In this document: positions 1-44,703 of the stretch, piece by piece
How the letters are laid out: every line of letters begins with the position of its first letter
Position numbering within the stretch: position 1 is the stretch's first letter
Virus record (IMG/VR): IMGVR_UViG_3300045452_000083
Location: 1-44,703 of that record
From: a virus
DNA length: 44,703 bases
Direction: 5' to 3' (one strand)
Position numbers and translations under genes: made by a program
Notes under the pieces: generated by a model
What the model was told of the DNA's origin: nothing
The model's input: only the letters and a program-made list of their open reading frames with translations
Databases searched by the model: none

Positions 1-261
1 TCACATCAGCGAAACCATGGTTGTTGCGGGTGTCCAGCTGGGTGACAGGTTCTCCCGCCGCATGCGCCATCGGCATCCTTCTGAGCCAGGCTTAAGCGGG
101 CTGTCCTGATGCAAGGATGTCTCGGTGCTGGGCACTACTTCATTACAGTAAAATGCATGGCAGCATTCGGCGCGGTCCGCGCCGATCATCCTCACCAGGC
201 GTTCCTCGTCCGTCCACTCCCGGTGGCGGCGCCCACCGGTCATTACCGTCACGTGCCGCAT
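1..261 (-). pseudogene. IS66-like OrfA N-terminal fragment (tentative)
   Basis: The first ~25 residues read from 261 (TVMTGGRRHREWTDEERL) resemble the N-terminus of IS66-family accessory OrfA proteins, which begin with a basic stretch followed by a W-[ST]-[DW]-E-[ED] motif. The helix-turn-helix that should follow is missing and the rest of the frame looks non-coding, so this would be a decayed remnant. It is next to another transposase remnant at 324-554, as expected for an insertion hotspot. The frame also runs into the window edge, so the left side cannot be judged. The match is short and the call is tentative. Confidence 0.35.
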
Positions 262-323
262 CGCTGTCCTAACGTACGTCCAAATGTGCGACCATTAGGA
301 TGTCCTGAACACACCCGGCTCCC

Positions 324-554
324 TCAGCAAGCGGCTCCCACCGGACGGATACGACGGCAATGACCGATTCCGGTTAAGTGACGGCTCGGCCGCCGGGCCT
401 CGGACACCTCCAGCCCGCCGTACTTCGACTTCCAGTTGTAGATCGTCGCTTCAGACACCCCGTGATGTCGGGCCGGATCGGCGGTCTTCGCACCCGCCTC
501 CGCTTCCTTCAGCACGCCGATAATCTGTTCTTCTGTAAACCTCGTTCGCTTCAT
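324..554 (-). pseudogene. IS3-family transposase OrfA, truncated
   Basis: From the ATG at 554 the frame reads MKRTRFTEEQIIGVLKEAEA and continues through GVSEATIYNWKSKYGGLEVSEARR. This is the typical N-terminal helix-turn-helix of IS3-family (IS407-like group) OrfA. Family similarity stops at about 390, after SEARR. The leucine-zipper region and the OrfB integrase domain are absent, and the remaining codons down to 324 look random. A start at 569 would add five residues, but family members begin at MKR. It is a dead fragment that marks past insertion and deletion beside the secretin operon. Confidence 0.85.
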
Positions 555-702
555 CTGTTCGTCCCTCAATGGGCCGGACTCAAATCGAGCTTGGAGGAAA
601 ATCAGGGAGTCACGTCATATGTCAGCGAGGCGCCTTCCTCCCCAAATCACTGTTGGCAGTACTTATGCCAGCGTGCCCCTGCTCCCGTTGTGAAATTGCG
701 AC

Positions 703-2736
703 TTAGTAGAGCAGGTTATCCCACGTTTCCTCAAGAACCTTTCCCATTGAAAATTTGCGCTTCAGAGGCGTCAGTGTCAAATCTCCAGATTTGAATTCTC
801 CGTACAGTTCATGAGATTGCAGCGATTTCAATATCGCCTCCACTGTACCTGAACGAATGCCTTCGCTTGAGCGGGTTTGAGCCTCGAGGGTCATGAGTTC
901 CTCTTGCCCGATCGGATAATCCTTATCCTGCCGGGCGGCAGGATCGGAAAGGCTGATCGACTGCCCAAGGGTCTTAGGGCGGCGAGGTGTGATGACGATA
1001 AGCACTTCTTCATCAATGGATGATTTTGATGAATGCTTGAACAGATTCTGAATTACAGGAATGCTCTTTAAGATAGGGGTTCCGGAAGTTGAGCTGCTTT
1101 TGTCTGATGCGCGAAATCCGGACAAAACAAGAGTCTGATCGAAATTTATCAATACGCTTGTTGAGACTGTATTACTTGATGTGGTTAGAACAGACCCATC
1201 GGAGATGTTGGGTTCTGTAAAAGTCCGTTCAGCTGATACTTTTAGAAGCATGCTGTCATCGTCAACGAAGGTCGGAGTTACGGCAACGGTCATGCCGATG
1301 CGCTTTTCCTGGATTGACCCACCAGAATAACCTCCGCCTTCTATTAGGAAGTTGATGTTGTAGCCTGTGAAGAAGGTTGAAGGTTGCCGATCAAGGCTCA
1401 TCAAGGTCGGGCGCAGGATCATGTCTGAACGGCGCTCGGCTGCATTTGCAATATTCAGTGCGTAGGTGATGCCAACCGATGGCAGCGAAAGCGTGCCAGA
1501 GAGGGTCGAGGTGCTTCCCAAAAACGGGTCGCTCGATTTCGTCCAGGACTTGCTGCCCGTCAAAACGACCTTCAGTCCGTCAAGCAGGTTGACGCCATTC
1601 GTTGCCACGGAGGTCTTTGCCGTGCGCAGCAATGTGACATCCACCATTGCCATTCGCGGAAGCGGCATACCTTTGCAGGGCGCGGGTAGGGCGGTTAGCT
1701 GTTGAATTTGATTGTTGTTTTGAGACCCGTTTGACAGATTCGGAGGAGGGGCGGAGTTGAACCCTCCACCCATGTTAGACGCAGAACTGAACGCCTGCTG
1801 GCAATCGCTCCAGTTTCTTTCCGTTGGCCCATCAGAACTGTCAGGCCCTGAACCGGCCATCGACCGTCCTGTGTAAGCCGGTGGATTATCGAGCAGTGTA
1901 TCACTTTCCCCGCGATCTTCTTCCGCCTGCTCGGCCTGGGCAAATTGGAAGGCAACGTTTTTTTTGGCCGTGACCTTGCCCAAACTTTCGTGCACGCTAT
2001 CCCACCGCGAAATGCGCCTTCTCAAGCGCTCACCAAGTTTGGGGTCGATCTGCACCAGGTCAAGGCGAAAACGCTCGGCTGTGGTAATATCTCCAGATGC
2101 GGCGCTCGTGATTGCGAGGGCCTGAAGGATCGCCGGATCATCCTTGCTCTGGCTTAGTTGATATGCGCGCCGCGCGGCCCAGGACGCAAGAAATGGCTTG
2201 TGCGCATAATAGGCGCTCAGGCTTAAGGCGAGATGTGCTTCGACATCTGATGGATCGAGAAGAACCGCCTTGGCAAGTGCCGCCGATGCCGCATCAAAGC
2301 GTTTTGTTTCAGCATAAAGCATGCCCAGTTGCCTGGCCGCCTGTGGTAGATTGGGATCGATCCCCAATGCAGTCAAATAGCCCGCTTCGGCCAACTGCGC
2401 GTTGCTGGTCTGTCCATTTCGCCAGCCCAGATGATAGGCAATCGCATTGAGATAATGCAGCTGGGCGTTTTCCGGGTCGATATTGAGGGCGAGGTTGAGG
2501 TGCTGGTTAGCTTCAGGATAGCGGGCTGCCTGCAGACTCACGCTCCCCATCTGCACCTGCTTGAGCACCTTGGGTGGCAAGGCCGCGAGAGATACAGGCG
2601 CTTCGCAATGCTTGCCTTTGCAACCTGCTTGTGGATGCGATGCTCCTGCATGGGTAGGATACCCGGCCAGCAGCAACGGTACTGATAGCGCCAGCCACGG
2701 CCTGGCCGAGAAGGGGGTAAACCCTGGGCGATGCAT
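703..2736 (-). CDS. TPR-containing secretin (type II/III secretion or pilus-type outer-membrane pore)
   Basis: This 677-aa protein begins with a basic then hydrophobic segment (residues ~12-30) that looks like an export signal. Residues ~55-245 show tetratricopeptide-like pairs of helices (spacings around LNLALNIDPENAQ and LAKAVLLDPSDVEAH). A Ser/Asn/Gly-rich linker follows (~275-350), then a module with GVNLLDGLKVVLTG (~381-394) and a C-terminal secretin domain (~420-586) with RPTLMSLDRQPS, GMTVAVTPTF, DQTLVLSGF and the closing VLIVITPRRP. Secretins form gated multimeric channels in the outer membrane. Its start codon overlaps the upstream gene's stop by one base (TAATG), so the two genes are translationally coupled. 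No inner-membrane ATPase, pseudopilin or platform gene lies nearby, so the transported substrate is unknown. Base composition is visibly less GC-rich than the prophage. Confidence 0.85.
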   Translation of the reverse strand: MHRPGFTPFSARPWLALSVPLLLAGYPTHAGASHPQAGCKGKHCEAPVSLAALPPKVLKQVQMGSVSLQAARYPEANQHLNLALNIDPENAQLHYLNAIAYHLGWRNGQTSNAQLAEAGYLTALGIDPNLPQAARQLGMLYAETKRFDAASAALAKAVLLDPSDVEAHLALSLSAYYAHKPFLASWAARRAYQLSQSKDDPAILQALAITSAASGDITTAERFRLDLVQIDPKLGERLRRRISRWDSVHESLGKVTAKKNVAFQFAQAEQAEEDRGESDTLLDNPPAYTGRSMAGSGPDSSDGPTERNWSDCQQAFSSASNMGGGFNSAPPPNLSNGSQNNNQIQQLTALPAPCKGMPLPRMAMVDVTLLRTAKTSVATNGVNLLDGLKVVLTGSKSWTKSSDPFLGSTSTLSGTLSLPSVGITYALNIANAAERRSDMILRPTLMSLDRQPSTFFTGYNINFLIEGGGYSGGSIQEKRIGMTVAVTPTFVDDDSMLLKVSAERTFTEPNISDGSVLTTSSNTVSTSVLINFDQTLVLSGFRASDKSSSTSGTPILKSIPVIQNLFKHSSKSSIDEEVLIVITPRRPKTLGQSISLSDPAARQDKDYPIGQEELMTLEAQTRSSEGIRSGTVEAILKSLQSHELYGEFKSGDLTLTPLKRKFSMGKVLEETWDNLLY

Positions 2737-3734
2737 TAGTTGCCGGCCTCGGCTGCCAGTGCCTGCAGTGTTGCCACCGTCTGTGTGTCAACATCAAGTG
2801 CATTGGCGACCTTCTCGGTGGCGCGATTCTTGAAGTTGGTCATCCAGGCTTGCTTCATTTGCGACACCTGTCCAAGATATCCGAAGGGGGCAGGGATGGT
2901 GTATGTACCTGCGGAGGCCGTTTTGGTATCTCCCATGAAATGGGCTTTGCCTTTGACCTTAATGCTGGCGGAGGAAGACGAAACACTCGTCACTTGCAGG
3001 CACATCCACAAAAAGTCCGTTGGAGGGATAGGGATGCACAGCCCATCGTCGCTGTTGTTGTTGAGGCTGGAGAGCGTTTTCCTGATGTCGAGCGCGCGCC
3101 AGTTGTCATCGCTCCATTTTACGTCCGAATGCACTTGCAGCGAATGTTCGTTGTCGGGATAAAAAATCAGGGCCGTCTGGAACTGGATGGTGCGGGTGCG
3201 GTTCGCGGCATGCAGTTCCTGTCTCTTGCTGACGCCAAAGATCTGGTAGCCATTGGTCACAAGCTGCTGGTATTGCTGTTCCATCGCATAGAGCTTTGCC
3301 AGCACCGACACTGCGTTGCACAGCTTGGCGCGCGAGGTAACAAAATCATTCCAGGCGGCTTCGCCTATTCTGTTAATCACGCGCGGCCTGAGCACATCTG
3401 AACTTATCGGCGATCCGCTGACGCAAGCATCAAGCCGACGCTGGAGGCGATTTTGCATCCCAGCCTGAACGGCTGCCATCGACAGGTTCATCACCGGTGT
3501 GTTGAGGGCATTCCAGTTTCCCGGGGTAGGAAATGGATTGGCTCGTGGCCCGATGTTGAGATTCAGCGGCTCTACGAAGTTGAGGTTGTCATATTCCGAC
3601 TTGATCGCGGCCAGGTCATTGCCAGCCTGCTGGTAAGTCGCTAGCGTGCGTTCCACGGCATCAGGAGCCGTCTGCGCGTTGGCAGCGTTCGATACAATGA
3701 GTGAGCACGCCGCAGCCATTACAAATTTTCGCAT
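2736..3734 (-). CDS. Exported protein of unknown function, operon partner of the secretin
   Basis: The 332-aa product starts at the ATG at 3734, because a GGGGGG ribosome-binding tract lies about six bases upstream; an ATG at 3740 would sit right against that tract. The N-terminus MRKFVMAAACSLIVSNAANA is a clear Sec signal peptide with probable cleavage after ANA. The mature part is mixed helical and beta, with two helical regions (~25-175, and the C-terminal ~40 residues that end in a Leu/Ala-rich helix) and a central beta-rich part. I do not recognise a family. Because it is co-transcribed and coupled with a TPR-secretin, a role as periplasmic or surface partner of that pore is a reasonable inference, but unproven. 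Confidence 0.75.
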   Translation of the reverse strand: MRKFVMAAACSLIVSNAANAQTAPDAVERTLATYQQAGNDLAAIKSEYDNLNFVEPLNLNIGPRANPFPTPGNWNALNTPVMNLSMAAVQAGMQNRLQRRLDACVSGSPISSDVLRPRVINRIGEAAWNDFVTSRAKLCNAVSVLAKLYAMEQQYQQLVTNGYQIFGVSKRQELHAANRTRTIQFQTALIFYPDNEHSLQVHSDVKWSDDNWRALDIRKTLSSLNNNSDDGLCIPIPPTDFLWMCLQVTSVSSSSASIKVKGKAHFMGDTKTASAGTYTIPAPFGYLGQVSQMKQAWMTNFKNRATEKVANALDVDTQTVATLQALAAEAGN

Positions 3735-3758
3735 TTGCATCCCCCCAAAGAGACGCCG

Positions 3759-3788
3759 TGTTTACGCTGTGGGCGGGCGTGGTGTCAA
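3759..3788 (-). promoter_or_regulatory. Probable promoter of the secretin operon, inside the IS21-like end
   Basis: Read on the minus strand, TTGACA (3788-3783) is separated by 18 bases from TAAACA (3764-3759). This places a transcription start at about 3752, ~18 bases before the ATG at 3734. The -35 hexamer is a perfect consensus and lies within TGTCAAG, which could be the very tip of the adjacent IS21-like element. The -10 is weaker. Confidence 0.5.
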
Positions 3789-4053
3789 GTTTTCCGACAT
3801 TCTATTATACGGCTCGATGTGAGAACGGCGGTGCAAAATTAGTCCACGGTAGCGGCGGCAAAGTGCTGCTGCGGGCGGCGTATAAGTCGTCCACTTTCCC
3901 CTTTTTGCGCGAGCAGGGAGGACGAGGAGATTTATACCGTGGATCTTTACCTGAAGGTTCGCCTTGCTTGCGCGGGCGGCATGAGCGCCCGGGCGGCGGC
4001 GAAGCATTTCAACATGTCGCGCGACACGGTTCGCAAGATGCTGTTGTATTCGG
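3783..4053 (+). mobile_element. Left-end remnant of an IS21-like element
   Basis: The region holds the ~155-bp leader and the first codons of an istA gene. From GTG at 3939 the frame reads VDLYLKVRLACAGGMSARAA and continues to KHFNMSRDTVRKMLLYS, which is the conserved N-terminal HTH of IS21-family IstA. Similarity stops at about 4053, and the DDE catalytic core and istB are gone. The likely outer tip is TGTCAAG at ~3783, starting with the TG typical of IS21 ends, but the exact boundary is a guess. The truncation point is just outside the stop codon of the 4071-4796 gene. Confidence 0.7.
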
Positions 4054-4133
4054 AGCAGCCCGTCATCCGATCAGTTGACTACCAAATTCGGCAAGTGCCG
4101 ATCCGTCTCCAGCTTGAGCGCTACAGCCCATAG
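3939..4133 (+). pseudogene. istA: istA transposase, N-terminal fragment
   Basis: Only ~38 residues of IstA remain (HTH region, SARAAAKHFNMSRDTVRK). After LLYS the frame runs into unrelated antisense sequence of the neighbouring gene and stops at 4133. A full-length IstA is around 500 aa, so this copy is inactive. Confidence 0.7.
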
Positions 4134-4796
4134 CGGCGTCTTGGTATAGATCCGCTCGCAGGCGAGGCCGTTTCCAACGCCATGCTCTTGCAGCAATCCC
4201 AGCCAAACGAGCGGCCGCAAGACATGGATGTAGAATGCGGATTTTGTCCGGGAATGGGCGATACCGTCGCGGTCTTTGCTGCTGCCATACAGAACCTGGC
4301 ACAGATGGTCGTCGCTGCATCCACCATGCGCTTCGACATTGATGACGTTGAAGAAAACATCCCAGTTGCCAAACACCGTATCGCCAAAGCGGGTATGCTG
4401 GCTGTGGTCGTAGTTGTATAGCAGGCGTTCGGCCATCACGGCCAGGACAACACCGGGGCGGTGCCTGACCTTCGTCCCCCACTTTGAGATTTGCATTGCG
4501 CCTTTGTGATGGCGTGCCAGTTTCAGCCCGACCAGCAGATCGTGCAGTATGACCAAAGGCGGAAAGTCGATCTCGTTGAGAACCTTGTTGAGGGAATAGA
4601 GGTCGGCGGCGGTGTATTTGGGCCAGGCAAACGCCTCGGCTGCCCATTCCACAAAATAGCGTTTCAAGGCCTTTGACGGCGTCAGTTCAATCGGGCCGTT
4701 GGCATCCATGTATTCCAGGGTCAACAGTGCGGCCCGCAACAGCGGTGAAAACTCGACAGCAAGTTCTTCTGCTTCTTGAGGGATAAGCGATATCAT
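4071..4796 (-). CDS. Conserved hypothetical protein
   Basis: The 241-aa product is taken from the ATG at 4796 (MISLIPQEAEEL); an upstream TTG at 4814 would add six residues. Motifs such as ELTPSKALKRYFVEWAAEAF, DLYSLNKVLNEIDFPPLVIL and HHKGAMQISKWG look like tandem winged-helix segments. I associate this pattern with conserved hypothetical proteins of plasmids and islands, but I cannot name the family with confidence. There is no signal peptide or membrane segment. Its stop codon lies ~18 bases from the truncated istA, so the natural C-terminus could have been altered by that insertion/deletion. It may be the last host-side gene before the prophage. Confidence 0.6.
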   Translation of the reverse strand: MISLIPQEAEELAVEFSPLLRAALLTLEYMDANGPIELTPSKALKRYFVEWAAEAFAWPKYTAADLYSLNKVLNEIDFPPLVILHDLLVGLKLARHHKGAMQISKWGTKVRHRPGVVLAVMAERLLYNYDHSQHTRFGDTVFGNWDVFFNVINVEAHGGCSDDHLCQVLYGSSKDRDGIAHSRTKSAFYIHVLRPLVWLGLLQEHGVGNGLACERIYTKTPLWAVALKLETDRHLPNLVVN

Positions 4797-4861
4797 GAAT
4801 GTGGTGTGCCGCAATTGCGTGCAAAGACCAATCCCTGCCGCTGGGTATCACTTACCCCCGA

Positions 4862-5245
4862 TTACCCGGCGCCAAACACCGCCGTCTCCTGCTCGGCCCA
4901 TGGCAGGTCTGCTGCAATAATCATGTCCTTGAGTGAGATTGCGGGCGCGGCGCGCTGGACCAGCAGCTTTTCCAGCACAGCCGGCGCGAGGTAAGCCAGC
5001 CTCATGGTCCGCCCGACATAGCGGTGGGTTACGCCTTCTGCGCGGGCGATGTCGTCGATCGTCGTGGCCATGCCAGTGTCAAGTTTGCGCCGCCAACTCC
5101 ACGCCTTGGCGATCGCTTTCATGACATGCGGATCGGCGCCACCAGTGTCCGGCACCATATTGGCAGGCGGCACGATCTTCGGTCGCCCGTTGCGTTTGCG
5201 TAGCTCAAGCGGGATGAACACCCTCATGGTGGTGGGGGCACTCAT
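4862..5245 (-). CDS. Small HTH protein encoded with the serine recombinase
   Basis: The 127-aa protein is the last gene of the integration operon and overlaps the recombinase stop codon (ATGA at 5245-5242). Residues ~60-95 (TTIDDIARAEGVTHRYVGRT) form a probable helix-turn-helix like those in resolvase/ParB-type accessory proteins. The N-terminal segment IPLELRKRNGRPKIV is basic. Proteins of this kind recur directly downstream of large serine recombinases in alphaproteobacterial elements, so a role as directionality factor or accessory DNA-binding protein is inferred from position only. Confidence 0.7.
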   Translation of the reverse strand: MSAPTTMRVFIPLELRKRNGRPKIVPPANMVPDTGGADPHVMKAIAKAWSWRRKLDTGMATTIDDIARAEGVTHRYVGRTMRLAYLAPAVLEKLLVQRAAPAISLKDMIIAADLPWAEQETAVFGAG

Positions 5246-6561
5246 GCTGCCAACTCCTGTTTCGGAGTGATCAGTTCGCGCACCACCGAGCCGAGGCCGC
5301 CAGTATTGAGATCAATTGCAAGTCCCTCGGCGCTGACCGTTACCCGTTCAACCAGCAGTCGTGCGATGCGCGCCTGCTCAGCCGGAAAGAAGGACTCCCA
5401 CAACCGGTCGAAGGCCGCGAGTGCAGTTACGACATCATGCTCGCCAATTTCTGGATCACTCTTGCGTGCGGCCGCTACCGCTTGCGCTGCGATTTCCGGG
5501 GTCCGCAGTAGCGCCCGGATGTGCTGGGCAACCGATGCCTCCACCATCCCAGCGTTGAGGCGCACGAACGCATCGCGGCCTTCATCAGCACGGTTCCTGA
5601 TGGCATCCATCGAGGTGTAGTAGCGGTAAAGTCGGCTGCCCTTCTTGGTCATGGTCGGGGTCATTGCGACACCGCGGTCGGTGAAGATGAGCCCCTTCAG
5701 CATCGCCGGGGTCTTGGCCCGGGTGTTGGCTGCGCGCTGGCGCGGGCTCTCTTGCAATATGGCATGCACCGCATCCCAAAGCTGCTGGTCGATGATGCCT
5801 TGATGTTCGCCGGGATAGCTCGTGCCCTTGTGGACCGCTTCGCCAAGATAAAGCCGGTTGCGGAACAGCTTGTAGAGGAACCCTTTGTCGATCGGCTTGC
5901 CGCGCTTGCTACGCACATCCTTGGCGACCAGTTCACGGGTCAGCAGCGTGGCCGAGCCCAGCTCGGTGAAACGCTGAAACACGGCCCGAACCTGCGCGGC
6001 TTCAGCCTCGTTGACGACCAGCTTGCGATCGATGACGTCGTAACCCCATGGCACGAAACCACCCATCCACATCCCCTTGGCGCGGCTGGCAGCGAATTTG
6101 TCGCGGATGCGCTCCCCGGTGACCTCGCGTTCGAACTGGGCGAACGACAGGAGGATGTTCAGCGTCAGCCGGCCCATACTGGTCGTGGTGTTGAACGCTT
6201 GCGTCACCGACACGAAGGTCACGTTGTTGCGGTCGAAGGCCTCGACCAGCTTGGCGAAATCCATCAGTGATCGCGACAGGCGGTCGATCTTGTAGACGAC
6301 GATGACGTCCACCAGACCGGCTTCGACGTCTTCCAGCAGGGTCTTGAGCCCGGGCCGGTCGAGAGTGCCGCCGGAGAAGCCGCCGTCATCGTAGCGTTCG
6401 CGCATGCAGACCCAGCCTTCCGCGCGCTGGCTGGCGACATACGCTTCGCAGGATTCCCGCTGGGCATCGAGGCTGTTGAACTCCATGTCCAACCCTTCCT
6501 CGCTGGATTTGCGGGTATAGACGGCGCAGCGCAGGCGGCGCGGTGTTGCTGTCTCCTTCAT
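5242..6561 (-). CDS. Large serine recombinase (probable prophage integrase)
   Basis: The start is the ATG at 6561 (MKETATPRRLR), overlapping the stop of the DUF2924 gene (ATGA). This gives 439 aa; upstream codons of the open frame are antisense-like. The catalytic domain shows YTRKSS with nucleophile Ser19 (Y-x-R-x-S), the spacer DMEFNSLDAQRESCEAYV, YDDGGFSGGTLDRP, and VYKIDRLSRS with its catalytic arginines. The recombinase domain follows (GFVPWGYDV, then AVFQRF..LGSAT), then a zinc-ribbon/coiled-coil region with FTDRGVAMTPTMTKKGSRLYRYYTS. That part lacks the usual Cys cluster of the zinc ribbon. It would integrate and excise the prophage by a Ser-linked mechanism. Its position at the left end of the phage genes supports an attachment site near 4800-4860. 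Confidence 0.9.
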   Translation of the reverse strand: MKETATPRRLRCAVYTRKSSEEGLDMEFNSLDAQRESCEAYVASQRAEGWVCMRERYDDGGFSGGTLDRPGLKTLLEDVEAGLVDVIVVYKIDRLSRSLMDFAKLVEAFDRNNVTFVSVTQAFNTTTSMGRLTLNILLSFAQFEREVTGERIRDKFAASRAKGMWMGGFVPWGYDVIDRKLVVNEAEAAQVRAVFQRFTELGSATLLTRELVAKDVRSKRGKPIDKGFLYKLFRNRLYLGEAVHKGTSYPGEHQGIIDQQLWDAVHAILQESPRQRAANTRAKTPAMLKGLIFTDRGVAMTPTMTKKGSRLYRYYTSMDAIRNRADEGRDAFVRLNAGMVEASVAQHIRALLRTPEIAAQAVAAARKSDPEIGEHDVVTALAAFDRLWESFFPAEQARIARLLVERVTVSAEGLAIDLNTGGLGSVVRELITPKQELAA

Positions 6562-7019
6562 GCTGCAGCCCTCTTGTTTTCGCGCAGGCCAAAGAAGCGG
6601 TAGCCGTTCCACTGCGTTCCGGTGATGTCGCGGGCGATGGCCGACAGGGACTTGTAGCGGCGGCCCTGCCAGTCGAAACCGCCCTGAAGGACCGTGATGA
6701 CATGCTCCACGCCGTCCCATTCGCGCACCAACCGGGTGCCAATGACCGGGTTGCGGGGATCGCTGATCACCGTGCTCCGGACCTTCTTGCCCTCGACCTC
6801 GTCTGCCAGTGCGTCCAGCAGCCTACTGACCGGCTTCGGCAGACCGCCATAGGTCAGTTCCTGGATCCGATAGGCCAGTCGCTGCTCGAGAAATGTCCGG
6901 CTGTTATTAGGCGGCGTTGATCCCATCAGCGTCTGCCATTCGGCTTTCAGTTCATTGACCGTCATGGCCTTTAGGCGCGCCAGCCTTGCCAGCACCGACC
7001 CGTCGTCTTGATGTTGCAT
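6558..7019 (-). CDS. DUF2924 domain-containing protein
   Basis: The 153-aa product has the hallmarks of DUF2924: LKAEWQTLMGSTPPNNSRTF, LEQRLAYRIQELTYGGL, GTRLVREWDGVEHVITVL and the C-terminal FDWQGRRYKSLSAIARDITG plus TQWNGYRFFGL. Family members almost always sit next to a large serine recombinase, as here, where the stop overlaps the recombinase start by four bases. The function is unknown; DNA binding through the C-terminal domain is plausible. The start overlaps the stop of the preceding gene (TAATG at 7021-7017). Confidence 0.92.
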   Translation of the reverse strand: MQHQDDGSVLARLARLKAMTVNELKAEWQTLMGSTPPNNSRTFLEQRLAYRIQELTYGGLPKPVSRLLDALADEVEGKKVRSTVISDPRNPVIGTRLVREWDGVEHVITVLQGGFDWQGRRYKSLSAIARDITGTQWNGYRFFGLRENKRAAA

Positions 7020-7225
7020 TATCGTCCTCCTTTGCGGGCCTTGTGCCCAGGACGACTGACGCTCTTGCTGGCCGGGATAGCGAGCGAACTATCTCCGCTG
7101 TCAGCAGATATAGAACTGGACTGTTCGCGCATGCGCTGAATGCCGGCTGCCAGAATGCGGCCCAACTCGGCAAGCCGAGCTTCAGCGCTCATTTGGTCCG
7201 GATGGAACGGGTTCGGGGTCTTCAC
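7019..7225 (-). CDS. Small conserved protein, first gene of the integration operon
   Basis: A GTG start at 7225 (VKTPNPFHPDQMSAEARLAE) gives 68 aa. The upstream in-frame extension to 7300 looks non-coding. The segment RLAELGRILAAGIQRMREQ followed by a Ser-rich SSSISADSGDSSLA is a pattern I know from short proteins that precede DUF2924 genes. The function is unknown. It couples to DUF2924 by a one-base stop/start overlap, which makes the four-gene operon 7225-4862 tightly coupled throughout. Confidence 0.75.
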   Translation of the reverse strand: MKTPNPFHPDQMSAEARLAELGRILAAGIQRMREQSSSISADSGDSSLAIPASKSVSRPGHKARKGGR

Positions 7226-7333
7226 TTGTGGGTCTCCGTCTCTCGCCCGGATGTGCCGAACGATGGTGCTGAGACGGAAAAGCCAGACGCCCGAAGGCAA
7301 CGGGACACCGATGGAAACCGAGAGAACAGCAAT

Positions 7334-7375
7334 CGGTCAAAAAGTTCGAGCGTGACCCTAGGTCATTTTTGACCG
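7334..7375. promoter_or_regulatory. Nested palindromic operator between the integrase and early operons
   Basis: Ten-base perfect inverted arms CGGTCAAAAA (7334-7343) and TTTTTGACCG (7366-7375) enclose a second inverted repeat TGACC-CTA-GGTCA (7353-7365). The sequence GGTCA therefore occurs four times, with orientation +,-,+,-. The right outer arm contains the -35 hexamer of the early promoter. This is the layout of a repressor operator, but no CI-type gene is seen in the window. Confidence 0.7.
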
Positions 7376-7398
7376 GGGCACCTTATGCTCCTTATACG
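7369..7398 (+). promoter_or_regulatory. Probable early rightward promoter
   Basis: TTGACC (7369-7374) and TATACG (7393-7398) are separated by 18 bases. The -35 hexamer overlaps the palindromic operator, so a bound repressor would block RNA polymerase. Transcription would start near 7405 and give a ~150-base leader before the ATG at 7559. The segment 7400-7550 holds no recognisable gene; a short rightward frame from 7385 merges into the HTH gene but lacks support. Confidence 0.5.
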
Positions 7399-7558
7399 AC
7401 TTAACGTTCATCATAGTTACATACGTCCTGATTCAGGAGACACCCTTGCCTCTCCGGTAGAGGCGGTAATGACCGTAGCCCTGGGGTTAAATATGTCCCC
7501 GGGTCGACCCTTGTGCATTCGACTCAACGGGCCCATTTACCGAGCATGGAGATTGCGA

Positions 7559-8077
7559 ATGACTGACACGAATCAAGACGAAACAACGACAGATAAGGTA
7601 GCACCGGAGAAGAAGTCCCGGAAGTCCCCCGCTAGCCAGAAATGGGGTGCGAAGGTCATGGATAGCGGGTTTTGCATGCTGCCATCCCTGTTGCTGCGAG
7701 CGCAGCGCCGTTTGCACCTGAACCCGACACAATTGGCGGTACTGATCCAGATCGTGGATCACTGGTGGGATGCTGGACGCAAACCCTATCCGAGCAAGAA
7801 GGAGTTGTCTCAGCGGCTCGGCATCGGCGAACGCCAGATCCAGCGTTACCTGACAGATCTAGAGGACGAAGGCCTGATCAAGCGCATTCCGCGCTATGCA
7901 GACCACAAGGGCCGTATGTCGAACATGTACGATTTGCAGGGCTTGGTCGACAAACTCACCGAACTTGAACCGGACTTCCGCGAAGCCCGCAACCAAGCAC
8001 GCCAGAGCCGTCAGAAGGCTGCCAGTCTTGGCTTCAAACGGCGCGGAGCGGAAGCCGAGGCCGGCGAAGCCGCCTAA
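7559..8077 (+). CDS. Helix-turn-helix protein, first gene of the early operon
   Basis: The 172-aa product starts at ATG 7559, with GGAG seven bases upstream; an upstream in-frame start at 7385 has no such site. The conserved core is GFCMLPSLLLRAQRRLHLNP and TQLAVLIQIVDHWWDAGRKP, followed by a winged helix-turn-helix (SKKELSQRLGIGERQIQRYL, LEDEGLIKRIP). The C-terminus is Arg/Ala/Glu-rich and helical. Proteins of this type occur in prophages and plasmids as regulators or replication-initiation N-terminal domains. As the first gene behind the operator region it could be the early regulator or its own repressor; the sequence does not decide this. Confidence 0.8.
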   Translation: MTDTNQDETTTDKVAPEKKSRKSPASQKWGAKVMDSGFCMLPSLLLRAQRRLHLNPTQLAVLIQIVDHWWDAGRKPYPSKKELSQRLGIGERQIQRYLTDLEDEGLIKRIPRYADHKGRMSNMYDLQGLVDKLTELEPDFREARNQARQSRQKAASLGFKRRGAEAEAGEAA

Positions 8078-8183
8078 CACACGCTGAAATCTCGCATTTT
8101 CAAAACTGCCTCAACGGGAAAGCACGCGCTTTTCCGAACCACCGATCTCGTCCCTTTAAAACCCCCAAATGGAGTCCCCGACT

Positions 8184-8495
8184 ATGAATGTTGACCCCTC
8201 TAATCCTTCCCTGGTTCAGGTCCCCGGAAAGCCGCACACGAGTGCTTACCGGCTCAAGAAAATCCGGCGCCTTTCCGCCGCAAACGATGGCGGCGATAAT
8301 ACGCCTGTCACTAGTGGTGGCATGCCCGGTGGCGAGCCTGAATGGCGTTGTACTGAGTGCGGTAAGCTCCTGGGTGTCGCTAACGGAAACCAGCTGCACA
8401 TCCGCGTTCAGAAGCACCGCGAGTATCTGGTGGGGTTCCCGGTTACCGCGAACTGCCACGGTTGCGGCACCCTGAACAAGAAGTCCGCTTGCTAG
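8184..8495 (+). CDS. Com-like zinc-ribbon protein
   Basis: The ATG at 8184 (MNVDPSNPS) has GGAG nine bases upstream and gives 103 aa. The C-terminal half has WRCTECGKLLGVANGNQLHI followed 20 residues later by CHGCGTLNKKS. This is the Cys-x2-Cys ... Cys-x2-Cys zinc ribbon of the Com family, whose phage Mu member activates translation of mom. Here the second pair of the usual four-Cys layout is preceded by basic residues (RVQKHREYL). The N-terminal half is unstructured. No mom-like gene is visible, so the target RNA is unknown. Confidence 0.75.
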   Translation: MNVDPSNPSLVQVPGKPHTSAYRLKKIRRLSAANDGGDNTPVTSGGMPGGEPEWRCTECGKLLGVANGNQLHIRVQKHREYLVGFPVTANCHGCGTLNKKSAC

Positions 8496-8531
8496 CTTAG
8501 CGACAGACTTACCCGAACATCCCCGAAACGA

Positions 8532-8600
8532 GAGGCGCTTGACGCCCTGATCTGGCCAGTAGGAGGCGCTCGACGCCCGGCCGTCAGGCTGGCGTCAAAT
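8532..8600 (+). repeat. Repeat cluster upstream of the sigma-like gene
   Basis: GAGGCGCTTGACGCCC (8532-8547) and GAGGCGCTCGACGCCC (8563-8578) are direct repeats with one mismatch and a 31-base period, about three helical turns. Each contains an internal GGCG...CGCC dyad. A third, inverted copy of the core TTGACGCC lies at ~8590-8597, immediately before the ATG at 8599. The cluster may be an operator or an RNA-structure element for the next gene. Confidence 0.6.
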
Positions 8601-9321
8601 GCCCTCCTCGTGGCACGAATTTCACCAACACCTCGTTCAATCGTCTTCCACCCTCAACTTCCAGCGCGGCTTCGCCACGGTGTGCAACCGCCACCGCGGA
8701 TTGACCCGTTTTGCGGACCCGGCGGCATTGCTGGACCACCTGCATCGCGGCGATAGCTCGCCCGATCAGAAGAACCTGCTCCTCGGCGATCTGATCCAGG
8801 GCGCCAAGGCCAATGACCGTGCCGGGGACTGTGCTCTCACGCTGATGCTACTTGCGCTGTGGCCCGGACTTGACGGCGTCTTTCGTCGGTCACGGGCTCG
8901 CCGCCTCGGACAGACCGACGAAATCGCGTCTGAAATCCTGGCTCGCGCGACGGCCGCGATCCGCGAACTTGATCTCAATCGCGTGAACTGGATCGCGGCC
9001 ACAATCCTCAAGAACGTCGAACGCGACGTGCTGCGAGCGCACAAACGAGAAGCCGGCCGCCAAGCCGTCCAGGACGAGTTCGACACCGATCTACACGGGG
9101 GTGTTTTCGAGGTCGCGGACCCGGAGCTGGAACCCGGAAAGCTGCTTGCCGAACTGATCCGTCTGATCGGCGTGGACGCAGACCTTGTCCTTCGCGTGGT
9201 CATCGACGGGTACACCCAGGCCGAGGCCGGTCAGCAGCTGGGCCTGTCAGAGCCGGCGGCACGCAAGCGGTTCCAGCGCGCCCTGAAGCGCCTGCGTGAC
9301 CATGCAGAACAAAAATCCTGA
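8599..9321 (+). CDS. Sigma-70-family-like protein
   Basis: The 240-aa product has a C-terminal region-4 helix-turn-helix (residues ~200-238: GYTQAEAGQQLGLSEPAARK, then RFQRALKRLRDH) typical of sigma factors that recognise -35 elements. The middle part (TDEIASEILARATAAIRELD, VNWIAATILKNVERDVLRAH) has the helical pattern of a degenerate region 2. A long N-terminal part (1-95) is not seen in ECF sigmas. No strong ribosome-binding site precedes the ATG; three GACGCC repeats do. It could redirect host RNA polymerase to phage promoters. A sigma-like DNA-binding regulator without polymerase contact is the alternative. Confidence 0.7.
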   Translation: MPSSWHEFHQHLVQSSSTLNFQRGFATVCNRHRGLTRFADPAALLDHLHRGDSSPDQKNLLLGDLIQGAKANDRAGDCALTLMLLALWPGLDGVFRRSRARRLGQTDEIASEILARATAAIRELDLNRVNWIAATILKNVERDVLRAHKREAGRQAVQDEFDTDLHGGVFEVADPELEPGKLLAELIRLIGVDADLVLRVVIDGYTQAEAGQQLGLSEPAARKRFQRALKRLRDHAEQKS

Positions 9322-9406
9322 CCTCGTTGTCCCGTTCGGTGCGCGCCGTTGGCCTTTCAACTTCGGACGCACCGAGCGTCTTTGCCCAAACAGAAAGTCC
9401 CAGTTG

Positions 9407-9610
9407 ATGAGCCATACCACTGCCATCCCGACTGAGCCTTTGAAGCGGATCCCCGGCCTCTACCGTCGCTGGGAGTTGCCGGAAATCTTCGAGGTTCAGC
9501 GCCGGTATCACATTGAAGAAGCCGGCACCCACGCCGACGGCACCCCGCTGTTGGCCGTTTACTCCAGCGAGCCCGAGGCTGATGCCATGGCTGAAGGGAG
9601 TGCCAACTGA
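9407..9610 (+). CDS. Small hypothetical protein
   Basis: The 67-aa reading starts at ATG 9407 (MSHTTAIPTEPLKRIPGLYR). An earlier in-frame ATG at 9302 would overlap the sigma-like gene's end and add 35 less protein-like residues. The sequence is hydrophilic, with an aromatic/proline-rich N-terminal half and an acidic C-terminus. No family is recognised. It overlaps the Sak4-like gene by one base (TGATG), which places it in the same early operon. Confidence 0.55.
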   Translation: MSHTTAIPTEPLKRIPGLYRRWELPEIFEVQRRYHIEEAGTHADGTPLLAVYSSEPEADAMAEGSAN

Positions 9611-10362
9611 TGGCTATCTCCCTTTCCTCCCTGCAGACGTCGAGCACGCTGCGGCCGCCCCGGATTCTCATGCACGGTGTGCATGGGGTCGGGAAGACGA
9701 CTTTCGCGGCCGGTGCTGACGCCCCTGTCGTCATCATGACCGAGGACGGCCTTGGCATGTTGAAGGTTCCGCACTTCCCGCTCGCCACCAGCTACGCCGA
9801 TGTTGTTGAGGCGCTCGACGCCCTGCTCAACGAGGAGCACGCCTACAGCACTGTCGTAATCGACAGCGTGGACTGGCTGGAACCGCTGGTCTGGGCAGAG
9901 ACCTGCCGCCGCAACGGCTGGGCCTCGATCGAAGCACCCGGTTTCGGCAAAGGTTATGCCGAGGCACTTACGGTCTGGCGCGAATATCTCGATCGCCTGA
10001 ATACCCTTCGCGATCGCCGCGGCATGGCCGTCGTCCAGATCGCGCATACCGACATCAAGCGCTTCGATAGCCCTGAACACGAGCCCTACGACCGCTACGT
10101 CATCAAGCTTCAGGCCCGTGCCGCAGCCCTGCTGCAGGAGCACTGCGATGTCGTGCTTTTTGCCAACTACCGCATGTCCATCACGAAGGCGGATGTTGGC
10201 TTTAACAAGAAGGTAGCTCGGGCACTCGGCTCCGGTGAGCGCGTCCTGCACACCGCCGAGCGTCCGGCCTTCCTCGCCAAGAACCGCTACGGCCTGCCCG
10301 ACACGCTTCCGCTCGATTGGAAAGCCTTCGTCGCGGCCATGCCTCAGCCCGAACAGCCCTGA
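9610..10362 (+). CDS. Sak4-like RecA-fold ATPase (phage recombinase)
   Basis: The 250-aa protein has Walker A GVHGVGKT (residues 23-30), Walker B VVIDS (82-86) and the sensor region MAVVQIAHTDIKRFDSPEHE. This matches phage Sak4/AAA_24 ATP-binding proteins, which are short RecA/RadA relatives that promote single-strand annealing. The next genes (DUF669, PD-(D/E)XK nuclease, SF2 helicase) are the usual companions of Sak4 in phage recombination/replication clusters. It would act in the cytoplasm on phage single-stranded DNA. Length and motifs look complete. Confidence 0.85.
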   Translation: MAISLSSLQTSSTLRPPRILMHGVHGVGKTTFAAGADAPVVIMTEDGLGMLKVPHFPLATSYADVVEALDALLNEEHAYSTVVIDSVDWLEPLVWAETCRRNGWASIEAPGFGKGYAEALTVWREYLDRLNTLRDRRGMAVVQIAHTDIKRFDSPEHEPYDRYVIKLQARAAALLQEHCDVVLFANYRMSITKADVGFNKKVARALGSGERVLHTAERPAFLAKNRYGLPDTLPLDWKAFVAAMPQPEQP

Positions 10363-10377
10363 TCCGGAGTATTTTTC

Positions 10378-10860
10378 ATGGCACGTTTTGACACCGCCTT
10401 CGATGCGACCGGCATCGACCCGACAACCGGCTACGATGTTATCCCCGCCGGCAAGTACCGCGCCCAGATCGTCGAGAGCGAGATGCGCGTGACCCGCAAC
10501 GGCATGGGCCAGTTTCTCTGGCTGATGCTCGACATCATCGAAGGTCCGTACCAGGGCCGCAAGCTGTTTGACCAGCTGAACCTCGTGAACTCGAACCCGC
10601 AGACGGTCGAGATCGCGCAGCGCACCCTGTCGGCCATCTGCCACGCGACCGGCAAGCTGCAGGTCAATGACAGCGTCGATCTGCACCTGGTGCCGATGTC
10701 GATCCAGGTCGGCGTGAAGCCGCCTAAGGACGGGTATTCGGAGAAGAATACGATCCGCTACCTCGTTCCGGACAAGACCGCGCCGGCTGCGCATCAGCCT
10801 GCCCCCACGACCACGCAGTCGGCACCGCCGGCCGCAGCTCCGTGGAACCGCAACACCTGA
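10378..10860 (+). CDS. DUF669 protein (ssDNA-binding-like)
   Basis: The 160-aa product has the DUF669 pattern: YDVIPAGKYRAQIVESEMRV, NGMGQFLWLMLDIIEGPYQG, RKLFDQLNLVNSNPQTVEIA and a Lys/Asn-rich core KDGYSEKNTIRYLV. The C-terminal ~30 residues are Pro/Ala/Thr-rich, like the flexible tail of single-strand DNA-binding proteins. DUF669 genes are regularly paired with Sak4-type ATPases, and an SSB-like role is the family inference. GGAG lies ~10 bases before the ATG at 10378. Confidence 0.88.
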   Translation: MARFDTAFDATGIDPTTGYDVIPAGKYRAQIVESEMRVTRNGMGQFLWLMLDIIEGPYQGRKLFDQLNLVNSNPQTVEIAQRTLSAICHATGKLQVNDSVDLHLVPMSIQVGVKPPKDGYSEKNTIRYLVPDKTAPAAHQPAPTTTQSAPPAAAPWNRNT

Positions 10861-10867
10861 TCCTGCG

Positions 10868-10893
10868 GGCTGCCGCGGGAAGTCGCGGCAGCC
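10868..10893 (+). promoter_or_regulatory. Strong hairpin without a U-tract
   Basis: GGCTGCCGCG (10868-10877) pairs perfectly with CGCGGCAGCC (10884-10893) around a six-base loop, just after the DUF669 stop. No T-run follows, so it is not a classical terminator. It could protect or process the mRNA 3' end, or separate DUF669 expression from the next gene. Confidence 0.6.
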
Positions 10894-10915
10894 TCAGCCA
10901 GACAAGAGACTGACC

Positions 10916-11278
10916 ATGACTGATTTCACCAACGCGGCCCCTGCGGCCGCGGACACCCCCGGCTTGCCTGAAAAACAGCGCCGCCTGATCGAACTCGACG
11001 ACGCGATCGCCAAGATCCGCACCCAGATCGCGACCGCCGATCTGACCCGCCAGACGCAGGGGAAACCCATCGACCCCGTCTGGTTCAATCGCGCCCGCAC
11101 CGCCCAGCGCCACCTTTACCGCGAACGGGCTGAACTGCTCGCCGACGGCAGCGGCTGGCACCGCCGCAACAAGATGAAGGACGCGCTGATCGATATCCTG
11201 CGCACCCGCCACGATCACGAAGTCTGGGCCGAGCTTCTCGCCGAAGCACGCGCCCGCAGCGAAGCGGAGGATCTGTGA
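10916..11278 (+). CDS. Hypothetical helical protein in the replication operon
   Basis: The 120-aa product is mostly alpha-helical and charged, with EKQRRLIELDDAIAKIRTQI as a likely coiled-coil segment and a basic C-terminal half (HRRNKMKDALIDILRTRHDH). No family is recognised. AAGAGA lies upstream of the ATG at 10916, and the stop overlaps the next gene's start by one base (TGATG). Position between DUF669 and the nuclease suggests a helper in recombination or replication. Confidence 0.7.
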   Translation: MTDFTNAAPAAADTPGLPEKQRRLIELDDAIAKIRTQIATADLTRQTQGKPIDPVWFNRARTAQRHLYRERAELLADGSGWHRRNKMKDALIDILRTRHDHEVWAELLAEARARSEAEDL

Positions 11279-12222
11279 TGGCAGAGCTTCCCGCCCCGCC
11301 GACGCCGACCCTGACGGCGATCTATGCAGCATATGAAAACCGCCAAGGGGACGGCTTCCGCGAACACCTCGGTGCATCTCTGATCGGCAAGCCGTGCTCC
11401 CGGGCCCTGTGGTTCGATTTCCGCTGGGTCACGCCTTCGCGCTTTTCCGGCCGCATGCTTCGCCTGTTCGAGACCGGGCAGCGCGAGGAAGACCGGATCG
11501 TCGCCAACCTGCGCTCGACCGGCGCCACCGTACTGGAGGTCGATCCCGAGACTGGCCGCCAGTTCCGGGTCGAAGCCCATGGCGGCCACTTCGGCGGTTC
11601 GCTCGATGGCGCTGCCCTCGGCCTGCTTGAAGCGCCGAAGACCTGGCACGTGGTCGAGTTCAAGACCCACTCGGTCAAGAGCTTTGCAGATCTCGTTGCC
11701 AATGGCGTGGTCAAATCGAAGCCCCAGCACGCGGCGCAGATGCAGATCTACATGCACCTGACCGGGCTGACCCGCGCCATGTACGTCGCGGTCTGCAAGG
11801 ACACAGATGCGCTGCATATTGAGCGGATCGAAGCCGATGCTGCAGAGGCGACCCGGCTGCTCGACAAGGCCGAGCGCATCATCGGCGCGCAGCATCCCCC
11901 GGCCAGGATCAGCGACGATCCGACCTGGTTCGAGTGCCGCATGTGCTTGCACCATGCCGTCTGCCACGCGGGTGAAGCAGCGGCGTTGAACTGCCGGACA
12001 TGCCTGCATTCCACGCCGGTGGACGGCGGCTGGCACTGCGCTCGCCACGATCGCAGGCTTGATGCTCAGGACCAGCGCCGCGCCTGCCCCCGCCATCTCT
12101 TCATCCCTGATCTCGTGCCCGGAACCGTCACCGACGCCGGTGAGGATTTCGTCGCCTACCGCATGGCCGACGGCTCCGACTGGCTGAACGACGCGCGCCA
12201 GAAGGAGGCCGCAAATGCTTAA
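11278..12222 (+). CDS. PD-(D/E)XK nuclease with C-terminal Cys clusters
   Basis: The 314-aa protein (ATG at 11278) has the PD-(D/E)XK core: GGSLDGA with Asp110, VVEFKTHS with Glu127 and Lys129, and the downstream QMQIYMH with Gln154 in the order known for YqaJ/Cas4-type exonucleases. An upstream LFETGQREEDRI helix supplies Glu70/71. The C-terminal third carries CRMCLHHAVCH and CRTCLHS...GGWHCARH...CPRHLF. These Cys/His could bind an Fe-S cluster, as in Cas4/AddB, or zinc. It would resect phage DNA ends for the Sak4/DUF669 recombination pair. It overlaps the helicase start by eight bases. Confidence 0.8.
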   Translation: MAELPAPPTPTLTAIYAAYENRQGDGFREHLGASLIGKPCSRALWFDFRWVTPSRFSGRMLRLFETGQREEDRIVANLRSTGATVLEVDPETGRQFRVEAHGGHFGGSLDGAALGLLEAPKTWHVVEFKTHSVKSFADLVANGVVKSKPQHAAQMQIYMHLTGLTRAMYVAVCKDTDALHIERIEADAAEATRLLDKAERIIGAQHPPARISDDPTWFECRMCLHHAVCHAGEAAALNCRTCLHSTPVDGGWHCARHDRRLDAQDQRRACPRHLFIPDLVPGTVTDAGEDFVAYRMADGSDWLNDARQKEAANA

Positions 12223-13960
12223 GCTCCGCCCCTATCAGCAGTCGGCAATCGCCGCGATCTACAGCTACTTCGAAGATAAGAAAGGCAATCCCCTGGTGGT
12301 CATCCCGACCGCTGGCGGCAAAAGTCTGGTCATGGCCTCGTTCATCGACGGGGTTCTCAAGGCCTGGCCTGACCAGCGCATTCTGGTCGTGACCCACGTT
12401 CGTGAACTCATCGCCCAGAACCATGCCGAGATGCTGGGCCTCTGGCCGGACGCACCCGCCGGCATCTATTCTGCCGGGCTTGGCCGCCGCGATGCCAAGG
12501 CGCGCATTTTGTTCGCCGGGATCCAGTCGATCCACCGCCGCGCGGCCGAAATTGGCCACTGCGATCTCATCCTGATCGACGAAGCCCATCTGATCCCGGG
12601 CAAGGCGAGCACGATGTACCGCCGCTTTTTGGACGCCATGACGGCGATCAACCCGAAGCTGAAGGTGATCGGGCTGACAGCCACGCCGTACCGTCTTGAT
12701 TCCGGGATGCTCCACGAAGGGGAGAACGCGCTGTTCACCGACATCGCCTACGAGGTGTCGGTCCGCGACCTCATCATGGCGGGCTATCTCAGTCCGCTGA
12801 TGTCCAAGCAGCCGAAGACCAAACTTGATGTGACCGGCGTCGGCACGCGCGGCGGTGAGTTCATCGCCCGCGATCTCGAAAAGGCCGTCGACCAGGACGC
12901 AATCACCAAGGCCGCCGTCGGTGAGATCATCGCCTACGGAAAGGACCGGAAGTCGTGGCTGGCCTTCTGCTCGGGCGTCAGTCACGCGACCCACGTTGCC
13001 GAAGAATTCCGCCGGTGCGGGATCAGTTGCGCCACGATCTTCGGCGATACCCCCAAGGACGAGCGCGACCGCATCATCGCCGATTTCAAGGCCGGCAAGA
13101 TCCGCGCGCTGGCATCGATGGGGGTGTTGACGACCGGCTTCAACGCCCCGGCCGTGGACCTGATCGCCATGCTGCGCCCGACCAAGTCGGCCGGACTGTA
13201 CGTCCAGATGGCTGGGCGCGGCACACGGCTGGCGCAAGGCAAGGACAACTGCCTCGTCCTGGACTTCGCCGGCAACGTGAAACGTCACGGCCCGATCGAC
13301 CTCGTGAAGCCGAAGCGGCCGGGCTCGGGCGACGGTGACGCGCCGGTCAAGCTCTGTCCGGATTGCGACAGCATCGTCGCCGCTGCGGCGCTGGAATGTC
13401 CGGATTGTGGCTATCTCTTCCCGGCCCGCCAGGTGAAGCTGGCGCCCACCGCGTCGACACTTGCCGTGCTTTCGTCCGGTAAGCCCAAGGGGCCGCAATG
13501 GCTCCAGGTCTCCAACATCTCCTACCAGCGTCATGAAAAGCCGGGTGGCCGCCCTTCGCTCAAGGTCACCTATCAGTGCGGCCTTGGCTGGCACCACGAG
13601 TGGATCTGTCTCGAGCACACTGGCTACCCCCGCACCAAGGCCGAGGCATGGTGGCGTGAACGGGCGCCGGGCATTCCTGTGCCGCGCTCGGTCTATGCGG
13701 CTCTCCAGCTGGTCCACCGTCTGCGCCGTCCCAGCCACATCGCTGTGCGCCCGTCGGGCAACTACACCGAAATCACCAAGGCAAGGTTCGATACATGCCA
13801 TACGCCAACCCCGGGCTCTGCTCGGTCTGCCATCGCGAACCCCGCGGCTTCGGCTGGTTCGTCCCGCACTACCGGGTCTCCGATCCCCGCCGGGACGAAA
13901 GCCGCAAGCATCTTTGCAGCCGTGTCTGCCAGGAACTCTGTCACCGGAGGCAGGGCATGA
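12215..13960 (+). CDS. SF2 DEAD/DEAH-type helicase with zinc ribbon
   Basis: The 581-aa open frame has motif I PTAGGKS (31-37), motif II DEAH (122-125), motif III TATPYR (155-160), motif V LTTGFNAPAVD (~306-316) and motif VI QMAGRGTR (331-338). A zinc ribbon CPDC...CPDC (381-398) and a small C-terminal domain follow. This is the UvrB/RecQ-like SF2 layout common in phage replication modules. Residues from ~527 on (13795-13960) overlap the DUF6511 gene in another frame and become Pro/Ser/Ala-rich low-complexity sequence. The functional protein therefore probably ends near ITKARF, and the tail may be read-through after loss of a stop codon. Confidence 0.88.
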   Translation: MLKLRPYQQSAIAAIYSYFEDKKGNPLVVIPTAGGKSLVMASFIDGVLKAWPDQRILVVTHVRELIAQNHAEMLGLWPDAPAGIYSAGLGRRDAKARILFAGIQSIHRRAAEIGHCDLILIDEAHLIPGKASTMYRRFLDAMTAINPKLKVIGLTATPYRLDSGMLHEGENALFTDIAYEVSVRDLIMAGYLSPLMSKQPKTKLDVTGVGTRGGEFIARDLEKAVDQDAITKAAVGEIIAYGKDRKSWLAFCSGVSHATHVAEEFRRCGISCATIFGDTPKDERDRIIADFKAGKIRALASMGVLTTGFNAPAVDLIAMLRPTKSAGLYVQMAGRGTRLAQGKDNCLVLDFAGNVKRHGPIDLVKPKRPGSGDGDAPVKLCPDCDSIVAAAALECPDCGYLFPARQVKLAPTASTLAVLSSGKPKGPQWLQVSNISYQRHEKPGGRPSLKVTYQCGLGWHHEWICLEHTGYPRTKAEAWWRERAPGIPVPRSVYAALQLVHRLRRPSHIAVRPSGNYTEITKARFDTCHTPTPGSARSAIANPAASAGSSRTTGSPIPAGTKAASIFAAVSARNSVTGGRA

Positions 13961-14157
13961 TCAACACCAGCCGCAATGAACAGGCCGCCATGGTCAAAGG
14001 CGGACAGGCCGGTGGCCGCTATCTCGAACAGATCGGCAAGACCGACCTTGTGGCACTGACTGACGCCGAGTGGTCCGCATTCGTCGAGCATCTCATCATC
14101 GGTTACTGCGACCACCTTCGCGAGCTTGCCGCCGACCTGTCGGAGTGCCCCTTCTGA
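13795..14157 (+). CDS. DUF6511 protein
   Basis: The 120-aa product has an N-terminal Cys-rich zinc site (CSVCHREPRGFGWF, then CSRVCQELCHRRQGM) and the helical part NEQAAMVKGGQAGGRYLEQI followed by GKTDLVALTDAEW. This is the pattern of DUF6511 phage proteins. The ATG at 13795 lies inside the helicase frame (166-base overlap). The stop overlaps the primase start by one base (TGATG). The function is unknown; the zinc site suggests nucleic-acid binding in replication. Confidence 0.85.
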   Translation: MPYANPGLCSVCHREPRGFGWFVPHYRVSDPRRDESRKHLCSRVCQELCHRRQGMINTSRNEQAAMVKGGQAGGRYLEQIGKTDLVALTDAEWSAFVEHLIIGYCDHLRELAADLSECPF

Positions 14158-16484
14158 TGAACACGTCCTTCATGGCGCGCCATGGTTCGCGCCTTCTCGC
14201 CAACGGCTATACTATCCTGCCCATCGCGCCCGGCGGCAAGAAGCCGGGCCGGTATCAACGCGGCGCATGGGTCGACTATCCCGAATGGAACCGTCATGCT
14301 GAGCGGTCTACGACCGAGGTCGAGGTTTCCACATGGTCTGCATGGCCGGACTGCGGCATTGGCATTGTCGGCGGCGGCGTGGCTGCCGTCGACATCGATA
14401 TCCTGACAGACCCGGACCTTGCGCTCCGGATTGAGCAGCTCGCCCGCACCAGGCTGGGCGACACCCCGGCGCTGCGGATTGGCCGGGCGCCGAAACGCCT
14501 GCTGGTCTACCGAACAAGTGCGCCGTTTCGCGGCATTCGCCGGGCCCCGCTCGAGGTGCTGTGCCTTGGCCAGCAGTTCGTGGCTTACGCTGATCATCCC
14601 GATACCGGACAGCCCTACGCCTGGCCCGAGGAAGGCTTGTCCGAACTCGATCTCGAGAGCCTGCCGGTCATCGACGCGGATATGGCTGCCGCCTTCATGG
14701 AAGAAGCGCTGGCCCTGGTCCCGCCTGAACTGCGGCCATCCAGTCTGACCTCAGTCTCTGCCAGCACCCCGGCGGTTCCGGCGCATGCCCAGGCCGGCAC
14801 ACAGGACGCGATCCGCGCCGCGCTTCAGTATCTGCCCAACAGCGATCTAGACTACGACAGCTGGGTGAGGATTGGCATGTCGATCAAGGGCGCGCTCGGC
14901 GATGACGGGAAGGACCTGTTCACGGGCTGGTCTGATCAGGCAGCGAAAAACGTCGCCGCGACGACCGAAAAGGCCTGGGGCAGTTTCCGCCCGGACCGCA
15001 TTGGTGCTGGCTCGATCTACCACCTTGCCATCGAACGGGGTTGGAAGCCGGATCCAGGCTTGGTCCTCGACGGCAGCCAGCCTAGGGATGAAAATCACCC
15101 GGCATCTGGCCTGCTGGCCCGGCTCGACACCACGGCCCAGGCTACTGATGATGCGCCGCCACCCAAGTTTGCGCTGACCATCCCGGGCGGACTGGTTGGC
15201 AAGCTCACCGACTATATGCTTACCACGGCCCGACGCCCTCAGCCGCTGCTCTCGCTTGGCGCCAGCCTTTGCGCGATCGGCGCTCTGATGGGGCGCCTCT
15301 ATCGCACGGAGAGCAACCTGCGCTCCAACCTCTATGTGGTTGGGATCGCGGACAGTGGATCGGGCAAGAACCACTCTCGCGAAATCATCAACGAGGTGCT
15401 GTTCGAGGCCGGGCTCGCCAATCATCTGGGCGGCAACAAGATCGCGTCCGGCGCGGGGCTGCTGACCGCCTTGCATCGCCAGCCCGCGATCCTGTTCCAG
15501 ATTGACGAGTTCGGCATGTTTCTCTCGGCAGCGGCAGACCGCAAACGCAGCCCGCGTCATATCACCGAGATCCTCGACAACATGACCGAGCTTTACACCT
15601 CGGCCGGTGGGATCTTCCTGGGTGCGGAATATGCCAATCGCGACGGCACCAATGAGCGGCGCGACATCGTCCAGCCTTGCCTCTGCGTTTACGGCACGAC
15701 GACCCCCATGCACTTCTGGGGCGCGCTGCAAGGGGCCAATGTGGTGGACGGCTCGCTCGCCCGCTTCCTGATCCTGCCCAGTGACGAGGACTACCCGGAC
15801 GAAAATGTCTCCGTTGGGTTGCGCGCCCCGCCGCCAGACTTGATCGCAGGGCTCCAGTTGCTGGCATCCGGTCCGGGGCAGCAACGCGGCAATCTCGCCG
15901 GCGCCACCTCGGGACCGCAGACCGCCGTGGTGCTGACCACGGTGCCGATGACCGATGAGGCGCGTGCTCGTTTCAAGTCGCTGAGCGGGGAGCTGACCGA
16001 CGAATTGCGGGCGGCTGCAGGCACCGCCTTTACAGCCATCCTTGCGCGCATCGGTGAGATCGCGCTGAAGCTCGCGCTGATCGTGGCGGTGGGCAATGAT
16101 CCGGTGGCTCCCGTCATCACGATCGATGACGCGGACTGGGCCATTGCCTTTGTGCGTCACTACGCCCAGCGGGCAATGGAGGCGGTGGACCGCCATGTCG
16201 CAGATACCGAGACCGAGGCTCACCTGAAACGGCTGCGTGAACTGATCCGGGCAGCCGGCGCCAAGGGCATCACCAAGTCTGAACTAACCCGCGGCTCCCA
16301 GTGGCTCAAATCCCGGGACCGCGACGATATCATCCAGACCTTGATCGAGAGCGGAGACGTCACGACGGGCATGCGCAGTTCGGCCACCAGGCAGGCCATG
16401 GTCTACAGGCTGGCGCGCTGGTCGGGTAATTGGCGCGACGCGAGTGGCAAAAAGGTCGCCACACACCACCAAGGGCCATCGTGA
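14157..16484 (+). CDS. Bifunctional primase-polymerase/helicase (prim-pol, PriCT-2, DUF3987-like)
   Basis: The start is ATG 14157 (MNTSFMARHGSRLL), giving 775 aa. The N-terminal archaeo-eukaryotic prim-pol domain has AVDIDILTDPD (metal-binding D-x-D) and LEVLCLGQQFVAYADHPDTG. A PriCT-2 domain follows (LPNSDLDYDSWVRIGMSIKG, IYHLAIERGW). The C-terminal ATPase part has a variant P-loop GIADSGSGKNHSRE, with Asn-His in place of the usual Ser/Thr, FQIDEFGMF as Walker B, and a winged-helix tail (AKGITKSELTRGS). The GK[NDE]H form occurs in phage relatives, so I do not read it as inactivation. It is the core replication protein of the prophage, providing primer synthesis and helicase loading/unwinding. 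Confidence 0.88.
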   Translation: MNTSFMARHGSRLLANGYTILPIAPGGKKPGRYQRGAWVDYPEWNRHAERSTTEVEVSTWSAWPDCGIGIVGGGVAAVDIDILTDPDLALRIEQLARTRLGDTPALRIGRAPKRLLVYRTSAPFRGIRRAPLEVLCLGQQFVAYADHPDTGQPYAWPEEGLSELDLESLPVIDADMAAAFMEEALALVPPELRPSSLTSVSASTPAVPAHAQAGTQDAIRAALQYLPNSDLDYDSWVRIGMSIKGALGDDGKDLFTGWSDQAAKNVAATTEKAWGSFRPDRIGAGSIYHLAIERGWKPDPGLVLDGSQPRDENHPASGLLARLDTTAQATDDAPPPKFALTIPGGLVGKLTDYMLTTARRPQPLLSLGASLCAIGALMGRLYRTESNLRSNLYVVGIADSGSGKNHSREIINEVLFEAGLANHLGGNKIASGAGLLTALHRQPAILFQIDEFGMFLSAAADRKRSPRHITEILDNMTELYTSAGGIFLGAEYANRDGTNERRDIVQPCLCVYGTTTPMHFWGALQGANVVDGSLARFLILPSDEDYPDENVSVGLRAPPPDLIAGLQLLASGPGQQRGNLAGATSGPQTAVVLTTVPMTDEARARFKSLSGELTDELRAAAGTAFTAILARIGEIALKLALIVAVGNDPVAPVITIDDADWAIAFVRHYAQRAMEAVDRHVADTETEAHLKRLRELIRAAGAKGITKSELTRGSQWLKSRDRDDIIQTLIESGDVTTGMRSSATRQAMVYRLARWSGNWRDASGKKVATHHQGPS

Positions 16485-16520
16485 TGCATCCATCCCCTCT
16501 GGATGGTCCTTCAATGGCCC
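16473..16520 (+). promoter_or_regulatory. Nested hairpin over the primase stop codon
   Basis: GGGCCAT (16473-16479) pairs with ATGGCCC (16514-16520), and inside it CATCCA (16487-16492) pairs with TGGATG (16500-16505). The primase stop (16482-16484) lies in the structure. No U-run follows, so it is more likely an mRNA-end or DNA-level structure than a simple terminator. Confidence 0.6.
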
Positions 16521-16555
16521 AATATCAGTCAAAAGCAGCTTTACGGCATCCAAGC

Positions 16556-16716
16556 GCATGGATTTACGAAATAAAATCGGGTTTCGGAGAAAGTTCAATC
16601 TTTCAAGGGGTGCCTTATATATCCCCTCGCGTACGCGCGCGTTTTAAAGATGGAGAGGTGTACCCCTATAAAAATAATAAAAATTGAAAGATTATATATT
16701 ACCTACGGTACTCAAG
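16556..16716. other. AT-rich palindromic island (candidate origin or control region)
   Basis: Inside the ~400-base gap 16485-16888, this stretch drops sharply in GC compared with its surroundings. It contains AATCTTTCAA (16597-16606) inverted as TTGAAAGATT (16684-16693), the perfect palindrome CGCGTACGCG (16628-16637), GGGG/CCCC dyads around TTATATAT, a TCAAGGGGT direct repeat at ~16604 and ~16712, and ATAAAAATAATAAAAA. It sits right after the primase gene. I see no convincing gene here. The rest of the gap (16717-16888) holds a small hairpin GACCCG-CTT-CGGGTC (16806-16820) and the ribosome-binding site of the next gene. Confidence 0.55.
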
Positions 16717-16888
16717 GGGTTGGTGGCTCCGATGTTTCAATCGGCCCGCATGAAACCTCATGAAGATTTCCGGCGGCAATGTCCGCCCGGATGACGACCT
16801 GACCAGACCCGCTTCGGGTCCGGGCGAGCTGCCAGCCTTCACCGGCCCAGTCCTCGCCCCGACCACCCCACACGAAGAGGAGGTCGTC

Positions 16889-17428
16889 ATGACCCTGCCT
16901 GAAATGCAGGCCGTTGCCTGCCCCAATCCGGCTCAAGCCAACGTCGGCGGAACGATCCGCTGCGGAGCCATCCTTGCCCTCGACCTTGGCACCAGCGCCG
17001 GCTGGGCGCTCCAGTCGTCCGATGGCCACATCAGCACCGGGACTGTGTCGCTGAAGCACACCCGCTACGACGGCGGCGGCATGCGCTACCTGCGCTTCCG
17101 GCGCTGGCTCGATCAGCTTGATCTCGATGCAGGGCCGATCGAAGCGGTCTACTTCGAGGAAGTCCGTCGGCACGCGGGAACCGACGCCGCCCATGTCTAT
17201 GGCGGACTGCTGGGCATGTTGACCGCCTGGTGCGAGGAAACGCTGGTAGCCTATCAGGGCGTGCCCGTCGGCACGATCAAGCGGTTCATCACCGGCAAGG
17301 GCAATGCAGGCAAGGCGGCTGTGATCACGGCGGTCCAGGCAAAGGGCTTTGCCCCGGCCGACGACAACGAGGCCGACGCCATAGCCATCCTGCTCTGGGC
17401 TATCGAGACCCGTGGAGGTGTCCGGTGA
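16889..17428 (+). CDS. RuvC-like Holliday junction resolvase
   Basis: ATG 16889 is chosen because GAAGAGGAGG lies just upstream; a longer frame from 16760 has no such site. The 179-aa product has the RNase-H-fold acidic residues of RuvC: ILALDLGTSAGWAL (Asp32), AVYFEEVRRH (Glu90), and DDNEADAIAILLWA (Asp159/Asp163) in the last helix. GLLGMLTAWCEE and the basic KRFITGKGNAGK match RuvC-like phage proteins. It would resolve branched phage DNA before packaging. The stop overlaps the next GTG start. Confidence 0.85.
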   Translation: MTLPEMQAVACPNPAQANVGGTIRCGAILALDLGTSAGWALQSSDGHISTGTVSLKHTRYDGGGMRYLRFRRWLDQLDLDAGPIEAVYFEEVRRHAGTDAAHVYGGLLGMLTAWCEETLVAYQGVPVGTIKRFITGKGNAGKAAVITAVQAKGFAPADDNEADAIAILLWAIETRGGVR

Positions 17429-17694
17429 GCGCGGCCGGTTTCCTGAAGCGAGTGGCGCAAGTGCTCGAAGATCGCGGTGCGGCCTACGGCGATCCCAAGA
17501 CCCAGATGGAGGCCATCGCCCGTCGCTGGTCGATCACCCTCGGTACGCCTGTCACCGCCCAGCAGGTGGCGCTGTGCATGATCGACCTGAAGTTGGCGCG
17601 GCTCGCCCATGATCCCAACTATGCCGACGGCCCGGTCGATGTGATCGGCTATGCGGCACTCATCCCGGAGATCACCCGTGGCTCGCGGTCGTAA
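17425..17694 (+). CDS. DUF6378 protein
   Basis: A GTG start at 17425 overlaps the resolvase stop (GTGA) and gives 89 aa. RVAQVLEDRGAAYGDPKTQM and TAQQVALCMIDLKLARLAHD, ending in YADGPVDVIGYAALIPEI, match the short helical DUF6378 proteins. These look like one-domain relatives of MazG-type all-alpha NTP pyrophosphatase folds, judging by the late D-x-x-GY helix. The biochemical role is not established; nucleotide-pool handling during phage replication is an inference. Confidence 0.8.
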   Translation: MSAAGFLKRVAQVLEDRGAAYGDPKTQMEAIARRWSITLGTPVTAQQVALCMIDLKLARLAHDPNYADGPVDVIGYAALIPEITRGSRS

Positions 17695-18277
17695 GCGCAA
17701 GGCGGGCCGCCGCCATCCCTGTGGGAAGCTGGTGCAACCGGCCAAGGCCGAGACCCTGCGGGAGGTTACAGCAACCGTCCTGGATGCCCGCCAGCGTCAG
17801 TACGGCGTCACCGCAAGGCAGGCCAAGGACGAGCGTCTGGGCTCGGCGATCGGCCGGCTGGCATTCGCTGGCAAGATCACGGCAGAGGAACTAGCAGCTG
17901 CGGAGCTCTATGGTGACCTCATGGCTCGCAACCGGGCGGTCATGGGACTGCCGCCGATCCACCCGCATTCCGCTACCGGCTTGCTTCTCGATGAAGGGAT
18001 CTTCGGCCGCAGTCTCACGGAGTACGATCCGGACTACGTCGAGAAGATCCGCAAGCGGGTAGCAGCGGCCATCCTGATGCTGCGGACTGCTGACCACGAT
18101 GCCATCGCAGCGACCGGTCGGCGACCGAGCATGCTTGTCCATGCGGTGGTCTGCTACGAGGTGGATGCCGCAGGCTGGGGAGATGCTGACTTGCGTAATC
18201 TGTCTCATGGGCTCGAAGCACTGGTCACCCTGTTCGGTATCAACAGGGACAGTTCGCTGCCAGTATCGTCCGCCTAG
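17678..18277 (+). CDS. Conserved hypothetical protein at the end of the early operon
   Basis: The GTG at 17678 (VARGRKRKAGRRHPCGKLVQ) overlaps the DUF6378 gene by 17 bases and gives 199 aa. The N-terminus is strongly basic and the rest is helical (SAIGRLAFAGKITAEELAAA, RKRVAAAILMLRTADHDAIA). The family is not recognised by name. A basic protein at the end of the early operon and before the late genes would fit a late-gene regulator, but no DNA-binding motif is clear. Confidence 0.7.
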   Translation: MARGRKRKAGRRHPCGKLVQPAKAETLREVTATVLDARQRQYGVTARQAKDERLGSAIGRLAFAGKITAEELAAAELYGDLMARNRAVMGLPPIHPHSATGLLLDEGIFGRSLTEYDPDYVEKIRKRVAAAILMLRTADHDAIAATGRRPSMLVHAVVCYEVDAAGWGDADLRNLSHGLEALVTLFGINRDSSLPVSSA

Positions 18278-18325
18278 CGGTTGATTTAACAAACTGTGAT
18301 TCAAAGATAAAAACACAATTCGGCA

Positions 18326-18410
18326 TTGACGGGAGCATTGATCTCCTGTAAATGCTTCCGAAATGTAGTGATGCGAGCTGCGCCCGGGGCTTACCAGCTT
18401 CCGGGCGTTT
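18326..18410 (+). promoter_or_regulatory. Possible promoter followed by a terminator-like hairpin
   Basis: The AT-rich gap after 18277 contains TTGACG (18326-18331) and TAAATG (18349-18354) separated by 17 bases. About 27 bases downstream CGCCCGG (18381-18387) pairs with CCGGGCG (18401-18407) followed by TTT. The two elements together would give a very short leader transcript or an attenuator before the HNH genes. The -10 is only a moderate match. Confidence 0.4.
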
Positions 18411-18430
18411 CTCGTTGCAGGCGTTGCGCG

Positions 18431-18697
18431 ATGGCTGAACGACTTCGGGGACGCCAAGGCATGGCGCAGCGCCTGCGTCGATTAAAGGCAGAGCCCCTTT
18501 GTCGCGATTGCGCCTCCGCCGGGATTGTCCGCGAGGCCACCGTGCCTGACCACATCGTTCCACTCGCTCATGGCGGATCTGACGAGGACAGCAACATCCG
18601 CTGCCTCTGTGCCGACTGTCACCAGGTCCGGACGGCCGAACAATTCGGGCTGCGTCGGACCGTCGGCACCGGTCCGGACGGCTGGCCGATCGGGTGA
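18431..18697 (+). CDS. HNH endonuclease
   Basis: ATG 18431 (MAERLRGRQG) gives 88 aa. The HNH fold is visible as CRDCASAG..., VPDHIVPLAHGGSDEDSNIR (catalytic His in DHI) and CLCADCHQVRTAEQFG (second zinc Cys pair and the final His). In HK97-type cos phages a small HNH protein near the terminase genes is needed for DNA cleavage at packaging, and this gene lies three kilobases before the terminases. A homing-type function is the alternative. A start upstream at 18326 would run through the promoter/hairpin and is unlikely. Confidence 0.85.
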   Translation: MAERLRGRQGMAQRLRRLKAEPLCRDCASAGIVREATVPDHIVPLAHGGSDEDSNIRCLCADCHQVRTAEQFGLRRTVGTGPDGWPIG

Positions 18698-18751
18698 GAA
18701 TCCGCCGACGTTGAAGGCGGGATAAAATCTGAAACTGACTGGGAGGTCGCC

Positions 18752-19471
18752 ATGGCACAATTCGCCTCGGCGGGCGCCGCCCCTCTGTGCCAGATTTGTT
18801 CTCAGCCGATCACAAGACGAATCCGAAAATCACGCGACAGCGGCCGTTGCTGCTCGCGTGCCTGTGGCTTCGAGATGATGCGGCGTGAGCGCTCTGCCTC
18901 GCGCGCTACCAGGCTGGCTCGCCTTGCCGAAGTCAGGAAGGCCAGCCGTCAACGCAAGTGCATTGAATGCGGCGGAGTGTTCGAAGGCCCGGTCAATGCA
19001 AAATTCTGTTCGCAGCAATGCCAGGTGCGCAGCAGGGCCCCCAAGAAGGTGCAATGTTCATGCCGCGAATGTGGCAGCACATTCCTGCCAGCGTATGGAG
19101 ACAAGAGGCGCGTCTTTTGCTCGGAAACTTGTTGCAAACGTCATCTCCATCGCGTTTCCAAAGGCGTGGAGAGGGCGCAAACTTACGGGGTCCGCGCAGA
19201 TCCGGTTAATCCGATTGCTGTCCTGGAACGAGATGGATGGATTTGCCACATCTGTGGAGAGGAAGCGCCGCGTGAATTGCGCGGGACGATGCGGTGGAAC
19301 GCTCCAGAGGTGGATCACATTATTCCCCTAGCGGCAGGCGGTACGCATACCTACGAAAATGTCGCCTGTGCCCACCGCGCCTGCAATCTGGAAAAGGGCG
19401 ATGCGCTACCTCTCGGTTGGACCGACCCACAGCGCCTCTGGGTCCACCGAGGGTCGGGGGGCCTCGCATAG
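18752..19471 (+). CDS. HNH endonuclease with multiple zinc-finger motifs
   Basis: The 239-aa protein has GGGAGG seven bases before its ATG. The N-terminal two thirds carry successive Cys clusters: CQICSQP...CCSRAC, CIECGG...FCSQQCQ, and CSCRECGS...FCSETCCKRHL. The C-terminal HNH domain follows with ICHICGEEAP, EVDHIIPLAAGGTHTYENVA and CAHRACNLEKGD. Tandem FCS-type zinc fingers plus HNH suggest sequence-specific DNA binding, as in free-standing homing nucleases. Base use is less GC-rich than in flanking genes, which fits recent arrival. It follows another HNH gene by only 54 bases. Confidence 0.85.
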   Translation: MAQFASAGAAPLCQICSQPITRRIRKSRDSGRCCSRACGFEMMRRERSASRATRLARLAEVRKASRQRKCIECGGVFEGPVNAKFCSQQCQVRSRAPKKVQCSCRECGSTFLPAYGDKRRVFCSETCCKRHLHRVSKGVERAQTYGVRADPVNPIAVLERDGWICHICGEEAPRELRGTMRWNAPEVDHIIPLAAGGTHTYENVACAHRACNLEKGDALPLGWTDPQRLWVHRGSGGLA

Positions 19472-19627
19472 TCTGGCACCTGCGGGGCGGACACCGCGCC
19501 TGGCCCAAACTTCACGCAACCGCGAAACTCGGACCGGGGGTCAGAAAGCAGAAAGTCCCAGATTTCGGTCGAATTGACTGGATAGTCGTCGCGATAAGAG
19601 CGGTAGTCGCTTCATGAAAACGGAGCG

Positions 19628-19996
19628 ATGCAAATGACCAACTCGACCCTGCCAACTGCCAACGAAGTCTGGGGCTTCTACGGCACCAGCAGCGCCTTCG
19701 CCGATGCCGATGCAGCCTGGGCCATTGCCTTCCCGGCGATTGCCAAAGCCACCGGAGCCACCGCCGAAGGGGTGCGGGATTTTCTCGACAGCCGCCACGG
19801 TCGGCACTTCGCCGACGATGTGCACAACGGCATTCACGCCGGGCTTGGCCTTGAGGCCGCCATTGACGCCGCCATCACCCGCTGGATGGGCTGGAAGATC
19901 GACCGCAACACCGCGCGCGAACATGGCATTCCAAAGGGCCTGCCTTACCTGACCGGCTTTGTCGGCCTTTACGAGATCATGGCAGAGGCAGAATGA
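19628..19996 (+). CDS. Conserved hypothetical protein
   Basis: The 122-aa product (a second ATG at 19634 is also possible; GGAG precedes both) contains TANEVWGFYGTSSAFADADA, VRDFLDSRHGRHFADDVHNG and ITRWMGWKIDRNT...GIPKGLPYLTGF. I recognise this as a recurrent small protein of alphaproteobacterial plasmids and prophages, but no function is known to me. It overlaps the next gene by four bases (ATGA), so the two form a unit. Confidence 0.75.
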   Translation: MQMTNSTLPTANEVWGFYGTSSAFADADAAWAIAFPAIAKATGATAEGVRDFLDSRHGRHFADDVHNGIHAGLGLEAAIDAAITRWMGWKIDRNTAREHGIPKGLPYLTGFVGLYEIMAEAE

Positions 19997-20217
19997 GCGC
20001 GGGCATCACCAGCACCATCCGCCTTGCGATCCGCACGCTGCCGGAGAACTTCGACCGCAGCCGGATGGTCGCGGTGATCGAGACGATCGAACAGGAACTC
20101 TACGAGGGCGGCGTTTATGCCAGCGCGACCGCCGACAGCATGACGATCGAGATCACGGTCCAGACCGACCAATTGCTCGACGCAGCGAAGGTGCTGAACG
20201 AGCTCGAACTGATTTGA
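19993..20217 (+). CDS. Small hypothetical protein
   Basis: The 74-aa protein is coupled to the preceding gene by an ATGA overlap. Its sequence alternates beta and alpha segments (TSTIRLAIRTLPENF, MVAVIETIEQELYEGGVYAS, SMTIEITVQTDQLLDAAKVL), suggesting a small ferredoxin-like alpha/beta fold. The function is unknown. Its stop is one base away from the encoded 3' CCA of the antisense tRNA. Confidence 0.65.
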   Translation: MSAGITSTIRLAIRTLPENFDRSRMVAVIETIEQELYEGGVYASATADSMTIEITVQTDQLLDAAKVLNELELI

Positions 20218-20218
20218 T

Positions 20219-20295
20219 TGGTGGGCCCGGCAGGACTTGAACCCGCGACCTAGCCGTTATGAGCGGCCAGCTCTAACCAACTGAGCTACAGGCCC
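20219..20295 (-). tRNA. tRNA with CAT anticodon, probably tRNA-Ile2
   Basis: On the minus strand a complete 77-base cloverleaf is present. The acceptor GGGCCTG pairs with CGGGCCC, the D arm contains AGCTCAGTTGGTTAGAGC, the anticodon stem GGCCG/CGGCT encloses the loop CTCATAA, the T arm has GGTTCAA, and CCA is encoded. CAT can mean elongator Met or, with lysidine modification, Ile2. The GGTCGCGGGTTCAAGTCC stretch looks more like Ile2. It lies inside the phage genes and against their direction of transcription. Confidence 0.88.
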
Positions 20296-20386
20296 AACCC
20301 TCAGCGCCCATAACGGTTTACCGACATCGCAAACAAGAGCCGCGAGCCATTAGGCTACCGCGGCCGAACCCGTTTCAAGGACATCT

Positions 20387-21640
20387 ATGGATCAGAACTG
20401 GCCGGCCCAGAGCAGCGAGCTCTGGCCGATAGAAAAGATCACGCCCTATGCGCGCAATTCCCGCACGCACTCGGACGAACAGGTCGCCCAGATCGCGGCT
20501 TCGATCCGGGAATGGGGCTGGACCAATCCGATCCTCGTTGATGAGGACGGTGGACTTCTCGCGGGGCACGGACGTTTGGCGGCTGCCCGCAAGCTGGGCC
20601 TGACCCAGATCCCGACCATGGTCGCCAAAGGCTGGAGCGAAGCCCAGAAGAAGGCCTACGTCATCGCCGACAACAAGCTGGCGCTGAACGCCGGCTGGGA
20701 CCTCGAACTGCTGGCCGTCGAACTTGGCGACCTGCAGGGCTTCGACTTCGACCTGATGCTGACCGGATTCTCGGATGACGAACTGGGCAAGCTGCTGGCC
20801 GAAAAGACCGAAGGCAACACTGACCCCGACGAGATCCCCGAAGCGCCGATCGACCCCATCGCCAAACCCGGCGACGTCTGGCTGCTCGGCAAGCATCGAC
20901 TGGTCTGCGGTGACAGCACCGATCCCGACACAGTGGCAAAGGCGCTGAACGGCGTCTCGCCCCACCTGATGGTCACTGATCCACCATACGGCGTGGAGTA
21001 TGACCCCGCCTGGCGTGAGAAGGCCGGCGTGGCTGCTTCGGGCACTGCCAAGGGCAAGGTTCTGAACGACGATAAGGCCGACTGGCGCGAGGCTTGGGCA
21101 CTGTTCCCAGGCGACGTCGCATATGTCTGGCACGCTGGTCTTTATGCCGGTGTGGTCGGCGACAGCCTGGCGGCATGCGATTTGATGCTCCGTTCCCAGA
21201 TCATCTGGGACAAGGGGCAGCTCGTATTGTCGCGTGGCGACTATCACTGGGAGCATGAGCCCTGCTGGTATGCCGTGAAGAAGGGCGCCAAAGGCCACTG
21301 GGCCGGTGACCGCAAGCAGACCACCGTCTGGCACATCGCCAAGCCCAAGAAGAACGAGACGGGTCACGGCACCCAGAAGCCGGTCGAGTGCATGAAGCGC
21401 CCGATCGAGAACAATTCCAGTCCGGGTCAGGCGGTTTACGAACCGTTCTCAGGCTCGGGAACCACGATCATCGCCGGTGAGATGACTGGCCGCGCCGTCC
21501 ACGCCATCGAGCTCAATCCCGCTTACATCGATGTCGCCGTGAAGCGCTGGCAGGATTTTACGGGCAAGGCCGCAACCCTCGAGGGTGACGGCCGGACCTT
21601 TGACGAGATTACAGGCGGGAGAATAGCTGAGGCTGCATGA
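20387..21640 (+). CDS. DNA methyltransferase with ParB-like N-terminal domain
   Basis: The 417-aa protein begins with a ParB/Srx-like domain (LWPIEKITPYARNSRTH, LVDEDGGLLAGHGRLAAARK). The C-terminal methyltransferase has motif IV VTDPPYG (DPPY at 198-201) before the AdoMet-binding motif I EPFSGSGTT (352-360), the beta-class order of N6-adenine or N4-cytosine enzymes, with a target-recognition region between. DPPY favours N6-adenine. No restriction enzyme gene is linked, so this is an orphan phage methylase, perhaps for protection of phage DNA or control of packaging. It overlaps the terminase small subunit start (ATGA at 21637). Confidence 0.9.
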   Translation: MDQNWPAQSSELWPIEKITPYARNSRTHSDEQVAQIAASIREWGWTNPILVDEDGGLLAGHGRLAAARKLGLTQIPTMVAKGWSEAQKKAYVIADNKLALNAGWDLELLAVELGDLQGFDFDLMLTGFSDDELGKLLAEKTEGNTDPDEIPEAPIDPIAKPGDVWLLGKHRLVCGDSTDPDTVAKALNGVSPHLMVTDPPYGVEYDPAWREKAGVAASGTAKGKVLNDDKADWREAWALFPGDVAYVWHAGLYAGVVGDSLAACDLMLRSQIIWDKGQLVLSRGDYHWEHEPCWYAVKKGAKGHWAGDRKQTTVWHIAKPKKNETGHGTQKPVECMKRPIENNSSPGQAVYEPFSGSGTTIIAGEMTGRAVHAIELNPAYIDVAVKRWQDFTGKAATLEGDGRTFDEITGGRIAEAA

Positions 21641-22119
21641 TTACCGGCAGGAAGCCGAAGCCTACGCAGTTGAAGCTTGTCACGTCCAACCCCGGCAAAA
21701 GGCAGGTCAACCGCAAGGAGGCGAAGGCCAAAGCAGCCATCCCGGCACCGCCAGCCCATCTCAATACATACGCGGTTGAGGAATGGAACCGGGTCGCAAC
21801 CGAGCTCTACAACCTCGGCATCCTCTCCGAGATCGATCGAGCGGCGCTCGCCGCCTATGCTATGGCTTACGGCCGCTGGGTCCAGGCCGAACGCGCGATC
21901 TCGAAGATGGCCGAGAAGGATCAACTGACCGGCGGCCTCATGATCAAGACATCGAACGGCAACGCGATCCAGAACCCGCTGGTGGGCACCGCCAACAAGG
22001 CGGCCGCGGACATGATGCGTTACGCCGCAGAATTCGGGATGACGCCGAGTGCCAGGAGCAGGATCGCGGCCCAGCCGCCAGAAGAAGGCACGGACCCCGC
22101 CGACCGCTTCTTCGCCTGA
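21637..22119 (+). CDS. terS: Terminase small subunit, P27 family
   Basis: The 160-aa product starts ITGRKPKPTQLKLVTSNPGK after the initiator and contains EEWNRVATELYNLGILSEID, AAYAMAYGRWVQAERAI and NPLVGTANKAAADMMRYAAE, followed by FGMTPSARSRI. All are signatures of the P27 family. It recognises phage DNA and hands it to the large subunit. The C-terminal 71 bases overlap the large subunit gene. Confidence 0.95.
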   Translation: MITGRKPKPTQLKLVTSNPGKRQVNRKEAKAKAAIPAPPAHLNTYAVEEWNRVATELYNLGILSEIDRAALAAYAMAYGRWVQAERAISKMAEKDQLTGGLMIKTSNGNAIQNPLVGTANKAAADMMRYAAEFGMTPSARSRIAAQPPEEGTDPADRFFA

Positions 22120-23869
22120 CCGGACACTGGCCTATGCCAAGGCGGTGGCCGCAGGCGAGATCGTTGCGGGGCCTCACGTTCGCAATGCCTGCAAACGGCA
22201 CATCGCGGATCTTGCGCGCAAGGACGGCATCTGGTTCGACCAGGATGCGGCAAACCACGCCTTCGCCTTCTTCGAGGAGGTCCTGAAGCTCTCCGAAGGC
22301 CAGTTCGAGGGCCAGCCGTTCCAGCTGCAGCCAAGCCAAGCTTTCATCGTGGGCTCGCTGTTCGGCTGGAAACGCAAGGATGGCAGGCGCCGGTTCCGCC
22401 GGGCCTATATCGAACAGGGCAAGGGCAATGGGAAGTCGCCGGTCGCAGGCGGCATAGGCATTTACGGGATGACCGCCTGCCAGGAGGCTGGCGCCCAGAT
22501 CTATGCGGCGGCGGCCAAGAAGGAGCAGGCCAACATCCTGTTTCGCGACGCGGTGCGGATGGTCCGACAATCGCCGGCGCTCGCACGGCGGCTGGACTTC
22601 TCCGGCGGTCCGGGGCGCGAATTCAACATCGCACATCTGTCCTCGGGCAGTTTCTTCCGCCCGGTGTCACGCGACACGGGCAAGACCGGGTCGGGCCCGC
22701 GACCCTATTTTGTGCTGGCCGACGAGGTCCACGAGCTTCCCGATCGCTCGATCATCGAGATGCTGGAGCGCGGCTTCAAGTTCCGCCGCGATCCGCTCCT
22801 GTTCATGATCACCAACTCGGGCTCGGACCGCAATTCGGTCGCATGGGAGGAGCACGAACACGCCATCAGGGTGGCGGCTGGCAATCCTGATGCGGTGACC
22901 GACCCGACCTTTTTGGGCCAAGTCATCGACGACACGACGTTCAGCTATGTCTGCGGGCTTGATGAGGGCGACGACCCGCTGACCGACCCCAGTTGCTGGA
23001 TCAAGGCGAACCCGCTGCTGGGCGTCACGATCACCGAGCAGTACCTTTCGGAAGTCGTAGCGCAGGCGAAAGCCATCCCGGGGCAATTGAATGGCATCCT
23101 GCGGCTGCACTTCTGTGTGTGGACCGATGCCGAGACCGCCTGGATGGCGCGCTCGACGCTGGAGCCGCTCTTGGCAGAGTTCGAACCGAAAGCCGGCCAA
23201 TCCGTCTGGCTCGGGCTCGACCTCAGCCAGAACCGCGATTTGACCGCACTGGCAGCCGTTCAGCGCAATGGCGAGAAGGACGGCAAGCCCTGCTTTGACG
23301 CCTGGGTCGAAGTCTGGACGCCGGGAGATACTCTGTCTGCACGTAGCTTGCGCGACAAGCAGCCCTATGACCTTTGGGTTGCCGACGGGTTTCTGAATGC
23401 TCCCCAAGGCGAGAATATCAGCTTCCGCCATGTGGCGCAGGCGCTGGCTGAGCTGGCCTCGGACTACCGGGTCGAGGCCGTGGCTTACGACCGTTACGCC
23501 TTCCGGCGCTTCGAGGAGGAAGTCGCTGAACTCGGTCTCGACCTTGCCTTTGTCGAACACCCGCAGGGCGGCACCAAGCGGGCCAAACCGGCCGGCGAAA
23601 TGACCGAAGGCCTCTGGATGCCGGGCTCGCTTCGGCACCTCGAAGAACTGATCCTTGAGGGCCGGATCCGGCTTAAACGCAATCCGGTGCTCATCTCCGC
23701 AATGATGTCGGCGGTCACCGAGACCGACCGCTGGGACAATAAGTGGCTCTCCAAACAGCGGGCCATCAACAAGATCGACGCAGCCGTGGCGCTGTGCATG
23801 GCAGTGGGGGCGGCGATGGCGGGCGATACCACTGGTTCCATCGATGATTGGCTGAAGAGCCTGTCATGA
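22049..23869 (+). CDS. terL: Terminase large subunit
   Basis: The 606-aa frame begins with GTG at 22049, inside terS; TPPTASSPDRTLAYAKAV is typical of this family's N-terminus, which supports the long overlap. The ATPase part has a variant Walker A QGKGNGKS (~123-130) and Walker B VLADEVHE (Asp225/Glu226). The nuclease half has WLGLDLSQNRDLTAL with a metal-binding Asp and later VAYDRYAF and an AVALCMAVGAAM helix. It powers DNA packaging into the prohead and makes the genome-end cuts. It overlaps the portal start by four bases. Confidence 0.95.
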   Translation: MPGAGSRPSRQKKARTPPTASSPDRTLAYAKAVAAGEIVAGPHVRNACKRHIADLARKDGIWFDQDAANHAFAFFEEVLKLSEGQFEGQPFQLQPSQAFIVGSLFGWKRKDGRRRFRRAYIEQGKGNGKSPVAGGIGIYGMTACQEAGAQIYAAAAKKEQANILFRDAVRMVRQSPALARRLDFSGGPGREFNIAHLSSGSFFRPVSRDTGKTGSGPRPYFVLADEVHELPDRSIIEMLERGFKFRRDPLLFMITNSGSDRNSVAWEEHEHAIRVAAGNPDAVTDPTFLGQVIDDTTFSYVCGLDEGDDPLTDPSCWIKANPLLGVTITEQYLSEVVAQAKAIPGQLNGILRLHFCVWTDAETAWMARSTLEPLLAEFEPKAGQSVWLGLDLSQNRDLTALAAVQRNGEKDGKPCFDAWVEVWTPGDTLSARSLRDKQPYDLWVADGFLNAPQGENISFRHVAQALAELASDYRVEAVAYDRYAFRRFEEEVAELGLDLAFVEHPQGGTKRAKPAGEMTEGLWMPGSLRHLEELILEGRIRLKRNPVLISAMMSAVTETDRWDNKWLSKQRAINKIDAAVALCMAVGAAMAGDTTGSIDDWLKSLS

Positions 23870-25113
23870 ACCTCTTTCAAAAGGCACTCGGCTACCTCGC
23901 GCGCTCGATCGGCCTTATTGACCCGCGGCTGGTGCAAGCTGCAGGCGGACGCACGACCACGACCGGCGAAATGGTTTCAACCAGCTCCGTTCTGGGGCTT
24001 GCCTCGGCTTGGGCCTGCGTCAACCTACTCGCCGGCACGATCGCCTCACTGCCGCTGATGGTCTATCGGACCAAAGGCGGCGCCCGGACGGTCGCGACCG
24101 ACCATCCACTCTACCGGATCCTCCACGATAGCCCGAACGCGGACCAGACCGCAGTCGACTTCTGGGAGTTCATCTGCGCCTCGATCGAACTCAGCGGCAA
24201 TGCCTATGCCGAGATCATCCGGGGCAGCAATGGCCGCGTGGTGGCGCTCAGCGTCCCCATCGCGCCCGAACTCATGACCGTACGCCGTCTGCGCGATGGC
24301 AGCCTGGAATACGAATGGTCCGACAACGGCGTCCGGTCGATCGTTGCCCAAGACAACATGCTCCACATCCGGGGATTCGGCGGCAACCCGTTGGGCGGTC
24401 TCTCGACCCTAAGCTTTGGCCGCCAGACTTTCGGATTGGCGCAGGCCATCGAACGGGCCTCAGGTGATACCTTCCGCAATGGCGTGCGACCCTCGGGGCT
24501 CCTGAAGACCGCCGACAGCCTGACCCTCGACCAGCGCAAGCAGGCCGAGGAACTGCTTCAGGAGAAGTTTTCCGGTGCGATCAACGCCGGGCGGCCGATG
24601 CTGCTCGACCGGGGCATGGACTGGGTCCAGCTCTCGATCAGCCCGGAAGACGCGCAGATGCTGCAAAGCCGGGCCTTCTCGGTTGAGGAGGTCTGCCGCT
24701 TCTTCGGCGTGCCGCCCTTCATGGTCGGTCACACCGAGAAGACCACCAGCTGGGGCACGGGCCTCGAACAACAGACCCTGGGCTTCCAGAAGTTCACGCT
24801 ACGTCGGCGCCTAAAGCGCATCGAACAGGCGCTCACCAAGCAGCTGCTGTCACCTGCGGACCGGCAGGCTGGCCTGGTCATAGAATTCAACCTCGAAGGC
24901 CTGCTGCGCGGCGATAGCGGTGCGCGGGCCTCCTTTTACCAGCAGATGCTGAGCAATGGCGTGATGACCATCAACGAGGTCCGCGCGCTTGAAAACCTGC
25001 CGCCGGTCGAAGGCGGCGATGTCCCGCGCATGCAAATGCAGAACGTGCCCATCACCCAGGCAGGATTGCTGCCACCAACCGGAGCGATTGCCCCATCGGA
25101 GCCCCCTAAATGA
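23866..25113 (+). CDS. HK97-type portal protein
   Basis: ATG 23866 (MNLFQKALGYLAR) overlaps the terminase stop and gives 415 aa. SSVLGLASAWACVNLLAGTI, LPLMVYR, LSGNAYAEIIRG, MLHIRGFGG and FGVPPFMVGHTEKTTSWGTG are the characteristic blocks of the HK97 portal family. It forms the dodecameric ring at the head vertex through which DNA passes. The C-terminus is Pro-rich. It is followed by a four-base overlap with the protease gene. Confidence 0.96.
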   Translation: MNLFQKALGYLARSIGLIDPRLVQAAGGRTTTTGEMVSTSSVLGLASAWACVNLLAGTIASLPLMVYRTKGGARTVATDHPLYRILHDSPNADQTAVDFWEFICASIELSGNAYAEIIRGSNGRVVALSVPIAPELMTVRRLRDGSLEYEWSDNGVRSIVAQDNMLHIRGFGGNPLGGLSTLSFGRQTFGLAQAIERASGDTFRNGVRPSGLLKTADSLTLDQRKQAEELLQEKFSGAINAGRPMLLDRGMDWVQLSISPEDAQMLQSRAFSVEEVCRFFGVPPFMVGHTEKTTSWGTGLEQQTLGFQKFTLRRRLKRIEQALTKQLLSPADRQAGLVIEFNLEGLLRGDSGARASFYQQMLSNGVMTINEVRALENLPPVEGGDVPRMQMQNVPITQAGLLPPTGAIAPSEPPK

Positions 25114-25769
25114 AACATCTCACCCTAACCCTCAAATCCAGTGACCTTCAGGACACCGGGCAGTTCGAGGGCTACGCCTCGACCTTCGGCAATGTCGACC
25201 AGGGCGGCGATCTTATCGAACCGGGCGCTTTCCGGGAGAGTGTCGCCAAGGCCCGCGCCGAAGGCTGGGGTATCCCGATGCTCTGGCAGCATGACCAGCG
25301 CGAACCGATCGGCGTCTGGCGCGACATCTTCGAGGATGACCGCGGCCTGTTTGTGCGCGGTCAGCTGATCCTCGACGGCGATCCGGTCGCCCAGCGCGCC
25401 TATGGCAAGCTGAAGCACGGCGCGCTCGGCGGTCTCTCGATCGGCTACACCATCCCCAAGGGCGGTGCGGCTCCTGACCCGTACAAGGCTGGCGTACTGC
25501 GCCTTAAGAAGATCGAGCTTCGCGAAATCAGCCTCGTCACCATGCCCATGAATACCGAGGCGAAGGTGACGGCGGTCAAGACCGTGACCGACGGGCTGAC
25601 CATGCCGTCGCTCTCCGATTTTGAGAATTTCCTGCGCGAGGCAGGGTTCTCGAAAAGCCAGGCCACCGCAATTGCGGGGAAAGGCCTCAAGTCACTGCTC
25701 CGGAGTGAGTCCGGCAGTGAGACCTCCTCCGACTTCCTGTCGGCACTCGCCGCGCAAATTCGCGGCTGA
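25110..25769 (+). CDS. HK97-type prohead protease
   Basis: The 219-aa protein has GYASTFGNVDQGGDLIEPGA, LWQHDQREPIG with His61, GALGGLSIGY with Ser110 and ELREISLVTMPMN with Glu139. This gives a Ser-His-Glu arrangement at the spacing known for HK97 gp4. It cleaves the scaffold (delta) domain of the capsid protein during maturation. The ~50 C-terminal residues are not part of the protease core and may serve as a targeting tail. Confidence 0.95.
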   Translation: MKHLTLTLKSSDLQDTGQFEGYASTFGNVDQGGDLIEPGAFRESVAKARAEGWGIPMLWQHDQREPIGVWRDIFEDDRGLFVRGQLILDGDPVAQRAYGKLKHGALGGLSIGYTIPKGGAAPDPYKAGVLRLKKIELREISLVTMPMNTEAKVTAVKTVTDGLTMPSLSDFENFLREAGFSKSQATAIAGKGLKSLLRSESGSETSSDFLSALAAQIRG

Positions 25770-25793
25770 ACCTCACTTGCACGGAGTTACCCC

Positions 25794-27059
25794 ATGACTG
25801 ACACCAAGAGCGCCGAGCAGCTTGCCGGCGAAGTGAAGGCTGCGTTCGAAGCGCAGCAGCAGGCCGTAAAGAAAGACTTCGATACCCGCCATGACGAGGT
25901 CAAGGCGCTCGCCGAAGAAGCCCTCGGCAAGGCCGCAAAGGGCGAAGAGCTCTCTGCTTCCACCAAGCAGCTGGCCGATGAGGCGCTGACCGCGCTCAAT
26001 GAAGCCAAGGCCCGTCTCGATGAGGTCGAGCAGAAGCTCGCCCGCAAGAAGCAGGACGACGAACGCATCGAAGCTCGCACGCTCGGCGAACGGGTCGTGA
26101 CCAACGAGGCGATCCAGCCTTTCCTCAACAGCAAGACCGCACGCGGCCGCGCCAGTGTCGAGGTCAAGGCGATCGTCTCTGCCCTCACGACCGATGCCAA
26201 TGGCTCGGCCGGCGACCTCATCGTACCCGATCGTCAGCCGGGGATTGTCACCCCTGGCCAGCGCCGCCTGACGGTCCGCGACCTGCTGACCCCAGGCCGC
26301 ACCAACAGCAATGCTGTCCAGTATGTGAAGGAAACCGGCTTCACCAATGCGGCGGCCACCGTTTCGGAAACCGCCGGTGCCACCAAGCCGCAGACCGACA
26401 TCAAGTTCGATGTCGTCACCAGCAGTGTCACCACGATCGCCCACTGGGTCCTGGCCACTCGTCAGATCCTCGACGATGTGCCGATGCTGCAGTCCTACAT
26501 CGACGGCCGCCTGACCTATGGCCTGGCGCTCGTTGAGGAGAACCAGCTGCTGAACGGCGGCGGTACCGGCACCGATCTGCACGGCGTCTACACCCAGGCG
26601 ACCGCCTTTGCGCCGCCGATAGCCATCCCGGCGCCTGTCACCCGCATCGATGTCCTGCGCCTCGCCATGCTGCAGACGGCGCTTTCCGAGCTGATGTCGA
26701 CGGGCGTCGTGCTGCATCCGTCCGACTGGGCGGCGATCGAATTGCTCAAGGACACCACCGGCCAGTTCATCATCGGCAATCCGCAGGGCAACCTGTCGCC
26801 GACGCTATGGGGGCAGCCAGTGGTGGCAACGCAGTCAATGGCGACGGGCAAGTTCCTGACCGGCGCCTTCCAGCTCGGTGCGCAGATCTTCGACCGCATG
26901 GATGCCATGGTCGAGATCTCGACCGAGGACGACCAGAACTTCCGCAAGAACCTGGTGACGGTGCTGGCCGAAGAGCGCCTCGCCCTCGCGGTCTACCGCC
27001 CGGAGGCTTTCGTGAAGGGCGACTTCGCTGCTGCTGCCACCGCGGCAACGGCTGCTTGA
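25794..27059 (+). CDS. HK97-fold major capsid protein
   Basis: The 421-aa product starts with ~100 residues of charged coiled coil (EVKAAFEAQQQAVKKDF through EVEQKLARKKQDDERIE), the scaffolding delta domain. The HK97 fold follows, with LIVPDRQPGIVTPGQRRLTV, VAYVKETGF-like NAVQYVKETGF, KFDVVTSSVTTIAHWVLATR, GVVLHPSDWAAIELLKDTTG and the C-terminal FRKNLVTVLAEERLALAVYR. The cleavage site is probably near residues 105-115 (KTARGRASVEV). A strong hairpin follows the stop. Confidence 0.95.
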   Translation: MTDTKSAEQLAGEVKAAFEAQQQAVKKDFDTRHDEVKALAEEALGKAAKGEELSASTKQLADEALTALNEAKARLDEVEQKLARKKQDDERIEARTLGERVVTNEAIQPFLNSKTARGRASVEVKAIVSALTTDANGSAGDLIVPDRQPGIVTPGQRRLTVRDLLTPGRTNSNAVQYVKETGFTNAAATVSETAGATKPQTDIKFDVVTSSVTTIAHWVLATRQILDDVPMLQSYIDGRLTYGLALVEENQLLNGGGTGTDLHGVYTQATAFAPPIAIPAPVTRIDVLRLAMLQTALSELMSTGVVLHPSDWAAIELLKDTTGQFIIGNPQGNLSPTLWGQPVVATQSMATGKFLTGAFQLGAQIFDRMDAMVEISTEDDQNFRKNLVTVLAEERLALAVYRPEAFVKGDFAAAATAATAA

Positions 27060-27066
27060 TGATGCA

Positions 27067-27091
27067 GGGGCCGGCTCGTTCCGGCCCCTCT
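27067..27091 (+). terminator. Hairpin after the capsid gene
   Basis: GGGGCCGG (27067-27074) pairs with CCGGCCCC (27081-27088) around CTCGTT, followed by TCTCAT. Its place directly after the capsid gene suggests partial termination or mRNA stabilisation that favours capsid expression. The U-tract is poor. Confidence 0.55.
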
Positions 27092-27113
27092 CATCCAACG
27101 GAAGGGATAACCC

Positions 27114-27314
27114 ATGATCCTCAAAGCCCTTGATACCCTGCACATCAGCTCGGTCAGTTCCAACAACATCCTGGCCGGCCAGAGCTTCGAGCTCGACGAT
27201 CATTTTGGCCGACAGCTGATCGAACGCGGGCTTGCGGTCGAGGTCGGCGAGAATGAACCGGCCCCTGCTGTCACGCGCAAATCCGGCTCCACGCACCGCA
27301 CCAAGGCGGAATAA
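27114..27314 (+). CDS. Small head-associated hypothetical protein
   Basis: The 66-aa product has GGAAGGGA before its ATG. LHISSVSSNNILAGQSFELD and HFGRQLIERGLAVEV suggest a small beta-rich domain with a basic Ser/Thr tail. Genes of this size and position, between capsid and connector, are common in HK97-type phages, but I cannot assign a function. The stop overlaps the connector start (TAATG). Confidence 0.7.
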   Translation: MILKALDTLHISSVSSNNILAGQSFELDDHFGRQLIERGLAVEVGENEPAPAVTRKSGSTHRTKAE

Positions 27315-27856
27315 TGTCCGAGATCGTCACGATCGAGCCGCCCCAGGACCGTGCCGTGACGCTGGAAGAAGCGCGCCAGCAGCTCCGGCTTGATGGCCGC
27401 GATGAAGATCTGCTGGTCGGGGCCAAGCTCGATGCAGCCCAGGCCGAACTCGAGCAGCAGACCGGACTGAAGCTGTGCGAACAGACCATCGAACTGCAGC
27501 TGGAAAGCTGGGAAGACGAAATCACCGTGCCCATCCGGCCCTGCTTGGTGGCCGAGATCCGTTACACTGCCACCAGCGGGGCAACTGTAACCCTGCCTGA
27601 GGCAGACTTCGTCGCCCGCCGCCGGCACGGGTTCACCCGCATCCGCCCGGCATCCGGGAAGTCCTGGCCTGAGCTGGGCGCGGACGGTCTGGTCCAGATC
27701 ACCCTGTCAGCCGGATTTAATGAGAACGACGCTGACCTGGCGATCGCTCGCGCTGCAATCCTGGTCAAAACCGCATCCCTGTTCGAAAGCCGCGAAGGTG
27801 CAGCCTGTCTCGCCTTCGACACGTTGGTGGGTCAGCTCAAATGTCGCTGGATCTAG
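27314..27856 (+). CDS. Head-tail connector (phiE125 gp8/gp6-like)
   Basis: The 180-aa protein starts with the typical helix TLEEARQQLRLDGRDEDLLV and AKLDAAQAELEQQTGLKLCE, followed by WPELGADGLVQITLSAGF and a final helix DADLAIARAAILVKTASLFE. This is the organisation of phiE125 gp8-type and HK97 gp6-type connector proteins, which form the ring under the portal. It overlaps the next gene by 16 bases. Confidence 0.9.
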   Translation: MSEIVTIEPPQDRAVTLEEARQQLRLDGRDEDLLVGAKLDAAQAELEQQTGLKLCEQTIELQLESWEDEITVPIRPCLVAEIRYTATSGATVTLPEADFVARRRHGFTRIRPASGKSWPELGADGLVQITLSAGFNENDADLAIARAAILVKTASLFESREGAACLAFDTLVGQLKCRWI

Positions 27857-28194
27857 CCTCGAAGCTCGACACAAGGATCCGGATTGAGCGCAAGGTCGTC
27901 ACGCACGACCCACAATATGGCACCGAACAGGTCACTTGGACCGAATTTGCCTGCGTCTGGGCCGAGGTAAAGGACATTCTCCCCTCCCGGGCCGAGCGCC
28001 TGGCCGACAGCATCCAGATTGGTCGCCGTCCTGCCCGGATCCGAATTCGGTATCTAGCAGGGCTCGCCGCAGACATGCGGGTCATCATCGATACACGCGT
28101 CCACCAGATCATTTCCGGCCCGGCAACTTTGGGGCGGCGGGAGGCCATGGAGTTCATGGTCGAGGAACATTCGAGCGAAGGAGCCGCACCATGA
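27841..28194 (+). CDS. Head closure / head-tail adaptor protein
   Basis: The 117-aa product shows KLDTRIRIERKVVTHDPQYG, VWAEVKDILPSRAER and ARIRIRYLAGLAADMRVIID. This is the small beta-barrel pattern of SPP1 gp16-like head closure proteins. It would plug the connector and receive the tail. It overlaps both neighbours, with the ATGA at 28191 starting the next gene. Confidence 0.9.
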   Translation: MSLDLASKLDTRIRIERKVVTHDPQYGTEQVTWTEFACVWAEVKDILPSRAERLADSIQIGRRPARIRIRYLAGLAADMRVIIDTRVHQIISGPATLGRREAMEFMVEEHSSEGAAP

Positions 28195-28754
28195 CGATAC
28201 GGCTCAAGGGCGGCCCTGAATTGCTGCGCTTGCTCGATGAACTGCCCAAGAACCTGGAACGCAATGTGATCCGTGGAGGACTTCGGGCCGGTGCCAAGGT
28301 GATCCAGCAGCAGGCCAAGGCCAACGTCCCGGTGAAGACCGGGCAATTGAAGCGCGCGATTGGGATTGGCACCCGGACCGACGGCGCCAAGCTCTCGTCT
28401 TACGTCAAACTGCGTGGGAAAGGCTCCTATCTTGGCCTGTTTATTGAATATGGCGTCGCACCTCACCTGATCTCGGTGTCAGAAGCCGACAAGCCGGTGC
28501 GTGATACCCGGCACGGGCCCCGAAAGATCAGTATCGGCACAATCAACAAGATGGTGAAGCGCGGTAGTCTCAAAATTGGCGAGAACTTCGTTGGGCCCAC
28601 GGTCATGCACCCGGGTCACGCCGCAAAACCCTTTCTGCGCCCAGCGCTTGACCAGAAAGCTGAGGAAGCGGTGAACGCCATGGGCTCCTACATCGCCCAT
28701 CGCGTCCAGATCGGGAACCTGAAGGCACCGACCCTGGAGATCGATGACGAATGA
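28191..28754 (+). CDS. HK97 gp10-family tail protein
   Basis: ATG 28191 gives 187 aa with IRLKGGPELLRLLDELPKNL, GLRAGAKVIQQQAKANVPVK, TGQLKRAIGIGTRTDGAK and PFLRPALDQKAEEAVNAM, the standard blocks of the HK97 gp10 family (tail completion/neck). Between them is an extra ~45-residue stretch (DKPVRDTRHGPRKISIGTIN onward) that shorter members lack. The stop overlaps the next start by four bases. Confidence 0.92.
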   Translation: MTIRLKGGPELLRLLDELPKNLERNVIRGGLRAGAKVIQQQAKANVPVKTGQLKRAIGIGTRTDGAKLSSYVKLRGKGSYLGLFIEYGVAPHLISVSEADKPVRDTRHGPRKISIGTINKMVKRGSLKIGENFVGPTVMHPGHAAKPFLRPALDQKAEEAVNAMGSYIAHRVQIGNLKAPTLEIDDE

Positions 28755-29170
28755 ACGGGGTGATTGCGGTCCGCTCGCTCCTGGTGGCTGACACCGGGCT
28801 GACCTCGCTCGTGCCTGTCGCACGGATAGCCGCTGGAATGCTGCCCCAAGGCACGGACTTGCCGGCGATATCGCTGATGTCGGTCAGCAGTGTCGACCGC
28901 AACATTCCTGCGCCGGGCGCGAAACGCCGCGTCACCGAACGTGTGCAGGTGACCGTGCTGGCCCGAACCTACCCTGAAGTGAAAGCCATTATTGCAGCCG
29001 TCCGCCAGGCGGCGGCCGACCAGATGCCCACCATCGACGGGCTCTTTGACGTGACCGTCCACACAGATTCCGCCGGTCCTGATTTCCTCGACGAGGAGAC
29101 CGGCATCCACATGCAGACGCAGGACTTCCGCGTCTCATTCAACGAGGCACGGCTCGCCTCACCTTTATAA
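28751..29170 (+). CDS. DUF3168-type tail completion protein
   Basis: The 139-aa protein has VRSLLVADTGLTSLVPVARI, GTDLPAISLMSVS and VQVTVLARTYPEVKAIIAAV, with the last strand THMQTQDFRVSFN-like segment IHMQTQDFRVSFNE. This matches DUF3168 proteins, which cap the tail tube at the head side. It sits between the gp10-like and tail tube genes as expected. Confidence 0.88.
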   Translation: MNGVIAVRSLLVADTGLTSLVPVARIAAGMLPQGTDLPAISLMSVSSVDRNIPAPGAKRRVTERVQVTVLARTYPEVKAIIAAVRQAAADQMPTIDGLFDVTVHTDSAGPDFLDEETGIHMQTQDFRVSFNEARLASPL

Positions 29171-29182
29171 GGACCCATCGCC

Positions 29183-29644
29183 ATGACCGTTCGGACTTCC
29201 GCCGGCACCACCTTGAAGGTGTCGGCCTCTACCCCTGCGACTTTTGACGCCACCGGCTACAATGCTCTGACCATGACCGTAGTCGGCGAAGTATCCGACC
29301 TCGGCGAGTTCGGCCGCGAGTTCAATCTCGTGACCTTCAATCCCGTAGGCAGCCGCGGCGTCGTCAAAAAGAAGGGCAGCTTTAACCAGGGCACGATGCA
29401 GATCCAGCTGGGTCTCGACACTGATGATGCCGGCCAGATCCTGCTCAAGTCCGCATCGCTATCGGACGCTGATCACAGCTTCCTCGTCACCACCCAGAAC
29501 GGCGACAAGTACTACTTCCAGGCGCAGGTCATGAGCTTCAAGGTCAATGTTGGCTCGGTCGATCAGATCACCACTGCCACGGTGACCCTCGAACTCACCA
29601 CCAATTCCGCCGGTGTGGGCATTGTCGAAGTCCTCGCGCCCTGA
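29183..29644 (+). CDS. Major tail tube protein
   Basis: The 153-aa product is mostly beta strands (TVVGEVSDLGEFGREFNLVT, FNQGTMQIQLGLDTDDAGQ, YYFQAQVMSFKVNVGSVDQI, TTATVTLELTTNS), the usual pattern of siphovirus tail tube proteins. AAGGA lies before the ATG at 29183. Its place directly before the chaperone frameshift pair and the tape measure fixes the call. Confidence 0.88.
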   Translation: MTVRTSAGTTLKVSASTPATFDATGYNALTMTVVGEVSDLGEFGREFNLVTFNPVGSRGVVKKKGSFNQGTMQIQLGLDTDDAGQILLKSASLSDADHSFLVTTQNGDKYYFQAQVMSFKVNVGSVDQITTATVTLELTTNSAGVGIVEVLAP

Positions 29645-29671
29645 TCCCTGACACCCTGACGGAGATATCCC

Positions 29672-30088
29672 ATGTTTGACATTACGACCCTCGCTGCCAC
29701 CGACACCTCGACGGTCGAACTCGTCGGCGGCGATGACGCACCGCTGTTCGACGAAAAGGGCAAGCGCCTCTCCATCACCGTCTACGGCCCGGGTTCAAAG
29801 GTCTACCAGCGCGCCCAGGCTCGCCAGCAGAACCAGCTGATGGACAAGATCAAGAAGCGCGGAAAGATGGACCAGACGGCCGAGGAGAAGCTTGCCGAGC
29901 AGGCCGACTTCCTCGCTGCCTGCACGGTCAGCTTTAACGGCTTTGCTTATCCGCCAGCCGATGGCCTTGAGGGTCAGGACCTGTTCCGGAAGGCCTATGC
30001 CGACCCATCAATCGGGTTCATTGCGGCCCAGGTTGCCGCCCACATCAATGACTGGGCAAATTTTACGAAGAGCTCGGCCGAGAGCTGA
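29672..30088 (+). CDS. Tail assembly chaperone, short form (G-like)
   Basis: The 138-aa frame-0 product (DTSTVELVGGDDAPLFDEKG, FLAACTVSFNGF, YADPSIGFIAAQVAAHINDW) precedes the tape measure gene in the position of lambda gpG. Near its end, after HINDWA, the message passes the slippery AAATTTT. Most ribosomes would continue to the TGA at 30088 and make this short form; the rest shift and make the longer G-T fusion. It would coat the tape measure during tail assembly and is not part of the virion. Confidence 0.85.
   Translation: MFDITTLAATDTSTVELVGGDDAPLFDEKGKRLSITVYGPGSKVYQRAQARQQNQLMDKIKKRGKMDQTAEEKLAEQADFLAACTVSFNGFAYPPADGLEGQDLFRKAYADPSIGFIAAQVAAHINDWANFTKSSAES
30058..30064 (+). promoter_or_regulatory. 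-1 ribosomal frameshift site AAATTTT
   Basis: In frame 0 the codons are GCA AAT TTT ACG, so A-AAT-TTT fits the canonical X-XXY-YYZ heptamer. A -1 slip continues as TAC GAA GAG CTC. Six bases downstream AGCTC (30071-30075) can pair with GAGCT (30082-30086), a small hairpin at the usual spacing for a stimulator. In the -1 frame a stop at 30049-30051 lies just before the site and the next stop is at 30541-30543. Confidence 0.85.
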
Positions 30089-30543
30089 GCCTTTACGTCC
30101 GGCAACTGGCGTGGCTGGGCACGGCACCCAAGCCGCGCACTACCAAACAAATCAAACCCGACACCGATGCTGAACCGCTGACCCGGCTGCAGCGGATGGC
30201 CATCGACGACCTTGCTCCGGACTTTCCCACCATCCGCACCCCTTGGGTGATCGACTGGCTCATGGAAGTCGGCCCCACCGATCCCGGCGCGATGGGCGCA
30301 GTCCCCATTTCATGGGCCACGATTGGCCAGTGGCAGCACTGCATGTGCCTTGACCTGCCTCCTTGGCTGGCCCGGCTCCTGCGGCGCCTGTCGATGGAGT
30401 TCGTCGCAGAAACCGTCCGCGCCCGCGAGCCTGATTGCCCGCCGCCATGGACCGCCACGTCCGTCCTCAACCGTGATGAAGTCTCCCGGAAAGTGTCCAA
30501 CGCCTTCCGGGCACTGATGATGTCGAAGGAGCCCAGCACGTGA
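30064..30543 (+). CDS. Tail assembly chaperone, frameshifted T-like extension
   Basis: This segment has no plausible start of its own near its beginning: it follows a stop at 30049 and opens with YEELGRELSLYVRQLAWLG, which reads as structured protein well before the first ATG at 30196. Read after a -1 shift at 30058-30064 it adds 159 residues to 131 of the upstream protein, about 290 aa in total, the equivalent of lambda gpGT. The T part ends LMMSKEPST and overlaps the GTG start of the tape measure gene. If only the ATG at 30196 were used, a 115-aa fragment would result; I consider this unlikely. Confidence 0.82.
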   Translation, partial: YEELGRELSLYVRQLAWLGTAPKPRTTKQIKPDTDAEPLTRLQRMAIDDLAPDFPTIRTPWVIDWLMEVGPTDPGAMGAVPISWATIGQWQHCMCLDLPPWLARLLRRLSMEFVAETVRAREPDCPPPWTATSVLNRDEVSRKVSNAFRALMMSKEPST

Positions 30544-33500
30544 AAGCAGGCACCCTCGAGATCGAAATGATCACCAACGTCGCCCGTCTCCAGAAGGAGA
30601 TGGCCGACATGAAGCGCACGGTGGCAGGCGCGATGGGCGATATGGCGGACAGCGCCTCGCGTGCTGACCGGGCGCTCAATGCGGTCGGGGGCGGCGGTGT
30701 CACGCGCATGGGCGGGTCGGCCAAGCTTGCCGGACATCAGGTCCAGAACCTCGTCTATCAGCTTAATGACATGGTCGTGGGTCTGTTCTCCGGCCAGAAG
30801 CCGATGACCGTCTTCATGCAACAGGGCACGCAGATCGGGCAGATTGCCATGCAAGCTGGTGTCGGCATCGGCGGCATGGCCCGGGCGCTGCTGGGGCTCG
30901 CAGCCAGTGCGGCGGCGGCTGCACTGACCAACCCCTATCTTCTCGCAGCCGCTGCCGCCGCTGGCATCGCGTTCGGCGCATTCAAGCTGTTCCAGTCGAG
31001 CGTCAAACAGACGGGCGAGCTCGACCGCTATGCGCAAAGCCTTGGCCTCACCAAAAAGGAAATGGAAAAGCTCGGTCCCGTCGGGATCACCATCGGCGAC
31101 ACCATGAAGGGACTGTGGAAGACCGTCTCGGATGGGCTCAACCTGGGCTCGGTATTCTCGACCCTCAAGGATTGGGCGGTCACGGCCTTTGAGGCCGTTC
31201 TGACTGCTGGCAAATATGCCGTCGCCATTCTCTATGCTGGCTGGGTTGGCGGGTTCAATGCAATCCGGATCACCTGGACCGCATTGCCCGGCGTGGTCGG
31301 CGAAGCAGCAGTCGGAGCCGCCAATCTCGCGATAAGCGGAATCGAATACCTCGCCAACAAAGCGATCGCAGCGCTCAACTGGCTCGCCGAATGGGTGAAC
31401 CCGGTGCTCGACCGCGTCGGGCTTGCCACCATCTCCCGGATCGAGAGCGTTGCTCTGCCGCGAATGGAGAACAGTTTTGCCGGCTCGACTGCCCGCATGG
31501 GAGCACAGGTCCGCGATGAATTCGCGTCCGCTTTTGGCGATGCGATGAGCATGATGGACGCCTTTTCGGCGCGCTGGCGGGAAAACAGCATCGCTGCTGC
31601 CAAGGCCCGGCTTGCCGCCAAGGCGGAAGAGATCCGCGGCGACAACACCGACCGTGCCAGCAGCGCCAAAGGCCCGAAGGAAACTGAAGCCGAACGCGCG
31701 CTTCAGTCAGCCCGCGACTTTGCCGCTAATCTTGCGCTTGAGACCGCCAAGATCGGCAAGACCCCAATCGAGATCAAGCGGATGGAAGTCGCGATGGCAG
31801 CGCTCAAGGCGCCGACCGACGAAGCGCGCATTGCCATTCTGGAAGCCGGTGAAGCCTGGGAACAGGCCACCCGCGCTTTTGCTACCTCGGAGTTTCTGCG
31901 CCAGACGGTCGGCCCGCTCGAACAGCAGGTCGCTCTGCTTGGCCAGTCGGCCCGGGCGCAGGCACTCGCCAATCTCGAAGCCGAGCGCGAACAGATCGTG
32001 CTGGAACGCGGGGTCGAAGCCTGGGAGCGGTATCGGGCCGCACGCATTCGGCTGATGGAAGCAGACTTTGCGCAAAGCGGACAGGAACAGTTCCTCCAAA
32101 GCCTGGAAGACATGGTCTCGGCCACGGAAGCAGCGGCCCAGAACATGGCCGATGCCTTCGGCTCGGTCGGCGGGGCAATTGGAGCGATCACGGTCGAGAT
32201 CACCCGTTTTGCTTCGGCGCAGGTGGCTGCAGCCCAGCGCGTGGCTGAGGCCGAGCGCGAATATGGACGCACCTCGTTTCAGTATGCCGACGCGCGTGCC
32301 GCGCAGGCATCGGCTGAGATCAATCACTATGGCAATCTCGCCTCGGCCGCGAAGGGCTTTTTTAGGCAAGGCTCCGATGGCTACAAGGCGCTGCTCGCCG
32401 CTGAGAAGGTGTTCCGCGCCTTTGAACTGGCGGTCGCGATCAAGAATGCCGCAGTCAAAATCGGCCTGATCGGCGCGCAGACGGCGGCCAAGGTCACCAG
32501 CGACACTGCCATGGCAGCTTCAGACACTGCCCGCGCCGGCGTCGAACAGGGCAACTCGATCATTACGACCGGCATCAAGGCGGTGGAGGCTGTGGTGAAC
32601 GCCATCCGCTCGCTTCCGTTCCCGCTCAACATTGCGGCCGGCGCCATCACCGCGGGCGTCATTGCCTCGCTCGGTGTCGCGATCAGCGGCGCCTTTGGCG
32701 GGTCTCCAAAACTGCCTGCCGCCAATGATGGCACTGGCACCGTGTTTGGGGACAGCGCGGCCAAGTCGGAGAGCATTGCCAAAGCCATCGATCACCTGCG
32801 CGAGGTAGACACGCTGACCATGCGCTACTCCGCCGCCATGCTGGCTTCCTTGCGCAACATCGAGGCCAATATCGGCGGGCTCACCAACCTCATCATCCGC
32901 ACCAATGGTGCTGAAGCTTCCGCTGCTGGCGTGAACACTGGCTATCAGCCCACGGGCGTGACCGGCCTTATCGGCAGAGGACTGGAAGGCGTCGGCGCCG
33001 TTCTGAACAAGATCCCGATCATCGGCGGCATTCTGGGCGGTCTGGTCGGGCTTGTCGGCAAAGCGTTCGGCGCACTGTTCGGCACCAAGACTACGATCAC
33101 CGGCCAGGGCATCTTCGGTCGCGGCCAGTCGCTGGCAGACATCCTCTCCGGCGGGTTTGACGCGAGCTATTACAGCGACGTCAAGAAGACCAAGAAGTTC
33201 CTTGGGATCAGCATGGGCTCGAGTTACTCGACCCGCTATTCCGCTGCCGACGCCGAGCTCGAGCGCCAGTTCGCGCTGATCTTTTCCGGCTTCTATGATG
33301 CGATCTCGGCCGCAGCCGGTCCGCTGGGCTTATCGCTGAGCGACGTTCAAACCCGTCTGCAGGGTTTCGTCGTCAACATCGGCAAGATCGATCTGAAGGG
33401 TCTGACCGGCGCTGAAATCCAGGAAAAGCTGACCGCCGTCTTTGGTGCAGCGGCCGACAATCTGGCCCGTTATGCTGTGCCAGGGCTCGAGCAGTTCCAG

Positions 33501-34667
33501 CAGGTCGGCGAAGGCTACTTTGAGACGCTGATCCGTGTTGCATCGAGCGTCGAGGCGGTGAGTTCCTCGCTCAGCCTGCTTGGCACCTCGGTCGAGGATC
33601 TGACCCTTGCGGCGAAGATGAACCTGTTCGACCTGTTCGGTTCGGCCGGTGACATGACCTCGGCGACGGGCGAGTATTTTGCGCTCTATTACAGCAAAGC
33701 CGAACAGGCCTCTGCCCAGACCGCGCAGATGGCCCGGGTGTTCGAGAGCCTTGGGCTTGGGCTGCCGCAAAGCATCGCAGGCTTCCGGGCGCTCGTCGAA
33801 GCGCAGGACCTGACCACCGAGGCTGGCCGCGCGGCCTATGCCACCCTGATCCAGCTAGCGCCCGCCTTTGCCGAGCTCATTGGCGCGGCCCAGGACGCAG
33901 CCAGTGCAGCCGCTATTGCCGACGAGCGTCTGTCGCTCGAACGTCAGCTGCTGGAGGTTCAGGGCAATACAGCGGCGCTGCGGGCGCTCGATCTTGCCCA
34001 GCTCGACGAAAGCAACCGGGCACTGCAGCAGCAGATATGGGCACTGCAGGACCAGCGAAAGGCAGCCGACGAGGCTGCCGCCGCGGCCGAAAAACTGCGG
34101 TCGGCCTGGGAGAGTATTACCGATAGCCTGCTGTCCGAGGTTGCCCGAATCCGTGGGAGCATGGGCAGCGGAACCAAGACCTACGCCCAGGCTCAGTCCG
34201 AGTTCAACGCTGCCACTCTTGCTGCCCGGGCCGGTGATCAGGAGGCGGCCAAGTCACTGCCTGGGCTCAGCCAAAGCCTGCTGACCGTGGCGGCCGACGC
34301 TGCCACCTCGGCACAAGAACTGGCGCGCATTCAGGGCCAGACCGCTGCCAGCCTCGAGCAGACCGTCGCGATCATCAACGGGGTGGCCGGGTTGCCCAGT
34401 GACACGGCAACGGCTGCCGCGTCGAGCGCGCCCACTTGGTGGGAGCAGTTCGCCTCCAATCAATCGGCGACAGCGTCTTTGCCGGCCAACGACAGCGCCA
34501 CGGTTCTGGTCGACGGGCTCGCCGCGCTCCGTCAGGAGCTTGCCGATCTGCGCGATGAACAGCGGATTGCTTCGGCTACGATTGCATCAGGCACCAGCAA
34601 GACGGCCCGCATCCTCGAACGGGTGACACCAGACGGCGATGCCCTAGCCGTGAGAACGGCGGCATGA
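30540..34667 (+). CDS. Tail tape measure protein
   Basis: The 1375-aa protein (GTG start overlapping the previous TGA) is the largest in the window. It begins with the tape-measure pattern TLEIEMITNVARLQKEMADM and AGAMGDMADSASRADRALNA. Hydrophobic segments follow at ~105-150 and again around 240-290 and 700-740. Long Ala/Glu-rich coiled coils and a Gly-rich central part (GRGLEGVGAVLNKIPIIGGI) complete it. At about 0.15 nm per residue it predicts a tail of roughly 200 nm, a siphovirus value. It sets tail length and is ejected ahead of the DNA. Confidence 0.95.
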   Translation: MKAGTLEIEMITNVARLQKEMADMKRTVAGAMGDMADSASRADRALNAVGGGGVTRMGGSAKLAGHQVQNLVYQLNDMVVGLFSGQKPMTVFMQQGTQIGQIAMQAGVGIGGMARALLGLAASAAAAALTNPYLLAAAAAAGIAFGAFKLFQSSVKQTGELDRYAQSLGLTKKEMEKLGPVGITIGDTMKGLWKTVSDGLNLGSVFSTLKDWAVTAFEAVLTAGKYAVAILYAGWVGGFNAIRITWTALPGVVGEAAVGAANLAISGIEYLANKAIAALNWLAEWVNPVLDRVGLATISRIESVALPRMENSFAGSTARMGAQVRDEFASAFGDAMSMMDAFSARWRENSIAAAKARLAAKAEEIRGDNTDRASSAKGPKETEAERALQSARDFAANLALETAKIGKTPIEIKRMEVAMAALKAPTDEARIAILEAGEAWEQATRAFATSEFLRQTVGPLEQQVALLGQSARAQALANLEAEREQIVLERGVEAWERYRAARIRLMEADFAQSGQEQFLQSLEDMVSATEAAAQNMADAFGSVGGAIGAITVEITRFASAQVAAAQRVAEAEREYGRTSFQYADARAAQASAEINHYGNLASAAKGFFRQGSDGYKALLAAEKVFRAFELAVAIKNAAVKIGLIGAQTAAKVTSDTAMAASDTARAGVEQGNSIITTGIKAVEAVVNAIRSLPFPLNIAAGAITAGVIASLGVAISGAFGGSPKLPAANDGTGTVFGDSAAKSESIAKAIDHLREVDTLTMRYSAAMLASLRNIEANIGGLTNLIIRTNGAEASAAGVNTGYQPTGVTGLIGRGLEGVGAVLNKIPIIGGILGGLVGLVGKAFGALFGTKTTITGQGIFGRGQSLADILSGGFDASYYSDVKKTKKFLGISMGSSYSTRYSAADAELERQFALIFSGFYDAISAAAGPLGLSLSDVQTRLQGFVVNIGKIDLKGLTGAEIQEKLTAVFGAAADNLARYAVPGLEQFQQVGEGYFETLIRVASSVEAVSSSLSLLGTSVEDLTLAAKMNLFDLFGSAGDMTSATGEYFALYYSKAEQASAQTAQMARVFESLGLGLPQSIAGFRALVEAQDLTTEAGRAAYATLIQLAPAFAELIGAAQDAASAAAIADERLSLERQLLEVQGNTAALRALDLAQLDESNRALQQQIWALQDQRKAADEAAAAAEKLRSAWESITDSLLSEVARIRGSMGSGTKTYAQAQSEFNAATLAARAGDQEAAKSLPGLSQSLLTVAADAATSAQELARIQGQTAASLEQTVAIINGVAGLPSDTATAAASSAPTWWEQFASNQSATASLPANDSATVLVDGLAALRQELADLRDEQRIASATIASGTSKTARILERVTPDGDALAVRTAA

Positions 34668-35557
34668 AGCTGATCCGGCCGACCACGCTCACGGACGCGA
34701 TGCTGACCAGCAGCACGGCCCCGGAGAACGACCACCCGGTCTGGGCATCCGGGACAGCCTATGCGGTAGGTGCCAGGGTGATCCTGACGGCAACCCACCG
34801 GCGCTATGAGGCACTGGTCGCATCGACCGGCGTGAACCCCGCGAGCGATCCGACCAAGTGGCTCGATCTGGGGCCGACCAACCGCTGGGCCATGTTCGAT
34901 GACCGTGTGGGCACTGCCACGACCCGGGCCGGAAGCCTGCAGGTTGTCCTGACGCCGGGTGCAACCGACGGGGTTGCGCTCATCGACACCGATGCGGAGA
35001 GCGCGACCGTGTCGCTCACGGTTTCGGGCACGCAGCTCTATTCGAAAACCCAGAGTTTCAATGTCGGCGGCACAGCCATCGACAACTGGTTTTCCTGGTT
35101 CTTCGAACCTGTTGGACGCAAGTCGAGCCTACTGTTCCTCGATGTGCCAGTCTACGAAGCCGGCGTCATCACCGTCACCATGACGCGCGACAACCCGGCT
35201 GACCTTGTTTCCTGCGGCGCGCTCTTGTTCGGCCGGCAGTTCACGATCGGCGAGACCGAGCACGGCGCCGACATCGGCATCATCGACTATTCGAGGAAAG
35301 AGACCGACCAGTTCGGTGTCACGTCAGTGGTCGAGCGCGCCTTCGCCAAGCGGATGACCGCGCGGGTGGTCATGCCGACCAGCGCCATTGATGACGTGGC
35401 CCGCAATCTTGCAGCGCTCCGCGCCTCGCCGGTCCTTTGGATTGGTTCTGAAAGCTTCGAGAGCCTTACCGTCTACGGCTTCTACAAAGAGTTCTCGATC
35501 GACCTTGCCTACCCGACCGTCAGCTACTGCAGCCTGACCATCGAAGGGCTCACTTGA
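34664..35557 (+). CDS. Tail-tip protein with carbohydrate-binding-like N-terminus
   Basis: The 297-aa product overlaps the tape measure stop (ATGA). Residues ~27-75 (VWASGTAYAVGARVILTATH, RRYEALVAS, DPTKWLDLGPTNRWAMFD) show the W...Y..G..V...Y.A......W pattern of chitin-binding type 5/12 modules. The rest is beta-rich (SLTVSGTQLYSKTQSF, SSLLFLDVPVYEAGVITVTM, SCGALLFGRQFTIGETEHGA). It takes the place where distal-tail or tail-tip proteins are found. No lambda-like M, L, K, I or J gene follows, so it may combine several of those jobs. Confidence 0.7.
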   Translation: MKLIRPTTLTDAMLTSSTAPENDHPVWASGTAYAVGARVILTATHRRYEALVASTGVNPASDPTKWLDLGPTNRWAMFDDRVGTATTRAGSLQVVLTPGATDGVALIDTDAESATVSLTVSGTQLYSKTQSFNVGGTAIDNWFSWFFEPVGRKSSLLFLDVPVYEAGVITVTMTRDNPADLVSCGALLFGRQFTIGETEHGADIGIIDYSRKETDQFGVTSVVERAFAKRMTARVVMPTSAIDDVARNLAALRASPVLWIGSESFESLTVYGFYKEFSIDLAYPTVSYCSLTIEGLT

Positions 35558-35578
35558 TCCACCCTGAGGGGTAATTTC

Positions 35579-36667
35579 ATGCCTATCACAGCACTGCCCA
35601 CGCCGCCGTCCCGGACGGATGCGGCGAACTTCTCTGCGCGTGCGGATGCTTTCCTCGGCGCGCTGCCAACCTTCAGCACTGAGGCCAATGCCCTGGCGGT
35701 CGAGGTCAATGGCTACGCAACCAATGCTGCTGCCAGTGCGGCGACAGCCGTCAATGCGCCCGGCACCAGCGCCACCAGCACGACCTCGCTTGCCATCGGC
35801 ACCGGCTCCAAATCGCTGACAGTCCAGACCGGAAAAGCCTTCGTCGTGGGCCAATGGGTGACCATCACCAGCACGGCCACGCCTGCCAACTGGATGCATG
35901 GGCAGATTACGGCCTACACCAGCGGCACCGGTGCGCTCGTCGTCAATGTCGCCATGGTGGGTGGCAGCGGCACGATTGCCTCCTGGACTGTAGCGCTCTC
36001 CGCGCCGTCGGTTTCCGGCAATGCCGTGCTCACCACCAGCACCTATGCTGATCCCGCCTGGCTGACCTCGCTGGCCGGCTCCAAGATTACGGGCACGGTG
36101 GCCATTGCCAATGGCGGGACCGGTGCAGCCGATGCCGCCACCGCCCGCAGCAATCTCGGCCTTGCCATCGGCAGCGATGTACAAGGCTACAGCGCCAATC
36201 TCGCTTCCTGGTCAGGCAGGCCCGTCCCCTCCGGCGCAGTCGTGGGCACGACAGATAGCCAGACGCTTTCCAACAAGACGATCTCGGGTGCAGCCACCGG
36301 CTCCACCGTGAATGATGCCGGCGGCTCGGCATGGTCGATCGGTTTTCGCGAAGTCCCGCAGAACGCCCAAAGCGCGTCCTACCAGTTAGTCGCAGCTGAC
36401 AACGGCAAGCACATCTACTCGCTGAATTCTGCTGCGCAGACCATTACTGTGCCCCCCAACGGCACGGTCGGCTTCCCGCTCGGAACGACCATCACCATCA
36501 TCAATAATGGCGGTTCAGCCATCACCATCGCCCAAGGCTCCGGCGTTACGCTTTGCCAGGCCGGCACCACCAGCACTGGCAACCGGACGCTCGCCGTGCG
36601 TGGGCTAGCCACGCTGATCAAGGTCGAGACCAACGTCTGGTTCGTTTCCGGTACTGGGATCAGCTGA
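35579..36667 (+). CDS. Tail fibre-like protein
   Basis: The 362-aa protein is rich in Ser, Thr, Ala and Gly and consists mostly of beta segments. It has a helical N-terminus (FSARADAFLGALPTFSTEAN) and the common phage-fibre motif VAIANGGTGAADAATARSNL. The C-terminal GKHIYSLNSAAQTITVPPNG, TTITIINNGGSAITIAQGSG and AVRGLATLIKVETNVWFVSG form a typical trimeric fibre tip domain. It probably binds the host surface. GAGGGG precedes the ATG at 35579. Confidence 0.8.
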   Translation: MPITALPTPPSRTDAANFSARADAFLGALPTFSTEANALAVEVNGYATNAAASAATAVNAPGTSATSTTSLAIGTGSKSLTVQTGKAFVVGQWVTITSTATPANWMHGQITAYTSGTGALVVNVAMVGGSGTIASWTVALSAPSVSGNAVLTTSTYADPAWLTSLAGSKITGTVAIANGGTGAADAATARSNLGLAIGSDVQGYSANLASWSGRPVPSGAVVGTTDSQTLSNKTISGAATGSTVNDAGGSAWSIGFREVPQNAQSASYQLVAADNGKHIYSLNSAAQTITVPPNGTVGFPLGTTITIINNGGSAITIAQGSGVTLCQAGTTSTGNRTLAVRGLATLIKVETNVWFVSGTGIS

Positions 36668-37575
36668 TGTCGGGGGTACTTGGTTTGCTGCTCGGATCGG
36701 GCAGCGACGAGCGGCAGATCGATCTGCCCGTCAGCTATTACTCGTGGGGCGACAAATACAGTGCTGGCGAGCAGTTCGGCGCTGATGGCGGCTATTTCAC
36801 GTCACTTGTTGGCGGGACGTTCACGCCGGCAAGTTGGCAAGGTCGTGTCATCCGCGCGGTCGCCCATGAGTATGATTTTTACGCCGCTACGTCGCGGACG
36901 CTGATCGGTCTCGACGGATACGGTTTTACGCCTGAGCCGAACCGTTTGCGGATCAACGGCACAGTCTATCCCTTGAGTGCGGGCTCGGTTTCCTGGGCGA
37001 CATACGTCACCGGGATTACCTTCAGTCCATCGCCAACCAACAACATCAACTGGACTACGCATGGGCTTGCCGTTGGCGATCCGGTCCAGTTCTATTGCAG
37101 CGGTGGTATGCCCAGCGGGCTGACGGCGTTCACCATCTACTATGTCCAGTCGGTGGTCAGTGCGAGCGCATTCAAGATTGCGGCCACACCGGGAGGCGCG
37201 GCGCTCAGCTTCACCGGCTCCGGCTCTGGCACACGCTACGGCTACAAGGACCCGATCACGGCTTATCAGGCCAACGGCACGCTGAGCGGCAATGTCTTTG
37301 CCAGCATGCTGCCGCGCGCAGCTACCATCACGATCGCCACTCCGGCGACCGTCACTTCTGCAGGCCACGGCCTGACAAACGGCAAGCGTGTCCAGTTCAC
37401 GACCTCCGGGGTGCTTCCGACCGGGATCTTCGCCAACACAACCTACTTCGTCGTCAACGCCGCGACCGACACGTTCAACCTTTCCGCCACTCTGGGTGGC
37501 GCCGCAATCAGCACGTCGGGCGGTCAGTCCGGCAGCCATGTTGTGCGCGAGGTCGTCTCGGTCACGGTCAGCTAG
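36667..37575 (+). CDS. Tail structural protein with two repeated beta modules
   Basis: ATG 36667 overlaps the previous stop (TGATG) and gives 302 aa. Two copies of a beta module are visible: residues ~115-190 (THGLAVGDPVQFYCSGGMPS, FTIYYVQSVVSASAFKIAAT) and ~218-290 (GHGLTNGKRVQFTTSGVLPT, NTTYFVVNAATDTFNLSATL). Each carries the HGL..G..VQF...G.LP.G......Y.V......F.LA.T.GG pattern that recurs in phage tail proteins. The N-terminal part is aromatic-rich. A role as tail spike or fibre subunit is likely. Confidence 0.75.
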   Translation: MSGVLGLLLGSGSDERQIDLPVSYYSWGDKYSAGEQFGADGGYFTSLVGGTFTPASWQGRVIRAVAHEYDFYAATSRTLIGLDGYGFTPEPNRLRINGTVYPLSAGSVSWATYVTGITFSPSPTNNINWTTHGLAVGDPVQFYCSGGMPSGLTAFTIYYVQSVVSASAFKIAATPGGAALSFTGSGSGTRYGYKDPITAYQANGTLSGNVFASMLPRAATITIATPATVTSAGHGLTNGKRVQFTTSGVLPTGIFANTTYFVVNAATDTFNLSATLGGAAISTSGGQSGSHVVREVVSVTVS

Positions 37576-37589
37576 AGGAAAACGGGAAC

Positions 37590-38171
37590 ATGCAGGCAGA
37601 TCGCCGGCCGACGATCACCGACGAGGTGATTGCGATCAACGACGACCTCGAGATCAACTACGGGGTGTTCAAGAACGACTTCACCTTTCGTCGGCCAGCC
37701 AACTCGTGGCGGCTCTGGCCGATGCTGGGCTTCGTGCCGCCCCGGCTCAATGCCAATATCGCTGAGATGTACCAGGCAGGCGTTGCCTGGACCCTGTGCG
37801 AGCATGTCTCGATCTGCATCAACGGATCGGCCGACTACGTGTTCGAAGGCCCTGACGGTCCGATCATCCAGACCTGGACCCCTGGCTGCCACAATGTCGA
37901 GAATGGCGGCGGCTATCTCCCGGCCGGTGAATTCACCCGGCATTTCCACGACGATTTCACACTGTGCTGCGTGGTGCAGAAGTTGAAGCGGACGCCGGGT
38001 GTTCAGTACCGGTTCGAGATTCTGACCGAGCCTAGCGTGCTCATGCAAGCCGCGCTCTTCATCCACTACGCCACCGGCCCACGCCAGCGCCAGACCGACT
38101 TCAATCCAACGCCGGGGTTCGCTGTCGATCTTGCGCCCGGTGACATCGCCATCATCTGCTCGATCCGCTGA
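37590..38171 (+). CDS. Hypothetical protein between fibre and lysis genes
   Basis: The 193-aa protein starts at ATG 37590 with GAGGAAAA upstream. It has the strand-rich core TLCEHVSICINGSADYVFEG, PAGEFTRHFHDDFTLCCVVQ and YRFEILTEPSVLMQAALFIH. There are no transmembrane segments and no recognised family. The late-operon position suggests a tail accessory protein. The His-rich stretch FTRHFHDDF could bind metal, but this is speculative. Confidence 0.7.
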   Translation: MQADRRPTITDEVIAINDDLEINYGVFKNDFTFRRPANSWRLWPMLGFVPPRLNANIAEMYQAGVAWTLCEHVSICINGSADYVFEGPDGPIIQTWTPGCHNVENGGGYLPAGEFTRHFHDDFTLCCVVQKLKRTPGVQYRFEILTEPSVLMQAALFIHYATGPRQRQTDFNPTPGFAVDLAPGDIAIICSIR

Positions 38172-38179
38172 GACCTGCC

Positions 38180-38395
38180 ATGCCCGAACAAGACCCCGCC
38201 GTGGAAATGGCGCTCATCCGTGCTGACCTCGAAGCTGTTCAGGCCGAACTCAAGGCCGTGCGCAAGGAACTAAAGGACCTGCTCGACGCCTGGAACACGG
38301 CGACTGGCGTCGTCCGCTTCGTCAAATGGCTCTCTACCCTCGTTGCCGCGATCGCGGTGATCACGGCTGCCTTCAAGGGCTTTTCCGGCCGCTAA
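38180..38395 (+). CDS. Small membrane protein of the lysis cassette
   Basis: The 71-aa protein has an N-terminal charged coiled coil (VEMALIRADLEAVQAELKAV, RKELKDLLDAW) and a single membrane segment (FVKWLSTLVAAIAVITAAFK). It directly precedes the lysin gene, so it may be a holin, antiholin or pinholin-like regulator. A one-TM protein with a coiled coil also resembles XhlA-type haemolysin accessory proteins, which is the best fit in my view. Confidence 0.7.
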   Translation: MPEQDPAVEMALIRADLEAVQAELKAVRKELKDLLDAWNTATGVVRFVKWLSTLVAAIAVITAAFKGFSGR

Positions 38396-38416
38396 CCTCC
38401 CACAGGAGAAACTCCC

Positions 38417-38953
38417 ATGAACCCTCTGCCGCCGGCCTATGGCTGGCTCGATGAACTGCGCCCATTGCCCCGGATGCTGGAAGAAGCGCGCAAGCTTTAC
38501 GGCACCTTCGAGGTGGCCGGACCTGCCAGCAATCCGCTGATCCTCGACTGGGCCAAGGAGGTCGGGCTTGCCCGGACCTACCTTGAGGATGGCATTCCCT
38601 GGTGCGGACTGTTCATGGCGGTTGTCGCCAAACGGGGCGGCAAGCCAATCGCCGAAGGTCCGCTCTGGGCGCGCAACTGGGCAAAGTTCGGCAAGGCTGC
38701 TGACAAGGCCCAGCTAGGCGATGTGCTGGTGTTCCGCCGCGGCCAGGGATCTGGCCATGTCGGGCTCTATGTCGGCGAAGATTACGGCGCCTACCATGTG
38801 CTTGGCGGCAACCAGTCTGATGGCGTGACCATCACCCGAATTGCCAAAGACCGCTGCATTGCCGTGCGCCGGCCGGCCTATCGCAAGGCGCCAGCGACCG
38901 CGAAGCCGGTCCAACTGGCTGCAACCGGCACTCTGTCCACCAACGAGGCCTGA
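38417..38953 (+). CDS. Endolysin-type peptidoglycan hydrolase, TIGR02594 family
   Basis: The 178-aa product matches the TIGR02594 pattern: WLDELRPLPRMLEEARKLYG, GIPWCGLFMAVVAKRGG with Cys63, LGDVLVFRRGQGSGHVGLYV with His114, and HVLGGNQSDGVTITRI with Asn132. This is a Cys-His-Asn triad in an NlpC/P60-CHAP-like fold. It probably cuts peptide bonds in peptidoglycan. There is no signal peptide, so it needs a holin for release. GGAG precedes the ATG and a terminator follows. Confidence 0.88.
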   Translation: MNPLPPAYGWLDELRPLPRMLEEARKLYGTFEVAGPASNPLILDWAKEVGLARTYLEDGIPWCGLFMAVVAKRGGKPIAEGPLWARNWAKFGKAADKAQLGDVLVFRRGQGSGHVGLYVGEDYGAYHVLGGNQSDGVTITRIAKDRCIAVRRPAYRKAPATAKPVQLAATGTLSTNEA

Positions 38954-38999
38954 TCAGGCCACGACCAATCCGCTGCCCCTTTGCGCAGCCGGACAACCG

Positions 39000-39024
39000 C
39001 CCGCCTTCTGGCGGGTTTTCTTTT
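39000..39024 (+). terminator. Rho-independent terminator after the lysin gene
   Basis: CCCGCC (39000-39005) pairs with GGCGGG (39010-39015) around TTCT, followed by TTTTCTTTT. The next gene's TGGAG ribosome-binding site begins right at the end of the U-tract, so the two signals are interlocked. Confidence 0.85.
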
Positions 39025-39035
39025 GGAGAACTGAC

Positions 39036-39230
39036 ATGGAAGACTTGAAGCCCTGGTGGACATCGAAGGCCATTTGGACCGGGATCATCGGCAGCATCTG
39101 GGGTGTTGCTGGCGCGATGGGCATTTTGCCGGAAGGTCTCAGCCAGGCGGACGCTCTGACCGTGGTCCTCGCGCTGACCGGCATTGGCGGCGTCCTGTTC
39201 CGCAAGACGGCAACCACCCGGATCGGCTGA
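39036..39230 (+). CDS. Holin-like two-TM protein
   Basis: The 64-aa product starts at ATG 39036 with TGGAG upstream. It has two hydrophobic helices (AIWTGIIGSIWGVAGAMGIL and ADALTVVLALTGIGGVLF) separated by a short turn and ends in a basic tail (RKTATTRIG). This is the size and layout of small phage holins that follow lysin genes. Together with the 38180-38395 protein it would control membrane permeabilisation. Confidence 0.75.
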   Translation: MEDLKPWWTSKAIWTGIIGSIWGVAGAMGILPEGLSQADALTVVLALTGIGGVLFRKTATTRIG

Positions 39231-39236
39231 CTTTTG

Positions 39237-39266
39237 GGCGGAGGTTCCGGCCTCCGCCACCCTTTT
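39237..39266 (+). terminator. Probable terminator after the holin-like gene
   Basis: GGCGGAGG (39237-39244) pairs with CCTCCGCC (39251-39258), eight base pairs with loop TTCCGG, followed by ACCCTTTT. The T-run is short and offset, so termination may be partial. Confidence 0.65.
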
Positions 39267-39282
39267 ACGAACAGGTGTAGGC

Positions 39283-39594
39283 ATGACCAAGCTGACTATC
39301 AGCCGCGGCGGCACCAGGCGGCTGCGCGCGACGCTCTATGCCGATCTCGCTGTGGGCGAAAGACGAGATCTGAGCGGCCTTTCGGCGCTGGTCGTCGATC
39401 AGAGCCCCAACATCGCGGTGCCGTCTATCACCATTCGCAACCCGCCCAATTTGGGCGAAATCGAAGTGCTTTGGACTGACGAACAGACGGCCCATCTCAA
39501 ACCAGGGGCTGGCCGTGTCTGGCTGATTATTGGTCTCGAAAATGGCGAAGGAGAGCGTGAGGTCCTGCCGGTCTTCACGTTTGATGTCGCATGA
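39283..39594 (+). CDS. Hypothetical protein, first gene of the adhesin cassette
   Basis: ATG 39283 (MTKLTISRGGTRRLRATLYA) gives 103 aa, beta-rich (VPSITIRNPPNLGEIEVLWT, GRVWLIIGLENGEGEREVLP). It overlaps the collagen-like gene by four bases (ATGA), the first of a chain of tightly spaced stop/start junctions to 43640. The small immunoglobulin-like look suggests a structural adaptor between tail and fibres. No family is named. Confidence 0.65.
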   Translation: MTKLTISRGGTRRLRATLYADLAVGERRDLSGLSALVVDQSPNIAVPSITIRNPPNLGEIEVLWTDEQTAHLKPGAGRVWLIIGLENGEGEREVLPVFTFDVA

Positions 39595-39851
39595 CGGGTG
39601 CCATCCAGATCCTGGAGACGGTGCAGACCATCGTCATCGAACCCCAGGGGATTGCTGGCCCGCGCGGCGAAACCGGCGCGACCGGCGCCCAGGGTCCTCA
39701 GGGGCCACCGGGCCCGCTTAGTGCGCTCAATGATCTTTCTGACGTCGACCTCACGCAGCCCGAAGGCGGCGATGTTCTGATTTTCTCATCCCCCGACAAC
39801 CGGTGGACCAACACGAATTCGACCAGATTGGTCGACGGAGGTAATTTCTGA
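39591..39851 (+). CDS. Short collagen-like fibre protein
   Basis: The 86-aa protein contains a perfect Gly-x-y run [20 protein letters not shown] (residues ~23-42), a collagen-type triple-helix segment. It is flanked by an N-terminal beta strand region ([14 protein letters not shown]) and the C-terminal [20 protein letters not shown], a motif that in phage fibres marks trimerising shaft segments. It is probably part of a trimeric fibre or its attachment. Its stop overlaps the next start by one base (TGATG). Confidence 0.8.
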
Positions 39852-41392
39852 TGGCCAATACCCTGCGTATCAAGCGCCGGGCCGCAGGCGGTGCGGCCGG
39901 GGCTCCGGCATCGCTTGCGAATGCCGAGCTCGCATTCAACGAGCAGGACAACACCCTCTACTACGGCACCGGCACCGGGGGTGCTGGCGGAACAGCGACC
40001 TCGGTCATCGCCATCGGCGGCCCGGGTGCCTTCGTCGGGCTCTCGGGCGACCAGACCATCGCCGGGATCAAGACCTTCTCGAGCACGATTGCAGGTTCGA
40101 TCTCGGGCAATGCCGGGACCGCCACCGCGCTGGCAACCACGCGTTCGCTCGGCCTGTCCGGCGATGTGACTGGTTCCGCATCGTTCAACGGCACCGCCAA
40201 TGCGACCATTACCGCTACCCTGGCGAACAGCGGCGTCACCGCTGGCTCCTATGGTTCTGCCACGCAGGTCGGTCAGGTCACGGTCGATGCGAAAGGGCGC
40301 GTGACCGCCGCCAGCAACGTCGCGATCATGTTCCCGGTGACTTCGGTGGCTGGTCGTACCGGTGCCATCACGCTCTCGACCAGCGACGTCTCTGAAGGCA
40401 CCAACCTCTATTTCACCGATGCCCGGGTGCGCGCCAACCGGCTCGACCAGCTGGCTGCACCTACCGCTGCGGTGGACTACAACAGTCAGCGCATCACAGG
40501 TCTTGCTGACCCGACGGCTGCCCAGGACGCAGCCACCAAGAACTACGTCGATCTGACCGTCCAGGGGCTCGATCCCAAGGCTTCGGTGAAAGCCGCATCG
40601 ACTGCCAATATAGCTTCGCTGTCTGGCACCATGACGATCGACGGCGTGGCGCTAGTGGCAGGCGACCGCGTGCTGGTGAAGGACCAGACCACGCCGTCCC
40701 AGAATGGCGTCTATGTCGTTGCCTCTGGCGCCTGGGCGCGGGCGATCGATCTCTCAACCTGGGACGAGCATGTCTCGGCGTACCTGTTTGTCGAACAGGG
40801 TGCCGTGAACGCCGACGTCGGCTACCTCTGCACGGTTGATGCGGGCGGCACGCTGGGCACAACAGCTATCACCTTCGTCCAGTTCAACGGCGCCGGACAG
40901 ATCGTCGCGGGTAATGGCCTCACCAAGACCGGCAACACGATCGACGTGGGGGCTGGCACAGGCATTGCCGTCGCCGCTGACGCTGTCGCACTGACCGGTC
41001 AGGCGCTGGCGCTCCACAACCTTGGCACCAACGGGATTATCGCCCGCACGGCCGCTGGGACTGTGGCAGCGCGCACGCTGACGGCCGGTTCGACCAAGAT
41101 CGCAGTCACCAATGGCGATGGTGTGGCGGGCAACCCTACCGTCGATGTCAACGAAGCCAACCTGACGCTGGGCAATATCGGCGGCACGCTCGGCGTGGCC
41201 AAGGGCGGCTCGGGCGCGACCACACTTACTGGCTACCTCAAGGGCAACGGCACGGCGGCGTTCACGGCGTCTGCGACCATTCCCAATACTGACATTTCTG
41301 GCCTTGGCACCATGTCGACCCAGGCTGCGAGCAACGTCGCGATCACTGGTGGCTCGATCGATGGCGTGACGCTGGACGGTGGAACCTTCTGA
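39851..41392 (+). CDS. Long tail fibre protein
   Basis: The 513-aa protein has an N-terminal module [20 protein letters not shown] and [18 protein letters not shown] that resembles the start of Mtd-like and other phage adhesins. Repeated fibre-shaft motifs follow: [69 protein letters not shown] and [20 protein letters not shown]. These are hallmarks of trimeric beta-helical fibres. The last 40 residues give no closed tip domain. The neighbouring S74 protein shares its N-terminal and shaft motifs, so the two may assemble together or be alternatives. Confidence 0.85.
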
Positions 41393-42252
41393 TGCCGAGC
41401 ACCATCCTGCTCAAACGATCCTCGATAGCCGCCAGCGTGCCTGCGGCGGCATCGCTGCAGTCGGGCGAACTTGCCGTCAATCTGGCTGACCAGAAGCTCT
41501 ATTCGAAGACCGCGAGCGGTACCGTCGTTCAGGTGGGCTTTGGCAATCTGACCTCGGCCATGGTGACGACCGCACTCGGCTTCACGCCCTACAATTCGAC
41601 CAACCCCAGCGGCTACATTACAGCCAGTGGGTCGATCACCGGCTCGTCAGGATCCTGCACCGGCAATGCCGCGACAGCGACCAGGTGGGCGACTGGGCGC
41701 ACCATTTCGCTGACCGGCGATGTGACCGGCACCAGCGCGGCATTTGACGGCTCGGCGGCTCTGTCATTTGCCGCAACACTGGCGAATAGCGGCGTGACGG
41801 CCGGAACCTATCTCAAGGTCACGGTCGATGCCAAAGGGCGGGTGACCGGCGCATCTGCGATGACGTCCGGCGATGTCACAGGGGCACTCGGGTACACGCC
41901 TGTCAACAAGGCCGGCGACAGCTTTACCGGCAGCATCTCCGTGTCTGGATCGATTACCGCGACCGGCGACATTACCGCTTATTCCGACGCCCGCCTGAAG
42001 ACTGACATCGAGACGATCACTGGCGCACTGGACCGGGTCCGCAAACTCCGTGGGGTGACCTTTAGTCGGCGCGACACAGGCAATCGCGGCGTTGGTCTTA
42101 TCGCCCAGGAGCTGGCAGCCATTGTGCCCGAGGCGGTCATGACCCATGAGGATGGCCTGCTGTCTGTCGCCTATGGCAATCTCGTCGGGGTACTGACCGA
42201 GGCCGTGAAGGACCTGGCCGACAAGGTCGATCGCCTCGAGGCCCAAGCATGA
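41392..42252 (+). CDS. Tail fibre with Peptidase_S74 self-cleaving chaperone domain
   Basis: The 286-aa protein begins with the same type of module as its neighbour (STILLKRSSIAASVPAAASL, QSGELAVNLADQKLYSK) and has shaft motifs LTGDVTGTSAAFDGSAAL and [15 protein letters not shown]. It ends in a C-terminal intramolecular chaperone domain (~196-286): YSDARLKTDIETITGALDRV with the Ser198-Asp199 cleavage pair, GVGLIAQELAAIVPEAV and YGNLVGVLTEAVKDLADKVD. S74 domains fold fibres as trimers and then cut themselves off. The catalytic Ser is present, so self-cleavage is expected. Confidence 0.9.
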   Translation: MPSTILLKRSSIAASVPAAASLQSGELAVNLADQKLYSKTASGTVVQVGFGNLTSAMVTTALGFTPYNSTNPSGYITASGSITGSSGSCTGNAATATRWATGRTISLTGDVTGTSAAFDGSAALSFAATLANSGVTAGTYLKVTVDAKGRVTGASAMTSGDVTGALGYTPVNKAGDSFTGSISVSGSITATGDITAYSDARLKTDIETITGALDRVRKLRGVTFSRRDTGNRGVGLIAQELAAIVPEAVMTHEDGLLSVAYGNLVGVLTEAVKDLADKVDRLEAQA

Positions 42253-43640
42253 CGCTGCAGAGTTCGGGGCCGATCTCGCTTGGCAACGTCGCCGTCGAAC
42301 TAGGCCGCACATCGACTACCACGACTTCACTCGGCGAGGCAGCCGTGCGGACGCTGGCTGGTGTCCCATCCGGGCCGGTCTCGCTCTCCAACCTCTACGG
42401 CAAGTCGAATGAGAGCTTCTGGTATGCGACCTTTGGCTCGACCGTGGTCAATTTTCTGATACTGGGCACGGACAGCAGCGGCAACATCTACGCCAGCGCC
42501 ACGAGCGCGGTCTTCAAATGGGACCGGGACGGCGCGCTCATCTGGGCCCGAAATGTCTCTGGGCCTTTCATCAATGGCGGCTGGATTGATGCCAGCGGGA
42601 ATGTCTACCTCGCTGGCGCCTACTACTCGAGCAACTACTATGGCTGGCTGGCCAAGCTCGACACCTCGGGAACCCTGCAATGGCAGCGCAGCCTCAACGG
42701 CTCGGGCCAGGAACTCTGGTACAATGCGGCGGTCGATGCGTCCGGCAGCGTCTATGTGGCCGGCTATTCAACATCGAGCGGTGGTTCCGGAAATGCCGAT
42801 GCGCTGATTGCCAAGTACAACAGCGCCGGCACCCTGCTGTGGCAGCGGTCGATTGGCGGCTCCGGCAACGAATATGCCAGCCAAATGGCCCTCAGCCCGG
42901 ACGGCAGCTTGCTGGTCCTTTCGGGCAACACCTCGACGTCGACTGCCGGAAATATCGACGCCCTGATCACCGTCATCAGCACGGCGACCCCGTCAGTCAG
43001 CTGGCAGCGGTCGATCGGGAGCGCGGGTTACGATTACGGCTATGGCGTTGCGGTAGACAGCAGCAACAACATCTACTGGCTCGCAGGCATCAACGGCACG
43101 CTGAGCCTGCTCAAGATCAGTTCTGGCGCTGTGATCCAGTGGCAGCTGTCCCTGCCTTCCAGCTACGGCAGTGGTTCGGTGAACCTCGGGCCCGACGGCA
43201 GCCTCCGGGTTTTTGCGCCGGTCTATGCCGGGGCGGACATCTATCAGTTTTCAACCGATGGCACCTTGTTGCTGGCCCGCACCGTCAGCCTGGACACGAG
43301 CAATGGCGCGAACTCTTTCAGCCTCACGGGTCTGGCGGTTAGCTCAACGGCCATGGTGTTCTCCATCTACACCATGATGGATTTCTCGCCCTACGGTTAC
43401 ATGGATCTGTGCGGCGCCGTCTTCAAAGTGCCAGTCGATGGTTCGAAGACCGGGACATGGTCAGTGGCTGGGGCCTCGACGCAGGGCGTAACCTACAGCG
43501 TCTCATCCCCCAGCATCGGCACCACCTTCTGGTCGCTGACCTTCCGCAGCTTCTCGTTGCTGAGCCGTTCCCTGACCGCGGGGACCCCATCCTACAGCTT
43601 TGCAGCCGGATCCTACACCAACACCACGATCGGGGTCTGA
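42249..43640 (+). CDS. Beta-propeller-like adhesin (SBBP/PQQ-type repeats)
   Basis: The 463-aa protein starts with a short fibre-type module (ISLGNVAVELGRTSTTTTSL, SLSNLYGKS). It continues as repeated ~50-residue units with the pattern D.SGN.Y..G.....D....K....G...W.R: DSSGNIYASATSAVFKWDRD, DASGNVYLAGAYYSSNYYGW, DASGSVYVAGYSTSSGGSGN, DSSNNIYWLAGINGTLSLLK. This is the SBBP/PQQ-like propeller repeat. A propeller at the end of a fibre cassette is likely the receptor-binding tip. The last third degenerates into Ser/Thr-rich strands. Confidence 0.75.
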   Translation: MTLQSSGPISLGNVAVELGRTSTTTTSLGEAAVRTLAGVPSGPVSLSNLYGKSNESFWYATFGSTVVNFLILGTDSSGNIYASATSAVFKWDRDGALIWARNVSGPFINGGWIDASGNVYLAGAYYSSNYYGWLAKLDTSGTLQWQRSLNGSGQELWYNAAVDASGSVYVAGYSTSSGGSGNADALIAKYNSAGTLLWQRSIGGSGNEYASQMALSPDGSLLVLSGNTSTSTAGNIDALITVISTATPSVSWQRSIGSAGYDYGYGVAVDSSNNIYWLAGINGTLSLLKISSGAVIQWQLSLPSSYGSGSVNLGPDGSLRVFAPVYAGADIYQFSTDGTLLLARTVSLDTSNGANSFSLTGLAVSSTAMVFSIYTMMDFSPYGYMDLCGAVFKVPVDGSKTGTWSVAGASTQGVTYSVSSPSIGTTFWSLTFRSFSLLSRSLTAGTPSYSFAAGSYTNTTIGV

Positions 43641-43643
43641 CCC

Positions 43644-44324
43644 ATGATTATTTCGCACGACCGCCAGACGCTGTTCATTGGCGTGCCAAAGAATGGTTCG
43701 CAGACGGCACGGGCCGTACTGGGTCAGATCGGGGTCGACCTGGTTGGCGAGCTAGGGCGGCATCCGACAGTGCCGGAAGCGATCAGGTTGGCTGAAGGGC
43801 TGTTCCCGGGCGAGACGATCGCGCCGACGGCGATCTACGCCTTCTGGCGGGATCCGGTTGAACGCTTCTGCTCGGCAGTCGAGTTCCACAAGCGCTGCCT
43901 GCCGAATTCGTTCATGCAGCTATTCTCGGATCGGTTTGTCGGCATCGAGCCACATCCACGATGGTTTGAGCCTGATCCCGAAGCAATCGCCCAAGATTTG
44001 CGCGCGGTGATCAAGAGCATCCCGCCACTGGACATCCTTGCGGCATTGCCGCCGCCGCCCGTTCCAGGTGTTTCGTCCCAGCCCCGGGGCGGCAATCTCA
44101 GTTTTTATCGGCTGCAGTCGGAGTGGCTAGATGATCCTCGAGTTACCGTGCTGCCCTTTGCAGACTATGAGGCCGGGCTGCGAGAGATTGTCGATTGGTT
44201 TGGCGGGGATGGTGTCTCGGTAGAGATACCCCAGATCAATGCCGCGGCAGGCCCGTTGCGCGAGCTGAGCATGGACGAAGCAGAATCGGTTCGTGCCTAC
44301 TATGCAGGAGATTTGCAGCTATAG
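43644..44324 (+). CDS. Sulfotransferase-like protein
   Basis: The 226-aa product opens with FIGVPKNGSQTARAVLGQIG, which matches the 5'-phosphosulfate loop (P-K-x-G-S/T-x-T) of PAPS-dependent sulfotransferases. It then has YAFWRDPVERFCSAVEF (RDPVERF, residues 69-75), the 3'-phosphate-binding RDPxxR motif with the correct spacing. The later part is less conserved. It would transfer sulfate from PAPS to a sugar or other acceptor in the cytoplasm. It lies four bases after the propeller gene and belongs to the late operon, which is unusual cargo for a phage. Confidence 0.8.
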   Translation: MIISHDRQTLFIGVPKNGSQTARAVLGQIGVDLVGELGRHPTVPEAIRLAEGLFPGETIAPTAIYAFWRDPVERFCSAVEFHKRCLPNSFMQLFSDRFVGIEPHPRWFEPDPEAIAQDLRAVIKSIPPLDILAALPPPPVPGVSSQPRGGNLSFYRLQSEWLDDPRVTVLPFADYEAGLREIVDWFGGDGVSVEIPQINAAAGPLRELSMDEAESVRAYYAGDLQL

Positions 44325-44331
44325 TTGGCAG

Positions 44332-44703
44332 ATGAACCGAGACGACGAAAAGCGCATTGCTGCCAAGATGGCGAAAACGCTCGCGATGATGTGCGTCCGC
44401 AACACCGGCCTCGAAACTCTGCATGCGGGCATAGTCCCGGTTACCCATGCAGGGGACTATTCGGACGTCCGCGTCATTGATGCCGATGGGCGCGAGATTG
44501 GATGGAATGCTGTCTCCCACCTCGACGACGATCAGATGCGCGCGCTGATGAAGGAAATCGTCAACCGGCTTTACACGTTCAACATCTCAATCGATGACCA
44601 TGAATTTCGCGATCGGGTTGATCGATGGGCCAGGATCGCCGACCGCTGGGACGAGCCTGATGAGGACATCGCCTTTTTCCAGAGATTGGCGGCGGAGGAC
44701 TGA
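44332..44703 (+). CDS. Conserved hypothetical protein at the window end
   Basis: ATG 44332 (MNRDDEKRIAAKMAKTLAMM) gives 123 aa; a start at 44293 would overlap the sulfotransferase gene. CVRNTGLETLHAG, GDYSDVRVIDADGREIGWNA and DDQMRALMKEIVNRLYTF are well-formed helical and beta blocks. I know similar small proteins from alphaproteobacterial islands, with no assigned function. It ends exactly at the window edge with TGA. It could be the first host-side gene or a last phage gene. Confidence 0.7.
   Translation: MNRDDEKRIAAKMAKTLAMMCVRNTGLETLHAGIVPVTHAGDYSDVRVIDADGREIGWNAVSHLDDDQMRALMKEIVNRLYTFNISIDDHEFRDRVDRWARIADRWDEPDEDIAFFQRLAAED

Follow-up and report, generated by a model that had tools for sequence, protein, structure and literature searches.

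The open reading frame at 43644..44324 (+ strand; ATG start, 226 aa) encodes a protein which is assigned to the Sulfotransfer_2 family as a divergent member, unambiguously on profile comparison against nulls and with support from AlphaFold modelling and Foldseek comparison. It is found directly behind the receptor-binding genes of a sphingomonad prophage. The window, that is, the whole stretch of DNA analysed, is a complete IMG/VR virus record of 44,703 bases. Judged from its sequence, the product is very probably an enzyme that attaches sulfate to another molecule. Sulfotransferases of phages are already known, and the one described here is a new, divergent and tail-linked example. The gene is set apart by its divergent subfamily, which is missed by single-sequence searches, and by its constant position within an operon for receptor binding.

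Identification of a divergent Sulfotransfer_2 protein

Single-sequence searches with the ORF (Pfam, PHROGs, PDB and tblastn against INPHARED) gave nothing significant. When 14 family members were searched against Pfam, none rose above the cut-off, the best values being 0.065 for Sulfotransfer_4 and 0.32 for Sulfotransfer_2, and the cyanophage galactose-3-O-sulfotransferase family phrog_3347 was matched weakly (E 0.13). Profile comparison gave a clear assignment. As measured by hhalign, alignment A1, consisting of 14 rows taken from related prophages, matched cellular Sulfotransfer_2 proteins from sphingomonad genomes with E-values of 1.5e-10 and 3.6e-10, and a set of 79 viral sulfotransferases with an E-value of 7.7e-14. 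The hhalign probability was 96.7-98.1% across the Sulfotransfer_2 targets, against at most 2.9% for column-shuffled or reversed versions of A1 (40 per target). Two single proteins bridge the remaining distance. The cellular protein L038 is recognised by PF03567 (E 5e-17) and aligns pairwise with the 226-aa protein (E 4e-10), while the intermediate viral relative L284, found through a DNA pattern for RDPVERF and lying outside the deep alignment A4, aligns over 208 residues (BLASTP E 2e-25, 31% identity).

With the 91-sequence alignment A4 (12 family rows and 79 other viral sulfotransferases), AlphaFold produced a model with a pLDDT of 88.7 and a pTM of 0.87; with close relatives only, the pLDDT was 42. 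The top 13 Foldseek neighbours in the PDB were all sulfotransferases (best E 0.012). The best viral model, A0A6J5KNV5 of BFVD, labelled as 'sulfotransferase family', was matched with an E-value of 3e-13, a TM score of 0.75 and 31% identity, and the structure of the cyanophage galactose-3-O-sulfotransferase with an E-value of 2e-5. The model depends partly on the sulfotransferase hypothesis, because A4 was built with sulfotransferase queries; the profile nulls and L284 are support independent of the assembly of A4. A profile search with A4 among solved proteins retrieved heparan sulfate 2-O- and 6-O-sulfotransferases and also SULT-type small-molecule enzymes, and no tyrosylprotein sulfotransferase.

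PAPS-binding motifs and selection

The original prediction of a sulfotransferase carrying two PAPS-binding motifs is borne out by the profile matches, the fold and the conserved residues; the predicted model, which might have lacked a PAPS pocket, shows the sulfotransferase fold. The roles of the 5'-phosphosulfate loop, the catalytic His and the 3'-phosphate motif are established in heparan sulfate 2-O-sulfotransferase, and PKNGSQT, His40 and R69-D-P71-x-E-R74-x-x-S77 of the prophage protein align with the corresponding sites of that enzyme. PKNGSQT (residues 15-21; 43686..43706, + strand) fits the loop pattern PKxGxx[ST] and is invariant in the 12 family rows of A4 and in 14 relatives, and among the other viral sulfotransferases P15 is kept in 79/79 and K16 in 76/79. 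His40 (43761..43763, + strand), presumed to be the catalytic base, matches the second His in the HGH of the 2-O-sulfotransferase (4ndz profile alignment) and is found in 12/12 family rows and 76/79 other viral sequences, or 88 of all 91. The putative 3'-phosphate-binding motif RDPVERFCSA (residues 69-78, with RDPVERF at 69-75; 43848..43877, + strand) fits R-x-P-x-x-R-x-x-S, and every one of the 91 A4 sequences has R69, P71 and S77.

The reading frame is kept in 13 further full-length relatives at 71-89% identity, among which PK-x-G-S-x-T, H40, R69, P71 and S77 are invariant. The overall dN/dS is 0.18, with values of 0.055 for residues 1-45, 0.11 for residues 46-110 and 0.23-0.28 for the C-terminal half. 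Comparative sequence evidence thus confirms the ORF as a conserved gene, beyond chance. Distances calculated from the N-terminal and C-terminal halves are uncorrelated (Mantel r -0.25), a pattern that fits recombination within the gene. The more variable C-terminal half is perhaps the acceptor side.

Broken copies were found in 3 of 18 loci. Those of L008 and L019 are cut, apparently by insertion sequences, and that of L007 is truncated and fused. At L007:10449-10944 the sulfotransferase ends after approximately residue 151 and is joined to the terminal part of another S74 fibre (75% identical), downstream of which a second propeller starts. This arrangement may reflect duplication of the fibre cassette, two prophages having recombined, or an assembly error.

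Organization of the prophage

The late region to the left of the ORF is siphovirus-like, with terminase, portal, protease, capsid, tape measure, endolysin, holin, S74 fibres and beta-propeller. A large serine recombinase, the presumed integrase, lies at the left end (5242..6720, - strand; PF00239 E 1e-37, PF07508) with a DUF2924 neighbour, and a secretin/TPR gene further left looks like host DNA. A Mu-like prophage, an idea raised by the variable flanks, was rejected on the presence of this recombinase. A tRNA-Met(cat) gene (20219-20295, - strand) is located inside the prophage, between the replication genes and the ParB-methyltransferase/terminase genes.

A strong intrinsic terminator (38999..39016, + strand; GCCCGCC-TTCT-GGCGGGT followed by a T tract) separates the endolysin from a small holin-like membrane protein (39036..39230, + strand), the latter assigned by reading the sequence (MEDLKPWWTSKAIWTGIIGSIWGVAG...). 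The stem and T tract are kept in 11/11 prophages, and the loop and flank vary. The receptor-binding cassette follows on the + strand. It begins with a 136-aa protein with no function assigned and an uncertain start codon (39184..39594), which overlaps the next gene by 4 nt and is approximately 60% identical in relatives. A small collagen-like protein with a 20-residue repeat stretch (39591..39851), a 513-aa fibre or head-decoration-like structural protein (39851..41392; phrog_2647 E 2e-49) and a tail fibre with a C-terminal S74 intramolecular chaperone (41392..42252; PF13884 E 3e-15, tail fibre PHROGs) come next. The last cassette protein before the sulfotransferase is a beta-propeller repeat protein (42249..43640; SBBP repeats, phrog_8401). 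The gene had been described as following the cassette by four bases; 3 nt (43641-43643) intervene between the propeller stop and the sulfotransferase ATG, and the ORF begins on the fourth base, which matches that count. The junction TGACCC/ATG, or a near variant of it, is conserved among relatives. An optional 123-aa ORF of no known family follows the sulfotransferase (44332..44703, + strand). It is present in approximately half of the relatives, being absent from L004, L005, L006, L013, L017 and L018, and its dN/dS is 0.12 (six copies).

Genes from approximately 39184 to 44703 overlap or lie at most 7 nt apart, and from the cassette through the sulfotransferase they keep the same strand, gaps of -4 to +3 nt and the same order in all relatives compared. 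The conserved terminator separates endolysin and holin, so that 'late' expression is inferred from gene order only. No sigma-70-like promoter was found in 37500-44703, which is a weak test, and the cassette and sulfotransferase may be transcribed by read-through from the late promoter or from a promoter of their own. An APS kinase domain was found in 8/9 host genomes, in a frame of approximately 640-730 aa as expected of CysNC; therefore, PAPS should be available in the cytosol of most hosts.

Distribution among related prophages

About 16 related prophages of sphingomonads, whose flanks differ, carry the sulfotransferase behind one and the same fibre cassette. The relatives comprise 7 viral contigs and 11 genome loci in 10 genomes, among which L002 and L010 are apparently one prophage, L003 and L012 are near-identical, and the contig of L018 starts inside the sulfotransferase, its upstream side lying outside the contig. 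The succession of beta-propeller and sulfotransferase was seen in 7/7 viral contigs found. Because most of the genome loci are single species representatives or MAGs and several are of the same lineage, the approximately 16 prophages do not represent 16 independent events. Most hosts are sphingomonads, as had been supposed, and the carriers include Sandarakinorhabdus cyanobacteriorum TH057, Novosphingobium arvoryzae KCTC 32422, N. meiothermophilum SYSU G00007 and Sphingobium sp. DEHP117. The gene is rare: one search, of a set that included genomes already known as carriers, detected it in 3 of 401 Sphingomonadaceae genomes.

DNA past the sulfotransferase, or past the optional 123-aa ORF, differs among relatives and includes a LysR regulator, BREX genes, a DpdE/HNH island and metal-resistance-like genes. 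The same position next to different flanking DNA rules out ordinary host flank sequence. The association with the cassette across relatives supports the original placement of the gene in the prophage, which does not end at 43640. In whole-prophage comparison, structural genes are mostly 90-99% identical, the sulfotransferase is 72-89% identical, and the integrase is only approximately 60% identical; early genes and the protease are exchanged in some relatives. L249, L250 and L252 share the upstream tail genes and have neither fibre cassette nor sulfotransferase, with restriction or helicase genes instead; therefore, the gene travels with the fibre cassette. Rivra and Shpa, the cultured relatives that come closest when portal proteins are compared, showed no sulfotransferase in the stretches read. 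The correlation between the sulfotransferase and propeller distance matrices is only weak (r 0.37, p 0.09), and the constant position may be simple linkage.

Antiphage or restriction genes repeatedly adjoin the right end of this prophage lineage. The BREX genes PglX, PglZ and BrxL are found there in L004 (10648-19742), and DpdE/DrmMI-like and HNH genes in L016 (11065-20526), with L017 (10722-20246) alike by eye. In L249 (DrmD/BrxH-like helicase), L250 (type III R-M and HKD-Snf2) and L252, defence genes follow the lysin/holin genes, at the place of the fibre cassette and sulfotransferase. The right-end genes may be cargo or may reflect a shared integration site. Two remnants, L218 with L217 in genome G002 and L223 in G007, have lost head and replication genes and keep the integrase, fibre cassette and an intact sulfotransferase.

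Comparison with other sulfotransferases

The bacterial short proteins of Pfam Sulfotransfer_2 (PF03567; L038, L039 and L046) share with the prophage protein a full-length profile match, the MI[IV]SH start, PK-x-G, the catalytic His, R-[DN]-P-x-x-R-x-x-S, and a C-terminal N and Y-x-x-D. Pairwise identity is 29%, over the N-terminal half only, and the prophage protein, which falls below detection by the Pfam model, has the extra segments R-W-F and R-x-G-N-L-x-F-Y of its own. The cellular genes at L038:2135-2734 and L039:521-1162 adjoin aspartyl/asparaginyl beta-hydroxylase-like genes, as seen by eye. Heparan sulfate 2-O- and 6-O-sulfotransferases (4ndz, 5t03) share the PAPS motifs, the His position and the Sulfotransfer_2 profile, with weak Foldseek E-values; however, they are Golgi enzymes with additional acceptor-binding parts.

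Sulfotransferases are present in cyanophages, Stenotrophomonas phage DLP6, OM43 phages and many IMG/VR contigs. Outside the sphingomonad prophages, the nearest relatives are A0A6J5KNV5, from an uncultured Caudovirales phage, and L284 and L309, from large viral contigs, each at 31% identity; the genes of L284 and L309 do not follow tail genes and sit in a tRNA-like stretch, close to an ORF that by eye resembles a 2OG-Fe(II) oxygenase. The galactose-3-O-sulfotransferase of Synechococcus phage ACG-2014f (phrog_3347) shares the Sulfotransfer_2 family and the RDP motif and lies within a cluster of sugar epimerases and glycosyltransferases, whereas no sugar gene was recognised in the prophage window. 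The DLP6 protein, an annotated phage sulfotransferase related to L038, differs in its genomic setting of clamp-loader and DNA polymerase genes. In a survey of 92 viral sulfotransferases, the upstream neighbour was in most cases another sulfotransferase, a sugar gene or one of a mixed set; another sulfotransferase was the commonest named family (10 members), and tail genes were not prominent among the 25 commonest families listed. This survey, with the contexts of DLP6, ACG-2014f and L284, rules out a general tail linkage of viral sulfotransferases. The literature searched yielded no phage sulfotransferase of this type that has been characterised, several matches being PAPS reductases named sulfotransferase, and a 2023 study states that sulfotransferase function in phages remains unclear (PMC10580990).

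Proposed function and alternative explanations

The protein is proposed to be a cytosolic, PAPS-dependent enzyme of the Sulfotransfer_2 (carbohydrate sulfotransferase) type, which would be co-expressed with the fibre cassette for receptor binding in a siphovirus-like sphingomonad prophage that has a serine integrase, probably after induction, with PAPS supplied by the host CysNC route. By homology, PKNGSQT would hold the 5'-phosphosulfate and R69 and S77 the 3'-phosphate of PAPS, and His40 would activate the acceptor hydroxyl. The most likely acceptor would be a glycan or glycolipid destined for the host surface, at a precursor stage in the cytosol, and the added sulfate would alter the receptor seen by the phage's own fibre cassette, giving less re-adsorption of progeny or less superinfection by the same type. 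An effect on adsorption of the same phage type, through sulfate added to the precursor of a host surface glycan, is favoured tentatively, somewhat short of an even chance, because the family is of carbohydrate type and the gene is linked to those for receptor binding. The protein shows no evident signal peptide, and the genes of the window that were profiled include no recognisable glycosyltransferase or other sugar gene; therefore, the acceptor should be either a host-made cytosolic precursor or a virion protein. Since most viral relatives are not beside tail genes, the link to adsorption comes from the present lineage only. Since the gene is coupled over 3 nt with a structural one, expression in the resting lysogen is less likely; if it is expressed late, little time would be left for surface remodelling. 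The broken copies, the rarity of the gene and possible simple linkage also count against this explanation.

The virion branch of that choice is the main competitor. The enzyme might sulfate a virion component encoded in its own operon, with the beta-propeller, rich in Ser and Tyr (5.6% Tyr, 16.6% Ser), or the fibres as the most plausible substrates, and so tune the binding surface of the phage. The fixed adjacency to the propeller gene across the 3-nt gap, the late co-expression, and a cytosolic location that suits an assembling virion protein are all consistent with this, and an analogy exists in Xanthomonas, where RaxST and its substrate RaxX share one cluster (PMC6637879). However, the solved relatives retrieved are glycan or small-molecule enzymes, and L284, the nearest viral relative, is not beside tail genes. 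To our knowledge, carbohydrates are the substrates of all the Sulfotransfer_2 enzymes that have been characterised, and virion sulfation is not known to have been described for any bacterial virus. Virion sulfation is considered possible but not probable. The fuller scenario, a phage lineage whose dedicated sulfotransferase, fixed in the receptor-binding operon, modifies its own propeller or fibre and thereby controls adsorption, seems unlikely.

The position of the gene also bears on lysogenic conversion, in which an unrecognised promoter would drive expression in the lysogen and the altered host surface would benefit both host and prophage. The last place near the prophage end is a common moron position, and the deletion remnants in G002 and G007 retain the gene with integrase and cassette; the negative result of the weak sigma-70 promoter test, the translational coupling to a structural gene and the interrupted or decayed copies in L008 and L019 make this reading doubtful. 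Sulfation of a small molecule or other non-surface target, such as a metabolite, toxin, antibiotic or nucleotide, would reduce the proximity to fibre genes to linkage. It would accord with the SULT-type enzymes among the A4 profile matches and with the place of the DLP6 gene among replication genes, but it is quite improbable, since the gene stays with one fibre cassette throughout, even as integrase, protease and early genes are exchanged. That the ORF is not an enzyme at all, being a degenerate sulfotransferase fold or host DNA outside the prophage, could be suggested by the missing direct Pfam match and the faster-evolving, mosaic C-terminal half. It is highly improbable, as the catalytic residues are kept, purifying selection is strongest at the PAPS site, and the position is the same in all relatives despite different flanking DNA.

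Sulfation of a host surface-glycan precursor thus stands as the preferred, tentative reading. What phages sulfate, and any role of this in adsorption, become directly testable here, because a single cassette-tied gene is present in named, sequenced strains. The prophage lineage offers a chance to address the purpose of phage sulfotransferases in cultured strains.
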